Source: Bacillota bacterium (GTDB lineage: Bacteria; Bacillota; Dethiobacteria; DTU022). Taken from it: a stretch of 59,395 nucleotides of DNA. The number at the start of each line of letters is the position of its first letter. Positions within the stretch are counted from its first letter, which is position 1. Under the pieces are notes generated by a model. The model was not told where the DNA came from. It worked only from the letters and a program-made list of their open reading frames with translations, and did not search any database. The translations under genes and the position numbers were made by a program. The stretch is from NCBI GenBank assembly GCA_012840855.1, contig DUVX01000033.1, positions 1-59,395 of the forward strand, given 5' to 3'. Positions 1 to 59,395 of this stretch are shown one piece after another.

Positions 1-1
1 A

Positions 2-466
2 AGCCATACAATCCGTAACATTATTGATGGTTCGCCCAGTATAGTAATAGCAAATGGCAAAATCATAGAAAAGGAATTGCGCAAGTTACGTTATAATGTT
101 TCCGACTTAATAGGTCAGTTACGGGAAAAAGATGTGCCCAATATTGCTGATGTGCAATATGCTATTTTGGAAACATCCGGTGAACTGAGTGTACAGTTAA
201 AGGCTAATAAGCGGCCGGTAACTCCGGAGGATTTAGGTTTACCCACTAAATATGAGGGCATACCTACGCCACTCATTTTTGATGGTCATATTCATTATAA
301 TAACTTACGCAATTTACAGCTTGACGAGGGCTGGTTACTTAAAGAGGTGCGTAAGCAGGGTATTGAGCGGATCGAAGATGTGCTATATGCCAGCCTCGAT
401 ACTGATGGTAAGCTATATCTTAGTGAAAAGGAAAATGCTATCAAAAAGAATAAACCCGCAAGCTAA
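2..466 (+). CDS. DUF421 (YetF-type) membrane protein, C-terminal part only
   Basis: The open frame enters from the left edge, so only the last 154 codons are visible and the start lies outside the window. The visible part has the soluble C-terminal portion of DUF421/YetF proteins: an opening IDGSPSIVIANGKI stretch, the NLRNLQL-type repeat and a final LYASLDTDGKLYL segment. In this family the missing N-terminus carries about three membrane helices; the biochemical function is not established. The gene ends in AT-rich DNA and is followed 35 bases later by mnmM on the same strand. A weak imperfect hairpin (452-476) overlaps the stop codon. Family assignment is good; function is unknown. Confidence 0.75.
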   Translation, partial: SHTIRNIIDGSPSIVIANGKIIEKELRKLRYNVSDLIGQLREKDVPNIADVQYAILETSGELSVQLKANKRPVTPEDLGLPTKYEGIPTPLIFDGHIHYNNLRNLQLDEGWLLKEVRKQGIERIEDVLYASLDTDGKLYLSEKENAIKKNKPAS

Positions 467-501
467 ATGCAGGTTTATTGTACTTTTTCAGGGAGGGAGA
501 A

Positions 502-1056
502 ATGAAGAAACCTTTGCTTTTTGCACAGGACCTAGTAAGAGATGCGGTAAAAGCGGGAGAAATTGTTGTTGATGCAACTTGTGGTAATGGCCATGATACA
601 GTTTTTTTGGCCCAATGTGTAGGCGCAGAAGGGCATGTATATGCTTTTGATATCCAAGAAGAAGCAATAGAGAGCACAAAGAAAAGAATAAAGTCTGCAG
701 GAGTACAGGAGAGGGTAACATTAAATCATGCTAATCATGCGAACAGGGAAGCCTGGCCTCAAACACAGCTGGCTGCAGTAATGTTTAATTTGGGATATTT
801 GCCCGGAGGGAACCACGCTATAATTACAAGAGCAGAAACAACCGTATCTGCGCTGCAGATTGCTGTTAATTCTTTAAAAAAGAATGGTATTATAACATTA
901 GTCGTTTATACCGGACATCCGGGTGGAGCGGATGAGTATCATGCTGTGCGTAATTTTTGTGCTGCTTTATCACAGCAAAATTTTGCCGTACTGGAGTATC
1001 AGTTTATTAATCAGCTTAATCAACCACCATTACTCCTTGCAGTTAAGCGTCTTTAA
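502..1056 (+). CDS. mnmM: tRNA 5-(aminomethyl)-2-thiouridine methyltransferase MnmM (YtqB family)
   Basis: A 184-aa class I SAM-dependent methyltransferase. The glycine-rich SAM site is VDATCGNGHDT near residues 24-34, and the family-specific FNLGYLPGGNH segment lies near residues 94-104. These match the YtqB family, shown in Bacillus to methylate the wobble base nm5s2U34 of tRNA to mnm5s2U. The ATG at 502 is chosen because a purine-rich ribosome site (GGGAGGGAGA, about 490-499) precedes it; an in-frame codon at 478 has none. Length fits the family (about 190 aa). It lies between a DUF421 gene and rex, all in AT-rich DNA, and its codon use differs strongly from genes right of 2.5 kb. Confidence 0.85.
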   Translation: MKKPLLFAQDLVRDAVKAGEIVVDATCGNGHDTVFLAQCVGAEGHVYAFDIQEEAIESTKKRIKSAGVQERVTLNHANHANREAWPQTQLAAVMFNLGYLPGGNHAIITRAETTVSALQIAVNSLKKNGIITLVVYTGHPGGADEYHAVRNFCAALSQQNFAVLEYQFINQLNQPPLLLAVKRL

Positions 1057-1150
1057 ATGCGGTTTGTCTTGGCCCAGTTATAAAATACACGTTTTAATAT
1101 AGGAATAATTAAAAAATTGCATTAATTAGCAGGAAATTTGCCTAAATTTC

Positions 1151-1178
1151 TTGAATACAATTTGAACTACGCTATAAT
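1151..1178 (+). promoter_or_regulatory. Probable sigma-A promoter upstream of rex
   Basis: TTGAAT (1151-1156) and TATAAT (1173-1178) are separated by 16 bp in a very AT-rich stretch with no gene. The distance to the rex start is about 130 bases, leaving room for a leader or operator. Prediction from consensus only. Confidence 0.5.
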
Positions 1179-1236
1179 AATGGTAAGTTATGTAATAGGC
1201 TTGAAATTATAAGCTTACATTTTTTTCTACCAATAT

Positions 1237-1250
1237 GTTACAATAGTAAC
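1237..1250 (+). promoter_or_regulatory. Short palindrome in the rex leader, possible operator
   Basis: GTTAC-AATA-GTAAC is a perfect 5-bp inverted repeat lying 60 bp before the rex start. It overlaps a possible TACAAT -10 element (1239-1244). It is shorter than, and does not match, the usual Rex operator (TTGTGAA-type half sites), so autoregulation by Rex is only a guess. Confidence 0.25.
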
Positions 1251-1310
1251 AGATTATTTTTTATGCTTTGATTTACTGGCAAAAAGTTGTATATGGAGGA
1301 GGAAGTAGTT

Positions 1311-1952
1311 ATGTCCAGACGTAAGGCCCCTAAATCTGTAGTAAAGAGATTACCTGTTTATTTGAGAATATTAGATAATCTTATCCGCCGCGATGTAGAG
1401 ATTATTTCTTCTCGTGTTTTGAGTGAAGAAACCGGTTTTACTGCTGAGCAAATTAGAAAGGATTTAGCTTATTTTGGTGCTTTTGGTACGCGTGGTACAG
1501 GATATAATACCAGCTATCTTAGAGAAAAGCTGTTAAGGATAATTGGTTTGGATAAGCAAACAAAAATTATTGTGGTTGGTTTTGGTCATCTTGGTAAGGC
1601 ACTTACACGTTATAATGCCGGCAAAAATCGTTATGTTGATATTATTGGGGTTTTTGACAGAAAACCTGGGGAAACCGGTATTGAAGGTTTAGAGGTACTG
1701 ACTATGGACAAATTACCGGAGTTTTTGCAGCGGGAAAAAGTTAAAGTTGCCATGCTAACGGTTCCGGCTGAAGCGGCTCAAGATGTGACCAATTTACTTG
1801 TAAAAAACGGTATAACAGCTATTTTAAATTTTGCACCGATAAAATTAGATGTTCCTGAGCATGTTTATGTTCATAATGCTGATTTAACTACTGAATTACA
1901 AACATTAATTTACTACTCATCCGAAGATGAAAGACATCATCATACGGAATAA
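1311..1952 (+). CDS. rex: Redox-sensing transcriptional repressor Rex
   Basis: A 213-aa protein with the two Rex domains. The N-terminal winged helix (about residues 1-75) contains SEETGFTAEQIRKDLAYFGAFG with the highly conserved QIRKDL helix. The C-terminal Rossmann domain carries the NAD(H) loop VVGFGHLGKAL (about 88-98) and the VFDRKPG motif. Rex senses the NADH/NAD ratio: NADH binding releases it from operators in front of fermentation and respiration genes. The start at 1311 follows GGAGGAGG (1295-1302) at good spacing; an upstream in-frame TTG at 1287 is less likely. It is followed by a tRNA operon with its own promoter. DNA is AT-rich, unlike the rest of the window. Confidence 0.93.
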   Translation: MSRRKAPKSVVKRLPVYLRILDNLIRRDVEIISSRVLSEETGFTAEQIRKDLAYFGAFGTRGTGYNTSYLREKLLRIIGLDKQTKIIVVGFGHLGKALTRYNAGKNRYVDIIGVFDRKPGETGIEGLEVLTMDKLPEFLQREKVKVAMLTVPAEAAQDVTNLLVKNGITAILNFAPIKLDVPEHVYVHNADLTTELQTLIYYSSEDERHHHTE

Positions 1953-1971
1953 ATTTCCTGGCAAAGAGCTG

Positions 1972-2000
1972 TTGACTTTTATTCATTACTTGTGTATACT
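1972..2000 (+). promoter_or_regulatory. Sigma-A promoter of the tRNA operon
   Basis: TTGACT (1972-1977) and TATACT (1995-2000) with 17-bp spacing. The first tRNA begins 20 bases after the -10 box, which suits a processed stable-RNA transcript. Confidence 0.75.
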
Positions 2001-2019
2001 ATAAAAGTGTCATGAATAC

Positions 2020-2096
2020 GGAGCTGTGGTGTAGAGGCCTAACATGCCTGCCTGTCACGCAGGAGATCGCGGGTTCGACTCCCGTCAGCTCCGCCA
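2020..2096 (+). tRNA. tRNA-Asp (GTC)
   Basis: Complete cloverleaf of 77 bases including an encoded CCA end. The acceptor stem GGAGCTG/CAGCTCC closes the molecule. The anticodon arm CCTGC-CTGTCAC-GCAGG places GTC in the loop, reading Asp codons, and the T arm has GGTTCGA. It is the first of five tandem tRNAs. Confidence 0.96.
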
Positions 2097-2104
2097 TTTT
2101 ATTA

Positions 2105-2180
<76 letters not shown>

Positions 2181-2185
2181 GCGGT

Positions 2186-2260
2186 GCGGAAGTGGCTCAG
2201 TGGTAGAGCATCGCCTTGCCAAGGCGAGGGTCGCGGGTTCGAATCCCGTCTTCCGCTCCA
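2186..2260 (+). tRNA. tRNA-Gly (GCC)
   Basis: 75 bases with encoded CCA. The acceptor stem is GCGGAAG/CTTCCGC and the anticodon loop TTGCCAA gives GCC. It starts 5 bases after tRNA-Phe. Confidence 0.96.
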
Positions 2261-2265
2261 TCCGA

Positions 2266-2339
2266 GGCGACATAGCCAAGTGGTAAGGCAGAGGACTGCA
2301 AATCCTTTATCCCCGGTTCGAATCCGGGTGTCGCCTCCA
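2266..2339 (+). tRNA. tRNA-Cys (GCA)
   Basis: 74 bases with encoded CCA. The acceptor stem is GGCGACA/TGTCGCC and the anticodon loop CTGCAAA gives GCA. It starts 5 bases after tRNA-Gly. Confidence 0.96.
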
Positions 2340-2346
2340 TTTTTTT

Positions 2347-2437
2347 GCCGGGGTGGCGGAACAGGCAGACGCAAGGGACTTAAAATCCCTCGGGTAAAGC
2401 GATACCCGTACCGGTTCGATTCCGGTTCCCGGCACCA
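2347..2437 (+). tRNA. tRNA-Leu (TAA)
   Basis: 91 bases with encoded CCA and the long variable arm of class II tRNAs (CGGGTAAAGCGATACCCG). The acceptor stem GCCGGGG/TCCCGGC has a terminal G-T pair. The anticodon arm AGGGA-CTTAAAA-TCCCT gives TAA. It is the last tRNA of the operon and lies just before the composition change. Confidence 0.95.
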
Positions 2438-2459
2438 CCTGATATCATAGTACTACCTT

Positions 2460-2490
2460 GGGCAGACTTCGGTTCTGCCTGATTTTTTTA
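2460..2490 (+). terminator. Intrinsic terminator of the tRNA operon
   Basis: GGCAGA and TCTGCC pair around a CTTCGGT loop, followed by a seven-base T run ending near 2489. It lies 22 bases after tRNA-Leu. The AT-rich block ends here. Confidence 0.75.
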
Positions 2491-2496
2491 AGCCGA

Positions 2497-2691
2497 AACC
2501 TTTCAGCGCTATCGCTATCATCACCAGGGTTTGGCTACCTCCTGGAAGGCGATCTGCCCAGCCCGGTCAACCCGCCAACGGGTTGCTATTTCCATACGCG
2601 TTGCAACCGGGTGCTACCGATCTGCCGGGAAGAGGAGCCGGAGATGCGGGATCGGGGAGGAGGTCACTACGTGGCCTGCCATAATCTTTAG
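2497..2691 (+). pseudogene. C-terminal remnant of an oligopeptide/dipeptide ABC transporter ATPase (OppF/DppD type)
   Basis: An open frame whose last ~50 residues are the oligo_HPY tail of Opp/Dpp ATPases. It reads [16 protein letters not shown], then [19 protein letters not shown], and ends HYVACHNL followed by TAG at 2689-2691. Intact proteins have about 270 residues before this point, with Walker A, signature and Walker B motifs; none of that is present. The recognisable part begins just after the tRNA-operon terminator, with no ribosome site or start. It is a stump left by a deletion, insertion or assembly join rather than a working gene. Base composition matches the GC-rich side, so it belongs with the DNA to its right. 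Confidence 0.75.
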
Positions 2692-2868
2692 ATAACGCTG
2701 CCCGGTTTGTCCTGCCAGCTCTTCTCCCGGAGGTGCAAGGTAAGCCTGCCGGGGTTGGTGCGTTATTTCTTAAAAAGCCTTTTTTTGTTCTACCGGTGAT
2801 GATATAATAACTGCAGTTTAACGCCGTTGCGGTTGCGAAAGGCAGTGCACGTAAAGGAGGAGAGGGAT

Positions 2869-2961
2869 CTGGCGAAGGTAAAGACCAGCAAACAGTTGAA
2901 AAGACAGCGCAAAAAAAGACGCAGAGCCAAGAAGAGAAAGAGGCTCAGGGGCCGGACCTAG
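2869..2961 (+). CDS. Tiny highly basic peptide with apparent CTG start
   Basis: A 30-residue frame with 18 Lys or Arg residues, opening (M)AKVKTSKQLKRQRKKRRR and ending RLRGRT-stop. A strong ribosome site AAAGGAGG (2853-2860) stands 8 bases before the CTG at 2869, and no ATG, GTG or TTG is available in frame, so CTG seems to be the start. A TATAAT hexamer (2803-2808) lies upstream. The composition resembles very small ribosomal proteins of the bS22/bTHX kind, but I do not recognise a specific family. The perfect Shine-Dalgarno spacing supports translation; the role is unknown, perhaps RNA binding. Confidence 0.5.
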   Translation: MAKVKTSKQLKRQRKKRRRAKKRKRLRGRT

Positions 2962-2989
2962 CCCGCGCTCTACCTTTCGGGCTGTTGAA

Positions 2990-3059
2990 GATCTGACGAG
3001 TACTGTTACCGGTGATTGCCGGCAGGGAACAGGCTTAGTATGTTTTCCTCCGGCAGATC
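2990..3059 (+). ncRNA. Possible structured RNA between the basic peptide gene and serA
   Basis: Three nested helices can be drawn: GATCTG (2990-2995) with CAGATC (3054-3059), CTGTT (3003-3007) with AACAG (3028-3032), and an inner CCGG/CCGG hairpin. A strong terminator follows at 3106. It could be a leader RNA controlling serA or the 3' region of the peptide transcript. I could not match it to a known riboswitch or T-box. Helices were found by eye, without energy calculation. Confidence 0.3.
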
Positions 3060-3105
3060 CCCGGAAGAATAAAAAGGGAGCTATTCAGTCTGGAGTCACC
3101 TTTCC

Positions 3106-3130
3106 CCGTAACCCCGGTTACGGTTTTTTT
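3106..3130 (+). terminator. Intrinsic terminator upstream of serA
   Basis: CCGTAACC (3106-3113) and GGTTACGG (3116-3123) form a perfect 8-bp stem with a 2-base loop, followed by seven T residues. It ends the transcript of the small basic peptide or acts as an attenuator for serA, which starts 93 bases later. Confidence 0.8.
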
Positions 3131-3222
3131 GTACAGCGGCTCACTTCATCTTCTCCGAAGGGTATGCTATGATTCTATCGATTACATCATAATGGTTGTT
3201 TTTTTATGCAGGAGGTGTGGCG

Positions 3223-4842
3223 GTGAGAGTGCTTGTCAGCGACCCCCTCTCTTCCGAGGGGATCGCTCTATTAAAGAAGCACCACCAGGTGGATCAGCTA
3301 TTTGGGCTCGATGAGGAGCAGCTGGTGGGAGAGATCGGCAAATATGATGCTCTGGTGGTGCGCAGCGGGACAAAGGTAACCGCCGCGGTGATCGATGCGG
3401 CGAAGAAATTACAGGTAATCGGACGTGCCGGAGTGGGGATCGATAACATAGATCTGGAGAGGGCCACGGCAAAAGGGATCATCGTGCTCAATGCTCCCGA
3501 GGGAAATACCATCTCGGCGGCGGAGCATGCTCTGGCCATGCTCACTTCATTGGCCCGGAATATTGCAGCGGCGGACTGCGCTCTGAAGGAAGGCCGCTGG
3601 GAGCGGAGCCGTTTCATGGGGGTGGAGCTGAATCAGAAGACGCTCGGTATTATCGGGCTGGGCCGCATCGGCAGCGAGGTGGCCCGCCGGGCCAGGGCGA
3701 TGGGGATGCGGATCGTGGCCTATGATCCCTATATCCCGGCGGAGCAAGCCGAAAAAATAGGTGCTACCGCGCTCCCTCTGGAGGATCTGTTCAGGAGGTC
3801 CGATTTTATCACTCTTCATCTGCCCTGCAACAAGCAGAGCTATCACCTCATCGGGGAAAAGGAGCTGGCCCTGATGAAAACGGGGGTGCGGCTGGTCAAT
3901 TGCGCCCGGGGGGGGCTGATCGATGAAGCTGCCCTCTATGAAGCGATCAAGGATGGAAGGGTGGCTGGGGCGGCTCTCGATGTCTTTGAGCATGAACCGC
4001 CTCTGGAGAGCCCGCTACTGGAGCTTCCCGGGGTTGTGGCTACGCCGCACCTGGGCGCCTCGACCAGGGAGGCCCAGGTTAATGTGGCCCTGCAGGTGGC
4101 GGAGCAGGTGGTCCTGGCCCTGCGTGGAGATCCTGTCGTCTCGGCGGTGAATATGCCTTCCATGCTGCCTGAAGAGATGGCTGCGGTGAAGCCCTATCTG
4201 CCCCTGATGCGCCTTCTGGGCGGCCTTTACTTCCATCTATACGGCGGCCGTATCGATGAGATCGAGCTCTACTACGGCGGTGAAGTGGCCGGCCATGCCG
4301 TCGCACCCCTGACCACCGCCTGCCTAATCGGGCTTTTTTCGCATATCCTGGGGGAGCAGGTGAACTATGTCAACGCTCCCCATATCGCCCGTAGCCGGGG
4401 GGTCAGGGTTCGCGAGTCAGTGAGCAAAAATATCGATAATTTTACCAACCTGGTGATGCTGACGGTGAAGGCGGGTTCCGAAAAGTATACCATCGCCGGT
4501 ACCATCTTTAACCGAAGCGATATCCGAATTGTCCGGATCGGCGATTACCGGATCGAGGTGATCCCCTCAGCCTATATGCTCCTGTGTACCTACAGCGATA
4601 GGCCCGGGGTGATCGGCCGCGTCGGCACCTTTCTGGGGGAAAAGGGGATCAATATCGCCGGGATGCAGGTGGGGCGCCGCTCTGCCGGGGGAGAGGCGAT
4701 CATGGCCCTTCAGGTAGATGAGCCGCTCTCGCCCGCGGTTCTCCAGAGGTTGGCGCAGCTGGAGGGGATCCTGACGGCCCGCTTCGTCCACCTCGAGGAG
4801 CGGGAGCTCTCGCCGCTTCTGGAAAATAGCAGGGGTTTTTAA
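3223..4842 (+). CDS. serA: D-3-phosphoglycerate dehydrogenase
   Basis: A 539-aa enzyme for the first step of serine synthesis, oxidising 3-phosphoglycerate to 3-phosphohydroxypyruvate with NAD. The substrate/NAD fold has GRAGVGIDNID (68-77) and the NAD loop GIIGLGRIG (142-150). The catalytic residues of the family are visible: Arg229 in NCARGGLIDE, Glu258 in DVFEHEP and His276 in TPHLGAS. The long C-terminus carries the allosteric-substrate-binding region and an ACT domain (YSDRPGVIGRVGTFLGEKGINIAGMQ, about 455-480), so feedback control by serine is likely. The GTG at 3223 follows AGGAGGTG (3210-3217). Length is usual for the long SerA type. A short zinc-ribbon gene follows after 39 bases. 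Confidence 0.95.
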   Translation: MRVLVSDPLSSEGIALLKKHHQVDQLFGLDEEQLVGEIGKYDALVVRSGTKVTAAVIDAAKKLQVIGRAGVGIDNIDLERATAKGIIVLNAPEGNTISAAEHALAMLTSLARNIAAADCALKEGRWERSRFMGVELNQKTLGIIGLGRIGSEVARRARAMGMRIVAYDPYIPAEQAEKIGATALPLEDLFRRSDFITLHLPCNKQSYHLIGEKELALMKTGVRLVNCARGGLIDEAALYEAIKDGRVAGAALDVFEHEPPLESPLLELPGVVATPHLGASTREAQVNVALQVAEQVVLALRGDPVVSAVNMPSMLPEEMAAVKPYLPLMRLLGGLYFHLYGGRIDEIELYYGGEVAGHAVAPLTTACLIGLFSHILGEQVNYVNAPHIARSRGVRVRESVSKNIDNFTNLVMLTVKAGSEKYTIAGTIFNRSDIRIVRIGDYRIEVIPSAYMLLCTYSDRPGVIGRVGTFLGEKGINIAGMQVGRRSAGGEAIMALQVDEPLSPAVLQRLAQLEGILTARFVHLEERELSPLLENSRGF

Positions 4843-4881
4843 TGCCCCCAGATATCAAATTTACTTCAAGGAGGTGTGGTG

Positions 4882-5094
4882 ATGCCTCTCTATGAATTTT
4901 ACTGCCCTCAATGCGACAAGCGTTTCGAGGAGCTCTGCCGCGGCACCACGGAGAACCTGCCCTGTCCCCAGTGCGCTACGGAATCGAAGAAGGTGCTCTC
5001 GACCTTTCGCGCCGGTTGGGGCGGTCTCGGTTCAGAGGCGGCTGCTTCAAGCCGCTGTAGCGGTTGCAGCGGCAAAAGCTGCAGCAGCTGTTAG
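4882..5094 (+). CDS. FmdB-family putative zinc-ribbon regulatory protein
   Basis: A 70-aa protein starting MPLYEFYCPQCDKRFE, the hallmark of the FmdB/CxxC_CxxC zinc-ribbon family. Two CPQC pairs (residues 9-12 and about 32-35) form the metal knuckle. The tail is rich in Ser, Cys and Gly (SRCSGCSGKSCSSC). The family is named after a putative regulator of formamide metabolism, but most members have no proven role. The ATG at 4882 follows AAGGAGGTG (4868-4876); two GTG codons immediately before it are too close to the ribosome site. A terminator follows at 5119. Confidence 0.85.
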   Translation: MPLYEFYCPQCDKRFEELCRGTTENLPCPQCATESKKVLSTFRAGWGGLGSEAAASSRCSGCSGKSCSSC

Positions 5095-5118
5095 CGGGAT
5101 TCTCAATCTGTAGAGCTG

Positions 5119-5153
5119 CCCCTTCACCGGCGATGCGGTGAAGGGGTATTTTT
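5119..5153 (+). terminator. Intrinsic terminator after the FmdB-family gene
   Basis: CCCCTTCACC (5119-5128) pairs perfectly with GGTGAAGGGG (5137-5146) over an 8-base loop and is followed by TATTTTT. It closes the serA transcription unit. Confidence 0.88.
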
Positions 5154-5229
5154 GTGCATAGCTGCGGCGGGGAGGGGGGAACAATAAACTATCCACTTTT
5201 TCCTAGAGCCCAAAAAGGCGGGACCGGCT

Positions 5230-5871
5230 ATGTATGCCAGAGCTCCGGGGGTTATGCTTGTAGTTATTGTCATAGCGGTAATCTACCTGATCTTGCTGCA
5301 CCGGGTACTGAAGCGGCTGCAGATGGATCAGAAAACAGCGCTTGTTCTGGTGGCGCTGCTCTATGTGGCCGGTTTCGCTCCCTCGGTGCCGCTGGGTGGG
5401 GGGCTCGCTATGAACCTCGGCGGGATGGGGATACCGCTGGCGATCTGTGTCTACCTCATCCTGAAGGCGCCGACAAAAAAAGAGAAATGGCGCGGTCCCC
5501 TGACGGCGGTGGCGGTGGCGGCCCTGGTTTGGAGCCTGGACCGCCTTCTGCCGATCAATCCCGGATCGCTGGGCTATGAGCTCGATCCGCTCTACCTTCC
5601 GGCGGCGGCGGCGGGGCTCATCGCCTACCTTCTCGGCCGCTCACGCCGCGCTGCCTTTATCGGCGGCGTCGGCTCTATCCTCTTCATGGATCTGAGCTCC
5701 TGGGCAGAAAATATAGGGCGTGGCTTTAGGGATATACCGGTTGTCCTGGGCGGCGGCGGTATCTTCGACGCTGCTCTGATCGCCGGGGCTATCGGGACTC
5801 TGCTGGCCGAAGTGGTTGGCGAAGTAAAAGAACGGCTCCACGGTGGGCCGGATGAGGGTGAGCGGCATTAA
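5230..5871 (+). CDS. DUF1614 family membrane protein
   Basis: A 213-aa integral membrane protein. Hydrophobic segments are visible near residues 8-25 (VMLVVIVIAVIYLILL), 37-50, 66-80, 93-105, 122-138 and 177-200. Conserved-looking features are FAPSVPLGGGLAMNLGGMGIPLAICVY and FRDIPVVLGGGGIFDAALIAG, typical of the DUF1614 family found in Clostridia. The function is unknown. The ribosome site before 5230 is weak (GGCGGGA). Its end overlaps the start of spoIIP by about 20 bases, so the two are translated from one message and the protein may act in the sporulating cell; that is inference from position. Confidence 0.75.
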   Translation: MYARAPGVMLVVIVIAVIYLILLHRVLKRLQMDQKTALVLVALLYVAGFAPSVPLGGGLAMNLGGMGIPLAICVYLILKAPTKKEKWRGPLTAVAVAALVWSLDRLLPINPGSLGYELDPLYLPAAAAGLIAYLLGRSRRAAFIGGVGSILFMDLSSWAENIGRGFRDIPVVLGGGGIFDAALIAGAIGTLLAEVVGEVKERLHGGPDEGERH

Positions 5872-7504
5872 GCGAATATGGGGGCTGGTGACGGCGATAT
5901 TGTTTCTCCTGCTGCTTCCTGCGGCGGGCGGGGAGGGGTCTGATTATTCCCCAGCGGTAGCCGGCCAGGCTCTGGCCCGGGAAGGGCACGGCGATGAGCT
6001 CTCCGCAGAGGAGCTGAAAAGCGGGCGCTATTTCTACATGATCGATGAACGGGGGCGCACGATCCTGATCACCGGCCGGCGGCTGGGGGTAAAAGATCGC
6101 TTTTTAAATGCGGACAATGAGCTCTACGAAGTGGAAAGTGTGAAGGGAAACCTAGCTCGGGCTCGTTTTGTAGAAAGGGTGGAACTAAATACCGGGTGGG
6201 GGTGCTCCCCTGGGGGGGAAGGGGCTTCCCCGGCGGCGCAGGAGATAAAGCCGGCCTACAGGATAGCGATCTACCATACCCATAACGCCGAATGCTATGT
6301 CCCCAGCGATGGCACCGAAAGCGTCTACGGTACCGGGGGGATTCATGAAGTGGGCCTGGCCTTCAAGGAATCGCTGGAGAAAAAAGGGGTTAAGGTGCTC
6401 TACTCCGATCAGCTGCACCTGCCCCATGATCGCGGCGCCTACCGGCGCTCGCGGGGTACGGCGCTGCGCCTGCTGCGGGAGCACCCCGACGCCATCTTCG
6501 ATCTGCACCGGGATGCCGCTCCCTGGGAAAAGTATGCCCTGGAGCTGCAGGGCGAAGAGCTTACCCAGATCCAGATCGTGGTGGGCTTGAGCAACCCCGG
6601 CGTGGCGACGAACCAGCAATTTGCCTATGATCTCAAAGGGTATGCCGATCGGATCTACCCGGGCCTGATCCACGGTGTTTTACTGATCTGGGGAAGTTAC
6701 AACCAGGATCTTTCGCCGCTGGCCCTCCTGCTGGAGGTGGGGGCTCACACCAATACTAAGGAGGCGGCAGAGCGGGGGATTGCCCGCTTTGCCGATGTGG
6801 TCTCCTACTATTTTTACGGCCCCGCCTTCTTGAAAGATCGGAAAATAGCGCCCCGGGAGCGGGCGGCGCAGGAGCCGCCTGCTGATAGGCCGCGTTATGG
6901 AATAATGCGCGCTTTCTCCGGAACGATCCTGAGCCTTCTATTGGTATCGACGGGGGCTTCGCTCGGTTTCTATTTTTTGAACAGCCCCGATGCCCTGGAA
7001 AGGTTATATCTCTGGATCGAAGCGCTCCCGGAGAGGCTGGCCCGGTTGCGCCGCAGAAGCCGACTTTTCTGGGGAAACCTGCCGGGCCTCCTGAAAAACC
7101 TGCGCCGGGCCGCCCCGTTCAATCTCAGCGTGGCCTGGCATAGACTGGGAAGAGAAAGAGCGATTTTGCCCTGGATCAGACGTGAACTGATCTTCACGGT
7201 GCGGTGGTGGGCTAAAAAAGGGCTTGCTGAAGCGGCCGCCCTCTGGAGAGAAGCGCCGCAAAATTTGCGGCGCGCCTGGGAAGTTCTACGCTCAGAGAAA
7301 GAAGAGCTGCCCCGGGTTTTGCGCAAAGAGTTTTCTTTCCTGGAAAAGGCTCTGCGCCGCCTTTCTGACAGGTTTTCTGCTGTTATCGATGAATCCCGGG
7401 GCAGGCTGCGCTTCGCTCTAATGGAGGCCAGAAGCGAGATAGCGGTTATTGCCAGGCTGCTCCGCGAGTATACCCTTCAGCTTCGCAACCGTCTGCGTCC
7501 CTAG
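5852..7504 (+). CDS. spoIIP: Stage II sporulation protein P with an unusual C-terminal extension
   Basis: A 550-aa SpoIIP-type cell-wall amidase. SpoIIP works with SpoIID and SpoIIM in the mother cell to degrade septal peptidoglycan so that engulfment can proceed. A membrane anchor lies at residues 8-26. The amidase domain (about 136-322) shows YHTHNAE (141-147), DLHRDA (217-222), SYNQDL and LLLEVG with Glu295; the His and Glu residues fit the zinc and catalytic positions. After the domain comes a second membrane segment (about 356-376) and a 170-residue tail very rich in Arg, Leu and Trp, which ordinary SpoIIP proteins (about 400 aa) lack. The start is uncertain among 5843, 5852 and 5858. 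It overlaps the DUF1614 gene. Confidence 0.88.
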   Translation: MRVSGIKRIWGLVTAILFLLLLPAAGGEGSDYSPAVAGQALAREGHGDELSAEELKSGRYFYMIDERGRTILITGRRLGVKDRFLNADNELYEVESVKGNLARARFVERVELNTGWGCSPGGEGASPAAQEIKPAYRIAIYHTHNAECYVPSDGTESVYGTGGIHEVGLAFKESLEKKGVKVLYSDQLHLPHDRGAYRRSRGTALRLLREHPDAIFDLHRDAAPWEKYALELQGEELTQIQIVVGLSNPGVATNQQFAYDLKGYADRIYPGLIHGVLLIWGSYNQDLSPLALLLEVGAHTNTKEAAERGIARFADVVSYYFYGPAFLKDRKIAPRERAAQEPPADRPRYGIMRAFSGTILSLLLVSTGASLGFYFLNSPDALERLYLWIEALPERLARLRRRSRLFWGNLPGLLKNLRRAAPFNLSVAWHRLGRERAILPWIRRELIFTVRWWAKKGLAEAAALWREAPQNLRRAWEVLRSEKEELPRVLRKEFSFLEKALRRLSDRFSAVIDESRGRLRFALMEARSEIAVIARLLREYTLQLRNRLRP

Positions 7505-7663
7505 CGGCGCATATGCTGTCCCGATCGTTTCCCTTCAGCATTTTTCTCTACTCCCGGCGCCGCCTTCGGGGAAGGTAAATGGGCAGCGATGTAGAATCCA
7601 TTTTAGGGATGCTTTTACAACAACCATAAATCAGGCAGCAAGTAAGATCAACGGAGGATCTAG

Positions 7664-9277
7664 ATGACAAAATACATTTTCATCACCGGTGGAGTGGTTT
7701 CATCATTGGGGAAAGGGATTACGGCTGCTTCGCTGGGCCGTCTCCTGAAGGCGAGAGGGTTGAAGCTGACTATTCAAAAGTTTGATCCCTACATCAACTA
7801 CGACCCCGGGACGATGGGCCCGCACCAGCATGGCGAAATATTTGTTACCGAGGACGGGGCCGAGACCGATCTGGATCTGGGGCATTACGAAAGGTTTATT
7901 GATCAGAATTTAACCAAAGAAAACAATATTACTACCGGCAAGGTCTACTGGTCGGTAATCGAGGGGGAGCGGAAAGGGCTCTACCTGGGACAGACTGTCC
8001 AGGTGATTCCGCATATTACCGATGAGATCAAAAGGCGAGTGCAAGGGGCTGCGCAGGAGGGTGCTGTCGATGTGGTCATCACCGAGATCGGCGGCACTAT
8101 CGGCGATATTGAGAGCCTCCCTTTTCTTGAGGCTATCCGCCAGCTGCGCTACGATCTCGGTTGGGAGAATGTGCTCTTCCTTCATGTTACCCTGGTGCCG
8201 TACCTGCCCGCATCGGGCGAGCTGAAGACGAAACCGACTCAGCACAGCGTCAAGGAGCTGCGCAGCATCGGGATCCAGCCCGATATCATTATCTGCCGGA
8301 CGGAGTATCCCCTGAGCAGCGCTGTCAAGCGGAAGATCGCTCTTTTTTGCAATGTTAAGCCCGAAGAAGTGGTAGAAAACCTTGACACCGACAGCATCTA
8401 CAAGGTGCCGCTGAACTTGCAAAAGCAGGGTCTGGATGGGATGGTCGTGCAAAAGTTGGCGCTCCATTGTGGTGGGGTGCAGATGGATGCGTGGAACCGC
8501 CTCGTGGAAAGCATCGACAGCCTGCAGAAAGAGGTTACCGTTGCTCTGGTCGGTAAATATGTGGCTTACGCTGATGCCTATCTCAGCGTAAATGAATCGC
8601 TCTTTCATGCCGGGCTTTCTCACGGGGCTGCCGTGAAGGTCAAATCTATCCCGGCGGAAGATTTTGAAACGGAGGATCCCAGGAAGCTGCTTCAGGGGAC
8701 AGATGCTATCCTCGTCCCCGGCGGTTTCGGACACCGCGGCATCGAGGGGAAGATCAGGGCGGTACAGGCGGCGCGGGAGACGAAGATCCCCTTTTTCGGC
8801 CTCTGTCTGGGGATGCAGTGCGCCGTGATCGAGTTTGCCCGCCATGTGGCCGCCATGGAGGGCGCTCACAGCACCGAGTTTGATGAGAATACCCCCTTCC
8901 CCGTATTTGATTACCTGCCGGGGCAGGACAACAATACCCGCCTGGGGGGTACGCTCAGCCTGGGTGCCCGCCCCTGCTTGATAAAAGAGGGGACGCTGGC
9001 CTGGCAGGCATACAGGACAGGAAGGATCATGGAGCGGCACCGGCATCGATTCGAGTTCAATCTCGATTACCGGAACCGGCTCGAGGAAGCGGGGCTGCTG
9101 TTCAGCGGCTTCAATGAGGCCGACGGCCTGGTGGAGATTATGGAGCTTCCCGGCCACCCCTGGTTTGTGGCTGTTCTCTTCCACCCCGAATTCAAATCGA
9201 GGCCCAACCGGGCCCATCCTCTTTTCCGCGACTTTGTCGGCGCCGCTCTGAGCTACCGCCGCCGGAAAGGGAATTAA
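7664..9277 (+). CDS. pyrG: CTP synthase
   Basis: A 537-aa enzyme converting UTP to CTP with ATP and glutamine. The N-terminal synthetase domain opens [18 protein letters not shown] with the P-loop and contains [11 protein letters not shown] and GGTIGDIE. The C-terminal glutaminase domain has PGGFGHRG, the nucleophile Cys381 in GLCLGMQ and the His/Glu of [10 protein letters not shown]. The ATG follows ACGGAGGAT. Length is normal. The 159-bp gap after spoIIP may hold a leader, since pyrG is attenuated by CTP level in many Bacillota, but I see no clear attenuator. It converges with the ATPase gene on the other strand, 10 bases away. Confidence 0.96.
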
Positions 9278-9287
9278 GAGGCGGCGT

Positions 9288-10385
9288 TCAAACGGTGTAT
9301 GAAAGGATCTTTTCCAGCACCGCCTCTGTGAGGCGGTTAATCTCACTGAAGCGCATACTCGGGGCATAGTACGATTCCAGCTTCTGATGGACATCCCGGG
9401 ACCGGGCGATAAAATCGATGGCGGCGTGGAAGGTCCGATCATAGAGGCCTCGGGCGAGGTCGCGCTCTTTTTCCAGGCGCCGCCCGGGGTTTTTTACATA
9501 GGCTGCGGTTTCGATGAGCCGGTCTTCACCGGTCGGCACCAGGATATGGGGGGTAACGCTGTTCAGAACGGCAACCCGGAGCTGCGGGATGATCAGGTGG
9601 TCTATCTTGACGGGATCGAGGGCGCAGTGGTAGACTTCGACAAAAAAGCTGCGCATCACCGCGGCGTCCTTGATCCGGGCGATGAGCTCATTTTTGCCCG
9701 TACCATCGTCTCCACTGATGATGTAGCGCTGGAAATCCCCCACGATGGTATCGAGGTAGCTGATGGGCCCGTCAGGTGTGATCGCTGTGGCGAAGAGATG
9801 GCGCTCCCTTCTCTCCGTATTACTCCGGTTGACCTTGCCGCCAAAGATTTCGCCGATTACCCGCAGTGCCAGCCGATCCAGCCCGGCAGTGTCGAGGCAA
9901 CGGTTTTCCCGGTAGTAATCCTCCACCTCGTCGAGAAAGAGCTTTGCCGCCGCCAGGTAGCGGTAGGCCCGGCGATAGAGACGGGCAGTCTCCCGGTTGG
10001 AACTGAGGATAGCTTCGCGCCGGGCGATTACTTTTGCCTCATCCCAGAACTCCCCCAGGTTGATGATCTCGTCGACGGCTCCGGGATTTTTCGGATCGAC
10101 CATATGCGGCGTCGTCCCGTCGATACAGGCGATCTGCAGCTGGGGGAAAACAATGCCGTCTAAGGATTCGCTGTCGGCGGAGCAACAGTGGAATTCGACA
10201 TCGTAGCCCTGGGCAGTTAATTCCCGGGAAATATTGTACATGAAGGTCGATTTGCCTACGCCCGGGCCTCCCTTGATCACGAAGATGCGCGCGGCGTTAT
10301 CGGCGATGATCTGATCGTAGAATGAGTAGAACCCGTAAGCGGAATTCGATCCCGGAAACATCTTTCTGATATTACCCTGGCCCAT
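9288..10385 (-). CDS. Tandem P-loop ATPase, PRK06851 type
   Basis: A 365-aa protein built from two related halves. The first half has a full Walker A, GGPGVGKST (39-47), followed by FHCCSADSESLDG, PQLQIACIDGTTPH. The second half repeats the pattern with ISGDDGTGKNEL (about 223-234), YHCALDPVKIDH and PQLRVAVLNSVTPH. In the second P-loop Asn replaces the usual Ser/Thr after Lys, so only the first site is likely to bind ATP normally. This two-half organisation is that of the uncharacterised PRK06851 ATPases of Clostridia. The start at 10385 has AGGAGG nine bases upstream; a longer frame reaching 10550 lacks support. The function is unknown. Confidence 0.75.
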   Translation of the reverse strand: MGQGNIRKMFPGSNSAYGFYSFYDQIIADNAARIFVIKGGPGVGKSTFMYNISRELTAQGYDVEFHCCSADSESLDGIVFPQLQIACIDGTTPHMVDPKNPGAVDEIINLGEFWDEAKVIARREAILSSNRETARLYRRAYRYLAAAKLFLDEVEDYYRENRCLDTAGLDRLALRVIGEIFGGKVNRSNTERRERHLFATAITPDGPISYLDTIVGDFQRYIISGDDGTGKNELIARIKDAAVMRSFFVEVYHCALDPVKIDHLIIPQLRVAVLNSVTPHILVPTGEDRLIETAAYVKNPGRRLEKERDLARGLYDRTFHAAIDFIARSRDVHQKLESYYAPSMRFSEINRLTEAVLEKILSYTV

Positions 10386-10578
10386 GACCAAAAACCTCCT
10401 GCTGATCATTGCTGCTGTCACCTTATAGTATGACCCGATGGAGCCTTCGGTTAAAGCACCCCGGATACTTGTTTTTTTGCGAAGGGGCGGGTATGATCTT
10501 GCAGGGAAGGCAGGAAAATGAAACAACGGGGACGTACCTTCCTGTTGCATTTGCGCACTGCGGAGCCATGAAAAGATT

Positions 10579-11571
10579 ATGGAAGACGGTGAAACAAATA
10601 TGTTAGAAAACGGGGGGAGCTGGCGCCCCGATCAATTCATCGAGGAAGCTATTGCAGGGCTTAATGACACTGTGGGGGCGGGGGAGAGGGTTGTCTGCGC
10701 TTTAAGCGGGGGCCTTGATTCCACCGTGGTAGCCTTCCTGCTGGACCGGGCCATCGGCGAACGGCTGGTGGCTATCTTTGTCGACCATGGGATGCTGCGT
10801 GCTGGTGAGGCGGCGGAGGTGAGCGAGCTTTGCGGCCAAAGGCTGCGGGGCCGCTTTGTCCGTATCGATGCCGGCGAACGGTTTTTAAAGGCGCTGCGGG
10901 GCGTAACCGAACCGGAGCAAAAAAGGAAGATCATCGGGGCGGAATTCATCAAGCTCTTCAAAGAGGAAGCACTCTCCCTTGGCGATATCGCCTACCTGGC
11001 CCAGGGGACGATCCGTTCCGACGTGGTCGAGAGCGGCGCCGGGACAAAGGCGGCGATCAAGGCCCACCACAATGTGGGGGGGCTGCCCGAGGAGCTGGGT
11101 TTCAAGCTCATCGAGCCGCTGCGAGATCTTTACAAGGGGAGGGTCCGCCGGGTGGGCGAGGCGCTGGGCTTGCCTGCGGCGATCCTGCGGCGCCAGCCCT
11201 TTCCCGGGCCGGGCCTGGCGGTGCGGATCATCGGCGAGGTTACCGCTGAAAAGGTGGCGCTTTTGCAGAGCGCCGATGCCATATTTCGCGAGGAGATCGC
11301 GGAGGTGGGGCTGGCGGAGGAGATCTGGCAGTTTTTTGCCGTTCTCACCGGTGTCCGCGCCGTCGGGATGAAGGAGGGGGCGCGCCATTACGGCGAGGTT
11401 GTGGCCCTACGCGCCGTTATCTCCGAAGACGCGATGACCGCCGGCTGGGCCCGGCTGCCCTTTGATCTGCTGCAGAGGGCCTCAGAGCGGATCACCGCTG
11501 AGATAGCGGCTGTCTCCAGAGTGGTCTACGATATCACCGCCAAGCCCCCTGGAACGATCGAGTGGGAGTAA
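10579..11571 (+). CDS. guaA: GMP synthase ATP-pyrophosphatase subunit without glutaminase domain
   Basis: About 325-330 aa covering only the synthetase half of GMP synthase, which aminates XMP to GMP. The ATP-pyrophosphatase loop is ALSGGLDSTVV. The dimerisation domain is complete, with AHHNVGGLPEELGF, RQPFPGPGLAVRIIGE and the canonical end YDITAKPPGTIEWE. The glutamine amidotransferase domain that precedes this in normal bacterial GuaA (about 200 aa) is absent: the upstream DNA is the 5' end of a gene on the other strand. This is the two-subunit arrangement known from archaea (GuaAb). Either a separate glutaminase exists elsewhere or the enzyme uses free ammonia. The start may be 10579 or the ATG at 10600; neither has a strong ribosome site. 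Confidence 0.85.
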   Translation: MEDGETNMLENGGSWRPDQFIEEAIAGLNDTVGAGERVVCALSGGLDSTVVAFLLDRAIGERLVAIFVDHGMLRAGEAAEVSELCGQRLRGRFVRIDAGERFLKALRGVTEPEQKRKIIGAEFIKLFKEEALSLGDIAYLAQGTIRSDVVESGAGTKAAIKAHHNVGGLPEELGFKLIEPLRDLYKGRVRRVGEALGLPAAILRRQPFPGPGLAVRIIGEVTAEKVALLQSADAIFREEIAEVGLAEEIWQFFAVLTGVRAVGMKEGARHYGEVVALRAVISEDAMTAGWARLPFDLLQRASERITAEIAAVSRVVYDITAKPPGTIEWE

Positions 11572-11693
11572 ATAAAACTACGGGCACACTGCTGATAAAA
11601 TCTGCAGTAAGGGTAATCAATTCATAACTTATATTTGATAACAAAAAGCCGGCAAGCGCCGGATAATAGGGAAAACAGGTAATCAAAACGCAT

Positions 11694-11734
11694 AAAAAAG
11701 CCTCAGAAAAGGCCCGGGCTGCCGCCAGGGCCTT
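11694..11734 (-). terminator. Terminator downstream of pdxS
   Basis: Read on the minus strand, AAGGCCC and GGGCCTT pair around a 12-base loop. Next comes an alternative hairpin GCCT-TTTCTG-AGGC that ends in TTTTTT. It lies 26-67 bases past the pdxS stop. Confidence 0.65.
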
Positions 11735-11760
11735 ACTAGATCTGTCCGTGATGCAATAAG

Positions 11761-12645
11761 CTAGTTGCCCCGATCCTGCATCCGTTCGGCCGCGCTTAGC
11801 GAGGCGATATCGAGCCCTTTCATCGCTTCACCGAGGCCCCGGGAGACCCTCAGCAGCACTGCTGGGTCATCGTAGTGGGCTGTCGCTTCGACGATCGCTT
11901 CGGCACGGGCCTGCGGGTTCTCCGACTTGAAGATGCCGGAGCCGACAAAGATGCCGTCTGCACCGAGCTGCATCATCAGGGCTGCGTCGGCGGGTGTGGC
12001 GATACCGCCGGCGGCATAATTGAGCACCGGAAGCTTTCCTTCTTCTCTGATCTGTCTGAGCAGGCCTGGAGCTGCCTTCATCTCCTTGGCCATGACCGAC
12101 AGTTCATCATCGGGCGCGTTGATTACCTGGCGCAGCTCTTCCATCACTTTGCGGATATGGCGCACCGCTTCGACGACATTGCCGGTACCCGGTTCCCCTT
12201 TAGTGCGCAGCATCGCTGCCCCCTCGGCAAGGCGGCGTAGCGCCTCTCCGAGATCCCGGGCCCCGCAGACAAAGGGTGTGGCGAAAGCGTGTTTGTCAAT
12301 ATGGTAGCGCTCATCGGCGGGGGTGAGCACCTCGCTCTCGTCGATAAAGTCTACGTCGAGCTCTTCTAGGATTCTGGCTTCCATGAAATGGCCGATACGC
12401 ACCTTGGCCATTACCGGTATCTCGACGGCATCCTTGATGCGCAGCACTATCTCCGGATCGGCCATACGGGCGATGCCGCCGGCGGCGCGGATATCGGCGG
12501 GGACCCGCTCCAGCGCCATTACCGCTACGGCACCGGCGTTTTCGGCAATTTTGGCCTCCTCGACGGTGGTTACATCCATGATCACGCCGTTCTTTTTGAT
12601 CTGGACCGGACTTTGCTTGATCTGAGGTTTGCGTTGTTCCTTCAT
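11761..12645 (-). CDS. pdxS: Pyridoxal 5'-phosphate synthase subunit PdxS
   Basis: A 294-aa (beta-alpha)8 barrel that builds PLP from ribose 5-phosphate, glyceraldehyde 3-phosphate and ammonia. The family lysines are visible in [13 protein letters not shown] and [40 protein letters not shown] forms the phosphate-binding end. The start follows GGAGGAG at good spacing. PdxS normally receives ammonia from the glutaminase PdxT, usually encoded next door; here the neighbour is hisF and no pdxT is in the window. hisF lies 21 bp upstream on the same strand, so the two are probably co-transcribed. Confidence 0.95.
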
Positions 12646-12666
12646 TTCCAGTCTCCTCCTACTCGC

Positions 12667-13467
12667 TTAAGATTCAGTGTTGCCCTTTACGGCTGTTGAA
12701 CCCGTCAGCCCCTTCCCGGCAAGAAAGGCCCTGATCCCCCGAATGGAATAATTGCCGTCATGGAGAATCGAGGCTGCCAGAACCGCATCAGCTCCACCAG
12801 CGGTGAGAGCATCGAAAAGATGCTCCGGCCTGCCCGCCCCTCCCGAGGCGATTACCGGTAACGTGACGGCGGCGGTTACAGCTTTTAGCAAGGCCAGGTC
12901 GTAGCCCTGCCGGGTGCCGTCGGTATTCATCGAGGTGAGCAAGATCTCCGCCGCGCCGCGCCGCTCCACTTCAGCGGCCCACTCCACGGCATCTCTGCCG
13001 GTGGGGCGGCGCCCACCTCCTTTGTAGACCTCATAGCGGGCGTTTTCTTCGGGCTGCGCCGGTGCAGTTCTCCGGGCGTCAATGGCGACGACAAGGTGCC
13101 GGCTGCCAAAGAGCCGGGCTCCCTCCTCGATAAGTGAGGGGTTGTCCAGGGCGGCGCTGCCCAGCGATACCCGGTGGGCACCGCTTTTCAGCATCTCTTC
13201 GATCACTGCAGCTGAGTCGATACCTCCCCCCACAGTGAGGCAGAGATCCGTTGCCGACGATATGTCCCGGATGAGACTGCAGGTGAGTGGACGGCTCGCC
13301 GGCGTGGCGGCGATATCGAGTAAAAACAGCTCATCGGCACCCTCCCGGGCGTAAAAAGAGGCGAGTTCAAGCGGATCTCCGGCATCGCGGAGTTGCGAAA
13401 ACTGTATGCCTGTGACCACGCGGCCTTCGCGCAGGTCCAGGCAGGGGATTATTCTGGGATAGCTCAT
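12667..13467 (-). CDS. hisF: Imidazole glycerol phosphate synthase cyclase subunit HisF, Lys19 replaced
   Basis: A 266-aa (beta-alpha)8 barrel of the HisF family, which turns PRFAR plus ammonia into imidazole glycerol phosphate and AICAR. The two catalytic aspartates are present: Asp11 in [10 protein letters not shown] and the Asp of VVAIDARR (HisF Asp130). Phosphate loops VGGGID and [10 protein letters not shown] are intact. The lysine that follows GRVV in studied HisF proteins (Lys19) is Thr19 here (GRVVTGIQF). The partner glutaminase HisH is not in the window; hisC lies 1 kb away on the other strand. The ATG at 13467 gives the normal N-terminus. It is probably an operon with pdxS. Activity may be altered or the protein specialised. 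Confidence 0.88.
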
Positions 13468-13588
13468 CTGCACACACCTGCCCCGGGTGCCCGAATTCGA
13501 CTTGATCTTACCAAAATTATTAGAGTGCTGCAAGCCGCTGTTCCAGATCGCCTGGGAAGGTGGACGTTTGTAAAAAAGCTGCCGGTCT

Positions 13589-14374
13589 TTACCGCTTTTT
13601 CTCTTTTATCTGGGCGCCGCTGTGGGGATCGATATAGTAGTTGTCTTTGAAGAGCAGTTCCGAAACGGGGACAATGCTGTATTTGTGCCGCCGGTAGTAG
13701 TCGATAATCTCGGGGAGGGCATCGGCGGTGTAGAGCCCGTTATTATGGAAGAGGATGATGGCGCCCTTGTGAGCACGGCTGGTAACCCGCTCCGTGATCT
13801 CTTCCGCAGTTAGGTTCTTCCAGTCAAGCGAATCGATACTCCACTGCACACTCGTGTAGCCCAGTCCCGAGATCGTTTCGATCACATGGTTGCTGTACTC
13901 GCCGAAGGGCGGGCGAAAAAGAGAAGTTTTCTGGCCGGAGACCTTCTCGATCATTTGCTCCACCTCTTTTATCTCGCGGCTGATCTCCTCTGCGGTGAGA
14001 TTGTTCATATGCGGATGGGTCAGGGTGTGGTTGCCGATCTCGTGGCCCTCCTTGGCTATCAGCTTCACATAATCCGGGTAGGCCTCCACCCAGAAGCCGG
14101 TGAGGAAGAAGGTGGTCTTGATCTGGTTATCCCTCAGGATCTTGATAATCTTCTCCGTCCTTTCCGCACCCCAGCTGGCATCGAAGGAGAAAGCCACCTT
14201 TTTCTTACCCGTCTCCACATAATAGATCGGGACCAGCCGCTCTCCCGGACCTACCACGGCGGCCAACCGCCCGGGGAGGTTGAGCAGGGGGGTCAGCAAC
14301 AGGATCGCCAGCACCAGGAGAAGCCCGATCAGCAGCTTCACCCGCTCTTTTCTGATCAACAGAGTTACGAACAA
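13589..14374 (-). CDS. Polysaccharide deacetylase, PdaB-like sporulation type
   Basis: About 261 aa: an N-terminal membrane anchor (LLIGLLLVLAILLLTPLL) followed by a NodB deacetylase domain. The first motif is VAFSFDASWGAERT, the variant characteristic of PdaB-like proteins in place of TFDDG. The metal pair is in NHTLTHPHM, and the substrate groove has RPPFGEYSN. PdaB homologues are needed for spore formation or cortex maintenance; an enzymatic role on peptidoglycan is inferred. A TTG at 14374 is preferred because AAAGGGGGTG stands six bases before it. It is transcribed divergently from hisC, whose start is 110 bp away. Confidence 0.8.
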   Translation of the reverse strand: MFVTLLIRKERVKLLIGLLLVLAILLLTPLLNLPGRLAAVVGPGERLVPIYYVETGKKKVAFSFDASWGAERTEKIIKILRDNQIKTTFFLTGFWVEAYPDYVKLIAKEGHEIGNHTLTHPHMNNLTAEEISREIKEVEQMIEKVSGQKTSLFRPPFGEYSNHVIETISGLGYTSVQWSIDSLDWKNLTAEEITERVTSRAHKGAIILFHNNGLYTADALPEIIDYYRRHKYSIVPVSELLFKDNYYIDPHSGAQIKEKKR

Positions 14375-14483
14375 GTAAATCACCCCCTTTATTATTATGA
14401 AGCGCGGCGGCGGTTTATGTTTTACCGCAAAGGCGGCGGCTTAGGTTATAATAGAAAAAAGTAATATTGATGGAGGAATTTAG

Positions 14484-15581
14484 ATGAACAGACCGAAGCG
14501 GCGCAGCTGTATCGACCAGATCAAGCCCTACGAACCGGGCAAACCTGTGGAAGAGGTGGAGCGCGAGCTCGGCCTGAAGGGCGTGCTCAAGCTGGCTTCA
14601 AATGAGAATCCCTTGGGGCCGTCGCCGGCAGCGCTGAAGGCGCTTAAGGGAATTCTAGGGCGGCTGCACTATTACCCCGATGGTAACTGCTACTATCTCA
14701 AGGAGGCCCTGGCCCGGAAGTTCGGTTTTACGCCGGCAGAGGTGATCGTTGGCAACGGTACTGATGAGCTGCTCATGCTGCTCGCCCTGGCTTATATCAA
14801 TCCGGGTGACGAGGCGGTTACGGTATATCCCACATTCTCGGAGTACGAGTTTGCCCTGCGCCTGATGGGGGGGGTGCCGCGTCCAGTGCCGCTGAAGGGC
14901 AAAAACTTCGATTACGATCCCGGAGCGCTTGCCGGCGCCATCAACGAGCGCACCCGCCTGGTCTTCATCTGCAGCCCCAATAATCCTACCGGATCGCTGA
15001 TCTCCCCGGCCCAGCTCGAAAGTTTTATGCGCGACCTGCCGCCCCGTATCCTCGTGGTGCTTGATCATGCCTATATCGAGTATGTTACCGGCAGCGCTCA
15101 CCCCAATGGCCTCGATTACATCAGGCAGGGGCGGCCCCTGCTGGTTTTACGAACCTTCTCCAAGATCTACGGCCTTGCCGGCCTGCGCGTCGGCTTCGGT
15201 CTCGCTCCCGCCGGAGTGATCGCCGATCTCAACCGGGTCCGGGAGCCCTTTAACGTGAATACGCCCGCCCAGGTGGCCGCCGTCGCCGCCCTGGAGGATG
15301 AGGAGCATCTCAAGCGCAGCCTGGCGATGGTAGAGAAGGGGCGCCGGCAACTTGCCGCAGGGCTGGCGATGATGGGGCTACGGGCTGTGCCGGGCGGCGG
15401 CAATTTCTTATTTGTTGACACGGGCACCGACTCCCGAAAAGTGTTCGAGGCGCTGCTGCAGCGCGGTATCATCATTCGCAGCGGCGATATCTTCGGTTTT
15501 CCCACCCATATCCGCGTAACCTGCGGCACAGAGGAGCAAAACGAGTCCTTCCTGAAGGCGCTTGCCGAAGTGCTCGCCTGA
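14484..15581 (+). CDS. hisC: Histidinol-phosphate aminotransferase
   Basis: A 365-aa fold-type I aminotransferase, converting imidazole acetol phosphate to histidinol phosphate with PLP. Visible motifs are LASNENPLGPSPAAL near residue 38, GNGTDELLMLL, CSPNNPTGSLI with the PLP-contacting Asn, DHAYIEY, and the Schiff-base lysine in TFSKIYGLAGLRVGF. Related aminotransferases for aromatic amino acids or CobD look similar, but the opening and length fit HisC. The ATG follows GGAGGAA. hisF nearby supports a histidine role, although the other his genes are not in view. A palindromic repeat lies 8 bp beyond the stop. Confidence 0.88.
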   Translation: MNRPKRRSCIDQIKPYEPGKPVEEVERELGLKGVLKLASNENPLGPSPAALKALKGILGRLHYYPDGNCYYLKEALARKFGFTPAEVIVGNGTDELLMLLALAYINPGDEAVTVYPTFSEYEFALRLMGGVPRPVPLKGKNFDYDPGALAGAINERTRLVFICSPNNPTGSLISPAQLESFMRDLPPRILVVLDHAYIEYVTGSAHPNGLDYIRQGRPLLVLRTFSKIYGLAGLRVGFGLAPAGVIADLNRVREPFNVNTPAQVAAVAALEDEEHLKRSLAMVEKGRRQLAAGLAMMGLRAVPGGGNFLFVDTGTDSRKVFEALLQRGIIIRSGDIFGFPTHIRVTCGTEEQNESFLKALAEVLA

Positions 15582-15589
15582 AGATAGGT

Positions 15590-15618
15590 GGGACAGGGAG
15601 GACCGTCCCCCCTGTCCC
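15590..15618. repeat. 29-bp near-perfect palindrome, REP-like or terminator hairpin
   Basis: GGGACAGGG and CCCTGTCCC flank an inner GGAC-C-GTCC hairpin, so the element is almost fully self-complementary. Palindromes of this GGGACAGGG style are scattered in many clostridial genomes as intergenic repeats. It lies 8 bp after hisC and could also stop transcription, though no T run follows directly. Confidence 0.6.
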
Positions 15619-15702
15619 GCTGACCTCCCTTAGCGCCGTCCGGTTTTTTTCTCAAACTTCCACAAAGCTTATCCCTTATCTCCATAATATTTAAAAAATA
15701 GC

Positions 15703-15731
15703 TTGACGAATTGTTCAATATAATTTATCTT
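15703..15731 (+). promoter_or_regulatory. Possible promoter of the acyl-CoA synthetase gene
   Basis: TTGACG (15703-15708) stands 17 bp before TATCTT (15726-15731) in an AT-rich patch (about 15650-15770) that contrasts with the GC-rich surroundings. A TATAAT at 15719 is too close to this -35. Moderate match only. Confidence 0.35.
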
Positions 15732-15835
15732 TAAATTAGAATATTGGTAGTTAATATTGTTTTTTTAAGAGAGAGTGATTGGCGAAATATGTGAAAGTTT
15801 GGGGAATCGGGAACTTATTACAAAGGAGGATGACG

Positions 15836-17548
15836 ATGTCTGTTCGGGAATGGAAGTTGCCGCTGCTGAATGACTACCCGGAAAAGTGGGCCCGCCAGGA
15901 TCCCCGGAAACCGGCCCTGGTCCAGCACGAAGATGACAACACTGTAACCTATAAGCAGTTTAATTCCATGGTCGATTTCTTTGCTTTGCGCCTTCTTGAT
16001 CTGGGGATCAAGAAGGGGGACCGCGTGGCGACAATGCTCGTCTTGATCCCGGAGCATGTCATGCTGATGTATGCCTGTTTCAAGATCGGCGCGATCATCG
16101 CTCCCCTGGATGTGCGCCTAAAGGAGGCCGAGGTAGTTCGCGATCTGGGCAAGATTAAGCCGAAGGCCTTCTTCTTTCTAGGGAAGACACCGCTGCGCGA
16201 CTTTCGTGAAGTGGGCAGAGCGGTACAGGAAGAGTGTCCCTATGTGGAGCATCTGGTCCAGTTTACCCCCAACCCGGGGCCCGGAGAGCTTCTCGGCGGG
16301 GCGATGGCGATCACCGAGATGATGAACAAACGAAAGCTATTAGCTCTGAAGATCAAGGATATCTTTACCGGCGGGCTGAAAAAAGCGGCCGCCCTGATCG
16401 ATACCCATACACCGGCCCTCATCATCTTCACTACTGGTACGACAGGAGAGCCGAAGCCGGCGGTGATGAGCCATGAGAATATTATTATCCAGAATGAAGT
16501 GCTCGCCCGGGGGTTGGCGGGGAAAGTGGCGCGGGAAGAGATGCGCATGCTGATCAACCTGCCGCCCAGCCATGTAGGCTGCGTCACCGAGCAGCTGATG
16601 ACCACCCTTTATCTCGGGGGGACAGCCTACCTGATCCGGATATTCGATCCGAAGATGACCCTCGAGGCCATCGAGAAGCACCGGATAGTGGTGCTGGGTC
16701 AGATCCCGACGCAGTATCGCCTGGAGTGGGCTCTCCCAGGGTACGCCGATTACGATCTGAGCAGCCTTCGCTTCGCCATCTATGGCGGCTCGGCTGTGGA
16801 TACCGTCTTCCTGAGGGAGATGGCCAAAATGGCTCCCAATTTCGGTACCGGCATGGGGATGACCGAGACGGCGGGATTTTACACCTACACTGCGCCCGAT
16901 ATCAGTGTAGAGGAGATGGCTGGCCAGGTGGGCGCCGCCTTCGATGATCTGGCCCCGGTAACGGTGCGCCAACCGATGCGGCCTGATGGCAGCGCCGGGG
17001 AAGAGCTGCCCGATGGGGAAGTAGGCGAGATCTGCGTACACGGGCCCATTGTTTTTCAGGGCTACTACAATCTCCCCGAGGAGACGGCGAAGACAGTCTC
17101 CACCGACGGCGTTCTCTATACCGGGGATATGGGCTACTACAAGATGGTGGGCGACAACCGGGCCCTTTTCCTTTCGGGGCGGCAGAAGTTTGTAATCAAA
17201 CAGAAGGGTTACCAGGTCTTTCCCGATGAGGTGGAGGAGTATATCGCCTCTCATGAGAAGGTGGACCTTGTCGATGTGGTGGGAATCAAGCATAAGCTCT
17301 TCGATGAGGGGATCTTCGCCTTTGTCCGGCCCAAAAAAGGGGTGGAGCTGACGGCGGAAGAGATTGCAGATTACTGCAAAGAGATCGCTTCATACAAGAG
17401 GCCGCAGCATGTGGAGATCTGGCCCCAGGAAAAAGATTTTCCCCTCACCAGGGTAGCCAAGGTGGACAAGCGTGAGCTGAAACTTATCGCCGAAAAAGTT
17501 GTCGAAAAACTGCGCCGCGAAAACAGGTGGGATGCCGCTTCCGTCTAA
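15836..17548 (+). CDS. AMP-binding acyl-CoA synthetase (acyl-CoA ligase)
   Basis: A 570-aa ANL-superfamily enzyme that activates a carboxylic acid as acyl-AMP and then as acyl-CoA. The phosphate loop is TTGTTGEPKP (199-208). Further motifs are GMGMTETAGFYTYT (A5 region), VLYTGDMGYYK (A7), GRQKFVIKQKGYQVFPDEVEEYI (A8) and the C-terminal catalytic lysine region PLTRVAKVDKREL. Substrate chain length cannot be told by eye; medium or long fatty acids, or aromatic acids, are possible. The ATG at 15836 has AAAGGAGG (15821-15828) seven bases away. It stands alone, between hisC and secD, with its own possible promoter. Such genes are plentiful in fatty-acid-using anaerobes. Confidence 0.85.
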   Translation: MSVREWKLPLLNDYPEKWARQDPRKPALVQHEDDNTVTYKQFNSMVDFFALRLLDLGIKKGDRVATMLVLIPEHVMLMYACFKIGAIIAPLDVRLKEAEVVRDLGKIKPKAFFFLGKTPLRDFREVGRAVQEECPYVEHLVQFTPNPGPGELLGGAMAITEMMNKRKLLALKIKDIFTGGLKKAAALIDTHTPALIIFTTGTTGEPKPAVMSHENIIIQNEVLARGLAGKVAREEMRMLINLPPSHVGCVTEQLMTTLYLGGTAYLIRIFDPKMTLEAIEKHRIVVLGQIPTQYRLEWALPGYADYDLSSLRFAIYGGSAVDTVFLREMAKMAPNFGTGMGMTETAGFYTYTAPDISVEEMAGQVGAAFDDLAPVTVRQPMRPDGSAGEELPDGEVGEICVHGPIVFQGYYNLPEETAKTVSTDGVLYTGDMGYYKMVGDNRALFLSGRQKFVIKQKGYQVFPDEVEEYIASHEKVDLVDVVGIKHKLFDEGIFAFVRPKKGVELTAEEIADYCKEIASYKRPQHVEIWPQEKDFPLTRVAKVDKRELKLIAEKVVEKLRRENRWDAASV

Positions 17549-17705
17549 AAAAAGTTTGGGGCAGCTCTCCCCTTTGCTGTCCCGGTGTTGATTGTTTCGC
17601 TCCTTTCTCTGCACAGCTGCCGGCGCCGGTGTGGGGGAGGGAGCGCTTTTAAATGCTCCCCCGGCCTGCTCAGGCGAGCATATCGCCGCCCGTCGGCAAT
17701 TTTAT

Positions 17706-17734
17706 CTGAAATAATAGCCCTGCTTTGATATAAT
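17706..17734 (+). promoter_or_regulatory. Possible promoter for secD and following genes
   Basis: TATAAT (17729-17734) is preceded at 17 bp by CTGAAA (17706-17711), a four-of-six match to the -35 box. It lies 43 bp before secD. A GC hairpin with GGGAGC/GCTCCC arms (17639-17660), lacking a T tract, lies between this and the previous gene. Confidence 0.4.
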
Positions 17735-17777
17735 GTGTTGAAGGTATCTGCATAAATCGACGGGAAGGTGGTCTGCT

Positions 17778-19061
17778 TTGGGAAAGAAACAGGGCTCTGA
17801 GCGGAAACGCTTGCTCTTATTTATCGTTGCCTGTTTGCTTTTAGTGGGTTCGGCCTACCTGGTTTCCCAGGTGGCGCTGGGCACGGATCTGGGCAAGAGA
17901 GCGCTGGCCTGGACCGGCAAAGAGGATATCGGGATCAAGCGCGGCCTCGATATCGCCGGCGGGCTGTATGTGCTTCTGGAGGCGGTGGAGACGGGAGATG
18001 AGGAGATCGATGCTGATGCTATCGAGCGGACCGTGGCGGTCATCCGCATGCGCGTCGATGAGCTCGGTGTAGCCGAGCCGGTGATCACGTCGCAGGGCAA
18101 AAACAGGATCCGCATCGAGCTGCCCGATATCGATGATCCGGAGAAAGCCCGCGAAATCATCGGCCGCACCGCCAGGCTCTCCTTCGTCGATCCCGAGGGC
18201 GAGGAAGTTCTCACCGGCGCCAACCTGCGCCGCGTCCAGGCGATGCGGGATCCCAGCGAGCCCGAGCCCTTTATCTCCCTGGAGCTGGATAAGGAGGGCA
18301 CCAAGAACTTCGCCGAGGCTACGGGCGAATTTTACGGTCAGAAGATCTATATCCTTCTCGACGGTGAGGTCATCTCTGACCCCGTGGTGAACGCAGTGAT
18401 CACCGACGGACAGGCTCGGATTACCGGCCGCTACACTTTCGAGGAAGCAGCGGAGCTGGCCCTGCTGCTGCGCAGCGGTTCCCTTCCCGTGGAACTGAAG
18501 GAGCAGGAATCGCGCCTTGTCGGGCCAACCCTGGGACGACGGACCATGGATGTGAGCATCTACGCCGCCGCTGCCGGGCTGGTGGCGGTGCTGCTCTATA
18601 TGATCATATTTTACCGTTTTGCCGGCTTCATCTCCGGTATCGCCCTGCTATTTTACCTGACGCTGGTCCTAGGGGCGCTGACGCTGCTGCCGACGACCCT
18701 GACCCTCCCCGGCATCGCCGGCCTGATCCTCTCTATCGGTATGGCCGTCGACGCCAACGTGCTTATTTTTGAGCGGATCAAGGAAGAACTGCGCTCCGGG
18801 CGCACTGTTCACCGGGCCATGGAAAACGGTTTTCAGCAGGCTTTCCGGACCATCCTTGACTCGAACGTTACCACCATTATCGCTACCGTTGTTCTCTTCG
18901 CCCTGGCCAGCGGCCCTGTACGCGGGTTTGCGGTGACGCTCTTTATCGGTGTTATTTGCAGCATGTTTACCGCGGTGACGCTGACGCGCTCCCTGATGCG
19001 CCTTGCTTTTCAGGCCGGGTTGATGCGCAGCAGCCGGTATGTGGGGGTGAAGACAGCATGA
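17778..19061 (+). CDS. secD: Protein translocase subunit SecD
   Basis: A 427-aa membrane protein of the RND-like SecDF complex, which uses the proton or sodium gradient to help the Sec channel move proteins out. It has an N-terminal helix (about 12-32), GLDIAGGLYVLLEA, an extracellular P1 domain with RMRVDELGVAEPVI, and five C-terminal helices including GIAGLILSIGMAVDANVLIFERIKEEL. The TTG start at 17778 follows GGAAGGTGG. The stop overlaps secF by 4 bases (ATGA), so the pair is translationally coupled. Length fits the short SecD of Bacillota. Confidence 0.94.
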   Translation: MGKKQGSERKRLLLFIVACLLLVGSAYLVSQVALGTDLGKRALAWTGKEDIGIKRGLDIAGGLYVLLEAVETGDEEIDADAIERTVAVIRMRVDELGVAEPVITSQGKNRIRIELPDIDDPEKAREIIGRTARLSFVDPEGEEVLTGANLRRVQAMRDPSEPEPFISLELDKEGTKNFAEATGEFYGQKIYILLDGEVISDPVVNAVITDGQARITGRYTFEEAAELALLLRSGSLPVELKEQESRLVGPTLGRRTMDVSIYAAAAGLVAVLLYMIIFYRFAGFISGIALLFYLTLVLGALTLLPTTLTLPGIAGLILSIGMAVDANVLIFERIKEELRSGRTVHRAMENGFQQAFRTILDSNVTTIIATVVLFALASGPVRGFAVTLFIGVICSMFTAVTLTRSLMRLAFQAGLMRSSRYVGVKTA

Positions 19062-19978
19062 TTCGCTTTATCCGTAATCGTAAAATTCCTTACGCCCTCT
19101 CCCTGATCCTGATCCTGGTCGGCGCGATCTCGCTCGCTCTTTCCGGTTTGAACTTAGGCATCGATTTCGCCGGGGGGACGGTCTTTCACCTGAACCTTAC
19201 TGACGATTTCACCATGGAAGAGGTAGAAAAGCTCTCTGGAGAGATCCCTGAGCTTAAGGGCGCAGCGTTGCAGATGGATCAGGGGCATGATCCACAGGGC
19301 CGGATTACCAGAGGGGTGGTCATCAAGAGCGCCTATATCGAGGAAGGGCGCCGCAACTCCATTCTCGACACTTTCAGAGAGCACTGGCCCTCGCTGGGCC
19401 CCGATGATCTGCGCGTGGAGAGCGTGGGCGGAGTGATCAGCGGTGAGCTGGCCCGCCAGTCACTCATCGCCCTGGTCGTGGCCATCGCCGGGATGGTTCT
19501 TTATATCACGTTCCGTTTCGAATTTCGATTCGCCCTGGCGGCGATCATCGCCCTGCTCCACGATATCTTTATTATCGTGGCCGTATTCTCAATTTTTCAG
19601 ATCGAGGCCAATGTGCCCTTTATTGCAGCCCTGCTTACCATATTCGGCTATTCGGTCAACGATACTATTGTTATCTTCGACCGGATCAGGGAAAATATCA
19701 AGCGCAAAAAGAAAGAGGAGTACGCCGCTCTGGTCGATGAGAGCATCAACCAGAGCCTTGTGCGCACGCTGAACACCTCGCTGACCACATTTATAGTTCT
19801 ATTGGCCCTGCTGGTCGGCTTTTTCTACTTTATCGGCAGTTTCGATCTCATCGCCTTCGTCGTAGCCCTGCTCATCGGCGTCATCGTGGGGACCTATTCA
19901 TCGGTATTTATCGCCGCGCCCCTCTGGTTCGATCTGACGGAGCTTAATTTTCGCAGGGCGCGCCGCCGCCGCGCCTGA
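19058..19978 (+). CDS. secF: Protein translocase subunit SecF
   Basis: A 306-aa partner of SecD. It has an N-terminal helix (YALSLILILVGAISLAL), GIDFAGGTVFHL, and the conserved membrane half with FGYSVNDTIVIFDRIREN and NTSLTTFIVLLALLVGFFYF. The ATG overlaps the secD stop. Its stop is followed 59 bases later by recJ, probably in the same operon. Confidence 0.94.
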   Translation: MIRFIRNRKIPYALSLILILVGAISLALSGLNLGIDFAGGTVFHLNLTDDFTMEEVEKLSGEIPELKGAALQMDQGHDPQGRITRGVVIKSAYIEEGRRNSILDTFREHWPSLGPDDLRVESVGGVISGELARQSLIALVVAIAGMVLYITFRFEFRFALAAIIALLHDIFIIVAVFSIFQIEANVPFIAALLTIFGYSVNDTIVIFDRIRENIKRKKKEEYAALVDESINQSLVRTLNTSLTTFIVLLALLVGFFYFIGSFDLIAFVVALLIGVIVGTYSSVFIAAPLWFDLTELNFRRARRRRA

Positions 19979-20037
19979 GAACGAACCAGGTGACCCTCGC
20001 AGCGGTTGCATTGGGGAAAGGAGACAGCCCTTAAAAG

Positions 20038-22470
20038 ATGAGTCTATCTCAGAAACGCTGGGACGAGCCGGCTTCGGCATCTGACGGAGCGGTGACCGCC
20101 CTGGCGGAAGAGCTGAATATTATGCCGGCTCTGGCCCGGGTTCTATTCCAGCGGGGGATCAAAGAGAGCGCTGCCGCCCGCAGCTTTCTTGATCCCTCGC
20201 TGGAGCGGCTCCATTCCCCCTGGCTGATGAAGGGGATGGAGCGCGCGGTGGCGCGGATCTGCACCGCCCTGGAAAAAGGCGAGAAGATCGTTGTACATGG
20301 CGACTATGATGTCGACGGGATTACCGCGGCGGCGCTCCTGATGGAGGTGCTACGGCAACTCGGGGCGGCGGTGGTGGACTTTTACCTGCCCAGCCGTTTC
20401 CGGGAAGGCTATGGGCTGCACCGCGAAGCGCTGGAGCAGATCGCCGCGGCGGGAGCCGACCTGCTGATCACCGTCGATTGCGGCGCCAACGCTTCCTCTG
20501 AAATCGCTTGTGCCCGCAGCCTCGGCTTGGATCTGATCATTACCGATCATCACAAGACTTTTGAGCCGCTTGAGGGAGCCGCAGCAGTTCTTAATCCCCT
20601 GCAGGAGGGCTGCCGTTACCCCTTCAAGGATCTTTCCGGTGCAGGGATCGCCTTTAAACTGGCCACAGCGCTGAAAGAAAAAAAGGACGCGGCTTTTCCG
20701 GAAGATCTTCTCGATCTGGCCGCCCTGGGGACGGCGGCCGATATGGTGCCGCTACTCGGAGAAAACCGTATCTTGACCGCCCAGGGGCTGGCGCGGCTGA
20801 GGCGTGCACCGCGGCCTGGCCTGGAGGCTCTGGCAAAAATTGTGGGGATCGAGCCGGCGCAGATCGACAGCTATGCGCTCTCTTTTATACTGGCTCCGCC
20901 GCTCAATGCTGCAGGCCGCCTGGGTGAGGCCGATCCGGCGCTCCGCCTGCTTCTGGAACAGGACAGGGAGAGCGCCGCAGCTCTTGCCCAGAATTTACAT
21001 AACATAAATCGCGAGCGCCGTGACAGGGAAGCGCGGATTCTCCGCGAGGCTGAAACTGTTCTAAAGAGCGATCGCTGCGCCGCGGGGGAGCATATCATCA
21101 CTCTGGCCGGCGACGGCTGGCCTCACGGGGTCATCGGCATCGTTGCTTCACGCCTGGCGGAGCGTTTTTACCGGCCCGTGGTGCTCATCGCTCTTGACGG
21201 CGATGAGGGGCGGGGCTCGGCGCGCAGCATCCCCGGTTTCGATATCACCGCTGCCTTGCACAGCTGTGCGCCGCTCCTGGAGCGTTTCGGGGGGCACACC
21301 CAGGCCGCCGGCCTGACGATCAGGGCGGAGCGCGTCGCTGATCTGCGCAGGGAACTCAATCGCTATGCTGCGCCGCAACTGCGGCGCGAGAAGCTTTCGC
21401 CCCTTCTTCAGTTTGATGCCGCCCTGGATCCGCCGGAGATCGGGATGGAGTTGGCCCGCCAGGTGGCGCTGCTGGAGCCCTTCGGGGTGGCCAATCCGCC
21501 GCCCCTTTTTTGTGGCCGGGGTTGGGAGCTGCGCTCATGGCGCCTCGTGGGGGCCGACCGAAAACACCTCAAATTAAATCTGGCCAGTGATGAGCACCGG
21601 GCGGCGCCGATCTTTTTCTCGGCGGCTTCACTGGAGCCCTCTCTCAGGCGGGGCCGCCGCTTCGATCTGGCTTTTACCCTGAGAGAGGGGCGCTTCAAGG
21701 ACCGGCCCATTCTCGATATGGTCTTGAAAGATCTGCGACGGGCCGATCGCCATACGGGCGGCCGAGTTACCGTCATCGACAGGCGCGAACGCCGCCGCCT
21801 CGCTTTGCTGAACAGAATTCTACGCGCTGACGCTGCGCCGGCGGTCATCTTCACCGCCACAAAAGGGCGGCGGGCGGCGCTGAAAGAGAAGCTGATGGCG
21901 GAGCAGCCGCTTGCTTTTCTCGGCAGCGGGAGAGATAATTATGAGGAGGGCTCGCCCGCACCGGCGTGCGGTTACCCGGTGCTGGTCCTATATGATCTGC
22001 CCCTGACGAAGAAGATCGTGCAGCAATATTTCGATCGCTGCGCCGCCGAAGGCGGCCTCCGGATCTATCTTCTTTACAGCGAAGCCGATCGAAAACGCAA
22101 TGATCTGCTGCTCAATCTGGCACTGCCTTCGGATGACGCCCTGGGTGAAATCTATCGCGCCTGGGCCGAGGCCGCTACGGCTACAGGGAAGGCCGGACTG
22201 CCGGCCAGTCTGCGGGAAAGGTTCGCTGCGCCGGCGGGAACAAAATTTTGGGAGCGCTGCCTGAAGATCTATGCTGAAGCGGGGCTTTGTCGCGGCGGAG
22301 CGCCTTTACCACCGGAGGATCTTTCCATGCTGGGGCGATCGCTCCAGCGCTCGCCCGCTTTCCAAGCAGTGCGCGAGCTGCGCGAGGGTTGCTTTCGCTA
22401 CCAGGAGATGCTTCTAAAAAGCTCTCCGGGAGAGCTGGCTGCCGCCTGGGATCAGCTGCTTGAGGTTTAG
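20038..22470 (+). CDS. recJ: Single-stranded-DNA-specific exonuclease RecJ
   Basis: An 810-aa 5'-3' exonuclease of the DHH superfamily used in recombination and mismatch or base-excision repair. The metal site is seen in VHGDYDVDGITAA (about 85-97), LITVDCGANA and ITDHHKTFEP. DHHA1 motifs HGVIGIVASRLAERF and GGHTQAAGLTI follow near residues 360-430, then the OB-type domain. About 240 further residues form the extra C-terminal region found in long Bacillota RecJ proteins. The ATG follows AAAGGAGA. It sits between secF and relA, the usual clostridial order. Confidence 0.93.
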   Translation: MSLSQKRWDEPASASDGAVTALAEELNIMPALARVLFQRGIKESAAARSFLDPSLERLHSPWLMKGMERAVARICTALEKGEKIVVHGDYDVDGITAAALLMEVLRQLGAAVVDFYLPSRFREGYGLHREALEQIAAAGADLLITVDCGANASSEIACARSLGLDLIITDHHKTFEPLEGAAAVLNPLQEGCRYPFKDLSGAGIAFKLATALKEKKDAAFPEDLLDLAALGTAADMVPLLGENRILTAQGLARLRRAPRPGLEALAKIVGIEPAQIDSYALSFILAPPLNAAGRLGEADPALRLLLEQDRESAAALAQNLHNINRERRDREARILREAETVLKSDRCAAGEHIITLAGDGWPHGVIGIVASRLAERFYRPVVLIALDGDEGRGSARSIPGFDITAALHSCAPLLERFGGHTQAAGLTIRAERVADLRRELNRYAAPQLRREKLSPLLQFDAALDPPEIGMELARQVALLEPFGVANPPPLFCGRGWELRSWRLVGADRKHLKLNLASDEHRAAPIFFSAASLEPSLRRGRRFDLAFTLREGRFKDRPILDMVLKDLRRADRHTGGRVTVIDRRERRRLALLNRILRADAAPAVIFTATKGRRAALKEKLMAEQPLAFLGSGRDNYEEGSPAPACGYPVLVLYDLPLTKKIVQQYFDRCAAEGGLRIYLLYSEADRKRNDLLLNLALPSDDALGEIYRAWAEAATATGKAGLPASLRERFAAPAGTKFWERCLKIYAEAGLCRGGAPLPPEDLSMLGRSLQRSPAFQAVRELREGCFRYQEMLLKSSPGELAAAWDQLLEV

Positions 22471-22510
22471 GGCCGGCAAAAATAATTAAAGATAAGATCG
22501 GTGAAAGAAG

Positions 22511-24688
22511 ATGCCGGTAAAAGAAAAAAAACTGGACAATCTAAAAAAACTGCTGGCCCGTCATTACCCCAGCGTTGATGATTGGGCTCGGGTGGAGAAA
22601 GCATACGCGTTGGCGCGGCAGGCGCACAGCGGGCAGCGGCGTGAATCGGGAGAGTCATTTATCAGCCACCCCCTAGGGGTGGCTACGATCCTGGCCGAAC
22701 TGGGCCTTGATTTGACCACGGTTATAGCGGGGCTGCTCCACGATGTCGTCGAGGATACGGCGGTAACCCTGGAGGAGATCAGGGAGAGCTTCGGGGAGGA
22801 GATCGCCGCCCTGGTGGACGGGGTCACAAAGCTGAGTCGCCTTGATTTTGCCTCTCGCGAGGAGCAGCAGGCCGAGACCCTGCGGAAGATGTTCATCGCC
22901 ATGGCCGAGGATATCCGGGTTATCCTGATCAAGTTGGCCGACCGGACGCATAATCTGCGCACCCTGCGCTACCTCGATCCGCGGAAGCAGCAGGAGATTG
23001 CACGGGAGACGATGGAGATCTATGCGCCGCTGGCCCACCGCCTCGGTATCTATAAGATCAAATGGGAGCTTGAGGACAGCGCCTTCCGTTATATGCAGCC
23101 CGGCGCCTATTATCGGCTCGTCGATCAGCTGGCCAAAAAGAGGCGGGAGCGGGAGCAATTTATCAGCCGCCTGATCAATATTATTATGAAACGCCTCGAA
23201 GCGGTGGGTATGACCGCCGAGATCCAGGGGCGGCCGAAACACCTCTACAGCATCTATCACAAGATGAAAGAGCAGGAGAAGGATTTAAGCGAGATCTACG
23301 ATCTCACCGCCATCCGCGTCATCGTGGATTCGGTAAAGGATTGCTACGGCGTCCTCGGCACGATCCATGCCATCTGGAAGCCCATCCCGGGCCGGTTCAA
23401 GGATTATATCGCCATGCCCAAACCGAATATGTACCAGTCGCTGCATACGACGGTGGTGGCCGCCGAGAACGAGCTCGTCGAGATCCAGATCCGCACCTGG
23501 GAGATGCACCGCACCGCCGAATACGGTATCGCTGCGCACTGGCGCTACAAGGAGAAGATCACCGATGAGCGCGAATTCGATCAGAAGCTGGCCTGGCTGC
23601 GCCAGCTGCTTGAATGGCAGCAGGATTACCGGGATGCGCGGGAATTCATTGAAAACCTGAAGCTCGATCTTTTTACCGATGAGGTCTTTGTCTTTACGCC
23701 GCGCGGCGATGTCATCGATCTCCCCGCCGGCTCCATACCTATTGATTTCGCCTACAAGATCCACACCGATATTGGCCACAGCTGCACCGGTTCGCGGATC
23801 AATGGACGGCTCGTCCCCCTCGATTATGTCCTGAAAACGGGGGATATGGTGGAGATTATCACCGGCAAGCACAGTTCACCCAGCCGCGATTGGCTGAATA
23901 TGGTGAAAAGTGCCCAGGCGAAAAATAAGATCCGCAGCTGGTTCAAGCGGGAGCGTCGGGAGGAAAATATTGAAAAGGGCCGCGAGATGATCGAACGCGA
24001 GAACCGCCGCCTCGACTACGACCTGAGGGATCTGCTCAAAAGCGACCTGGTGGAAGAGGTGGCGCGGAAGTTCAATCTTCAGTCGGCAGACGATCTATAC
24101 GGCGCTGTGGGCTACGGCGGCATCACCGTCCGGCAGGTTATCGGGCGGCTGCGCGAGGAATATCGCCGCAAGTACGGCCTGAAGGAAGAGACGCTGCCGC
24201 AGACCAGGCCGGAGCAGCGCCCGCCTCCCTCTGCCCCCGGAGTGATCGTCGAGGGGATCGACAATATCCTGGTACGCTTCGCCCGCTGCTGCAATCCTGT
24301 GCCCGATGATGCCATCGCCGGGCTGGTGACGCGCGGCCGGGGGGTCTCCATCCATCGCGACGACTGCCCTAATTTAAAGGCTTACCGCTCCGAGAGCGGC
24401 AGGCTGCTCAAGGCCGCCTGGGAGAAGGAAGCGGCGCGGGCTTACCCGGTAACCATCGAGGTAGCGGCCAATGACCGGACCAACCTGCTGGCTGATATTA
24501 CGGCGGCCATCAGCGAGTGCAAGATCCAGATCGCCGCGGTGAACGGGCGCGCTGAGAGGGACAATACGGCGATCATCCATCTGACCCTGAGCGTAAAGGA
24601 TCGGGCGCAGCTGGAGCAGGTGATGAGCCGGGTCAAGAAAGTGAAAGATATCTACAGTGTGCGCCGTCATCTTTACTGGAAGAGCTGA
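22511..24688 (+). CDS. relA: (p)ppGpp synthetase/hydrolase RelA/SpoT (Rel)
   Basis: A 725-aa bifunctional stringent-response enzyme. The hydrolase HD domain has ISHPLGVA (His53), LLHDVVEDT (His77-Asp78) and [10 protein letters not shown]. The synthetase domain carries [25 protein letters not shown] domain ([19 protein letters not shown]), a zinc-finger-like segment with RCCNPVPDD, and a C-terminal ACT domain follow. All hydrolase and synthetase residues I can check are present. The ATG start follows a GAAAGAAG purine tract. It precedes dtd by 17 bases, as in many Bacillota. Confidence 0.95.
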
Positions 24689-24705
24689 TCGGGGGAGGCG
24701 GAAAA

Positions 24706-25155
24706 ATGCGTGCAGTGGTACAGCGTGTGGAGAGGGCCTCGGTGGCGGTAGGCGCGGAAATCATCGGAAAGATCGGCCCCGGCCTTGTTGTCTACCTGGG
24801 CGTGGGGCGGGACGATAGCGCCGCCGATTGCAGCTACCTGGCCAAAAAGATTGCAGGGCTGCGTATATTCGAGGATGAGAGCGGGCGGATGAACCTCTCT
24901 GTCAGGGAAAACGGGGGGAGCATCCTCTGCATCTCCCAGTTCACCCTCTACGGTGATTGCCGTAGAGGGCGCCGGCCCAGCTTCACCGCCGCCGCTTTGC
25001 CGGAGAAAGCGGCGGAACTTTACGAGGAATTCTGCACCCGCTTGAGTGAGGAGGGGCTCGCGATCGCCCGGGGACGCTTCGGGGCGATGATGCAGATAGA
25101 GCAGGTTAACGACGGGCCGGTGACGATCCTGCTGGATAGCGGCAAGAATTTCTAG
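24706..25155 (+). CDS. dtd: D-aminoacyl-tRNA deacylase
   Basis: A 149-aa homodimeric DTD that removes D-amino acids mischarged on tRNA. The N-terminus [13 protein letters not shown], the active-site [17 protein letters not shown] (Ser-Gln-Phe-Thr motif) and the [10 protein letters not shown] end are diagnostic (Gly-cisPro motif). Length is typical. The start follows GGGGGAGG. The next ORF begins 88 bases later. Confidence 0.95.
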
Positions 25156-25243
25156 CGATCTGCACTTTGGGATCGACAAAGCAATCTATTGGCAGCGGGA
25201 CAGCTGCCAAAAATGAGAGATCATTTGGGAAGGGTGAGGGTAA

Positions 25244-28200
25244 TTGCAGTATCGGGCTCCCCGGGGTACCCGGGACCTTTTGCCGGGGGAGATTGAAAGA
25301 TGGCATTTTCTCGAGGAAACATTCAGGGGGCTCTGCGCACTCTACGGCTACGGTGAGGTGCGCACGCCTTTTTTCGAGCAGACCGATCTTTTTGCTCGCA
25401 GTGTGGGTGAAGAGAGCGATATCGTTTCCAAGGAGATGTATACGTTTAAGGATCGCAGCGGCCGCAGCCTGACCCTGCGGCCTGAGGGTACGGCGGCGGT
25501 GGCTCGCGCTTACCTGGAAAATAATTTAAAAGACCGGCCGCAGCCGATCAAACTCTACTATGTGGGGCCCATGTTCCGCTATGATCGTCCGCAGGCAGGG
25601 CGTTACCGCCAGTTTCACCAGGTGGGGCTGGAGCTTTTCGGTGCCGCCCATCCCGTTGCCGACGCCGAGATTATCGCTCTATCCATCAATTTTTTGAAGG
25701 CGCTGCATATTGACGATTTCAACCTGGAGCTGAACAGCGTGGGCTGTCCCCGTTGCCGTCCCGCTTACGGGGAAGAGCTGCGCGGCTTCCTGCGCTCGCT
25801 CAAAGAGGAGCTCTGCTCGGACTGCCGGCGCCGCTTCGAGGAGAACCCCTTGCGGGCGCTGGACTGCAAGGAGCCCCGCTGCCGCGAACTGGTCCGGCAG
25901 GCGCCGATGATGCCCCAGCGCCTTTGCGCGGAATGCCGGATCCATTTCGCGGAGCTGCAGCGGATTCTCGATGGCCTGAAGATTCCCTTTCTCCTCAACC
26001 CCCGTCTTGTCCGCGGCCTCGACTATTACAGCCGCACCGCTTTTGAATTTGTTCCCCGTGAGGACAGGGCCCTCGGTTCTTTAGGCGGCGGCGGGCGCTA
26101 CGATTACCTCGTTGAGTACTGCGGCGGACCGCCCGTTCCCGGGGTGGGGGTAGCTCTGGGTATAGAGCGTCTCCTCACCGCCGCCGGGGCGGCGGCGATA
26201 TCGCCCTTCTCTACGGCGGAGCCGCCGCTCTATATCGCTTCGGCTGGAGAGGGCCTCTCCCCGGAGACGCTGGCCCTTGCGGAAGGACTCCGCCGCCGTG
26301 GCATCCCCGTGGAGACTGAGCTGATGGAGCGCAGCCTGAAGGGGCAGATGAAATATGCCGGCCGGAAAGGTTTCCCGGCGGTGCTGCTCATCGGCTCGCG
26401 CGAGCTGGAGACAGGGACCGTGACCCTGCGCCGCATGGACAGCGGCGAGCAGGAGACGGTGCCCCGCGCCGGGCTGGCGGAGAGGCTGCAGCGGGAGGGG
26501 CTTCTCCCCCGGCGGCAGGAGGCGACAGCCGGCGGAACGGCAGAGGGAGCGGAACCGCCGGGTTGCGGGGAGCTGCGCGCCGGCGATGCCGGCAAAGAGC
26601 TGGCCCTGCGGGGCTGGGTGCAGCGCCGTCGCGATCATGGCGGGCTTCTCTTTGTCGATCTGCGCGACCGCACCGGGCTGGTTCAACTGGTCTTCAACAG
26701 TGAGGGCGACCGGGAGCTTTTTGCCCTGGCCGAAAGCCTGCGCAGCGAGTACGTCATCGCTGTGCGGGGTAAAGTGCTCCGCCGCGATCCCGACCAGCGC
26801 AACCCCGCCCTGAAGACGGGCGAGATCGAGATTCAGGTTGCGCATCTGGAGATCCTCAATCGCTCGAAGACGCCGCCCTTTTATATCGAAGACGGGCTCC
26901 ATGTGGACGAAAACCTACGCCTGCGCTATCGCTATCTCGATCTGCGCCGTCCCGAGAACTACCGCCGTCTGGCGCTACGCCACCGTGCGGTAAAGCTGAT
27001 CCGTGATTATCTCGACGGGTGCGGCTTCCTGGAAATCGAGACCCCGGCGCTGACGCGCAGCACCCCTGAGGGGGCGCGTGATTACCTGGTACCCAGCCGG
27101 AGTAGCCCCGGTTCCTTTTACGCCCTGCCGCAATCGCCGCAGCTTTTCAAGCAACTGCTCATGGTGGGCGGCGTGGAGCGCTATTTTCAGATCGCCCGTT
27201 GCTTTAGGGATGAAGATCTGCGCGCGGACCGGCAGCCCGAGTTCACCCAGATCGATATCGAGGCCTCCTTCATGGAGAGGGAGCGCCTGTTTGCGATCAT
27301 GGAGGGGATGATGGCTCTCCTTTACAGCGGGCTCCTCGGCTATGAGCTGCCTCGCCCCTTCCTTCGGTTGACTTACCGCGAGGCGATGGAGCGTTACGGC
27401 ACCGACAAACCCGATCTGCGCTTCGGGATGGAGCTGATAGATTGCAGCGAACCGGCCCGGGAAAGCGAATTCAAGGTTTTCCGGAGCGCTCTCGAGGCCG
27501 GCGGAGCGGTCAAAGCGCTGCGGGCCCCGGGGAAGGGCGGCTACAGCCGCCGGGAGCTCGATGAGCTTGTCGCCCTCGCCGTTGGCTGGGGAGCGGGGGG
27601 GCTAGCCTGGTTAATCCGCGAGGAGCAGGGCTGGCGCTCGCCCATCGCTAAATTTTTCAGCCCCGCCCTGCTGGAGAAGATCGGGGAGCTTGCCGGAGCC
27701 GTTCCCGGCGATCTGCTGCTTTTTGCCGCCGGTGATAGATCGCTCTGCAATGAAGTCCTGGGCCGGATGCGGCTGCACCTCGCTCCGGAGAGCCTGCCGG
27801 CGGAGCCGCATTTTCTCTGGGTCGTCGACTTTCCCCTCTTCGAGTACGATCCGCTGGAGAAAAGGCTGACTCCGGCGCACCATCCCTTCACGGCGCCGCG
27901 GGAGGAAGATCTGCCGCTTCTCGAGAGTGAGCCCCTGGCGGTGCGCTCGCAGGCCTACGACCTGGTGCTTAATGGGGTGGAGCTGGGCTCGGGGAGCAAC
28001 CGGATCCACCGCCGCGAGATCCAGTGGCGCATCTTCCGGGAGCTGGGGATCTCGGAGGATGAAGCGATGGAGAAATTTTCTTTTCTCCTGGAAGCACTGG
28101 AGTACGGGGCGCCTCCCCACGGGGGGATCGCCCTGGGCCTGGACCGCCTGGTGGCTCTCTTCACCGGAGACGAGTCGATCCGGCAGGTGATCGCCTTTCC

Positions 28201-28321
28201 GAAGACCGCCGCTGGAAGCTGCCTGCTCACGGGCGCACCGGCTGAGGTGGCGCCGCAGCAGCTGCAGGAGCTGGGCCTCAGCATTAAATCCGCCTTAAAA
28301 GACGGCGGCCCAGACCGCTGA
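25244..28321 (+). CDS. hisS-aspS: Fused histidyl-tRNA synthetase / aspartyl-tRNA synthetase
   Basis: One uninterrupted frame of 1025 codons. Residues 1 to about 422 are a complete class II HisRS: APRGTRDLLP, motif 2 in VGPMFRYDRPQAGRYRQFHQ, the histidine loop LVRGLDYYSRTAFEF, motif 3 in VGVALGIERLL, and a C-terminal anticodon-binding domain ending in SLKGQMKYAGRKG and VTLRRMDSGEQETV. A linker of about 18 residues (425-442) leads into a complete AspRS: OB-fold GWVQRRRDHGGLLFVDLRDRTG, QSPQLFKQLLM, CFRDEDLRADRQPEFTQID, GAD-type insert, and motif 3 GGIALGLDRLV. There is no stop and no in-frame ATG, GTG or TTG in the linker, so a fused product is predicted. The genes are normally separate neighbours. 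The TTG start at 25244 follows AAGGGTGAGG. His in RRRDHG suggests a nondiscriminating AspRS. Confidence 0.88.
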   Translation: MQYRAPRGTRDLLPGEIERWHFLEETFRGLCALYGYGEVRTPFFEQTDLFARSVGEESDIVSKEMYTFKDRSGRSLTLRPEGTAAVARAYLENNLKDRPQPIKLYYVGPMFRYDRPQAGRYRQFHQVGLELFGAAHPVADAEIIALSINFLKALHIDDFNLELNSVGCPRCRPAYGEELRGFLRSLKEELCSDCRRRFEENPLRALDCKEPRCRELVRQAPMMPQRLCAECRIHFAELQRILDGLKIPFLLNPRLVRGLDYYSRTAFEFVPREDRALGSLGGGGRYDYLVEYCGGPPVPGVGVALGIERLLTAAGAAAISPFSTAEPPLYIASAGEGLSPETLALAEGLRRRGIPVETELMERSLKGQMKYAGRKGFPAVLLIGSRELETGTVTLRRMDSGEQETVPRAGLAERLQREGLLPRRQEATAGGTAEGAEPPGCGELRAGDAGKELALRGWVQRRRDHGGLLFVDLRDRTGLVQLVFNSEGDRELFALAESLRSEYVIAVRGKVLRRDPDQRNPALKTGEIEIQVAHLEILNRSKTPPFYIEDGLHVDENLRLRYRYLDLRRPENYRRLALRHRAVKLIRDYLDGCGFLEIETPALTRSTPEGARDYLVPSRSSPGSFYALPQSPQLFKQLLMVGGVERYFQIARCFRDEDLRADRQPEFTQIDIEASFMERERLFAIMEGMMALLYSGLLGYELPRPFLRLTYREAMERYGTDKPDLRFGMELIDCSEPARESEFKVFRSALEAGGAVKALRAPGKGGYSRRELDELVALAVGWGAGGLAWLIREEQGWRSPIAKFFSPALLEKIGELAGAVPGDLLLFAAGDRSLCNEVLGRMRLHLAPESLPAEPHFLWVVDFPLFEYDPLEKRLTPAHHPFTAPREEDLPLLESEPLAVRSQAYDLVLNGVELGSGSNRIHRREIQWRIFRELGISEDEAMEKFSFLLEALEYGAPPHGGIALGLDRLVALFTGDESIRQVIAFPKTAAGSCLLTGAPAEVAPQQLQELGLSIKSALKDGGPDR

Positions 28322-28592
28322 AGGCGTCAATGAGGTCATGCATCACCCCGGCGCCGCGGGAGATGATCAGCCCGGTGAGCAGGTAGTCGATATAGGTGCA
28401 GCGGATGAAACCGCCGCCGGCGATGGCCAGCAGGCCGCGGTCGGTAAGGTAGCAGACCAGGACGCCCAGAACGGCAGCGAGCAGCTTTGCCGGCAGCCGT
28501 CTGAGGAGGGGAAAAGATCCCCGCAGGGCCTCGGTGATAAATTCCACCACCACGGCCAGGTAAAAGAGAACGATGAGGGCTTCAGTCAACAT
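28284..28592 (-). CDS. Small membrane protein of unknown function
   Basis: A 102-aa hydrophobic protein with helices near residues 3-20 (ALIVLFYLAVVVEFITEAL), 33-50 (LLAAVLGVLVCYLTDRG), 53-60 and 66-80 (YLLTGLIISRGAGVMHDLI). The last part resembles small holin-like or phage-type membrane proteins seen in Bacillota, but I cannot name a family. The start at 28592 is set by GAGGAGGACCG in front of it. Its 3' end overlaps the end of the hisS-aspS ORF by 38 bases on the opposite strand. Confidence 0.6.
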   Translation of the reverse strand: MLTEALIVLFYLAVVVEFITEALRGSFPLLRRLPAKLLAAVLGVLVCYLTDRGLLAIAGGGFIRCTYIDYLLTGLIISRGAGVMHDLIDAFSGLGRRLLRRI

Positions 28593-28710
28593 CTTTACGG
28601 TCCTCCTCTCTATCTCCGGTGATCTATGATATGCTTGCTCACCATCAGGCGCCTTTAGGTTGGCCCTGCCTCCGGGCGCTTTGTTTTCCAGGATGTTACT
28701 TTTAGTTTGC

Positions 28711-28739
28711 TTGATTCTTGTTCTGAAATATGCTATGAT
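28711..28739 (+). promoter_or_regulatory. Sigma-A promoter of the 6S RNA
   Basis: TTGATT (28711-28716) and TATGAT (28734-28739) with exactly 17 bp between. Transcription would begin near 28746-28751, at the base of the long closing helix of the RNA that follows. Confidence 0.7.
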
Positions 28740-28750
28740 CCGGGTGCACA

Positions 28751-28934
28751 AGGACCCTGCTGTGTTCGTGTCTACCGGTAAAGTTTTGAGCTAACACATG
28801 ATTCTCGGGAGCCTGGTCTTTAGCTGTGGCGTAGCAGCCTCCCTTGAGAGGACCTACAAAGCAGTTAAGAGGGCACCCACTTTTTGGGGGAACAGTTCAA
28901 AACCCAACGGTCCACGGCATAGCGGGGTTTTTTT
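28751..28934 (+). ncRNA. ssrS: 6S RNA (RNA polymerase-binding regulator)
   Basis: About 184 bases, the usual 6S length, sandwiched between a good promoter and a T run. The ends pair: CCCTGCTGTG with CATAGCGGGG gives a ten-pair closing stem (with G-U pairs) that runs straight into TTTTTTT. Sequence landmarks of 6S RNA are present: TGTGTTCGTG after the closing stem, TTTTGAGCTAACACA opposite the central bubble, and GGTCCACGGCAT on the 3' side. They parallel the TGTTCG, TGAGC and CGGCAT boxes of the E. coli molecule. 6S RNA mimics an open promoter and binds sigma-A holoenzyme, damping transcription in stationary phase. The downstream gene mgtE starts 23 bases after its end. Confidence 0.78.
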
Positions 28935-28956
28935 GGTTGGAAAGGAGGAGTTGCCC

Positions 28957-30282
28957 TTGCCCCTCTTGATAGACGAACTCTCCACCCGGATCAGACAGGG
29001 CCTTCAGGAAGGTGTTCATCCGGGAGATCTGCTCGAACTGCTCGATCAGCTCAGCGACGAAGAGAAAACAGAGATATTGAAGCTGCTCTCTGACGACGAA
29101 GTGACGGCGCTGATCCAGGAGATGGAGCGTTTTGAGCAGGTATCTCTTTTTCGCCTTCTTGATTACGGCCGGGCTCCCGCTGTTCTTAAAGCGATGGCTT
29201 CCGACGATGCCGTCGATTTGCTAGGCGAGCTGTCGCCGGAGGAGATCGCCGCTTTGCTGCCGCTGGTGGATGAGGAGGGCGCCAAGTTCAGCGGGCTGCT
29301 GAAGTATCCCGAGGAGAGCGCCGGGGGGATCATGACTACTGAGTATATCTCCCTGCCGGCCGATCTGCCCGTGGAAGAAGCGATTGCACGGCTGCGCGAG
29401 ATCGCGCCCCAGGCGGAGACGATCTACTATGTATTTGTCGTTGATCTGGAAAACCGGCTCATCGGCGTGCTCTCGCTACGTGACCTCATCGCCGCTCCCG
29501 ATGGCACCCCGCTTAAAGAGATCATGCGGCACAACGTGATCAGCGTCAATGCCGCGCTCGATCAGGAAGAAGTCGCCCGGGTGGTGGTGAAATACGATCT
29601 GCTTGCTCTGCCGGTGGTCGACGACAGCAACCGCCTTCTGGGAATTATCACTTTTGACGACATCATGGATGTTCTGGAGCAAGAGGCCACGGAGGATATC
29701 TACCGCCTCGCCGGGGCCGGCGAGGTCACCGGCGTGGAGCTCATGGAGGCTTCCGCCTACCAGGTCGCCTGGCATCGCACTCCCTGGCTACTGCTGAGCA
29801 TGCTCGGGGGGATCGCGGCCGGTTACATTATGAGCACCTTCGAAAGCACCCTGGAAGCGATCCTGGTGCTCGCTTTCTTTATCCCGGTGATTATGGATAT
29901 GGGGGGCAATGTGAGCACACAGTCCTCGACGATCTTTGTCCGGGGGATCGCCACCGGGGAGATCAAGGGAAACGGTATCTGGCGGTATCTTTTTCGTGAG
30001 ATACGGGTGGGGCTTTTGATGGGGGTTCTCTTCGGTCTGCTGGTGGCCGCAGCAGCGTTGCTCTGGCGGGGAAACCCCGTTTTGGGGCTCGTTGTCGGCA
30101 CCTCCATGATCGCCACCATCTCGCTCGCCACGATTATCGGCACGCTGGTCCCGCTATTTTTTCACAAGCTTAAAATAGATCCGGCGATAACCTCGGGGCC
30201 CCTGGTGACGACGATCAAGGATATCACCGGCCTGCTCATCTATTTCGGAATGGCTACTCTTTTTCTTGATTATCTTTGTTGA
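28957..30282 (+). CDS. mgtE: Magnesium transporter MgtE
   Basis: A 441-aa Mg2+ channel. The cytoplasmic N domain (about 1-125) has repeats such as LLELLDQLSDEEKTEIL and LLGELSPEEIAALLPL. Two CBS domains follow (MTTEYISLPADLPVEEAI and MRHNVISVNAALDQEEV), then five membrane helices with PVIMDMGGNVSTQSST, the conserved pore segment. The CBS domains close the channel when Mg2+ is high. A longer reading frame upstream runs through the 6S RNA and is not real. A TTG at 28957 is 8 bases from AAAGGAGG (28941-28948); another TTG at 28951 is too close. No M-box riboswitch is seen. Confidence 0.92.
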   Translation: MPLLIDELSTRIRQGLQEGVHPGDLLELLDQLSDEEKTEILKLLSDDEVTALIQEMERFEQVSLFRLLDYGRAPAVLKAMASDDAVDLLGELSPEEIAALLPLVDEEGAKFSGLLKYPEESAGGIMTTEYISLPADLPVEEAIARLREIAPQAETIYYVFVVDLENRLIGVLSLRDLIAAPDGTPLKEIMRHNVISVNAALDQEEVARVVVKYDLLALPVVDDSNRLLGIITFDDIMDVLEQEATEDIYRLAGAGEVTGVELMEASAYQVAWHRTPWLLLSMLGGIAAGYIMSTFESTLEAILVLAFFIPVIMDMGGNVSTQSSTIFVRGIATGEIKGNGIWRYLFREIRVGLLMGVLFGLLVAAAALLWRGNPVLGLVVGTSMIATISLATIIGTLVPLFFHKLKIDPAITSGPLVTTIKDITGLLIYFGMATLFLDYLC

Positions 30283-30616
30283 GATGTCAGCCGGCGACAG
30301 GTTGCCATATTAAATGCAGCACCCGCTCTTTTTGCTGTTGCGAAAATTTTTATCCTGCTTGAAAGAAGAGATCGGTTGCGGATAATGGCGAGATAGCACG
30401 AGGGCCGGCGGCGGAATCGATCTAAAAACAACAAAATAGGTCAGCATACCCGAATATACATTACATAAAATTGTATATACTGTTAATTACTAGTGAGAAG
30501 AGGATGGTTTATTCCTCTTTTTTTTTATTTGGTGCCTTTTACAGGCAGGAGATCGGTAAAGTGGCGCGAATTGAATATCAGGTGGTGGATTGTGGGGTAA
30601 AGTGGGTGAGGCGGGC
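30283..30616. other. Intergenic region between mgtE and mraZ
   Basis: 334 bases with no gene I can support. The left 150 bases are moderately GC-rich with scattered GCCGGC words. From 30430 the DNA is AT-rich and holds an inverted repeat TATACA-N11-TGTATA (30455-30477), a TATACT hexamer (30476-30481) that could be a -10 box without a convincing -35, and a terminator hairpin (30498-30526). A short frame reading through 30471-30665 is a shadow of the leader and the mraZ start. Confidence 0.6.
30498..30526 (+). terminator. Intrinsic terminator in the mraZ leader
   Basis: AAGAGGA (30498-30504) pairs with TCCTCTT (30513-30519) over an 8-base loop and runs into nine T residues. It either ends read-through from mgtE or attenuates the dcw operon; 90 bases separate it from mraZ. 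Confidence 0.7.
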
Positions 30617-31048
30617 GTGTTTACCGGTGAATATCTACATACGCTCGATCAAAAGAGTCGGGTGATCATTCCCGCCAGGTTCCGGGAGGAGCTGGGGGAT
30701 ACCTTTATGATCTCCCGCGGCCTCGACCGGTGTATCTTTGTCTACCACCTTAATGAATGGAGCAAGATCGAACAGAAGGTCAAAGAGCTGCCCCTGACCA
30801 GGAGCGATGCACGGGCTTTTACTCGCTACCTCTTTTCCGGCGCCGCCGAAGTAGAGACGGATCGGCAGGGGCGGGTCTTAATCCCCCAGGGCTTGCGCGA
30901 GTACGCCCGTATTGAAAAAGAGGTTATGATCATCGGCGTCTCCAACCGCGTGGAAGTATGGAGCGCCGAGGCCTGGAAAGAATATACCAGCGCGGAAAAT
31001 CTTGATTTCGAGGCCGCTGCCGAAAAACTGGCGGATCTTGTTTTCTGA
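30617..31048 (+). CDS. mraZ: Transcriptional regulator / division cluster protein MraZ
   Basis: A 143-aa protein with two SpoVT-AbrB-like swapped-hairpin repeats: GEYLHTLDQKSRVIIPARFRE near the start and AAEVETDRQGRVLIPQGLREYA in the second half. MraZ binds DNA repeats upstream of itself and controls the dcw operon. The GTG at 30617 yields the standard short N-terminus (VFTGEYLHTLD) and has GGGTGAGG five bases before it; an in-frame upstream codon at 30590 would add an atypical leader. It is the first gene of the dcw cluster. Confidence 0.93.
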   Translation: MFTGEYLHTLDQKSRVIIPARFREELGDTFMISRGLDRCIFVYHLNEWSKIEQKVKELPLTRSDARAFTRYLFSGAAEVETDRQGRVLIPQGLREYARIEKEVMIIGVSNRVEVWSAEAWKEYTSAENLDFEAAAEKLADLVF

Positions 31049-31061
31049 TCGGAGGACGGCG

Positions 31062-32021
31062 ATGATCGAAAAACATATTCCGGTAATGGTTGAAGAGGTA
31101 ATTTTTTACCTCAACTGCCGTGACAGCGGTATCTATGTGGATGCTACCGTGGGGGACGGCGGGCACGCCGCCGCCATCTGCAGAACGCTGGGGCCTGACG
31201 GGTTCCTCATCGGTCTGGACTGGGACGGTGCGGCTCTAGAGCGGGCCGCTGAAAGACTGGCGAAATTTAAGGGGAAATTTATCCTGCGCCAGCGCAGTTA
31301 TGCCGGCCTCAGTGAGGTCCTGGAAGAGGAGGGGATCTCCCAGGTGGATGGAATCTTGCTGGATCTCGGCGTCTCCACGCTACAGCTGAGCGATCCCTCG
31401 CGCGGTTTTTCATACCAGCAGGATGAACCGCTCGATATGCGCATGGATCATCGCCTGGAAAAGAGCGCTGCCGATCTGGTCAACGGCCTGCCGCAGGCGG
31501 AGCTATCTCGACTGATCTACCGCTATGGGGAGGAGAGGTGGGCCCGGCGGATTGCAGCAGGGATCGTGTCGACTCGCAAAAAAAGCGGCCCCATCGAAAG
31601 CGGAGCGGCGCTGGCTGAGGTGATCAAAAGGGCGATCCCGGCGGCGGCACGCCGTAAGGGCGGCCACCCCGCGCGGCGCACATTTCAGGCGCTACGCATC
31701 GCCGTCAACGGCGAGCTGGATAATATTGAAGCTGTTCTGCCACAGGCGGTGACAACGCTGCGGCCCGGGGGGAGGATCTGCGTCATCGCTTATCATTCCC
31801 TGGAGGATCGCATTGTAAAGCGTTTCTTCCGGAAGCGCTCCCGCCGCTGCAGCTGTCCGCCCATGGTTCCCTGCACCTGCGGTGGGGATGGGGAGCTGAT
31901 CCGGATAACCCGGAAGGCGGTGCGGCCCTCCGCCGAAGAGGTGAGAGACAATTTCCGCGCCCGCAGTGCGCTGCTACGTGCTGCGGAGAGGAGCGTTCTA
32001 TCGAGCGAGGAAGGTGCATAA
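31062..32021 (+). CDS. rsmH: 16S rRNA (cytosine(1402)-N4)-methyltransferase
   Basis: A 319-aa RsmH (MraW). It opens EKHIPVMVEEVI and has the SAM site VDATVGDGGHAAA. GILLDLGVSTLQL, DEPLDMRMD and the C-terminal IAYHSLEDRIVKRFF are diagnostic. It methylates N4 of C1402 in the ribosomal P-site of 16S rRNA. The ATG follows CGGAGGACG, 13 bases after the mraZ stop. Confidence 0.95.
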   Translation: MIEKHIPVMVEEVIFYLNCRDSGIYVDATVGDGGHAAAICRTLGPDGFLIGLDWDGAALERAAERLAKFKGKFILRQRSYAGLSEVLEEEGISQVDGILLDLGVSTLQLSDPSRGFSYQQDEPLDMRMDHRLEKSAADLVNGLPQAELSRLIYRYGEERWARRIAAGIVSTRKKSGPIESGAALAEVIKRAIPAAARRKGGHPARRTFQALRIAVNGELDNIEAVLPQAVTTLRPGGRICVIAYHSLEDRIVKRFFRKRSRRCSCPPMVPCTCGGDGELIRITRKAVRPSAEEVRDNFRARSALLRAAERSVLSSEEGA

Positions 32022-32023
32022 CA

Positions 32024-32419
32024 GTGTTACAGGCCAGAAAAGCAGCTCTACCCCTCCGGCCCGTACCGGAGCCGCCTTACGGGGCGGCGGGGAAGCTGCA
32101 GACAAAAACTAAAGATCGCCGCAAGGGCTTGAAAGGTATATCGCTTATTCTACTGCTCGGCTGCTTTTTTTTCGGCCTGGTGGTTATCGCCCAGTATTCA
32201 TCGATCGTGACTTTGAACTATCGGCTTTATCAGGCCGAAACGAGGATCAAGGAGCTCGACGAAGAATATCGTCAGCTTGAGCAGCAGGCCGCCCGGTTGA
32301 GTTCCCTTTCGCGCATCGAGACCATCGCCCGCACGGAGCTGGGCATGCGCGAACCGGAAAGCGGCCAGCTGATGGTCGTGACGGCGGGGCGGGAAGAGAG
32401 TTCGTCGCCGGGGGAGTGA
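32024..32419 (+). CDS. ftsL: Cell division protein FtsL
   Basis: A 131-aa single-pass protein. It has a basic cytoplasmic N-terminus (about 1-40), one membrane helix (ISLILLLGCFFFGLVVIA) and an extracellular leucine-zipper-like coil (YQAETRIKELDEEYRQLEQQAARL), ending in IARTELGMREPESGQ. This is the FtsL/DivIC layout. FtsL joins FtsQ (DivIB) and DivIC in the complex that activates septal wall synthesis. Its position between rsmH and the class B PBP is the classic ftsL place. The GTG start follows GGAAGGTG. Confidence 0.85.
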   Translation: MLQARKAALPLRPVPEPPYGAAGKLQTKTKDRRKGLKGISLILLLGCFFFGLVVIAQYSSIVTLNYRLYQAETRIKELDEEYRQLEQQAARLSSLSRIETIARTELGMREPESGQLMVVTAGREESSSPGE

Positions 32420-32426
32420 ACGCTCC

Positions 32427-34523
32427 TTGTTGGAAAGCCAAGTGACGCTTTCAGCAGTGCGCCGCAGGGTTGCGGTCCTGTTTTTCGTGGTAGTTATAGC
32501 GGTGGTTGCGCTCATCGGCCGGCTGGCCTGGTTACAGATATTTCGCTCCGAGAAACTCTACGCTGCCGCCTGGGAGCAGTGGAACCGCAGTGTTCCGGCG
32601 CGGTCACCGCGAGGGTCGATCTATGATCGCGAGGGAAGGATCCTTGCCGGCAGCATTACTGTGGATACGATCACGGCTCTCCCGGCTCAGGTGGAGGATC
32701 CCCCGGGGACGGCCCGGGCGCTGGCCCCACTTCTGGAGATGCCGGAGGAGGAGCTCCTGGAGCGCCTGACCATGGAGCGAAGCTCCATCTATCTGAAGAG
32801 GAAAGTGCCGCCGGAGGTCTCGCAGGAGGTGCGCGAGCTCGATCTGCCGGGGATCGTCTTTACCCCCGAGGGGCAGCGTTATTACCCCAACGGATCGCTC
32901 GCCTCCCAGCTGCTCGGTTTTGTTGGGATGGACGAAGGGTTGGCGGGGCTGGAGAGCTACTATGAAAAATATCTTCAGGGAAAAGAGGGCTACCTGCTCT
33001 TCCCCTCCGATAATTTGGGCCGGCAGATTCCGCATGAGGTGAAGCGTTTCGTCCCGCCCAAGGAAGGGATGGATCTACACCTCACTGTTGATGAGACGAT
33101 TCAGTATATTGTGGAGCGTGAGCTTGCCCGGGCGATGATCGAGTTTCAACCGAAAGGAGCCCTCGCCATAGCCGCTGATCCGAAGACGGGGGCAATCCTG
33201 GCGGCGGCTTCGAAACCGGACTACGACCCGATGAATTATGAGGAAGGCGAGGACTACTGGGCCCTCACTCCGGTTACAGGCTCCTATGAACCGGGCTCGA
33301 CCTTCAAACTGGTGACGCTCTGCGCCGCCGTGGAGGAGGGGCTCTACAATGAAAAAGAGCATTTTTATTGCCGGGGCTTCGCCACTGTGGGCGGCCACAA
33401 TATCAGGTGCTGGACAGGAAGCGGTCACGGCAGTATTACATATCTTGAAGCGGTGGAGAGCTCCTGCAACCCCGCCTTTATGCAGCTCGGGGAGAGGCTC
33501 GGCGCGGAGAGGCTCTTCGGCTATATCCGCGCTTTCGGCTGCGGTGAACGCAGCGGTATCGACTACCCCGGGGAGGGCGAGGGGCTAATTTTCGAGCCGG
33601 AGCAGGTCGGACCGGTAGAGCTGGCCACCAGCTCTTTTGGCCAGGGAATCTCGGTAACGCCGCTGCAGCAGCTCATGGTAGTCTCCGCCATCGCCAACGG
33701 CGGCAACCTGATGAAGCCTTACCTGGTGGAAAAAATCTGCAACCTGGAAGGGAAAGCGGTCTACGAGCGGGAGCCGGAGATCGTCCGTCAGGTTATTGCA
33801 AAATCAACTGCCGATAAGGTTATCTGGCTCATGGAGAATGTGACGCTGCACGGCAGCGCCATGAATGCGGCCATCGAGGGTTACCGCATCGCTGCGAAGA
33901 CGGGCACAGCGGAAAAGGTGGGGGCCGGGGGCGCCTATATCGGCGGCGAGTATATCGTCTCTCTCGTCGGTTTTGTTCCCGCCGAAGATCCGCAGATCGT
34001 GCTCTACGTAGCCGTCGATGGAGCGACCCGCGGTGTTCAGTGGGGCTCCCAGATCGGTGCCCCCATATTCAAGCGGATCATGACCGATGTGCTCAACTAC
34101 CTGCAGGTACCTCCCTCAAAGGGCGAGGCGCTGCCGGAGGCAAAACCGGTGAAGGTGCCCGATCTGATGGGGCTGAGCGCCGATGAAGCGGCGGCAAAGC
34201 TGGAGACCGCCGGGCTGATGTTAAGATTGGTCGGAGAAGGGCAATCTATTGTTAATCAGACCCCGAAATCGGGAGCGTCGGTGCCCCGGCAGACACAGAT
34301 TGTGGTTTACCTGAGCGATGAAGAGAATCGCTCTGATCAGATCAGCCTGCCCGATCTGCGCGGCTTCACAATGAAGGAAGCGGGGGAGGTGCTCACCTGG
34401 CTGGGCCTTTACCTGCAAGCGGAGGGATCGGGTATCGCTGTGGAGCAGAACCCTTCCGCCGGCACCCCCATCGAGGCGGGTGAGGCTGTTGAAGTATTGT
34501 TTGAAGCTCCCATGGAGCGCTAG
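32427..34523 (+). CDS. Class B penicillin-binding protein (FtsI/SpoVD type) with PASTA domains
   Basis: A 698-aa transpeptidase: membrane anchor (about 13-33), dimerisation domain with PRGSIYDREGRILA, and a transpeptidase domain with the catalytic serine in GSTFKLVT, the SSCN motif and the KTGTAEKV box. Two PASTA repeats end the protein (VPDLMGLSADEAAAKLETAGL and LPDLRGFTMKEAGEVLTWLGL). PASTA-containing class B PBPs in this place are SpoVD (spore cortex) or the division PBP; only one such gene is present in the cluster, so it may serve division or both. The TTG start lies 7 bases after the ftsL stop. Confidence 0.9.
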   Translation: MLESQVTLSAVRRRVAVLFFVVVIAVVALIGRLAWLQIFRSEKLYAAAWEQWNRSVPARSPRGSIYDREGRILAGSITVDTITALPAQVEDPPGTARALAPLLEMPEEELLERLTMERSSIYLKRKVPPEVSQEVRELDLPGIVFTPEGQRYYPNGSLASQLLGFVGMDEGLAGLESYYEKYLQGKEGYLLFPSDNLGRQIPHEVKRFVPPKEGMDLHLTVDETIQYIVERELARAMIEFQPKGALAIAADPKTGAILAAASKPDYDPMNYEEGEDYWALTPVTGSYEPGSTFKLVTLCAAVEEGLYNEKEHFYCRGFATVGGHNIRCWTGSGHGSITYLEAVESSCNPAFMQLGERLGAERLFGYIRAFGCGERSGIDYPGEGEGLIFEPEQVGPVELATSSFGQGISVTPLQQLMVVSAIANGGNLMKPYLVEKICNLEGKAVYEREPEIVRQVIAKSTADKVIWLMENVTLHGSAMNAAIEGYRIAAKTGTAEKVGAGGAYIGGEYIVSLVGFVPAEDPQIVLYVAVDGATRGVQWGSQIGAPIFKRIMTDVLNYLQVPPSKGEALPEAKPVKVPDLMGLSADEAAAKLETAGLMLRLVGEGQSIVNQTPKSGASVPRQTQIVVYLSDEENRSDQISLPDLRGFTMKEAGEVLTWLGLYLQAEGSGIAVEQNPSAGTPIEAGEAVEVLFEAPMER

Positions 34524-34618
34524 GAAGCGCCGGCACAGCTTTCTCTTCCGGGAATATGATAAGATTACGGATTCATGGGTGTAATCCGGCAATTAATCCG
34601 GAAGAGGAATGAGGGAAG

Positions 34619-36121
34619 ATGGATCTGAAAACGCTATTGAAGACGCTGCTGTTAAAAGAGATAGAGGGTGAGGTTGCCGGTGAGGTGAGCGGGTTGGCCT
34701 GTCACAGCAAAAAAGTTGAAGAGGGCGCGCTTTTTTTTGCCCTCAGCGGCCGACGCGAAGAGGGCTGGCGCCATGCTGGGGAGGCTTTTCAAAGGGGGGC
34801 CCTGGCGGCGGTGGTGGAGAAGGGCTGCCCCCTTGGGGGTTATCCGCTGATCCGCGTTCCCGTCGTCAGGACGGCCCTGGCCCTTTTAGCCGATCGCTTT
34901 TACGGCCATCCTTCGCGTGATTTTCGGCTCATCGGGGTAACGGGAACGAATGGCAAGACGACCACATCCCACCTCATCGATGCTCTTTTCCGGGCGCGCG
35001 GCGGGGTCACCGGGCTGCTGGGCACGATCTGCCATCGCCTGGGCGATGAAACGAGGGCGGCCACGGCGACGACGCCGGAAGCCCACGAGCTGCAGGGGAT
35101 GCTCTCCCGGCTTTCCGGGATGGGGGCCTCTCATGTAACTATGGAGGTCTCTTCGCATGCTCTGGTCCAGGAGCGGGTTTTGGGATGCCACTTTGATGTG
35201 GCTGTCTTAACCAATATCACCAGCGAGCATCTGGACTTTCATAAGAACCTCGCCGCCTACCTGAAAGCAAAAACAAAGCTCTTTGCCCACAGGGGTTGGG
35301 ACGGGGCGGCGGGCCCGGCGGCGGCGGTGCTCAATGCAGACTGCCGCTATTACCCTTATATCAGGCGCTGGACGAGCGGTCAGTGCATCACCTACGGGAT
35401 CGATTCGCCAGCGGAGGTGCAGGCGGTGGAGTGTCGCTGCAGCGCTGGGGGGATCTCCTTCCGGGTTCTCTCTTTTGCCGGGAGCGAGCGCTTTCGACTA
35501 CCTTTAAAGGGGCGTTTTAATATTTACAACGCCCTGGCGGCTATCTCCACGGGGCTGGTAGAAGGGTTGGCTTTAACGGAGATGGCGCCGGTTCTAGAGA
35601 ACTTTTCGGGGGTGCCCGGCCGCTTTGAGCCGGTAGAGGCAGGCCAGGACTACCCCGTGCTGATCGACTATGCCCATACGCCCGATGGGCTGGCCAGCTC
35701 CCTGCAGGCGGCCCGCGAGATCACGCCCGGGCGGGTTATCGTTGTTTTTGGGTGCGGGGGGGAACGGGATCGCAGCAAGCGCGCTCTGATGGGGGAGGCT
35801 GCGGGGAACTACAGCGATCTGGTATTCCTCACCGATGACAACCCCAGAGGCGAGGATCCGCGCCAGATCACCGCCGAAGTGCTCCCGGGCCTGGAGCGCA
35901 GCAGCCCGGCAGAGGGTTACCGGGTGCTCCATGACCGCCGGGAGGCCATCGCAGCCGCTCTCGAAGAGGCGGGAGAAGGCGATCTTGTTCTTATCGCCGG
36001 CAAGGGCCATGAGGAGGAGCAGGTGTACGGCGGACAGAGAATAAAATTTTCCGATCGCGAGGTGGCGGCGGAGCTCATCCGGAGCCGTCTTGAGGGGAGA
36101 GAGATGCTCAGTGTTAATTAA
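34619..36121 (+). CDS. murE: UDP-MurNAc-L-Ala-D-Glu:meso-diaminopimelate ligase
   Basis: A 500-aa Mur ligase adding the third stem residue. It has the ATP loop GVTGTNGKTTTSHL (near 109), the carbamylated-lysine region and HTPDGL. The DNPRGEDP motif marks DAP rather than lysine as substrate, so the wall is meso-DAP type. The ATG follows GAGGGAAG after a 95-bp gap. The 3' end overlaps murF by 11 bases. Confidence 0.95.
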   Translation: MDLKTLLKTLLLKEIEGEVAGEVSGLACHSKKVEEGALFFALSGRREEGWRHAGEAFQRGALAAVVEKGCPLGGYPLIRVPVVRTALALLADRFYGHPSRDFRLIGVTGTNGKTTTSHLIDALFRARGGVTGLLGTICHRLGDETRAATATTPEAHELQGMLSRLSGMGASHVTMEVSSHALVQERVLGCHFDVAVLTNITSEHLDFHKNLAAYLKAKTKLFAHRGWDGAAGPAAAVLNADCRYYPYIRRWTSGQCITYGIDSPAEVQAVECRCSAGGISFRVLSFAGSERFRLPLKGRFNIYNALAAISTGLVEGLALTEMAPVLENFSGVPGRFEPVEAGQDYPVLIDYAHTPDGLASSLQAAREITPGRVIVVFGCGGERDRSKRALMGEAAGNYSDLVFLTDDNPRGEDPRQITAEVLPGLERSSPAEGYRVLHDRREAIAAALEEAGEGDLVLIAGKGHEEEQVYGGQRIKFSDREVAAELIRSRLEGREMLSVN

Positions 36122-37499
36122 AGGAACCGACCTGCTCAAAGCCTGCCGGGGCGAGCTGCTTCAGGGAGATCCGGAGCAGCTCATCACCGGGTTTTCCATC
36201 GACAGCCGCACTACCGAGAAAGGGGATTTTTTCGTGCCTTTGCGCGGCGAAAAAGAGGACGGGCATCGCTATATTAGCAGTGCCGCCGCCGCCGGCGCCT
36301 GCGGCTCTTTCTGTTCCCAGGGCCCGCCCGTGGGGCTGGCGCCTAATTTTTTGCTCATCGGAGTGCCCGATGTTCTCGAAGCGCTGCAGCAGGCGGCCGC
36401 CTATCACCGCCGCCGCTTCGAGTTGCCGATAATCGGCGTAACCGGCAGCAGCGGCAAGACGACAACAAAAGATCTTATCGCCGCTGTCCTCTCCGGCGGA
36501 CCGAAAGTGCTGAAGAGCGAGGGCAATCTGAACAACGAGATCGGGCTGCCCCTGACCCTGCTGCGCCTCGATAAGGACTGCGCAGCGGCGGTGCTGGAGA
36601 TGGGCATGAGCGCACCGGGCGAGATCGCTCTGCTGGCACGGCTGGCGGGGCCGCATTTCGGGGTGATCACCAATATCGGGACCGCCCACCTGGAATCGCT
36701 GGGCAGCCGGGCGGCGATTGCGTCGGCGAAAGAGGAGCTGCTCGACGCCATTGGCGTCCGGGGGACTGCAGTTTTGAACGCCGATGATCGCTTCCTGCAG
36801 GAGATGGGGGCCCGCTTCAAAGGCAGGCTTTACACTTTCGGCTTCTCGCGCAGCGATCTCCGGGCTTCTTCCTACAGGCTGCAGGGGGAGAGCAGCCATT
36901 TCGAAGTATCTTTTCCCGGGGGCGAGGGGGGCTCTTTCAGCCTGCCGCTGCCCGGGCGGCACTTTGTCAGCAACGCTCTCGCCGCCCTGGCTATCGGTTA
37001 TCTTCAGGGGGTGAGCCTGCCGGAGATGAGATCCCGGCTAGAGGGAACGCAGATTACCGGGGGGCGGCTGCAGATCTTCACGAACAGGGTGGGGATAAAG
37101 ATCATCGACGACAGCTATAATGCCAATCCCGATTCTGTGAGAGCGGCGCTGGAGGTGCTCCGGGAGCTGGGCGGATCCAATACTATCGCTGTCCTGGGGG
37201 AGATGCTGGAGCTGGGGCCCTCGGAAAAAGAGCTGCACCGCAAGATCGGGCGCTATGCTGCCGGCTGCCGCATCGGCGCTCTTATCGGGGTGGGCCCGCT
37301 CGGGGCTGAGATCGCCGCCGCCGCTGCGGCTGCTGGGCTCACTGCCCGGGCTTGCGACGACCGCAGAGCAGCGGTAAAGGCGGTGCGGGCGCTCTCGCCG
37401 GCCCCCGGCTGCTATATCCTGGTGAAGGGTTCGCGGGGGATGCGTATGGAGGCGATTGTAGAGGAACTGAAGGACGGGGCGGAAGGAGATTCGGAATAG
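36111..37499 (+). CDS. murF: UDP-MurNAc-tripeptide:D-Ala-D-Ala ligase
   Basis: A 462-aa Mur ligase for the last step of the cytoplasmic pentapeptide. Motifs are GFSIDSRTTEKGDFFVPLRG, the ATP loop GVTGSSGKTTTKDLI, LEMGMSAPGEI, and DDSYNANPDSVRAAL with the typical YNANP. The GTG at 36111 gives the normal N-terminus and lies inside the end of murE. The stop shares a base with the mraY start (TAGTG). Confidence 0.95.
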   Translation: MLIKGTDLLKACRGELLQGDPEQLITGFSIDSRTTEKGDFFVPLRGEKEDGHRYISSAAAAGACGSFCSQGPPVGLAPNFLLIGVPDVLEALQQAAAYHRRRFELPIIGVTGSSGKTTTKDLIAAVLSGGPKVLKSEGNLNNEIGLPLTLLRLDKDCAAAVLEMGMSAPGEIALLARLAGPHFGVITNIGTAHLESLGSRAAIASAKEELLDAIGVRGTAVLNADDRFLQEMGARFKGRLYTFGFSRSDLRASSYRLQGESSHFEVSFPGGEGGSFSLPLPGRHFVSNALAALAIGYLQGVSLPEMRSRLEGTQITGGRLQIFTNRVGIKIIDDSYNANPDSVRAALEVLRELGGSNTIAVLGEMLELGPSEKELHRKIGRYAAGCRIGALIGVGPLGAEIAAAAAAAGLTARACDDRRAAVKAVRALSPAPGCYILVKGSRGMRMEAIVEELKDGAEGDSE

Positions 37500-38458
37500 T
37501 GCCACAGAGTATCTGGATGACGGTATTGTTCGCCTTTATTATCAGCGTGGCCCTAGGCCCCCTTTTTATCGGGCTGCTCCGCCGGCGTCACCTGGGTCAG
37601 CAGATTCGCGACGACGGGCCCGCCCATCACCTGAAAAAAGCGGGTACACCCACGGCGGGAGGGGTTCTGTTTCTGCTTGCCGCCGCTGTTGCCCTGCTGG
37701 TGCGGGGATTTTATACGTCTCTCCTGGGGATGGCGCTCCTGCTGACCCTCGGTAATGCTCTTATCGGCTGGCTCGACGATTACGCCAAAATATCGCGGGG
37801 GCGCTCGCTGGGCCTGAAAGCGCGCAACAAGATCGCCGGGCAGGCTCTCGTTACGGCGATCTTTACCGGGCTGCTCTACTTTTCCGGGCACTATGACCCG
37901 GTGGTGACTGTTCCTTTCAGTGGCTTTGCGATCAATCTGGGCTGGTTTTATCCGGTCTTTATTTTTATAATAATCATGGCGACGACCAACGCTGTGAACC
38001 TGAGCGACGGCATCGACGGCCTGGCCGGGGGGACGGCGATCATTACCTTGCTCGCTTTTCTCTATATTGCTCTGGAAAGCGGCCATGCTGATCTCGCTCT
38101 TTTCTGCGCCGCTCTGGTGGGCGGGGTCTTCGGTTTTTTGATCTACAATCTTCACCCCGCTCGCATCTTTATGGGCGATGTGGGCTCGCTGGGGCTGGGC
38201 GGCGCCCTGGCGGCGGCGGCGATACTGACGAAGGCGGAGCTTTCGCTGGTAATTATCGGGGGGATCTATGTTCTCGAGGCTCTTTCGGTGATCCTGCAGG
38301 TGATCAGTTTTCAGCTCACCGGCCGCCGGCTGCTGCTGATGGCGCCGCTACATCACCATCTCGAGCTGAAGGGATGGAGCGAATGGCAGGTCGTCACCGC
38401 ACTCTGGGGCCTGACTTTTATTTTTGCCCTGGCAGGCTTGCTGGAGTGGCTCCTGTGA
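37499..38458 (+). CDS. mraY: Phospho-N-acetylmuramoyl-pentapeptide transferase
   Basis: A 319-aa, about ten-helix enzyme that moves phospho-MurNAc-pentapeptide to undecaprenyl phosphate, forming lipid I. Diagnostic parts are KKAGTPTAGGVLFLL, LDDYAKI, the Mg2+ motif NLSDGIDGLAGG, FMGDVGSLGLGG and APLHHHLELKGWSE. The GTG at 37499 follows GGAAGGAGA. It has the normal length and order. Confidence 0.95.
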   Translation: MPQSIWMTVLFAFIISVALGPLFIGLLRRRHLGQQIRDDGPAHHLKKAGTPTAGGVLFLLAAAVALLVRGFYTSLLGMALLLTLGNALIGWLDDYAKISRGRSLGLKARNKIAGQALVTAIFTGLLYFSGHYDPVVTVPFSGFAINLGWFYPVFIFIIIMATTNAVNLSDGIDGLAGGTAIITLLAFLYIALESGHADLALFCAALVGGVFGFLIYNLHPARIFMGDVGSLGLGGALAAAAILTKAELSLVIIGGIYVLEALSVILQVISFQLTGRRLLLMAPLHHHLELKGWSEWQVVTALWGLTFIFALAGLLEWLL

Positions 38459-38485
38459 TGACTGAAGAGGGGAGGTCCGGCTGCT

Positions 38486-39880
38486 GTGATCGATCTGATC
38501 CGCCGTAAAACTGTTATCGTTGCCGGCCTGGCCCGTAGCGGAATGGCAGCTGCGGCGCTACTGGCTGAAAAAGGCGCCCGGAATATTATTGTTACCGATC
38601 TCCGCCCCGCTGCGGGGCTGGAGCAGGAGCTGGCCGTTCTGGGGAAATATGGGCAGATCCGGCCGGTGACGGGCGGAAACCCCCCGGAGCTGGTCACGAG
38701 GGAAGTGGGCCTGGTGATCAAAAGCCCCGGGATTCCGCCCACGCTGGAGATCTTCGAAAGGGCAAAGGCGTTACAAATACCGGTTTTATCGGAGATAGAG
38801 CTGGCATATGCTTTCATGAGGGCTCCCCTGATCGGGATTACCGGGACTAACGGCAAGACCACCACCACGGCGCTGGTGGCGGAGATGCTCGCCGAAGGGC
38901 GCTTTAACGGGGCCCTCGCTGCGGGAAATATAGGGGTGCCGCTCTGCAAGGCGGCAAGTACTGTGGGCTCCTCAGGGGCGGTGGCAGCTGAGCTGAGCAG
39001 CTTTCAGCTTGCCGACATCTTGCATTTTCGCCCATCGGTGGCGCTCTTTTTGAATTTTGCAGAGGATCATCTCGATTATCATGGCAGCCTGGAAGAATAT
39101 TATCGCGCCAAGAAGAGGATCTTTGAAAACCAGTTGCCCGGAGACTTTGCTGTGCTAAACGCCGCTGATCCCGCCGTGGCGCAGCTGGAAAACGAGCTTT
39201 CCGGGACGCTGCTTCGCTTCGCCAGGGGCCCGGTGCCCTGCGGTGCCGGTATCGATCACGGACAGGTGGCCCTGTTTAAAGATGCCGCAGTTATTGCCTA
39301 TCTCTGCCCCGTGGAGGAGGTGGCTCTGCCAGGAGAACACAATCTTGAGAATGCTCTGGCCGCCGCCGCGGCAGCCTGGGCGGCGGGGGTGGCACCGGAG
39401 GCAATCGGAGCGGTACTGCGCCGTTTTCAGCCCATCGCACATCGCCTGGAGCCCGTGGCCGAGATCGGCGGGGTGCTTTTTATCAACGATTCCAAGGGGA
39501 CCAACCCTGAAGCTGCGATCCGGGGGCTGCGCTCCTTTCCTGGCAAAAAAAAGATCCTTATCGCCGGGGGGCGGGATAAAGGGAGCGATTTTAGTGAACT
39601 GGCCGCTGTAATCAAAGAAGAGGTGCGCTACCTTTTTCTCTATGGTGAGGCGAGGGAGAAACTGGCGCGGGCCGCCAGAGAGGCGGGGTTTGGCGCCTAT
39701 GAACTGGTTGCTGGCCTCGAGGAGGCGGTGGCGGGGGCGCGGAGCCGGGCCCGGCCCGGTGAGCTCGTCCTGCTTTCGCCGGCCTGCACCAGCTGGGATA
39801 TGTTTACCGACTATAAGGCCAGGGGCAGCTATTTTAAAGAGCTAGTCCGCAACATTTCCGGAACAGAGGGGGAGCAATGA
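38486..39880 (+). CDS. murD: UDP-MurNAc-L-Ala:D-glutamate ligase
   Basis: A 464-aa Mur ligase. It has an N-terminal UDP-binding domain (VIVAGLARSGMAAAALL), the ATP loop GITGTNGKTTTTALV, LSSFQL, NFAEDHLDYHG, and C-terminal NDSKGTNPEAAI and SPACTSWDMF. It adds D-Glu to UDP-MurNAc-L-Ala. The substrate must come from MurC, whose gene is not in this cluster. The GTG start follows GGAGG; the end overlaps ftsW by 4 bases (ATGA). Confidence 0.95.
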   Translation: MIDLIRRKTVIVAGLARSGMAAAALLAEKGARNIIVTDLRPAAGLEQELAVLGKYGQIRPVTGGNPPELVTREVGLVIKSPGIPPTLEIFERAKALQIPVLSEIELAYAFMRAPLIGITGTNGKTTTTALVAEMLAEGRFNGALAAGNIGVPLCKAASTVGSSGAVAAELSSFQLADILHFRPSVALFLNFAEDHLDYHGSLEEYYRAKKRIFENQLPGDFAVLNAADPAVAQLENELSGTLLRFARGPVPCGAGIDHGQVALFKDAAVIAYLCPVEEVALPGEHNLENALAAAAAAWAAGVAPEAIGAVLRRFQPIAHRLEPVAEIGGVLFINDSKGTNPEAAIRGLRSFPGKKKILIAGGRDKGSDFSELAAVIKEEVRYLFLYGEAREKLARAAREAGFGAYELVAGLEEAVAGARSRARPGELVLLSPACTSWDMFTDYKARGSYFKELVRNISGTEGEQ

Positions 39881-40983
39881 CGAAGAAGGAGCCGCTTCGG
39901 GAACCCGATTATGCCCTGATCTTAGTAACTTTTTTGTTGCTGGGAATTGGGCTGATCATGATCTTCAGCGCCAGCTATGTCATCGCCGAGGAGGAGCAGG
40001 GAAACCCCTACTATTTTCTGCAGCGCCAGGCGATCTGGATCGCCCTGGGCCTTGTAGGGATGTATCTGCTCTCCCGGGTGAATTATCGGGCGCTACGGCG
40101 GCTATCACTAATCATGGTTTTGCTCAGCTTCATCCTGCTGACCCTTGTTTTTACGGGTCTGGGGACCGATCTGGGGACAGGAGCGAAGCGCTGGCTCAAC
40201 CTCGGGTTTTTTACTTTTCAGCCCGCTGAATTTTGCAAGCTCTCCTTTGTCATCTTCACCGCCGCCTTTATGAGCAGCCGCAGTATCAGGATGGAAAAAT
40301 TCTGGTCCAGCAGTTTTGTGCCTCTTCTGCTGGCGGGGGCGGCCTTTTTGATGATCTTTTTCCAACCCGATCTCGGCAGTGCCCTTGTTCTGCTTGCCGG
40401 AACTGGCGCCATCGTGCTCCTGGCGGGGATGCCTTTTAAGCAGGCGCTTGCTATCGGTCTAGTTTCGCTGCCTGCTCTGGTGGTGCTCACGATCAAGGAG
40501 CCATACCGCGTTAAAAGGCTTTTCTCTTTTGTCGATCCCTGGGCCGATCCGACCAGGGACGGCTACCATATCATTCAATCGCTTTATGCCCTGGGACCGG
40601 GGCATATTTTTGGGGTGGGTTTGGGTAGGAGCCGTCAGAAACTCTACTACCTCCCTTTCCCCCACAACGATTTTATTTTCGCTGTCATCGGCGAGGAGCT
40701 GGGATTTATCGGCACTACGGCGGTGCTGCTGCTCTTCTTTGTGCTCACCTGGCGGGGCCTGAAGATCTCGCTGACGGCGCCCGACACCTTCGGCAGCCTC
40801 CTGGCGGCGGGGATCACGGCCATGCTGGTGATGCAGGTGCTGATCAATATCGGCATGGTCACCGGTTCGCTGCCGGTGACGGGGATCAATCTGCCGCTTA
40901 TCAGCGCCGGGGGCAGCTCGGTTTTTCTGAATCTCATCGGCCTCGGGATATTGCTCAATATATCGCGCCACTGTCGAAAATAG
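39877..40983 (+). CDS. ftsW: SEDS peptidoglycan glycosyltransferase FtsW/SpoVE
   Basis: A 368-aa polytopic SEDS protein that polymerises lipid II at the septum with its class B PBP partner. Ten hydrophobic segments are visible. Motifs are GTGAKRWLNLGFFTFQPAEFCKL, FFQPDLGSALV, PHNDFIFAVIGEELGFIG and PLISAGGSSVFLNLIGLGILLNI. Position between murD and murG is standard. FtsW versus SpoVE cannot be told by sequence alone; only one is present here. Confidence 0.92.
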   Translation: MTKKEPLREPDYALILVTFLLLGIGLIMIFSASYVIAEEEQGNPYYFLQRQAIWIALGLVGMYLLSRVNYRALRRLSLIMVLLSFILLTLVFTGLGTDLGTGAKRWLNLGFFTFQPAEFCKLSFVIFTAAFMSSRSIRMEKFWSSSFVPLLLAGAAFLMIFFQPDLGSALVLLAGTGAIVLLAGMPFKQALAIGLVSLPALVVLTIKEPYRVKRLFSFVDPWADPTRDGYHIIQSLYALGPGHIFGVGLGRSRQKLYYLPFPHNDFIFAVIGEELGFIGTTAVLLLFFVLTWRGLKISLTAPDTFGSLLAAGITAMLVMQVLINIGMVTGSLPVTGINLPLISAGGSSVFLNLIGLGILLNISRHCRK

Positions 40984-41007
40984 CAGTGAGAGAAGGGAGG
41001 GGGAGCA

Positions 41008-42114
41008 GTGCGCATAGTTATTAGCGGGGGTGGGACAGGCGGTCATATCTATCCCGCCCTGGCTTTGGCCCGCTATCTGCGCCGCCGGGATCCACAGGCG
41101 GAGCTGCTTTTTGTGGGCAGCGAGGAGGGGCTGGAGCAGAAGATCGTCCCTGCGGCAGGTTTTGCAATGGAGACGGTTCCGGCACGCGGTTTTCAGCGAA
41201 ACCTGCGCGGCCTGCTTCCTTTCAGCCGCGTGCTCTGGCGCGGCCTTTCGCAGGCGCGCAAAATTCTGAACCGCTTTCAACCGGATATTGTTTTCGGCAC
41301 CGGAGGCTATGTCTCGGCCCCAGTAATAATGGCAGCCCTGCTCTCCCGCCTGCCCACAGCTCTGCACGAGCAGAATGCGCTGCCGGGGCTGGCGAACCGG
41401 CTCCTAGCGCCGCTGGTGGAGCGGGTCTGCCTCTCCTTCGAGGAATCACGGGGGGCCTTTCCCCAGCGGAGCAGGGCTGTTTTTACGGGTAATCCCCGCG
41501 CCAGCGAGGTGGCATCGGTGGAGCGCAGGGCGGCACAGGAGCAATTGGGGCTCGACCCTTCCCTGGAAACGATCCTGGTATACGGGGGCAGCCGGGGCGC
41601 TTTGAGGATAAATGAGGTCGTTACAGATTTTCTGGCGGCGGGTTCGCTTCCGCCTTCGACACAGCTCCTCTATGTCACTGGAGAGATCTACTACCGGGAA
41701 GTTAAAGAAAAATTGGGGTTGCTGCCGAAAAGGGTGCGGCTCTATCCCTATCTCGACGAGATGCCGGCGGCCCTCGCCGCTGCCGACCTGGCGGTGACCC
41801 GCGCCGGCGCCACCACTCTTGCTGAACTCACCGCTCTGGGGCTGCCGGCGATCCTTGTTCCCTCGCCCAATGTGGTACATAATCATCAGTATCATAATGC
41901 CCGCCTGCTGGAGAAGGCGGGCGCAGCGCTGCTGATTGAGGAGAAAAATTTCAACCGCTACCGTCTGCAGCGCGAGCTGAAGCGCCTGAGCGGAGCACCG
42001 GACCTGCTCGGCCGGATGGGGCGGGCGGGAAAGAGAATGGGGGTTCCCGATGCCGCGGAGCGCCTTTACCGCTGTCTTTGCGAGATTGCGAAAGGGCCTA
42101 CCGGAGAAAGCTAA
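41008..42114 (+). CDS. murG: Lipid II synthase MurG (GlcNAc transferase)
   Basis: A 368-aa GT28 glycosyltransferase making lipid II from lipid I and UDP-GlcNAc. It has ISGGGTGGHIYPALALA (residues 4-20), FGTGGYVSAPVI, LHEQNALPGLANRLL, VYGGSRGALRINE and VTRAGATTLAELTALGLPAILVPSP. The GTG follows GGGAGGGGGA. In most Bacillota murC follows; here the stop is followed by only 54 bases before murB. Confidence 0.95.
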   Translation: MRIVISGGGTGGHIYPALALARYLRRRDPQAELLFVGSEEGLEQKIVPAAGFAMETVPARGFQRNLRGLLPFSRVLWRGLSQARKILNRFQPDIVFGTGGYVSAPVIMAALLSRLPTALHEQNALPGLANRLLAPLVERVCLSFEESRGAFPQRSRAVFTGNPRASEVASVERRAAQEQLGLDPSLETILVYGGSRGALRINEVVTDFLAAGSLPPSTQLLYVTGEIYYREVKEKLGLLPKRVRLYPYLDEMPAALAAADLAVTRAGATTLAELTALGLPAILVPSPNVVHNHQYHNARLLEKAGAALLIEEKNFNRYRLQRELKRLSGAPDLLGRMGRAGKRMGVPDAAERLYRCLCEIAKGPTGES

Positions 42115-42168
42115 CATAAGCGTTGGCGGGGGCATAGAATAAATTATCCTGTTGGAGGGCTTAAACAG

Positions 42169-43068
42169 TTGAATCCAAAAGAAGAGCTGGGCCGGCTCCT
42201 GCAAGCCGGCGTCAGGGAGAATGAACCGATGGCATTACATACCTCCTGGCAGGTGGGGGGGGCGGCCGATTATTACCTTTTACCTGCCGACGAGACTGAG
42301 CTGCAGGAGATCGTCCGCTACTGCAAGAGGGAAGGCCTGCCGCTTTTTGTTTTCGGTAACGGAACCAATCTTCTCGTCCGGGACGGCGGCATCAGGGGGC
42401 TGGTGGCCCAGATCGGCGCCCCCTTCAATTATATCTATCGCGAAGGTGAGTTGCTGCGCGCCGGAGCGGGCGTGTCGCTCACCTCCCTGGCGCGAAGGGC
42501 GGCGAAGGAGGGGCTGCAGGGCTGCGGTTTCGGCGCCGGCATCCCTGGCTCCCTGGGGGGCGCCCTGGTGATGAACGCCGGGGCTTTTGGCAGCTACATC
42601 GGCAGCCTGGTGGAGGAAGTACGGCTGGTCTGCCCTGACGGGGGAGCGATCTCACTGGGATCTGAAGAGCTAGTTTTCGGTTATCGCCGGAGCAACCTCG
42701 CCGGAAAAGGGATTATTGTGGAGGCCCTGCTGAGGTTGAAACAGGGGGAGCCCGCCGCATTGGCGGAAGAGGTGGAGAGCTATCTGGCCGAGAGGCGCCG
42801 GCGCCATCCTTCACAGCCCAGTGCCGGCAGCGTTTTCCGCAACCCTCCGGGGCGGCCGGCGGGGGGACTCATCGAGGAGGCCGGCGGCAAAGGGCTCTCT
42901 GTCGGCCCGGCGCAGGTTTCGGAAAAACACGCCAATTTTATCGTCAACAGCGGCGGGGCGACGGCCGCGGATATAGAAGAGCTGATCGGGGTGGTCCGGC
43001 GGCGGGTCAAAGATAGATTTGCCGTGGAGCTGCAGACGGAGGTTCGGATTATCGGCGAAAAGAGATAA
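42169..43068 (+). CDS. murB: UDP-N-acetylenolpyruvoylglucosamine reductase
   Basis: A 299-aa FAD enzyme (type II, lacking the extra loop). It has NGTNLLVRDGGIRGLV, GAGIPGSLGGALVMNAGAFGSYI, the catalytic serine in PSAGSVFRNPPG and the GGLIEEAGGKG end. It reduces the enolpyruvyl ether made by MurA to UDP-MurNAc. The TTG start follows TTGGAGGGC. Confidence 0.94.
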   Translation: MNPKEELGRLLQAGVRENEPMALHTSWQVGGAADYYLLPADETELQEIVRYCKREGLPLFVFGNGTNLLVRDGGIRGLVAQIGAPFNYIYREGELLRAGAGVSLTSLARRAAKEGLQGCGFGAGIPGSLGGALVMNAGAFGSYIGSLVEEVRLVCPDGGAISLGSEELVFGYRRSNLAGKGIIVEALLRLKQGEPAALAEEVESYLAERRRRHPSQPSAGSVFRNPPGRPAGGLIEEAGGKGLSVGPAQVSEKHANFIVNSGGATAADIEELIGVVRRRVKDRFAVELQTEVRIIGEKR

Positions 43069-43088
43069 ATTTATGGGAGTGGAGCAGT

Positions 43089-44372
43089 GTGGCGAAATAT
43101 CTGGTTCAGGGGGGCCTCCCTCTTGCTGGAACAACAGGAGTGCACGGCGCCAAAAATTCAATCTTACCCGTTCTGGCCGGCTCCCTGCTCAATCAGAGCA
43201 CAGAGGAGATCCGCCTAAAGAGGGTGCCGATGCTCGGCGACGTCCGGGCGATGGTCTCTATCCTCACCCGTCTGGGGGCGCGGGTCGGCTATGACGGTTC
43301 AGATCTGCTGATCAATACCGCCGATCTGAACTGCTATCATGTTCCCGATATACTGATGCGGGAGATGCGCTCCAGTATATTCTTGATGGGGCCGCTGCTG
43401 GGCCGGCTGGGCCGGGTGCAGATCTGTTACCCCGGCGGCTGCGCCATCGGGGATCGCCCCATCAACCTGCATCTGGAAGGGCTGGGGAAGCTGGGGGCAA
43501 CCGTTAAGGAGAAAGACGGCTACATCGAAGCGCGGGGACGGCTCCGCGGCGGGGAGGTGGGCCTGACCTATCCCAGCGTGGGGGCCACGGAGAACCTGAT
43601 GCTTGCAGCGGTGAGCGCCCGCGGCGATACGGTGATCTACAATGCCGCTTGCGAACCGGAGATCGTCGATCTGCAGAATTTTTTGAATACCATTGGGGCC
43701 AACATCAGCGGTGCCGGTACCCCGAGGATCAGGATCAGGGGGGGCTGCGATCTGCACGGCGGCACCTACCGCGTTTTTCCCGATCGCATCGTCACCGGCA
43801 CCCTTCTTCTCGCCGGGGTGATTACCCGGGGCTCCATCACCGTGACAGGGGTTATCCCGGAGCACCTTACCGCCCTGCTCGAGCTGCTCAGGGAGGCCGG
43901 TGTAACAGTAGAAGTGAACGGAAACGCCATTACAGTGGAGGCGGCGGGCCCTTTGAAGGCCATCCCCCGGGTCGTGACCGGCCCGTACCCGGGCTTTCCC
44001 ACCGATCTGCAGCCCCAGTTTCTGGCTTGCCTGGCCCTGGCGCAGGGAGAGAGCAACGTTGTAGAGCGTGTATTCGAGAGCCGTTTTCATCATATTCCCG
44101 AGCTGTGCAAGATGGGGGCGCAAATCGAGCTTTCCGGACCGCAGGCCCGGCTGCGGGGAGTCGATCGTTTCAAGGGCGCCGTGGTCAGGGCTACCGATCT
44201 GAGGGCCGGCGCCGCTTTAGTTATGGCCGCCTTAGCTGCTGCCGGAAACAGCGAGATCCTGGAAGTAAAGCATATCGAACGCGGTTACGATCAGCTGCCG
44301 GAGACATTTGCGGCGTTGGGGGCGCGGATAACCAGGGAAGAGGGTGCGCGCCGGGAGCTTTCGCTCCGATGA
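43089..44372 (+). CDS. murA: UDP-N-acetylglucosamine 1-carboxyvinyltransferase
   Basis: A 427-aa EPSP-synthase-fold enzyme for the first committed step of wall synthesis. KNSILPVLAGSLL near the N-terminus and PGGCAIGDRPINLHLEGL, with the catalytic Cys that fosfomycin attacks, are clear, as is YPGFPTDLQPQFLA. Presence of Cys, not Asp, predicts fosfomycin sensitivity. The GTG start is 20 bases after murB; the stop overlaps ftsQ (ATGA). Confidence 0.95.
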   Translation: MAKYLVQGGLPLAGTTGVHGAKNSILPVLAGSLLNQSTEEIRLKRVPMLGDVRAMVSILTRLGARVGYDGSDLLINTADLNCYHVPDILMREMRSSIFLMGPLLGRLGRVQICYPGGCAIGDRPINLHLEGLGKLGATVKEKDGYIEARGRLRGGEVGLTYPSVGATENLMLAAVSARGDTVIYNAACEPEIVDLQNFLNTIGANISGAGTPRIRIRGGCDLHGGTYRVFPDRIVTGTLLLAGVITRGSITVTGVIPEHLTALLELLREAGVTVEVNGNAITVEAAGPLKAIPRVVTGPYPGFPTDLQPQFLACLALAQGESNVVERVFESRFHHIPELCKMGAQIELSGPQARLRGVDRFKGAVVRATDLRAGAALVMAALAAAGNSEILEVKHIERGYDQLPETFAALGARITREEGARRELSLR

Positions 44373-45160
44373 GGGGCCGGCGAAAGCAAGACGGGCCGCT
44401 CAGGCTGGTGCGTTCACCCGCGCCAAAAAAGCGTCGCCGGCTGAAGGGGAGGCCCCTGCTTTTTTTGCTGTTTCTGTTGCTGCTTTTGGGTACGGGCCTG
44501 CTCCTTTCCCGGGGGTTTGATCTTCTTTGCCGGGTGGAGCAGATCAGAGTTACCGGTGTGGCCCGGCTCGATGAAGCGGCGATCGTCAACCGCTGCGGGG
44601 TCAAAAAAGGGACAAGCCTGCTCCTGCTCAGCACCCGCAAAGTTGAACAGAGAGTCGCCGGGTTGCTGGAGATCTGCTCCGTGGCGGTAAGCAGAGAATT
44701 TCCGAATACCCTGGCGATCGCGGTGCAGGAGCGGGTGGCGGTGGCCACGTTGCTGGCCGGAAACTGTTTCTGGTTGCTTGATGGAGAGGGCGTCGTCTTT
44801 GCCGAGCAGGTCTACCCCGCCGGGGGCCTGCCGGTGATCACCGGTGTGGCGGCGGATGAGATTATACTTGGGGAGCCCCTGGCGAGCGAGCTGAAGCACG
44901 AAGCCCTGCTTCCTTTTTTGGAATCGCTTTCCGGGACCCTGGCGATCGAGGTGGCGGAATTGAACCTTGCGGATCCGGGGGATCTGATCCTTTATACCGT
45001 GGACAGGCGCAAAGTCCTACTGGGGGGCAGGGAAAAGATGGCGCAAAAACTAGATCTTCTTCAGGAGGCGCTCGCCCGCCTGCCGGGCAATGGCACGGGG
45101 CGGTGCCTCGATCTGCGGGCCGGGGATCGCCTGGTGATGGTAATCGAAAAAGAGAGATAA
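44369..45160 (+). CDS. ftsQ: Cell division protein FtsQ/DivIB
   Basis: A 263-aa single-pass protein: a basic cytoplasmic head (PKKRRRLKGR), a membrane helix (PLLFLLFLLLLLGTGLLL), then the extracellular POTRA domain (VEQIRVTGVARLDEAAIVNRCG) and the FtsQ beta domain with CSVAVSREFPNTLAIAVQERVAVA. It acts with FtsL and DivIC in divisome activation. The ATG overlaps the murA stop. An apparent longer frame starting at 43649 is only the shadow frame of murA. Confidence 0.9.
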   Translation: MRGRRKQDGPLRLVRSPAPKKRRRLKGRPLLFLLFLLLLLGTGLLLSRGFDLLCRVEQIRVTGVARLDEAAIVNRCGVKKGTSLLLLSTRKVEQRVAGLLEICSVAVSREFPNTLAIAVQERVAVATLLAGNCFWLLDGEGVVFAEQVYPAGGLPVITGVAADEIILGEPLASELKHEALLPFLESLSGTLAIEVAELNLADPGDLILYTVDRRKVLLGGREKMAQKLDLLQEALARLPGNGTGRCLDLRAGDRLVMVIEKER

Positions 45161-45233
45161 ATTTGCCTGGAATTGTGAAGGGGAATATTTAGGTAATGTT
45201 GAATTGATCTGGGAAGGGTAAAGGGGTGTAGAT

Positions 45234-46466
45234 ATGGCTCGTAAAAATAATCTTGTTGGCATCGATGTGGGAACGACTCAGGTAAGGGTTATTGTAGGAG
45301 AACCCCGCCCGGACGGCACTATCAGTATCATCGGTCTCGGGCTAAGTCCTACCGAAGGGATGCGAAAAGGGGCAATCATCGATCTGGAACTTACGGTGGA
45401 GGCGATCGCCGCGGCTGCTGCAGAAGCAGAAAGGATGTGCGGTTTCAAGATCGACTCCGCTTACGTGGGGTTGCAGGGGCTGAACACGGAGCTGGTCAAC
45501 AACCGCAGCGTTGTTGCAGTCCAATCCGATGATCGCGAGATCGGGGCTGAAGATCTGGAGAGGGTGATCCAGGCGGCCCGGGTTATCGCTTTGCCCCTCG
45601 ATCGAGAGATCGTCAAGGTTATCCCCCGGGAATTTATCGTGGACGGCTACGACGGAATCCGCGATCCCGTGGGTATGCTCGGGGTGCGCCTGGAGATCGA
45701 CGCCCTCATCGTCACTAGCCCGATCACCTCTTTGCGCAACCTGATGCGCTGTGTCAACCGCGCCGGGATCAATGTGGAAGGGATGGTTCTCCTCTCCCTG
45801 GCTGGCTCCGAGGTGGCCCTCTCGAGCGATGAAAAGGAGCTCGGTGTCTTTTTTGTCGATATCGGCGGGGGTACCACAGAGCTGGCTTTCTTTCAACAGG
45901 GGAAACTGAACCGTCTGTCTGCCGTCCCCATCGGGGGCGCGCATATCACCAATGATCTGGCTCTCGGGTTGAGGACAAGCTTTACCGCAGCCGAGAATAT
46001 TAAGATAGAGTACGGCAGCGCCTTTGCCACGCTGGCCTCCGATGAAACCGACATCGGGATCAGCAGCGTGGGTAGCCGGGAGCAGCGGCAGGTTTCGGCT
46101 AAGGAGGTCAGCCGCTATATGGAGCCGCGGGTGCGAGAGCTGCTGCAGATCATCCGCGAAGAGATGAACAGGATGGGCTGGCCTGAGCTGCCCCCGGCCG
46201 GCGTGGTCTTCAGCGGCGGTGTTTCTCAGATGAAGGGGCTGCTTGAACTGGCTTCGCTGGTCTATGAGAGCGACCGGGTGCGCTGCGCCGAGCACGATTT
46301 TGTCGGTATCCAGAACCCCATCTATACGAATGCGGCAGGGCTGCTTTACTATGTTAACCGGCAGCAGCTTCTTTTTTATCGCCAGGAACGAAGCGAGGGC
46401 ACATTCCGAAAAAAAACGGGCCTGTGGCAGCGTATAAAAGATTGGTTTTTTGAAATTGTGGAGTAG
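45234..46466 (+). CDS. ftsA: Cell division protein FtsA
   Basis: A 410-aa actin-fold ATPase that tethers FtsZ to the membrane. It has VGIDVGTTQVRVIVG at the N-terminus, FVDIGGGTTELAFF, GGAHITNDLALGL and VVFSGGVSQMKGL. The C-terminus KKTGLWQRIKDWFFEIVE forms the amphipathic membrane-targeting helix. The ATG follows AAAGGGGTG. Since sepF is missing from its usual place, FtsA may be the main FtsZ anchor here. Confidence 0.95.
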   Translation: MARKNNLVGIDVGTTQVRVIVGEPRPDGTISIIGLGLSPTEGMRKGAIIDLELTVEAIAAAAAEAERMCGFKIDSAYVGLQGLNTELVNNRSVVAVQSDDREIGAEDLERVIQAARVIALPLDREIVKVIPREFIVDGYDGIRDPVGMLGVRLEIDALIVTSPITSLRNLMRCVNRAGINVEGMVLLSLAGSEVALSSDEKELGVFFVDIGGGTTELAFFQQGKLNRLSAVPIGGAHITNDLALGLRTSFTAAENIKIEYGSAFATLASDETDIGISSVGSREQRQVSAKEVSRYMEPRVRELLQIIREEMNRMGWPELPPAGVVFSGGVSQMKGLLELASLVYESDRVRCAEHDFVGIQNPIYTNAAGLLYYVNRQQLLFYRQERSEGTFRKKTGLWQRIKDWFFEIVE

Positions 46467-46493
46467 GATCTTCTTAAGGGGGTGTTCGAGAAA

Positions 46494-47585
46494 ATGATCG
46501 AATTTGAAAATGAAAGGCCCCAGTTTACTTCGATCAAGGTCGTTGGTATCGGCGGCGGTGGAAACAACGCCGTCAACCGGATGATCAGCGCCGGTTTAAA
46601 GGGCGTCGATTTTATCACTGTCAACACTGATGCTCAGGCGCTACATCTGGTGCAGTCGCCGGTGAAGTTGCAGATCGGGGAGAAACTGACAAAGGGGCTG
46701 GGTGCGGGAGCCAACCCGGAGATCGGCCGCCAAGCCGCCGAGGAAAGCCGGGAGCTAATCGAGGAAAATCTGCGCGGGTCGGATATGATCTTTCTGACCG
46801 CCGGGATGGGCGGCGGTACCGGTACCGGGGCCACCCCGGTGCTCGCCGAAGTGGCCCGGGAGCTGGATGCTTCGCCGCTGAAGCGGCCCCTCATCGTGGG
46901 CGTGGTGACGAAACCGTTTAGCTTCGAGGGGCGGAAGCGGCAGCAGCAGGCCGAGGAGGGGATCGCCCGCCTGAAGGAGAAGGTCGATACGCTTATCACC
47001 ATCCCAAATGATCGCCTTTTTCAGGTTATCGACAAGAAAACCCCGATCCTGGAAGCCTTCCGGGTGGCCGACGATGTGCTGCGGCAGGCGGTTCAGAGCA
47101 TCTCCGATCTCATCGCCGTTCCCGGCCTGATCAACCTTGACTTTGCCGATATCCGCACGGTTATGTCCGAGACGGGCCCGGCGTTGATGGGTGTGGGCGA
47201 GGGCAGCGGTGACGACCGCACCGCCAAGGCGGCCCGGGCGGCTACGAGCAGCCCTTTGCTGGAAACATCCATTGACGGCGCCACCGGTTTGCTGATCAAT
47301 GTCACCGGAGGGACCGATCTGGGCCTCTTTGAAGTCCAGGAAGCGGCCGATATCGCCGGTGAGGCCATCGATCCCGATGCCGTCGTTATTTTCGGGGCCA
47401 CCATCGATCAGAAGCTGCAAGATAGGGTGCGGGTGACGGTGATCGCCACCGGCTTCAAGGGCAAACAGCGCTCCCAGCAGCAGAGGCTGCCGGAGATAAA
47501 TTACAGCGACTACGCTCACAGCGAAGAGATTGACCGCCCGGCCTGGTCGCGGTTTCAAGAGAGGGAGAAGATCGCGGAAAGCTAG
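46494..47585 (+). CDS. ftsZ: Cell division protein FtsZ
   Basis: A 363-aa tubulin-like GTPase forming the Z ring. It has [23 protein letters not shown], the GTP signature [16 protein letters not shown], and [11 protein letters not shown] in the T7 loop. A short linker ends with a conserved-type tail [10 protein letters not shown], the docking site for FtsA and other partners. AAGGGGGTG (46475-46483) stands 10 bases before the ATG at 46494; the GTG at 46482 overlaps the ribosome site and is unlikely. A strong terminator follows. Confidence 0.95.
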
Positions 47586-47614
47586 GGATTTCTTTAAAAT
47601 CCGGACTGCGCATG

Positions 47615-47643
47615 ATTCCCCGCCTGAGGCGGGGAATTTTTTT
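47615..47643 (+). terminator. Terminator of the dcw operon after ftsZ
   Basis: ATTCCCCGCC (47615-47624) and GGCGGGGAAT (47628-47637) form a perfect 10-bp stem with a TGA loop, followed by a run of T. It separates the division genes from the sporulation unit. Confidence 0.9.
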
Positions 47644-47675
47644 GTCACTATTTCCTCGCAGCGCGGCGCCAAAGT

Positions 47676-47709
47676 GTGACAGACTTTTGCAGCGCCGGGG
47701 ATCTACAAT
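47676..47709 (+). promoter_or_regulatory. Likely Spo0A-type promoter for spoIIGA with 22-bp spacing
   Basis: GTGACA (47676-47681) and TACAAT (47704-47709) are separated by 22 bp. The Bacillus spoIIG promoter is known for this unusual 22-bp spacer, used by sigma-A polymerase only with phosphorylated Spo0A. TGTCAC words related to the 0A box (core TGTCGAA) occur at 47643-47648 and, on the minus strand, at 47676-47681. The -10 is 66 bp before spoIIGA. The match is by eye and the 0A boxes are imperfect. Confidence 0.45.
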
Positions 47710-47775
47710 AGGGCATATCCATAATCGCGGGCTCATATATATTTACAGAACAAGCCCCCGCGGGCGGGGTGAAAA

Positions 47776-48648
47776 ATGTATCTTGATCTTCTTTTTTCTA
47801 TTAGTGTGCTGGTGCATTACTCCCTTTTGCTGCTAACGGCAAAATTTTTTCATCGCCAGAGCAGCAGCGGGCGCCTGCTGATGGGGGCCTCCCTGGGAGC
47901 CTTCGCCGTCCTGCTCCTGCCGCTGCCGCTTTCTAAAGTGGCGGCGGTGGTCCTAATCCTGGTGCTGCCCCTGCTGATGGTCCTGGTGGCCTTCTGGCCG
48001 CTGCGGCTGCGGGAGGCGATCTATTCCTGGGGCGCCTTCTTTCTCTTTTCCTTCATGCTGGCCGGCGCGCTTACGGCGCTGCTCAACCTTGAACGGTTCC
48101 GCCGCCTCTTCTCCACGGCGGCGGGGAGCCTGGTTCTCTGCGGCTCCTGCGCCGCTCTTTACCTGCTCTTTTCCCTGCTACGGCCGCTGTCGGAAGAGAA
48201 GGGGTGGCAGAGGCTCTGGAGCGTAGAACTGCAGGTGGCCTGGCGGGGAAGAGAAAAAAGGGTGCCGGCGTACCTCGATACGGGAAACCGGTTGCGCGAT
48301 CCCTTCTCCAGCCTGCCGGTGATCGTCATCGATTACCGCTGCCTTGAAGAGATGCTGCCGCCGGCGCTCTACCGGGTTCTGGCCGATGAGGGGGAGCAGT
48401 CCTGGCGCGCCCTGGAGCAGCTTCCCGATCCGGGGCTGGCGCGCTCTTTTACCCTGATCCCCTGTTATGGAGTGGGCCGTGGGGAGAAACTCCTGCTCGG
48501 CCTCAAGCCCGATGATGTCATTTTGTACGAGGGGGGACAGAGCCGTTCCCTGGGATCAAAAGTTTATCTCGGATTAACCCGGCGCGGTTTTGGACCGGCG
48601 GCTGATTACCGGGCCCTGTTGCCGCCGGATCTGCTCCATGCCGGGTAG
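47776..48648 (+). CDS. spoIIGA: Sigma-E processing peptidase SpoIIGA
   Basis: A 290-aa membrane aspartic protease that removes the pro-peptide of sigma-E after asymmetric division. Five hydrophobic segments fill the first 145 residues. The soluble C-terminal domain holds AYLDTGNRLRDPFSSLPV, with the catalytic Asp in DTGN, and a second loop LLLGLKPDDVIL. The ATG follows GCGGGGTG. It is followed 26 bases later by its substrate gene sigE, the standard pairing. Confidence 0.92.
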   Translation: MYLDLLFSISVLVHYSLLLLTAKFFHRQSSSGRLLMGASLGAFAVLLLPLPLSKVAAVVLILVLPLLMVLVAFWPLRLREAIYSWGAFFLFSFMLAGALTALLNLERFRRLFSTAAGSLVLCGSCAALYLLFSLLRPLSEEKGWQRLWSVELQVAWRGREKRVPAYLDTGNRLRDPFSSLPVIVIDYRCLEEMLPPALYRVLADEGEQSWRALEQLPDPGLARSFTLIPCYGVGRGEKLLLGLKPDDVILYEGGQSRSLGSKVYLGLTRRGFGPAADYRALLPPDLLHAG

Positions 48649-48674
48649 CCCGGTAAGAAAAGGGGTGGTCTATT

Positions 48675-49406
48675 TTGGATAAAGGGAGATTGCTGGAGCT
48701 TAAAATCAAATTGATCCTGTTGCGATTGAGGCGTTTTTTCGGTCTGGCGTACCTCGACTATCTTTACTATGTGAGCAGCAGCGAAGCGCTGCCGCCGCCG
48801 CTGAGCCTCGAAGAAGAGGGTTACCTGCTGGAAAAGCTGAAAAAAGGGGATCGGAATGTCTGCACCGTCCTCATCGAACGAAACCTGCGGCTCGTCGTCT
48901 ATATCGCTCGGAAGTTCGAAAATACGGGTATCAGCATCGATGATCTTGTCTCTATCGGGACAATCGGCCTGATCAAGGCGGTTAACACCTTTGATCCTCA
49001 CAAGAATATCAAGCTGGCAACCTACGCCTCCAAGTGCATCGAGAATGAGATCCTTATGTTCTTGAGGCGCAATAACCGGGTGCGCAGTGAGATCTCCTTC
49101 GACGAACCTCTCAATGTGGATTGGGACGGCAACGAACTTCTTCTTTCCGATGTTCTTGGCACCGAGGGCGATCTGGTACTGAAGAATATCGAAAAAGAGG
49201 TGGAGCGCAAGCTGCTCTACCTGGCCATGGATAAGTTGAGCAGCCGGGAACGCCGGATCATGGAGCTGCGCTTCGGCCTGACGAACGGCGTGGAGAAGAC
49301 GCAGAAAGAAGTGGCCGAATTACTGGGGATCTCGCAGTCCTATATCTCCAGGCTGGAGAAGCGGATCATCAAGCGCCTGCAGCGAGAAATCCGGAAGATG
49401 GAATAG
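48675..49406 (+). CDS. sigE: Sporulation sigma factor SigE (pro-form)
   Basis: A 243-aa mother-cell sigma factor. The first ~30 residues ([29 protein letters not shown]) are the hydrophobic/basic pro-sequence removed by SpoIIGA near [11 protein letters not shown]. Region 2 has [36 protein letters not shown] and [16 protein letters not shown]. Region 4 ends with [18 protein letters not shown]. The TTG start follows AAAAGGGGTGG. It turns on early mother-cell genes such as spoIIP. Confidence 0.95.
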
Positions 49407-49424
49407 TCCGCAGAAGCCCCGGCA

Positions 49425-49455
49425 GTATAAAATGAGCCTCCTGGGAGATACTCTA
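49425..49455 (+). promoter_or_regulatory. Possible forespore (sigma-F/sigma-G) promoter before sigG
   Basis: GTATA (49425-49429) fits the -35 of forespore sigma factors (GYATA). Downstream, GGAGATACTC (49444-49453) fits most of the sigma-F -10 (GGnnAnAnTR), and TACTCTA (49449-49455) partly fits the sigma-G -10. Spacing is slightly off ideal for either. It lies between sigE and the TTG start of sigG, where Bacillus has such a promoter. Confidence 0.35.
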
Positions 49456-49488
49456 GTTATCTCTCAACAGCTGCAAGGGGCGAAAAAC

Positions 49489-50259
49489 TTGAACAAAGTG
49501 GAGATCTGTGGCGTTAATACGTCCAAGCTTCCTGTGTTGAAAAATAAGATCATGCGGCAGCTTTTTGTGTCGATGCAGCAGGGAGACGGCGGGGCCAGGG
49601 AGAAGCTGATCAGCAGCAACCTGCGCTTGGTTCTAAGCGTGATCCAGCGATTTAACAACCGTGGTGAATATGTTGACGATCTTTTTCAGGTGGGCTGTAT
49701 CGGCCTGATCAAGGCCATCGATAATTTTGATCTGGGGCAAAACGTCAAGTTTTCAACCTATGCTGTCCCCATGATCATCGGCGAGATCCGCAGATACCTG
49801 CGGGACAACAATCCTATCCGGGTGAGCCGTTCCCTGCGCGACATCGCCTACAAAGTGCTCCAGGTAAGGGATGTGCTGGCCAACAGGCTTTCCCGGGAGC
49901 CGTCGATCCGCGAAATCGCTGCCGAGCTAAAGATCGAACCGGAAGAGATCGTCAACGCCCTCGATGCTATCCAGGAGCCGGTCTCCCTCTTTGAGCCGAT
50001 CTACCATGACGGGGGAGATCCCATCTTTGTCATGGATCAGATCTGCGATGAGAAGAACAATGATCAGCGCTGGCTGGAGATCCTGGCGATTAAGGAAGCG
50101 ATGACCAGGCTCAGCGAGCGCGAGAAGATGATCCTGACGATGCGTTTCTACCGGGGCAAGACCCAGATGGAGGTGGCCGACGAGATCGGCATCTCCCAAG
50201 CCCAGGTCTCTCGTCTGGAGAAGGCCGCCCTGGGCCATCTGCGGAAGCATGTTCAGTAA
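49489..50259 (+). CDS. sigG: Sporulation sigma factor SigG
   Basis: A 256-aa late forespore sigma factor. The start NKVEICGVNTSKLPVLKN is the SigG-specific N-terminus. Region 2 has NLRLVLSVIQRFNNRGEYVDDLFQVGCIGLIKAIDNFD, and region 4 ends EIGISQAQVSRLEKAAL. A TTG at 49489 is chosen because AAGGGG stands nine bases before it and it gives the standard N-terminus. The ATG at 49432 would add 19 atypical residues and overlaps the putative promoter. Confidence 0.94.
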   Translation: MNKVEICGVNTSKLPVLKNKIMRQLFVSMQQGDGGAREKLISSNLRLVLSVIQRFNNRGEYVDDLFQVGCIGLIKAIDNFDLGQNVKFSTYAVPMIIGEIRRYLRDNNPIRVSRSLRDIAYKVLQVRDVLANRLSREPSIREIAAELKIEPEEIVNALDAIQEPVSLFEPIYHDGGDPIFVMDQICDEKNNDQRWLEILAIKEAMTRLSEREKMILTMRFYRGKTQMEVADEIGISQAQVSRLEKAALGHLRKHVQ

Positions 50260-50334
50260 GCAAGACTATTCGAATTGCCTCCCCGCCGCCATCAGTCTAT
50301 AATATAGAGAAAGATCTACCGGAGGGGAGATCCA

Positions 50335-50577
50335 TTGATCAGAATAAGCGAGTTGCGGGAACGCGAAGTAGTCAATGTTAATGACGGCCGCAGGCTGGGG
50401 GCGATCCGCGATCTGGAGCTCGATCTGGAGAAGGGGACAGTGAAGGCGATTATTGTGCCCGCCGCCGGCCGGATCTGGGGCAAACTTTCCCGCACCCAGA
50501 GCTATCTGATCCCCTGGGAAAAGATCGTCAAGATCGGCGTTGATACCATTCTCGTCGATCATCCTGTGGGCGACTAG
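50335..50577 (+). CDS. ylmC: YlmC/YmxH family sporulation protein (PRC-barrel)
   Basis: An 80-aa PRC-barrel-like protein: RISELREREVVNVNDGRRLG, DLELDLEKGTVKAIIVPA and YLIPWEKIVKIGVDTILVD. YlmC/YmxH proteins are found only in spore formers and are induced in sporulation; the molecular role is unknown. The TTG at 50335 follows GGAGGGGAG. Its place after sigG is the conserved one. Confidence 0.9.
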   Translation: MIRISELREREVVNVNDGRRLGAIRDLELDLEKGTVKAIIVPAAGRIWGKLSRTQSYLIPWEKIVKIGVDTILVDHPVGD

Positions 50578-50657
50578 GGGTTCACATTATCTGCGCAGAT
50601 ATGGGGGTTAAAGAGGCGGTGGATCCGCCTTTGGCTGGATTCGGGGGGGGAAGAGCG

Positions 50658-52580
50658 ATGGGCGAAACACCTGCTTCACAGAATGAGCCGCTACAGGAGG
50701 AAGTTCCCTTCAGGGAAATCCGGAAGCGGGACGGCCGGGTAGTTGTATTTGAGCCCGCTAAGATCACCGATGCTATCTTCAAGGCGGTTCAGGCCGTGGG
50801 GGGGAGCAACCGGGAGATCGCTGAGAACCTGACCTGGCAGGTGGTTCGCTACCTAAAAAAGGCGGGCTACGGGGGGATCGTCCCGGCGGTGGAAGAGGTC
50901 CAGGATTCGGTGGAGAAGGTGCTGATTGAAAATGGACATGCCCGCACAGCGAAGGCCTACATCCTCTACCGTGATCGGCGGACTAGGATCCGCGAAGCGA
51001 AGACGGAGCTCATGGATGTAGTTAAGGAGATTTTGGTAGAAACCAGCCGCGAAAGCGCTGCTATCAGCAGCTCGCCCTCGGCAAAGATGCTACAGATCGC
51101 CATGGCAGCGAGCAAAAAATATTACCTGAGCAACCTTCTCCCGGGCGATTTTGCTTCTGCACACCGGGAAGGCTCTCTACATATCCATGCCCTGGGCTAT
51201 TACAGCAAGACGATCAATTCCTTGCAGATCGATCTGGCGCAGCTGCTGAAGGAAGGTTTTAATGCGGGCTGCGGCTATATCCGTCCACCGAAAGGGATCG
51301 TTGCTGCGGCGGCGCAGGCGGCGATAGCTTTGCAGAGCAGTCAAAATGATATGTTTGGGGAGCAAAGCTTTCCTCATTTTGATCGTCATATGGGCGGGGT
51401 GATCCGCTCCCTGCAAGAAAAGCCCGGGGAGGAAGAGATCTACCAAGCCATGGAAGGGCTCGTCTGCAATCTCAATTCGATGTATACCCGGGCGGGGGCC
51501 CAGCCGCCCCGCTCCACCATAAACCTGGGGACCGATACCACCGCCGAAGGGCGCGCCGTTACCGGGGCGATCCTCGAGACTTTCCACCGCGGCCTGGGGC
51601 ATGGCGAAGACCCCCTTTTCCCCCACCTGGTCTTCAGGGTCAGGAAGGGGATCAATTTTGGACCGGCTGATCCAAACTTCGACATCTACCGGTTGGCTTT
51701 GACCGTGGCATCGCGGCGAAGAAATATCGCCTTCAGCTTCATGGACAGTACCTTTAACCGGGATTTTGGCGGCGAGGTTGCCTATACGGGCTCCGGGAGC
51801 CGGGTCATCGGTAACCGCCACGGACCGGAGAGCCCGGCGGGCCGGGGCAATATCGCTTTCACCACCCTTAACCTGCCCCGGGTGGCTTTCGAGAGCGGCG
51901 GCGGGGTAGAGCTTTTTTTCGTCGAGCTGGACCGGATGCTGCGCCTGGCAGCCCGTCAGCTGATCCACCGCTACGGTGTCGTCTCGCGGCTGCGGATCAA
52001 AGAGCTGCCCTTCCTGATGGGCGGGGGGCTCTACTGCGGCTCGGACAGGCTGGCTCCCGAGGATCAGATCGGCGGGGCGATCAAGCACGGCACCCTGGCG
52101 ATCGGCTTTATCGGCCTGGCAGAAACGCTTCAGCTGCTCACCGGAAAGCACCACGGCGAGGACGGGGAGGCGCTGCAGCTGGGGCTGCAGATCGTCGATC
52201 ATATGCGCCGGCGGTGCAACCAGTTCAGCGATGAATATGATCTCAATTTCGCCCTGCTGGCGACGGAGGCGGGGGGCGTGGGTGTCCGCTTTGCCCGGAT
52301 CGACCGGGAGCGCTTCGCAGCGGCCCCGGGGGTGGCGGACAAAGAGAGCTATACCGCTTCATTCCATCTGCCGGCGGGCAGCTCTGTTGAGACAGCAGAA
52401 AAAGTCAAAATTGAAGGTCAATTTCATCGCTACTGCAACGCCGGCCACTGCAGTCATGTGAAGCTGGGGGAGCGTCGTTTGCAAAGTGTCGAGGCGATGG
52501 ATGGAATCGTTCGCCTCATGGATGCCGCCGATCTCGGCCTGGGCAGGATCAGTTGCTATTCTGGCGGTTTGCAGAGCTAA
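50658..52580 (+). CDS. NrdD-like protein lacking the catalytic cysteines and the glycyl-radical domain
   Basis: A 640-aa relative of class III (anaerobic) ribonucleoside-triphosphate reductase. An ATP-cone fills about residues 17-110 (FREIRKRDGRVVVFEPAKI). The barrel is clearly homologous: SLHIHALGYY, LQSSQNDMFGEQSFPHFD, AGAQPPRSTINLGTD and GRGNIAFTTLNLPRVAF. Three hallmarks are missing. The family Cys of T-N-C-C-Q is replaced (TINSLQ, 185-190). The thiyl-radical Cys of YMGCRTRV is Ser379 (YTGSGSRV). The protein stops after AGHCSHVKLGE and GRISCYSGGLQS, without the CxxC-CxxC zinc site or glycyl-radical motif. The frame is otherwise intact. ylmD starts 13 bases later. It is probably not a reductase; perhaps a nucleotide-binding regulator. 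The ATG follows GGGGGGAAG. Confidence 0.82.
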   Translation: MGETPASQNEPLQEEVPFREIRKRDGRVVVFEPAKITDAIFKAVQAVGGSNREIAENLTWQVVRYLKKAGYGGIVPAVEEVQDSVEKVLIENGHARTAKAYILYRDRRTRIREAKTELMDVVKEILVETSRESAAISSSPSAKMLQIAMAASKKYYLSNLLPGDFASAHREGSLHIHALGYYSKTINSLQIDLAQLLKEGFNAGCGYIRPPKGIVAAAAQAAIALQSSQNDMFGEQSFPHFDRHMGGVIRSLQEKPGEEEIYQAMEGLVCNLNSMYTRAGAQPPRSTINLGTDTTAEGRAVTGAILETFHRGLGHGEDPLFPHLVFRVRKGINFGPADPNFDIYRLALTVASRRRNIAFSFMDSTFNRDFGGEVAYTGSGSRVIGNRHGPESPAGRGNIAFTTLNLPRVAFESGGGVELFFVELDRMLRLAARQLIHRYGVVSRLRIKELPFLMGGGLYCGSDRLAPEDQIGGAIKHGTLAIGFIGLAETLQLLTGKHHGEDGEALQLGLQIVDHMRRRCNQFSDEYDLNFALLATEAGGVGVRFARIDRERFAAAPGVADKESYTASFHLPAGSSVETAEKVKIEGQFHRYCNAGHCSHVKLGERRLQSVEAMDGIVRLMDAADLGLGRISCYSGGLQS

Positions 52581-52593
52581 AGGGGAACTAATT

Positions 52594-53463
52594 TTGGTGG
52601 ATACAGGGTCTGAAAAAGGCTTTCAGCTGCGCCGGCAGGGGGATCTTCTCTACATGCAGGCGCCGTTGCTGGCGGGTTGCGATGGCGTAATTCACGCTTT
52701 TTCGACACGCCGAGGCGGCTGCAGCAAAGGGGATATGGCCGCGCTGAATACTGCCTTTCATACCGATGATGATACCGGGAATGTCTTTGAAAACCGGCGC
52801 CGTTTTTTGGAGCCGCTCGGTTTTCATCCCAACGAAGTTATTGCGGCGATCCAGGTGCATGGGAGCAGGGTCCGCCGCGTGGAGGCGGTAGATCGCGGGC
52901 GCGGCGCCGCCCCGGGTAATTTTTTGGGTGAGGGCGACGCCCTGATTACGGATCTGCCGGGCCTGCCCCTGACGGGCTACGCCGCCGACTGCCTGCTGCT
53001 CTTTATTGTCGATCCTGGAGTGCCGGCGGTAGCGCTGGCCCACGCCGGGCGGCAGGGCACGCTGGAGAATATGGCTGGAGCGGTGGTGGCGGCGCTGAAT
53101 TCACACTTTAATGCCGACCCCGCGCGGATGCTGGTGGTGCTCAGCCCCGGCATCTGTGGCCGCTGCTATACCGTGGAGCGTGATCTGGCTGGGGATTTCA
53201 GGGAGGACGGCTGGTGTAAAAAGCCCTATCTGTGGGAGGGCACGCCAGGGGAATTTCACCTCGATCTGGCGGCGATAAACCGGCGGCAGCTGCTTCGGGC
53301 TGGGATCAGGCCCGGCAATCTGGCCGGATGCCGCTGGTGCAGCTCTTGCAGCCCCGCCCTGTTTTATTCTTACCGGCGCGACCGGGGGAAAACGGGCCGG
53401 ATGATGGGTCTCATCGCCTTGCAAGGCGGCGGGGACGGAGCGGCGGGGGGCGGTGGGGCTTGA
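52594..53463 (+). CDS. ylmD: YlmD/YfiH family purine nucleoside phosphorylase (laccase-domain protein)
   Basis: A 289-aa member of the DUF152/YfiH family, shown in studied members (YlmD, human LACC1) to act on purine nucleosides. The zinc ligands are in place: His of IQVHGSRV, Cys of AADCLLL and His of ALAHAGRQGTL. The family signature HAGWRGT is altered to HAGRQGT here. C-terminal GICGRCYTVE and LDLAAINRRQLLRAGI are also typical. The TTG at 52594 has AAAGGGG eight bases upstream. It is conserved between ylmC and ylmE in the sigG-divIVA segment. Confidence 0.85.
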   Translation: MVDTGSEKGFQLRRQGDLLYMQAPLLAGCDGVIHAFSTRRGGCSKGDMAALNTAFHTDDDTGNVFENRRRFLEPLGFHPNEVIAAIQVHGSRVRRVEAVDRGRGAAPGNFLGEGDALITDLPGLPLTGYAADCLLLFIVDPGVPAVALAHAGRQGTLENMAGAVVAALNSHFNADPARMLVVLSPGICGRCYTVERDLAGDFREDGWCKKPYLWEGTPGEFHLDLAAINRRQLLRAGIRPGNLAGCRWCSSCSPALFYSYRRDRGKTGRMMGLIALQGGGDGAAGGGGA

Positions 53464-54602
53464 ACGGGCGGCGGGTAAGGAGGGCTGCTGCCCGGGAGCG
53501 GCTGCGCGTGCTGCCGGGAAAGGGGCGCCGTTTTGCCCATCTCCGGCAGGCTGCTATATTCTATATAATTCTGGGATTGTTGGGTCTGCTGATCCTGCAG
53601 GCTGCCTACCACTGGATCGGGCCCCATTTTTTAGCTCGGCGGCTGCAGATAGTGACGGCGGTGGCGGGAGCGCTGGAGAAAAAATTGACGGTGGAGGGCC
53701 TGCACACCAGGGAGGAGCAGCTTCTTACGGCGCCTTGCTCCGGAGTGATCATCGAGCTGGCCCCTCCGGGGGAGAGGGCGCCCGCCGGGAGCGCAGCGGC
53801 GGTGATCGCCCCCCTTTCCGCAGAGGAGAAGCGGCAGCTGGAGGAGCAGGCAAGCTCTACGGAAAGCCCCTGGGAAAGATTAAAGGGTTTTATCTCCGAA
53901 CTTATCGGCGGAACCGGTGAAAAAAAGGGAGAGGCTCCTTTCCTGATTACAGGCACCATGCCGCCATGGACGGCTGAAAGCGTTACGCTGCCTCTTCCGA
54001 GGGCGGGCCTGCTGCTGCACCGCCTGGATGGTTGGGAGGAGAGCAGTGAAAGCCCCTACTTTTCGGCGGAACAATACGCCGAAATTTCCAAAGAAACATT
54101 TGTAGCGCAAGAAGGACTCTGGGTAGAGCAGGGGCAGCCCTTAGTGAAGCTTATCGACAACTGGCAGTGGTATTATAACCTGCTGTTACCGCTTGATCCG
54201 GGGCGGACTCTGGCAGCGCGGGAAAGCGTCCTGTGCAAATTTGACTTTGCCCCGGATGAACCCGTAAAGGCCCTCCTCATGGAGGCGGAGATCGATGCGG
54301 AGGCGGAAGAAGTTCGGCTGACCTATTGCATCAGGGAGCAATTTCCCGGTTTTGAAGGGCTGCGCTGGTCCAGGGCGGAGCTCCTGCTGGAACGCAGTGA
54401 GGGGATCATCATTCCCGCCGCCGCCCTGGTGGAGCGCGAGGGGGAGAGGGGCGTCTATCTTAACCGGGCCGGAGCGGTCAAATTTCAACCCGTGACGGTG
54501 CTGGCTGAGGAGGGTGAGCAGCTGGCAGTGGAAGGGCTCGAGCCCGACAGCATGGTGATCACCCATCACGCTCTAGTGCGGGAGGGGCAGCGCCTCGATT
54601 GA
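53460..54602 (+). CDS. HlyD/membrane-fusion-type protein of the ylm cluster
   Basis: A 380-aa single-pass protein. A basic head (NGRRVRRAAARERLRV) is followed by a membrane helix (AAIFYIILGLLGLLILQAAY) and an extracytoplasmic part. That part has lipoyl/barrel-sandwich-like strands (LTAPCSGVIIELAPPGERAPAGSAAAV and FVAQEGLWVEQGQPLVKLID) and a late segment GIIIPAAALVEREGERGVYL. HlyD-like genes lie at this place in many Clostridia; their role, perhaps in division or engulfment, is unknown. The TTG start overlaps the ylmD stop (TTGA). Confidence 0.7.
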   Translation: MNGRRVRRAAARERLRVLPGKGRRFAHLRQAAIFYIILGLLGLLILQAAYHWIGPHFLARRLQIVTAVAGALEKKLTVEGLHTREEQLLTAPCSGVIIELAPPGERAPAGSAAAVIAPLSAEEKRQLEEQASSTESPWERLKGFISELIGGTGEKKGEAPFLITGTMPPWTAESVTLPLPRAGLLLHRLDGWEESSESPYFSAEQYAEISKETFVAQEGLWVEQGQPLVKLIDNWQWYYNLLLPLDPGRTLAARESVLCKFDFAPDEPVKALLMEAEIDAEAEEVRLTYCIREQFPGFEGLRWSRAELLLERSEGIIIPAAALVEREGERGVYLNRAGAVKFQPVTVLAEEGEQLAVEGLEPDSMVITHHALVREGQRLD

Positions 54603-54676
54603 CCCGCCGGGATGCGGCCGTTAATATAACAGACGAAGCAGCTTTTTGGCTGCTGCATGGAAGTGAGTGAGGCGAG

Positions 54677-55363
54677 ATGCTGGCAGATAACCTTGGAAAA
54701 ATTCACAGAGAGATCGATGCAGCGCTTGAACGGTCGGGACGCCGGGGGGAGAAAGTGCGCCTGGTTGCGGTAACCAAGACCGTGGGCCCCGAGCAGGTAA
54801 GTGCGGCGGCGGCACTGGGGTTGCGCGACTTCGGCGAAAACCGCTTTCAAGAAGCTCGGCAGAAACTGCAGCTTTTTCCCGGGCTGCGGTGGCACTTTAT
54901 CGGCCATCTGCAGACCAACAAAGCGGGGGAGGTGCTGGCGGGATTCACGCTAATCCATTCCTTGGACCGGATCAGGCTGGCCCGCAGGCTGCAGTCCCGG
55001 GCGGAGCGCTCGGGGAGGGAGGCCCGCTGCCTGGTGCAGGTGAATATCTCCGGCGAAAAGAGCAAGTTCGGCCTGTCGGAGAAAGAGCTTCCCGATTTTC
55101 TGGAGGCGATGCGCGATTTTCCCCGGGTTCGGGTGGAGGGCCTGATGACGATGGCTCCCCGGGTGGAAGATCCGGAAGAGGTGAGGCCGCTGTTCCGCCG
55201 TCTGCGGGAGCTGCGGCGGAGCTGTGCTCGGCCGGGGCTGGAGTTGCGAGAGCTCTCCATGGGGATGACCAGCGACTATGTCGTCGCTGTGGAGGAGGGG
55301 GCCACCATCGTGCGCATCGGCACCGCCCTCTTCGGTGCACGTACGATGCAGTCAGAGCGGTAA
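54677..55363 (+). CDS. ylmE: YggS/YlmE family PLP homeostasis protein
   Basis: A 228-aa alanine-racemase-fold PLP-binding protein. It has VRLVAVTKTV with the PLP lysine, FGENRFQEARQKL, WHFIGHLQTNKA, VNISGEKSKFGL, LMTMAPRVEDPEEVRPLF and LSMGMTSDY. YggS proteins balance PLP and amino-acid pools without enzymatic racemase activity. The ATG follows GTGAGGCGAG. In this cluster sepF and ylmG normally follow; they do not here. Confidence 0.94.
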   Translation: MLADNLGKIHREIDAALERSGRRGEKVRLVAVTKTVGPEQVSAAAALGLRDFGENRFQEARQKLQLFPGLRWHFIGHLQTNKAGEVLAGFTLIHSLDRIRLARRLQSRAERSGREARCLVQVNISGEKSKFGLSEKELPDFLEAMRDFPRVRVEGLMTMAPRVEDPEEVRPLFRRLRELRRSCARPGLELRELSMGMTSDYVVAVEEGATIVRIGTALFGARTMQSER

Positions 55364-55370
55364 AGAGGGT

Positions 55371-55392
55371 GCAGGGGCCGAAGGGCCCCTGC
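55371..55392 (+). terminator. GC-rich hairpin between ylmE and the S4 gene
   Basis: GCAGGGGC (55371-55378) pairs with GCCCCTGC (55385-55392) over a 6-base loop. No clear T run follows, so it may be a weak terminator or an RNA-stability hairpin. It sits where sepF and ylmG would be expected. Confidence 0.4.
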
Positions 55393-55422
55393 TGCCGATC
55401 TTTGTAAAAGCGAGGTGAGGGT

Positions 55423-55758
55423 ATGGCAGAGTATGGTGAGGGGGGCGGCCGGCCAAATCCGGCTCCCGGGGATGCCGTCCCGGGAGCGGGTACCAAAAAA
55501 GAGATCGCCGGTACGGTGGCAGCGCTGCGGTTAGATGCGGTGATGGCACTCGGGTTCAACCTCTCCCGTTCCCGGGCGGTGCTCCTGATCAAGGGGGGGC
55601 TCGCGGAGGTGAACGGACACCGGGTGGAAACACCAGGCTACCGGCTGAAGCAGGGTGATCTCGTCTCTTTACAGAGACGGGGGAGCCTGGAGCTCGCCGC
55701 CCTGGAGGGGAAAAGTCGTAAAGGAAGGTGCCGGGTAAAACTTTATAAATTTACCTGA
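55423..55758 (+). CDS. S4-domain RNA-binding protein, C-terminal part of YlmH only
   Basis: A 111-aa protein. Residues about 27-108 match the C-terminal end of YlmH: KKEIAGTVAALRLDAVMALGFNLSRSRAVLLIKGGLAEVNGHRV and GDLVSLQRRGSLEL, ending GRCRVKLYKFT. Full YlmH proteins are about 260 aa; the N-terminal domain is absent, replaced by a short Gly/Pro-rich head (MAEYGEGGGRPNPAPGDAVPG). YlmH binds ribosomes and helps rescue stalled ones; this form would keep only RNA binding. The ATG follows AGGTGAGGG, so translation as a short protein is likely. Confidence 0.8.
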   Translation: MAEYGEGGGRPNPAPGDAVPGAGTKKEIAGTVAALRLDAVMALGFNLSRSRAVLLIKGGLAEVNGHRVETPGYRLKQGDLVSLQRRGSLELAALEGKSRKGRCRVKLYKFT

Positions 55759-55835
55759 TGCGGCAGGATTGGCCAGAAGATTGTCGAAATAAAGTTATAG
55801 AAAGATTTTACCGATCAGGACAGGGAGGAAGAAAG

Positions 55836-56456
55836 ATGACATTAACTTCAATGGATATACATAACAAAGAATTCACACACTCCTTTCGGGGTTATTCCGT
55901 CGAGGAGGTCAACGATTTCCTTGATCGTGTTGCCAAAGATTTTGAGCAAATCCTGCGGGACAACCTTGAGCTTAAAGATCAGATCAACCAACTCAACGAG
56001 AAGATGAAGGGCTACCAGAAGCTTGAAGCGACGATGCATAACGCCATCGTTATCGCCCAGGAAGCGGCCGAAGAGGTGAAGCAGAATGCCAAGAGAGAAG
56101 CAGACCTGATCCGGCGCGAGGCCGATCGCGAAGCCCAGAAAATAATTGAGGATTCGCGGTACCGCTCCAGCAGGATTCTCACGGAGCATGATGAGCTTTT
56201 CAAACAGGCCCATGTGTTTAAGATGCGTTTTCGCTCCTTTCTCGAAGCGCAGATAGCAGCGCTAGAGATGGAAGATTGGATGGAGCCTTCGGCGCAGCAG
56301 ACCTACCGGCCTGCGCCTTCGAGGCAGGCTCCGCCGGCCCAGCCGCCGCTCCGTCAATCAACACCGTACCAGCAGGCGCCGCCTCAAACGGCTTCCGCCC
56401 AGCCGCAGCAGTCGCCGCCGCCGCTGCCCGGTGAGCATCATGAGTATAAGGATTGA
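55836..56456 (+). CDS. divIVA: Cell-pole/septum protein DivIVA
   Basis: A 206-aa coiled-coil protein. The N-terminal membrane-binding domain reads LTSMDIHNKEFTHSFRGY and VEEVNDFLDRVAKDFE. A long coiled coil follows to about residue 150 (KDQINQLNEKMKGYQKLEAT and EVKQNAKREADLIRREADRE). The last 55 residues are a Pro/Gln/Ala-rich disordered tail. DivIVA senses negatively curved membrane at septa and recruits partners in division and sporulation. The ATG follows GGGAGGAAG. Confidence 0.92.
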   Translation: MTLTSMDIHNKEFTHSFRGYSVEEVNDFLDRVAKDFEQILRDNLELKDQINQLNEKMKGYQKLEATMHNAIVIAQEAAEEVKQNAKREADLIRREADREAQKIIEDSRYRSSRILTEHDELFKQAHVFKMRFRSFLEAQIAALEMEDWMEPSAQQTYRPAPSRQAPPAQPPLRQSTPYQQAPPQTASAQPQQSPPPLPGEHHEYKD

Positions 56457-56481
56457 TTATCGGGGGCAATCTTGTTATAAT
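56453..56481 (+). promoter_or_regulatory. Sigma-A promoter of the ileS leader
   Basis: TTGATT (56453-56458), overlapping the divIVA stop, and TATAAT (56476-56481) with 17-bp spacing. Transcription would start near 56488 at the T-box stem I. Confidence 0.7.
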
Positions 56482-56487
56482 CTAATA

Positions 56488-56756
56488 AAATAAGCTTCAA
56501 CGGCGATGAACGGGCCAGTAAGCAGCGGGTAGTCTCTTCAGAGAGCCGGCGACGGTGTAAAACCGGTGGGGCATCGCTGCCGAATATCCCCCGGGAGCCC
56601 CTGTGCCAAATCCAAAAAGGGAGAGTAGACACAGGCGGTGCCCCCGTTAAAGGCCCAGCAATGAGTGGCCGCCGACCTGTATCCTGGGGCGGCTAGCAGG
56701 GTGGTACCGCGGGAGAAGATCTCGTCCCTAGTAGAAGTGGGGCGGGATTTTTTATT
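56488..56756 (+). promoter_or_regulatory. T-box riboswitch leader of ileS
   Basis: A T-box leader that reads the charging state of tRNA-Ile. The conserved T-box AGGGTGGTACCGCGG is at 56698-56712; its TGGT pairs with the free tRNA 3' end and belongs to the antiterminator. The terminator that follows pairs TCTCGTCCC (about 56720-56728) with GGGGCGGGA (56739-56747), then TTTTTT. An ATC at 56586-56588 in the stem I area (GAATATCCC) is the probable specifier codon for isoleucine. Uncharged tRNA-Ile would favour antitermination and ileS expression. Confidence 0.9.
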
Positions 56757-56776
56757 TGAACAGGAGGCGTCAGGAG

Positions 56777-59395
56777 ATGAAGGATTACCGGGAGACATTG
56801 AACTTGCCCCGTACGGATTTTCCCATGCGGGCGCAGCTACCCCGGCGGGAGCCGGAGATTTTAAATTTTTGGGAAGAGATCGAGATCTACAAAAAGGTGC
56901 TGCAGAGGCGGCGGGGAGCGCCCCGTTTCATCCTGCATGATGGACCGCCCTACGCGAACAATGATATTCATATGGGGACGGCCCTGAATAAGGTGCTGAA
57001 GGACTTTATCGTCAAGTATAAGACGATGCGCGGTTACGATAGCCCTTACGTGCCCGGCTGGGATACGCATGGCCTACCCATTGAGCACCAGATCATCAAA
57101 AGCCGGGGCATCGATCGAAAAGAGGTTTCCCCCATCGAATTTAGGCGGATGTGCCGCGATTACGCCCTCGAGTATGTCTCCATCCAGCGCGAGCAGTTCC
57201 GGCGTCTGGGTGTGCGGGGCGACTGGAAAGATCCCTATCTCACACTTGCACCCTCTTTTGAAGCCCGCCAGATCGGCGTCTTCGGCGAGATGGCTGCACG
57301 CGGCTATATCTATAAGGGGCTGCGCCCTGTCTACTGGTGCCCTCGCTGCGAGACCGCTTTGGCGGAGGCCGAGGTGGAATACGGCGACCACCGGGCCGAT
57401 TCGATCTATATCAAGTTCCCGGTGCTCGAAGATCGCGGCCTGCTAGGCGGAGCAGCGGGCGCCTTCTGCCTGATCTGGACGACAACAGCCTGGACGATAC
57501 CGGCCAATCTGGCCATCTGCCTCCATCCTGATCTCGATTATGTGCTCGTGGAGGCGGGGGCGGAGAGATATCTCCTCGCCGAGGGGCTTCTCGAGAGCGT
57601 TACCGATGCGCTGGGCGGCAAGGGCTGGAAGGTGCAGCGCCGTTTCAAGGGGCGGGAACTGGAAGGGGTTGTCTGTCGCCATCCCCTTATCGATCGGGAG
57701 TCGCCGCTGATCCTGGGGGATCACGTCACCCTGGAGCAGGGCACCGGCTGCGTCCATACCGCGCCGGGGCACGGCCTGGAAGACTTCATTGTGGGGCGGC
57801 TTTACCGGCTGCCGGTGCTGAGCCCCATCGACGACCGCGGTTATTTTACCGATGAAGCGGGCGAGTTCGCCGGGCTTACGTACACAGCGGGCGGTGAAGC
57901 GGTGATCCGAGCCCTGGAGCGAGAAGGGCGGCTGGCGAAGGCATCGTCTATCGAGCACCAGTATCCTCACTGCTGGCGCTGCAAGGAGCCGGTAATCTAC
58001 CGTGCCACAGAGCAGTGGTTCGCCTCCATCGACGGCTTTCGCCAGGAGGCACTGCAGGCCATCCGCCGGGTTAAGTGGACTCCCGCCTGGGGGGAGGAGC
58101 GGATTCACAATATGGTTGCCGAGCGTCAGGATTGGTGCATCTCCCGGCAGCGGATCTGGGGGGTGCCCATCCCGATTTTCTACTGCCGGGACTGCGGTGA
58201 GGCGATCATCGATCCTCAGGTCATCGAGGGGGTCTCGAGCCTCTTCGCCCGGGAGGGCTCCGACAGCTGGTTTGTCCGGGAAGCGTCGGAGATCCTGCCG
58301 CCGGGATATCGTTGCCCTGCCTGCGGCGGCGGCTCTTTTCGCAAAGAGCATGATACCATGGATGTCTGGTTTGATTCCGGGACGAGCCATTTTGCCGTTC
58401 TCGAGGGGAGGCCGGAGCTGCACTGGCCGGCAGATCTCTACCTCGAGGGAAGCGATCAGTATCGCGGGTGGTTCCACTCCTCGCTGCTTACAGCAGTGGC
58501 GGTGCGCGGCGAGCCGCCCTACCGCGCTGTGCTTAGCCATGGCTGGGTAGTCGACGGCGAGGGGCGGAAAATGTCGAAGTCGCTGGGCAATGTTATCGCC
58601 CCCGAGGAGATCGCCGGGCAGTACGGCGCCGATATCCTACGGCTCTGGGTTGCTTCGGCCGATTACACCAGCGATATCCATCTCTCTCCAGCAATCCTGA
58701 AGCAGCTTTCTGAAGTTTACCGGAAGATCCGCAATACCTGCCGCTTTTTACTGGGTAATTGCTTTGATTTTGATCCGTCAACCCAGGCTCTCCCGTACAG
58801 CTCCCTCGAAGAATTCGACCGCTGGGTGCTGCACCGCCTGGGCCGGCTTATCGACAGGGTAACCCGGGCTTATGACAGCTATACCTATCATCTTATCTAC
58901 CAGGATCTGCATAATTTCTGCACCGTCGACCTGAGCAATTTTTATCTCGATGTGCAAAAAGACCGGCTCTACTGCTCTGCCCCCGATGATCCGGCCCGCC
59001 GCTCCGCCCAGACCGTGATGATGACCGTCCTGGAATGCCTGACCCTGCTGATGGCGCCCATCCTTACCTTTACCGCCGAAGAGCTTTGGCAACAGCTGCC
59101 CAACAAACGGTGGCCCAGCGTCCAGCTCGCCGACTGGCCCGAAGCGGATCGATCGTGGGATGATCCAGAGCTAGGCCGGCGCTGGGAGCAGCTCCTGGCT
59201 GTGCGCGACGAGGTGTCCCGTGTTCTCGAGGAGGCACGCCGGGGAAAAATCATCGGCAGCTCGCTGGGCGCCGATCTGATCCTGCGGGCCGAGGGCGATC
59301 TTTATCGGCTGCTCCGGGCCTACCGGGAGAAGCTGGCCGGGATCTTCATCGTCTCCAGTGTAGAGCTTCATGAGGGGTTGGGGAAAGCACCCGAT
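56777..59395 (+). CDS. ileS: Isoleucyl-tRNA synthetase (3' end outside the window)
   Basis: The first 873 codons of a class I synthetase; the frame is still open at the right edge. It starts MKDYRETLNLPRTDFPM and has the HIGH-type segment HDGPPYANNDIHMGTAL. The editing domain contains WTTTAWTIPANLA, and the KMSKS loop is GRKMSKSLGN (Lys598). WCPRCETAL gives part of a metal-binding pair. The ATG at 56777 follows AGGAG. The usual length is about 930 residues, so only the C-terminal zinc region is missing. It is regulated by the T-box immediately upstream. Confidence 0.95.
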   Translation, partial: MKDYRETLNLPRTDFPMRAQLPRREPEILNFWEEIEIYKKVLQRRRGAPRFILHDGPPYANNDIHMGTALNKVLKDFIVKYKTMRGYDSPYVPGWDTHGLPIEHQIIKSRGIDRKEVSPIEFRRMCRDYALEYVSIQREQFRRLGVRGDWKDPYLTLAPSFEARQIGVFGEMAARGYIYKGLRPVYWCPRCETALAEAEVEYGDHRADSIYIKFPVLEDRGLLGGAAGAFCLIWTTTAWTIPANLAICLHPDLDYVLVEAGAERYLLAEGLLESVTDALGGKGWKVQRRFKGRELEGVVCRHPLIDRESPLILGDHVTLEQGTGCVHTAPGHGLEDFIVGRLYRLPVLSPIDDRGYFTDEAGEFAGLTYTAGGEAVIRALEREGRLAKASSIEHQYPHCWRCKEPVIYRATEQWFASIDGFRQEALQAIRRVKWTPAWGEERIHNMVAERQDWCISRQRIWGVPIPIFYCRDCGEAIIDPQVIEGVSSLFAREGSDSWFVREASEILPPGYRCPACGGGSFRKEHDTMDVWFDSGTSHFAVLEGRPELHWPADLYLEGSDQYRGWFHSSLLTAVAVRGEPPYRAVLSHGWVVDGEGRKMSKSLGNVIAPEEIAGQYGADILRLWVASADYTSDIHLSPAILKQLSEVYRKIRNTCRFLLGNCFDFDPSTQALPYSSLEEFDRWVLHRLGRLIDRVTRAYDSYTYHLIYQDLHNFCTVDLSNFYLDVQKDRLYCSAPDDPARRSAQTVMMTVLECLTLLMAPILTFTAEELWQQLPNKRWPSVQLADWPEADRSWDDPELGRRWEQLLAVRDEVSRVLEEARRGKIIGSSLGADLILRAEGDLYRLLRAYREKLAGIFIVSSVELHEGLGKAPD

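Follow-up and report, generated by a model that had tools for sequence, protein, structure and literature searches.

A single gene in the window (the whole 59,395-nucleotide stretch of Bacillota DNA that was analysed) joins two aminoacyl-tRNA synthetases of different specificity. The explanation I consider very probably correct is that it encodes a genuine bifunctional HisRS-AspRS on one 115 kDa chain, which most likely arose once and whose AspRS start signal then decayed. An earlier note on this DNA, made from the letters alone, had proposed a real fusion of this kind, and the proposal gains from its recurrence throughout a family of genomes, from the single clade that these genomes share on an independent tree, from linker dN below dS in most of the species pairs compared and from the fate of the old AspRS start.

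The note's description of the two enzymes in one open reading frame of 1025 codons holds. The fused hisS-aspS gene runs from 25244 to 28321 on the forward strand, opens with TTG, closes with TGA and has no internal stop. Its product, with a predicted mass of 115,025, begins with a complete HisRS, which some 25 linker residues connect to an equally complete AspRS of bacterial type. Both enzymes match their NCBIfam models nearly from end to end: hisS TIGR00442 scores 499 bits (cut-off 286.75; profile positions 2-405 of 406) and bacterial aspS TIGR00459 scores 720 bits (cut-off 373.85; positions 7-582 of 586). A Pfam search found no added domain beyond those of HisRS and AspRS, and no model for a joined HisRS-AspRS protein stood among the best 25 of 41 NCBIfam matches. 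The features of the gene and its neighbours are these:

24706..25155, + strand: dtd-like gene, conserved upstream neighbour, from the ORF list and the family loci
25265..26173, + strand: HisRS class II catalytic core, residues 8-310 (Pfam tRNA-synt_His, PF13393)
26234..26494, + strand: HisRS anticodon-binding domain, residues 331-417 (Pfam HGTP_anticodon, PF03129)
26489..26563, + strand: linker, about residues 416-440, with no in-frame ATG, GTG or TTG; pLDDT below 50 at residues 422-437 of the model
26564..28318, + strand: bacterial-type AspRS, from its CGEL motif (NCBIfam TIGR00459)
26606..26857, + strand: AspRS OB-fold anticodon-binding domain, residues 455-538 (Pfam)
26906..28207, + strand: AspRS class II catalytic core, tRNA-synt_2, residues 555-988 (Pfam)
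27479..27760, + strand: GAD insertion domain, residues 746-839, typical of bacterial AspRS (Pfam PF02938)
28751..28932, + strand: 6S RNA, conserved downstream neighbour (96.8 bits)

The HisRS motifs TLRPE, GPMFRYDRPQ and RGLDYY, which I read as its class II motifs together with its RGLDYY signature, are invariant across 12 fused homologues, and the AspRS catalytic core of the window protein carries QSPQLFKQ, FRDEDLRADRQPEFTQ and GGIALGLDR. From the sequence I infer both charging activities. The CGEL at which the AspRS begins lies some 7-8 codons downstream of the position of the start codon in most split relatives. An open reading frame at 28798-30282 overlaps the 6S RNA, so that gene probably starts later. 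No T-box was found at gathering score in front of the fused gene; a T-box leader does occur elsewhere in the window, at 56497-56732 (111.9 bits).

Could the joined frame be an artefact, in which an error of assembly or sequencing removed the boundary codons, stop and start, from a pair of ordinary genes? The window's genome is a draft of 177 contigs (92% complete), and most relatives that were read do have hisS and aspS as separate neighbours. The earlier note had called separate neighbours the normal state in Bacillota, and so they are: among the best 80 of 574 named relative loci, 71 are split and 9 fused, the latter all family members already within the family count. It is too much to expect, though, that the same error should recur throughout a family. 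Of the 43 family genomes covered (G000-G042), 36 allow the junction to be judged, and 32 of these, spread over 11 of the 18 family genera, have the joined architecture that the note had suggested looking for in related genomes. Thirty-one of these junctions were read by script; that of G042 rests on a match spanning 377-1016 without a stop. Seven family genomes (G002, G009, G011, G019, G020, G024 and G038) fall outside the junction count on account of contig ends or genes not found. The nine fused named records belong to differing isolate-name series (T1Sed10 and CSSed, for instance, hint at sediment as the source), and the linkers vary in length yet stay in frame, with dN below dS as described below. 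With so many genomes sharing the joined frame, neither chance nor sequencing error explains that of the window, and an artefact here is scarcely credible.

The four unfused genomes among the 36 are of two kinds. G013 and G015 have separate, adjoining hisS and aspS. In G017 and G027 the HisRS closes at a stop and no AspRS was found downstream in the piece read. Within the class and outside the family (54 genomes), all 43 junctions that were read are split, and in the remaining 11 genomes the AspRS frame does not exceed 625 codons. A search of the phylum (398 genomes) provided 39 further loci among the matches listed, 38 of them split and one lacking HisRS in its piece. Several candidates for independent fusions were set aside: G061 and G082 looked fused from their open frames (1064 and 1067), yet in each a stop and an ATG separate hisS from aspS, and G437, G212, G428, G418, G439 and G409 are all split. 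One genome from another class of the phylum, G388, does contain a true HisRS-AspRS single frame of 1075 aa (L202:701-3928, equivalent to G388:C4:86200-89427). Its congener G097 has split hisS and aspS, and G388 itself has a GTG, with a weak Shine-Dalgarno sequence, at the site of the old AspRS start. Since this is one genome, with a split congener and a GTG still at the old start, it is only a possible second origin, apparently independent.

Have the fused genes kept the signals that once started AspRS? In-frame starts were counted in codons -14 to -3 before the CG of the CGEL motif, in 31 fused and 47 split genes. Every split gene has an ATG, GTG or TTG in this region (47/47), compared with 15 of the 31 fused genes; ATG itself is found in 44/47 split genes and 4/31 fused. 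Requiring in addition 4 nt or more of match to Shine-Dalgarno leaves 38/47 and 5/31; at 5 nt or more, 30/47 and 0/31 remain. All nine split genes that lack a Shine-Dalgarno match belong to family f5, where the comparison carries less weight. In the fused genes, the signal for starting AspRS internally has decayed.

This result bears on a second alternative, in which one unbroken frame nevertheless yields two proteins in the cell, by internal initiation or by cutting of the linker. Some fused genes may indeed permit internal initiation, given the 15 that retain an in-frame ATG, GTG or TTG near the old site and the five among them with a 4-nt Shine-Dalgarno match. Both linkers that were modelled have pLDDT below 50, and the window's linker contains a Shine-Dalgarno-like AGGAGG at 26517-26522. 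No in-frame ATG, GTG or TTG (the three starts searched for) follows that AGGAGG until residue 458, and it is either a relic or chance. The earlier note had stated that the window offers no separate AspRS start from about residue 405 up to the OB-fold; this holds for codons 406-457, which lie between a GTG at 405 and another at 458, the latter within the first OB strand of AspRS. What weighs against two proteins is the complete disappearance of starts with the longer Shine-Dalgarno match, together with the 16 of 31 fused genes, the window's included, that lack any ATG, GTG or TTG in codons -14 to -3. The starts that remain in the other fused genes differ in position. Two separate products are thus quite improbable, and a single bifunctional chain is the better account.

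Measured from R.M to CG the linker spans 44-66 residues over 31 fused rows, the frame being kept throughout, and its codons evolve faster than those of the domains. In eight of nine species pairs dN is below dS in the linker, by a small margin in G034/G041 (0.063 vs 0.085); in the ninth pair, G029/G031, dS is not computable.

How often did the fusion arise within the family? Where relatives have split genes, hisS ends a short way before AspRS, and the two share a frame in 16/47 cases and in 28/71 of the split loci among the best 80 named, so the loss of a stop can join them. Trees of HisRS and AspRS place the fused rows in two groups, the clade of the window and a larger clade B, with poor basal support. 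Read by themselves, these trees pointed to two independent fusions within the family, a reading since displaced by a tree of rpoB and rpoC from 29 genomes, which is independent of the synthetase sequences. There, one clade with support 100/100 comprises the 14 fused rows, three rows without a bacterial AspRS (G017, G019 and G027) and two rows without a judgeable junction (G011 and G020). The split genomes G013 and G015 fall outside it, and the test rejects a grouping of G013 with g1 and g12 (p = 2e-4). A clade of fused rows alone is also rejected (p = 2e-6), because G017, G019 and G027 nest inside. Since the fused lineages form a clade with full support from which the two split family members are absent, a single fusion is the simplest history, and the history that best fits the sequences is one fusion followed by one loss.

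Separate fusions in the window's clade and in clade B, in place of one fusion and a later loss, would account for the two groups on the HisRS and AspRS trees and for the unfused G017 and G027 standing beside the window's clade. They would also account for the differences between linkers. An AEVxLP-like pattern is found in 24 of 25 clade B linkers (e.g. L010 and L119), in 21 of them exactly 17 residues before the CG of AspRS, and the mean in shuffled linkers is 1.8; because the pattern was picked after viewing the linkers, shuffling gives no more than a rough control. The six linkers on the window's side contain one loose match (G003), elsewhere in the linker, and the element in its fixed place is a trait of clade B. 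That a fused frame seems to have arisen separately in G388 lends the idea some plausibility. Nevertheless, a single fused clade is not rejected even on HisRS and AspRS (AU p = 0.095), the rpoB and rpoC clade and the rejected placement of G013 speak for one origin, and so does the synteny of G027, from which AspRS is missing in place. Repeated fusion within the family is accordingly unlikely.

The case for loss comes from those same genomes (loci L038 in G017, L100 in G019, L039 and L090 in G027). A bacterial AspRS over cut-off was not found in G017, G019 or G027 (G017 being only 66% complete). G019 and G027 have instead an archaeal-type aspartate-tRNA(Asn) ligase over cut-off, located in G027 away from the HisRS locus. 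Stand-alone HisRS is present in G017 and G027; no HisRS over cut-off was found in G019. At the G027 locus, relA and dtd lie upstream, the HisRS stop is at L039 2043 and 6S RNA begins at 2200, with no AspRS between the two, while the other family loci tested have the order his-asp-6S. The 6S RNA is found at 6/7 family loci tested, the exception being the short piece from G017. It appears that in one branch of the family the fusion has been undone again.

No second HisRS or AspRS over cut-off was found in the window's genome at its 92% completeness; a weaker second synthetase match there proved to be LysRS. AsnRS (asnS) over cut-off was not found in G000-G004, G014 and G025, nor in G011, G013, G015, G017, G020, G045, G046, G047 and G049. 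It is present over cut-off in 14 of 30 genomes, namely the 11 fused clade B genomes that were searched plus G019, G027 and G073. G011 groups with clade B in trees and yet has no AsnRS over cut-off. GatB exceeds its cut-off in 28 of the 30 genomes, the exceptions being G003 and G017, and so in six of the seven genomes G000-G004, G014 and G025, the presence of GatCAB being judged by gatB alone. Two gatB matches over cut-off occur in 10 of the 11 fused clade B genomes searched (G005 has one), and the four genomes of the window's genus have one at most.

A histidine in place of leucine in the RRRD-x-G loop of the OB-fold can mark a non-discriminating AspRS. The window protein has RRRDHGG in this loop, including the RRRDHG of the P. 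aeruginosa Asp/Asn enzyme, where the Asp enzyme of T. thermophilus has RRRDLG. The histidine is found in 31/31 fused and 42/47 split relatives, and for that reason says little about the fusion itself. Because AsnRS was not found in the window's genome, the AspRS half is probably non-discriminating in the window's genus, feeding both Asp and Asn codons; the replacement of AsnRS by such an AspRS together with GatCAB is presented as established in PMC4206432. The fusion would then tie the essential His enzyme to an AspRS that probably serves two sets of codons. Most likely the protein is an obligate bifunctional enzyme, with two homodimerising synthetases on each chain.

I propose that the fusion arose in a common ancestor of most family members: the stop separating two same-frame neighbours would have disappeared, and a linker, variable in length, would have grown between them. 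As the separate start site of AspRS decayed, a change visible in the genes, AspRS would have come to be made within the fusion. HisRS and AspRS are both homodimers, so the assembly is itself a structural question. Each half would fold as the normal enzyme does and dimerise with its own kind, so that two chains might form a linked assembly of roughly 230 kDa, containing a HisRS dimer and an AspRS dimer. On a plain reading, the gain from joining would be one-to-one supply and shared regulation.

AlphaFold2 gives the window protein (36 rows) two folded halves, with mean pLDDT 78 and pTM 0.51. The pTM of the clade B model is 0.49, and neither model places the halves relative to each other. Among solved structures the halves best match chains of bacterial AspRS and HisRS, with a target-normalised TM of about 0.7 though at an rmsd of 7-13 A, and stretches of low confidence also occur within both enzymes of the window model. 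Neither model showed a fold for its linker or for the AEVxLP-like element, which lies in a region of the clade B protein (417-443) with pLDDT below 50. The modelling thus supports the two folds, not their arrangement.

A bolder scheme may be considered, one I hold only tentatively and think rather doubtful. Dimers interlocked by their linkers, in a closed or filament-like form, would make an obligate multi-synthetase assembly that couples the supply of His, Asp and (through GatCAB) Asn. The AEVxLP-like element of clade B would serve as a docking strand, and the AspRS half could be lost only after an archaeal-type AspRS had been gained, such as is seen in G019 and G027.

The starting materials of the fusion are commonplace: adjacent hisS and aspS in Bacillota are the same genes, in the same order and often in the same frame (28 of the 71 split loci among the best 80 named), and differ in having a stop and a start between them. 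Fusions of synthetase genes are called common in PMC13215547, which treats MetRS with appended domains. The earlier note knew of no HisRS-AspRS fusion, nor was a report recognised in literature searches of open PMC papers, mostly by title and the start of the abstract. As far as could be found, then, this joining appears undescribed, although its kind is already known from animal EPRS.

Other known chains resemble it in part. In the AspRS-GatC fusion (NCBIfam PRK12820), a bacterial AspRS is likewise joined to another protein of tRNA charging, the partner being an amidotransferase subunit and not a second synthetase. The window protein is not of this type, for it scores 625 bits where the cut-off is 1379 and its match stops at profile position 616 of 723. 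The double TyrRS of parasites has two synthetase units per chain, both of them TyrRS (PMC11580382, PMC9437257). LysX is another bacterial synthetase fusion, its partner being a lipid-modifying domain (PMC9437257).

The joining of synthetases with different specificities is best known from EPRS, and it is EPRS that the window fusion most resembles, with two specificities on one chain. To judge by its sequence, the bacterial protein likewise combines two full-length synthetases, unlike in specificity, in a single frame that a lineage has conserved. EPRS pairs enzymes of class I and class II, whereas the window fusion joins two of class II and has no added Pfam domain. EPRS is an animal protein with a linker of WHEP repeats and resides in a multi-synthetase complex; the window fusion is bacterial and its linker is short. 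The histories run parallel, for EPRS is described as having fused once and persisted in its lineage, except that in C. elegans its two halves are once more separate (PMC4394549). A fusion found across a bacterial family, and apparently undone in one branch, offers a compact natural experiment on what brings such fusions about and what keeps them.
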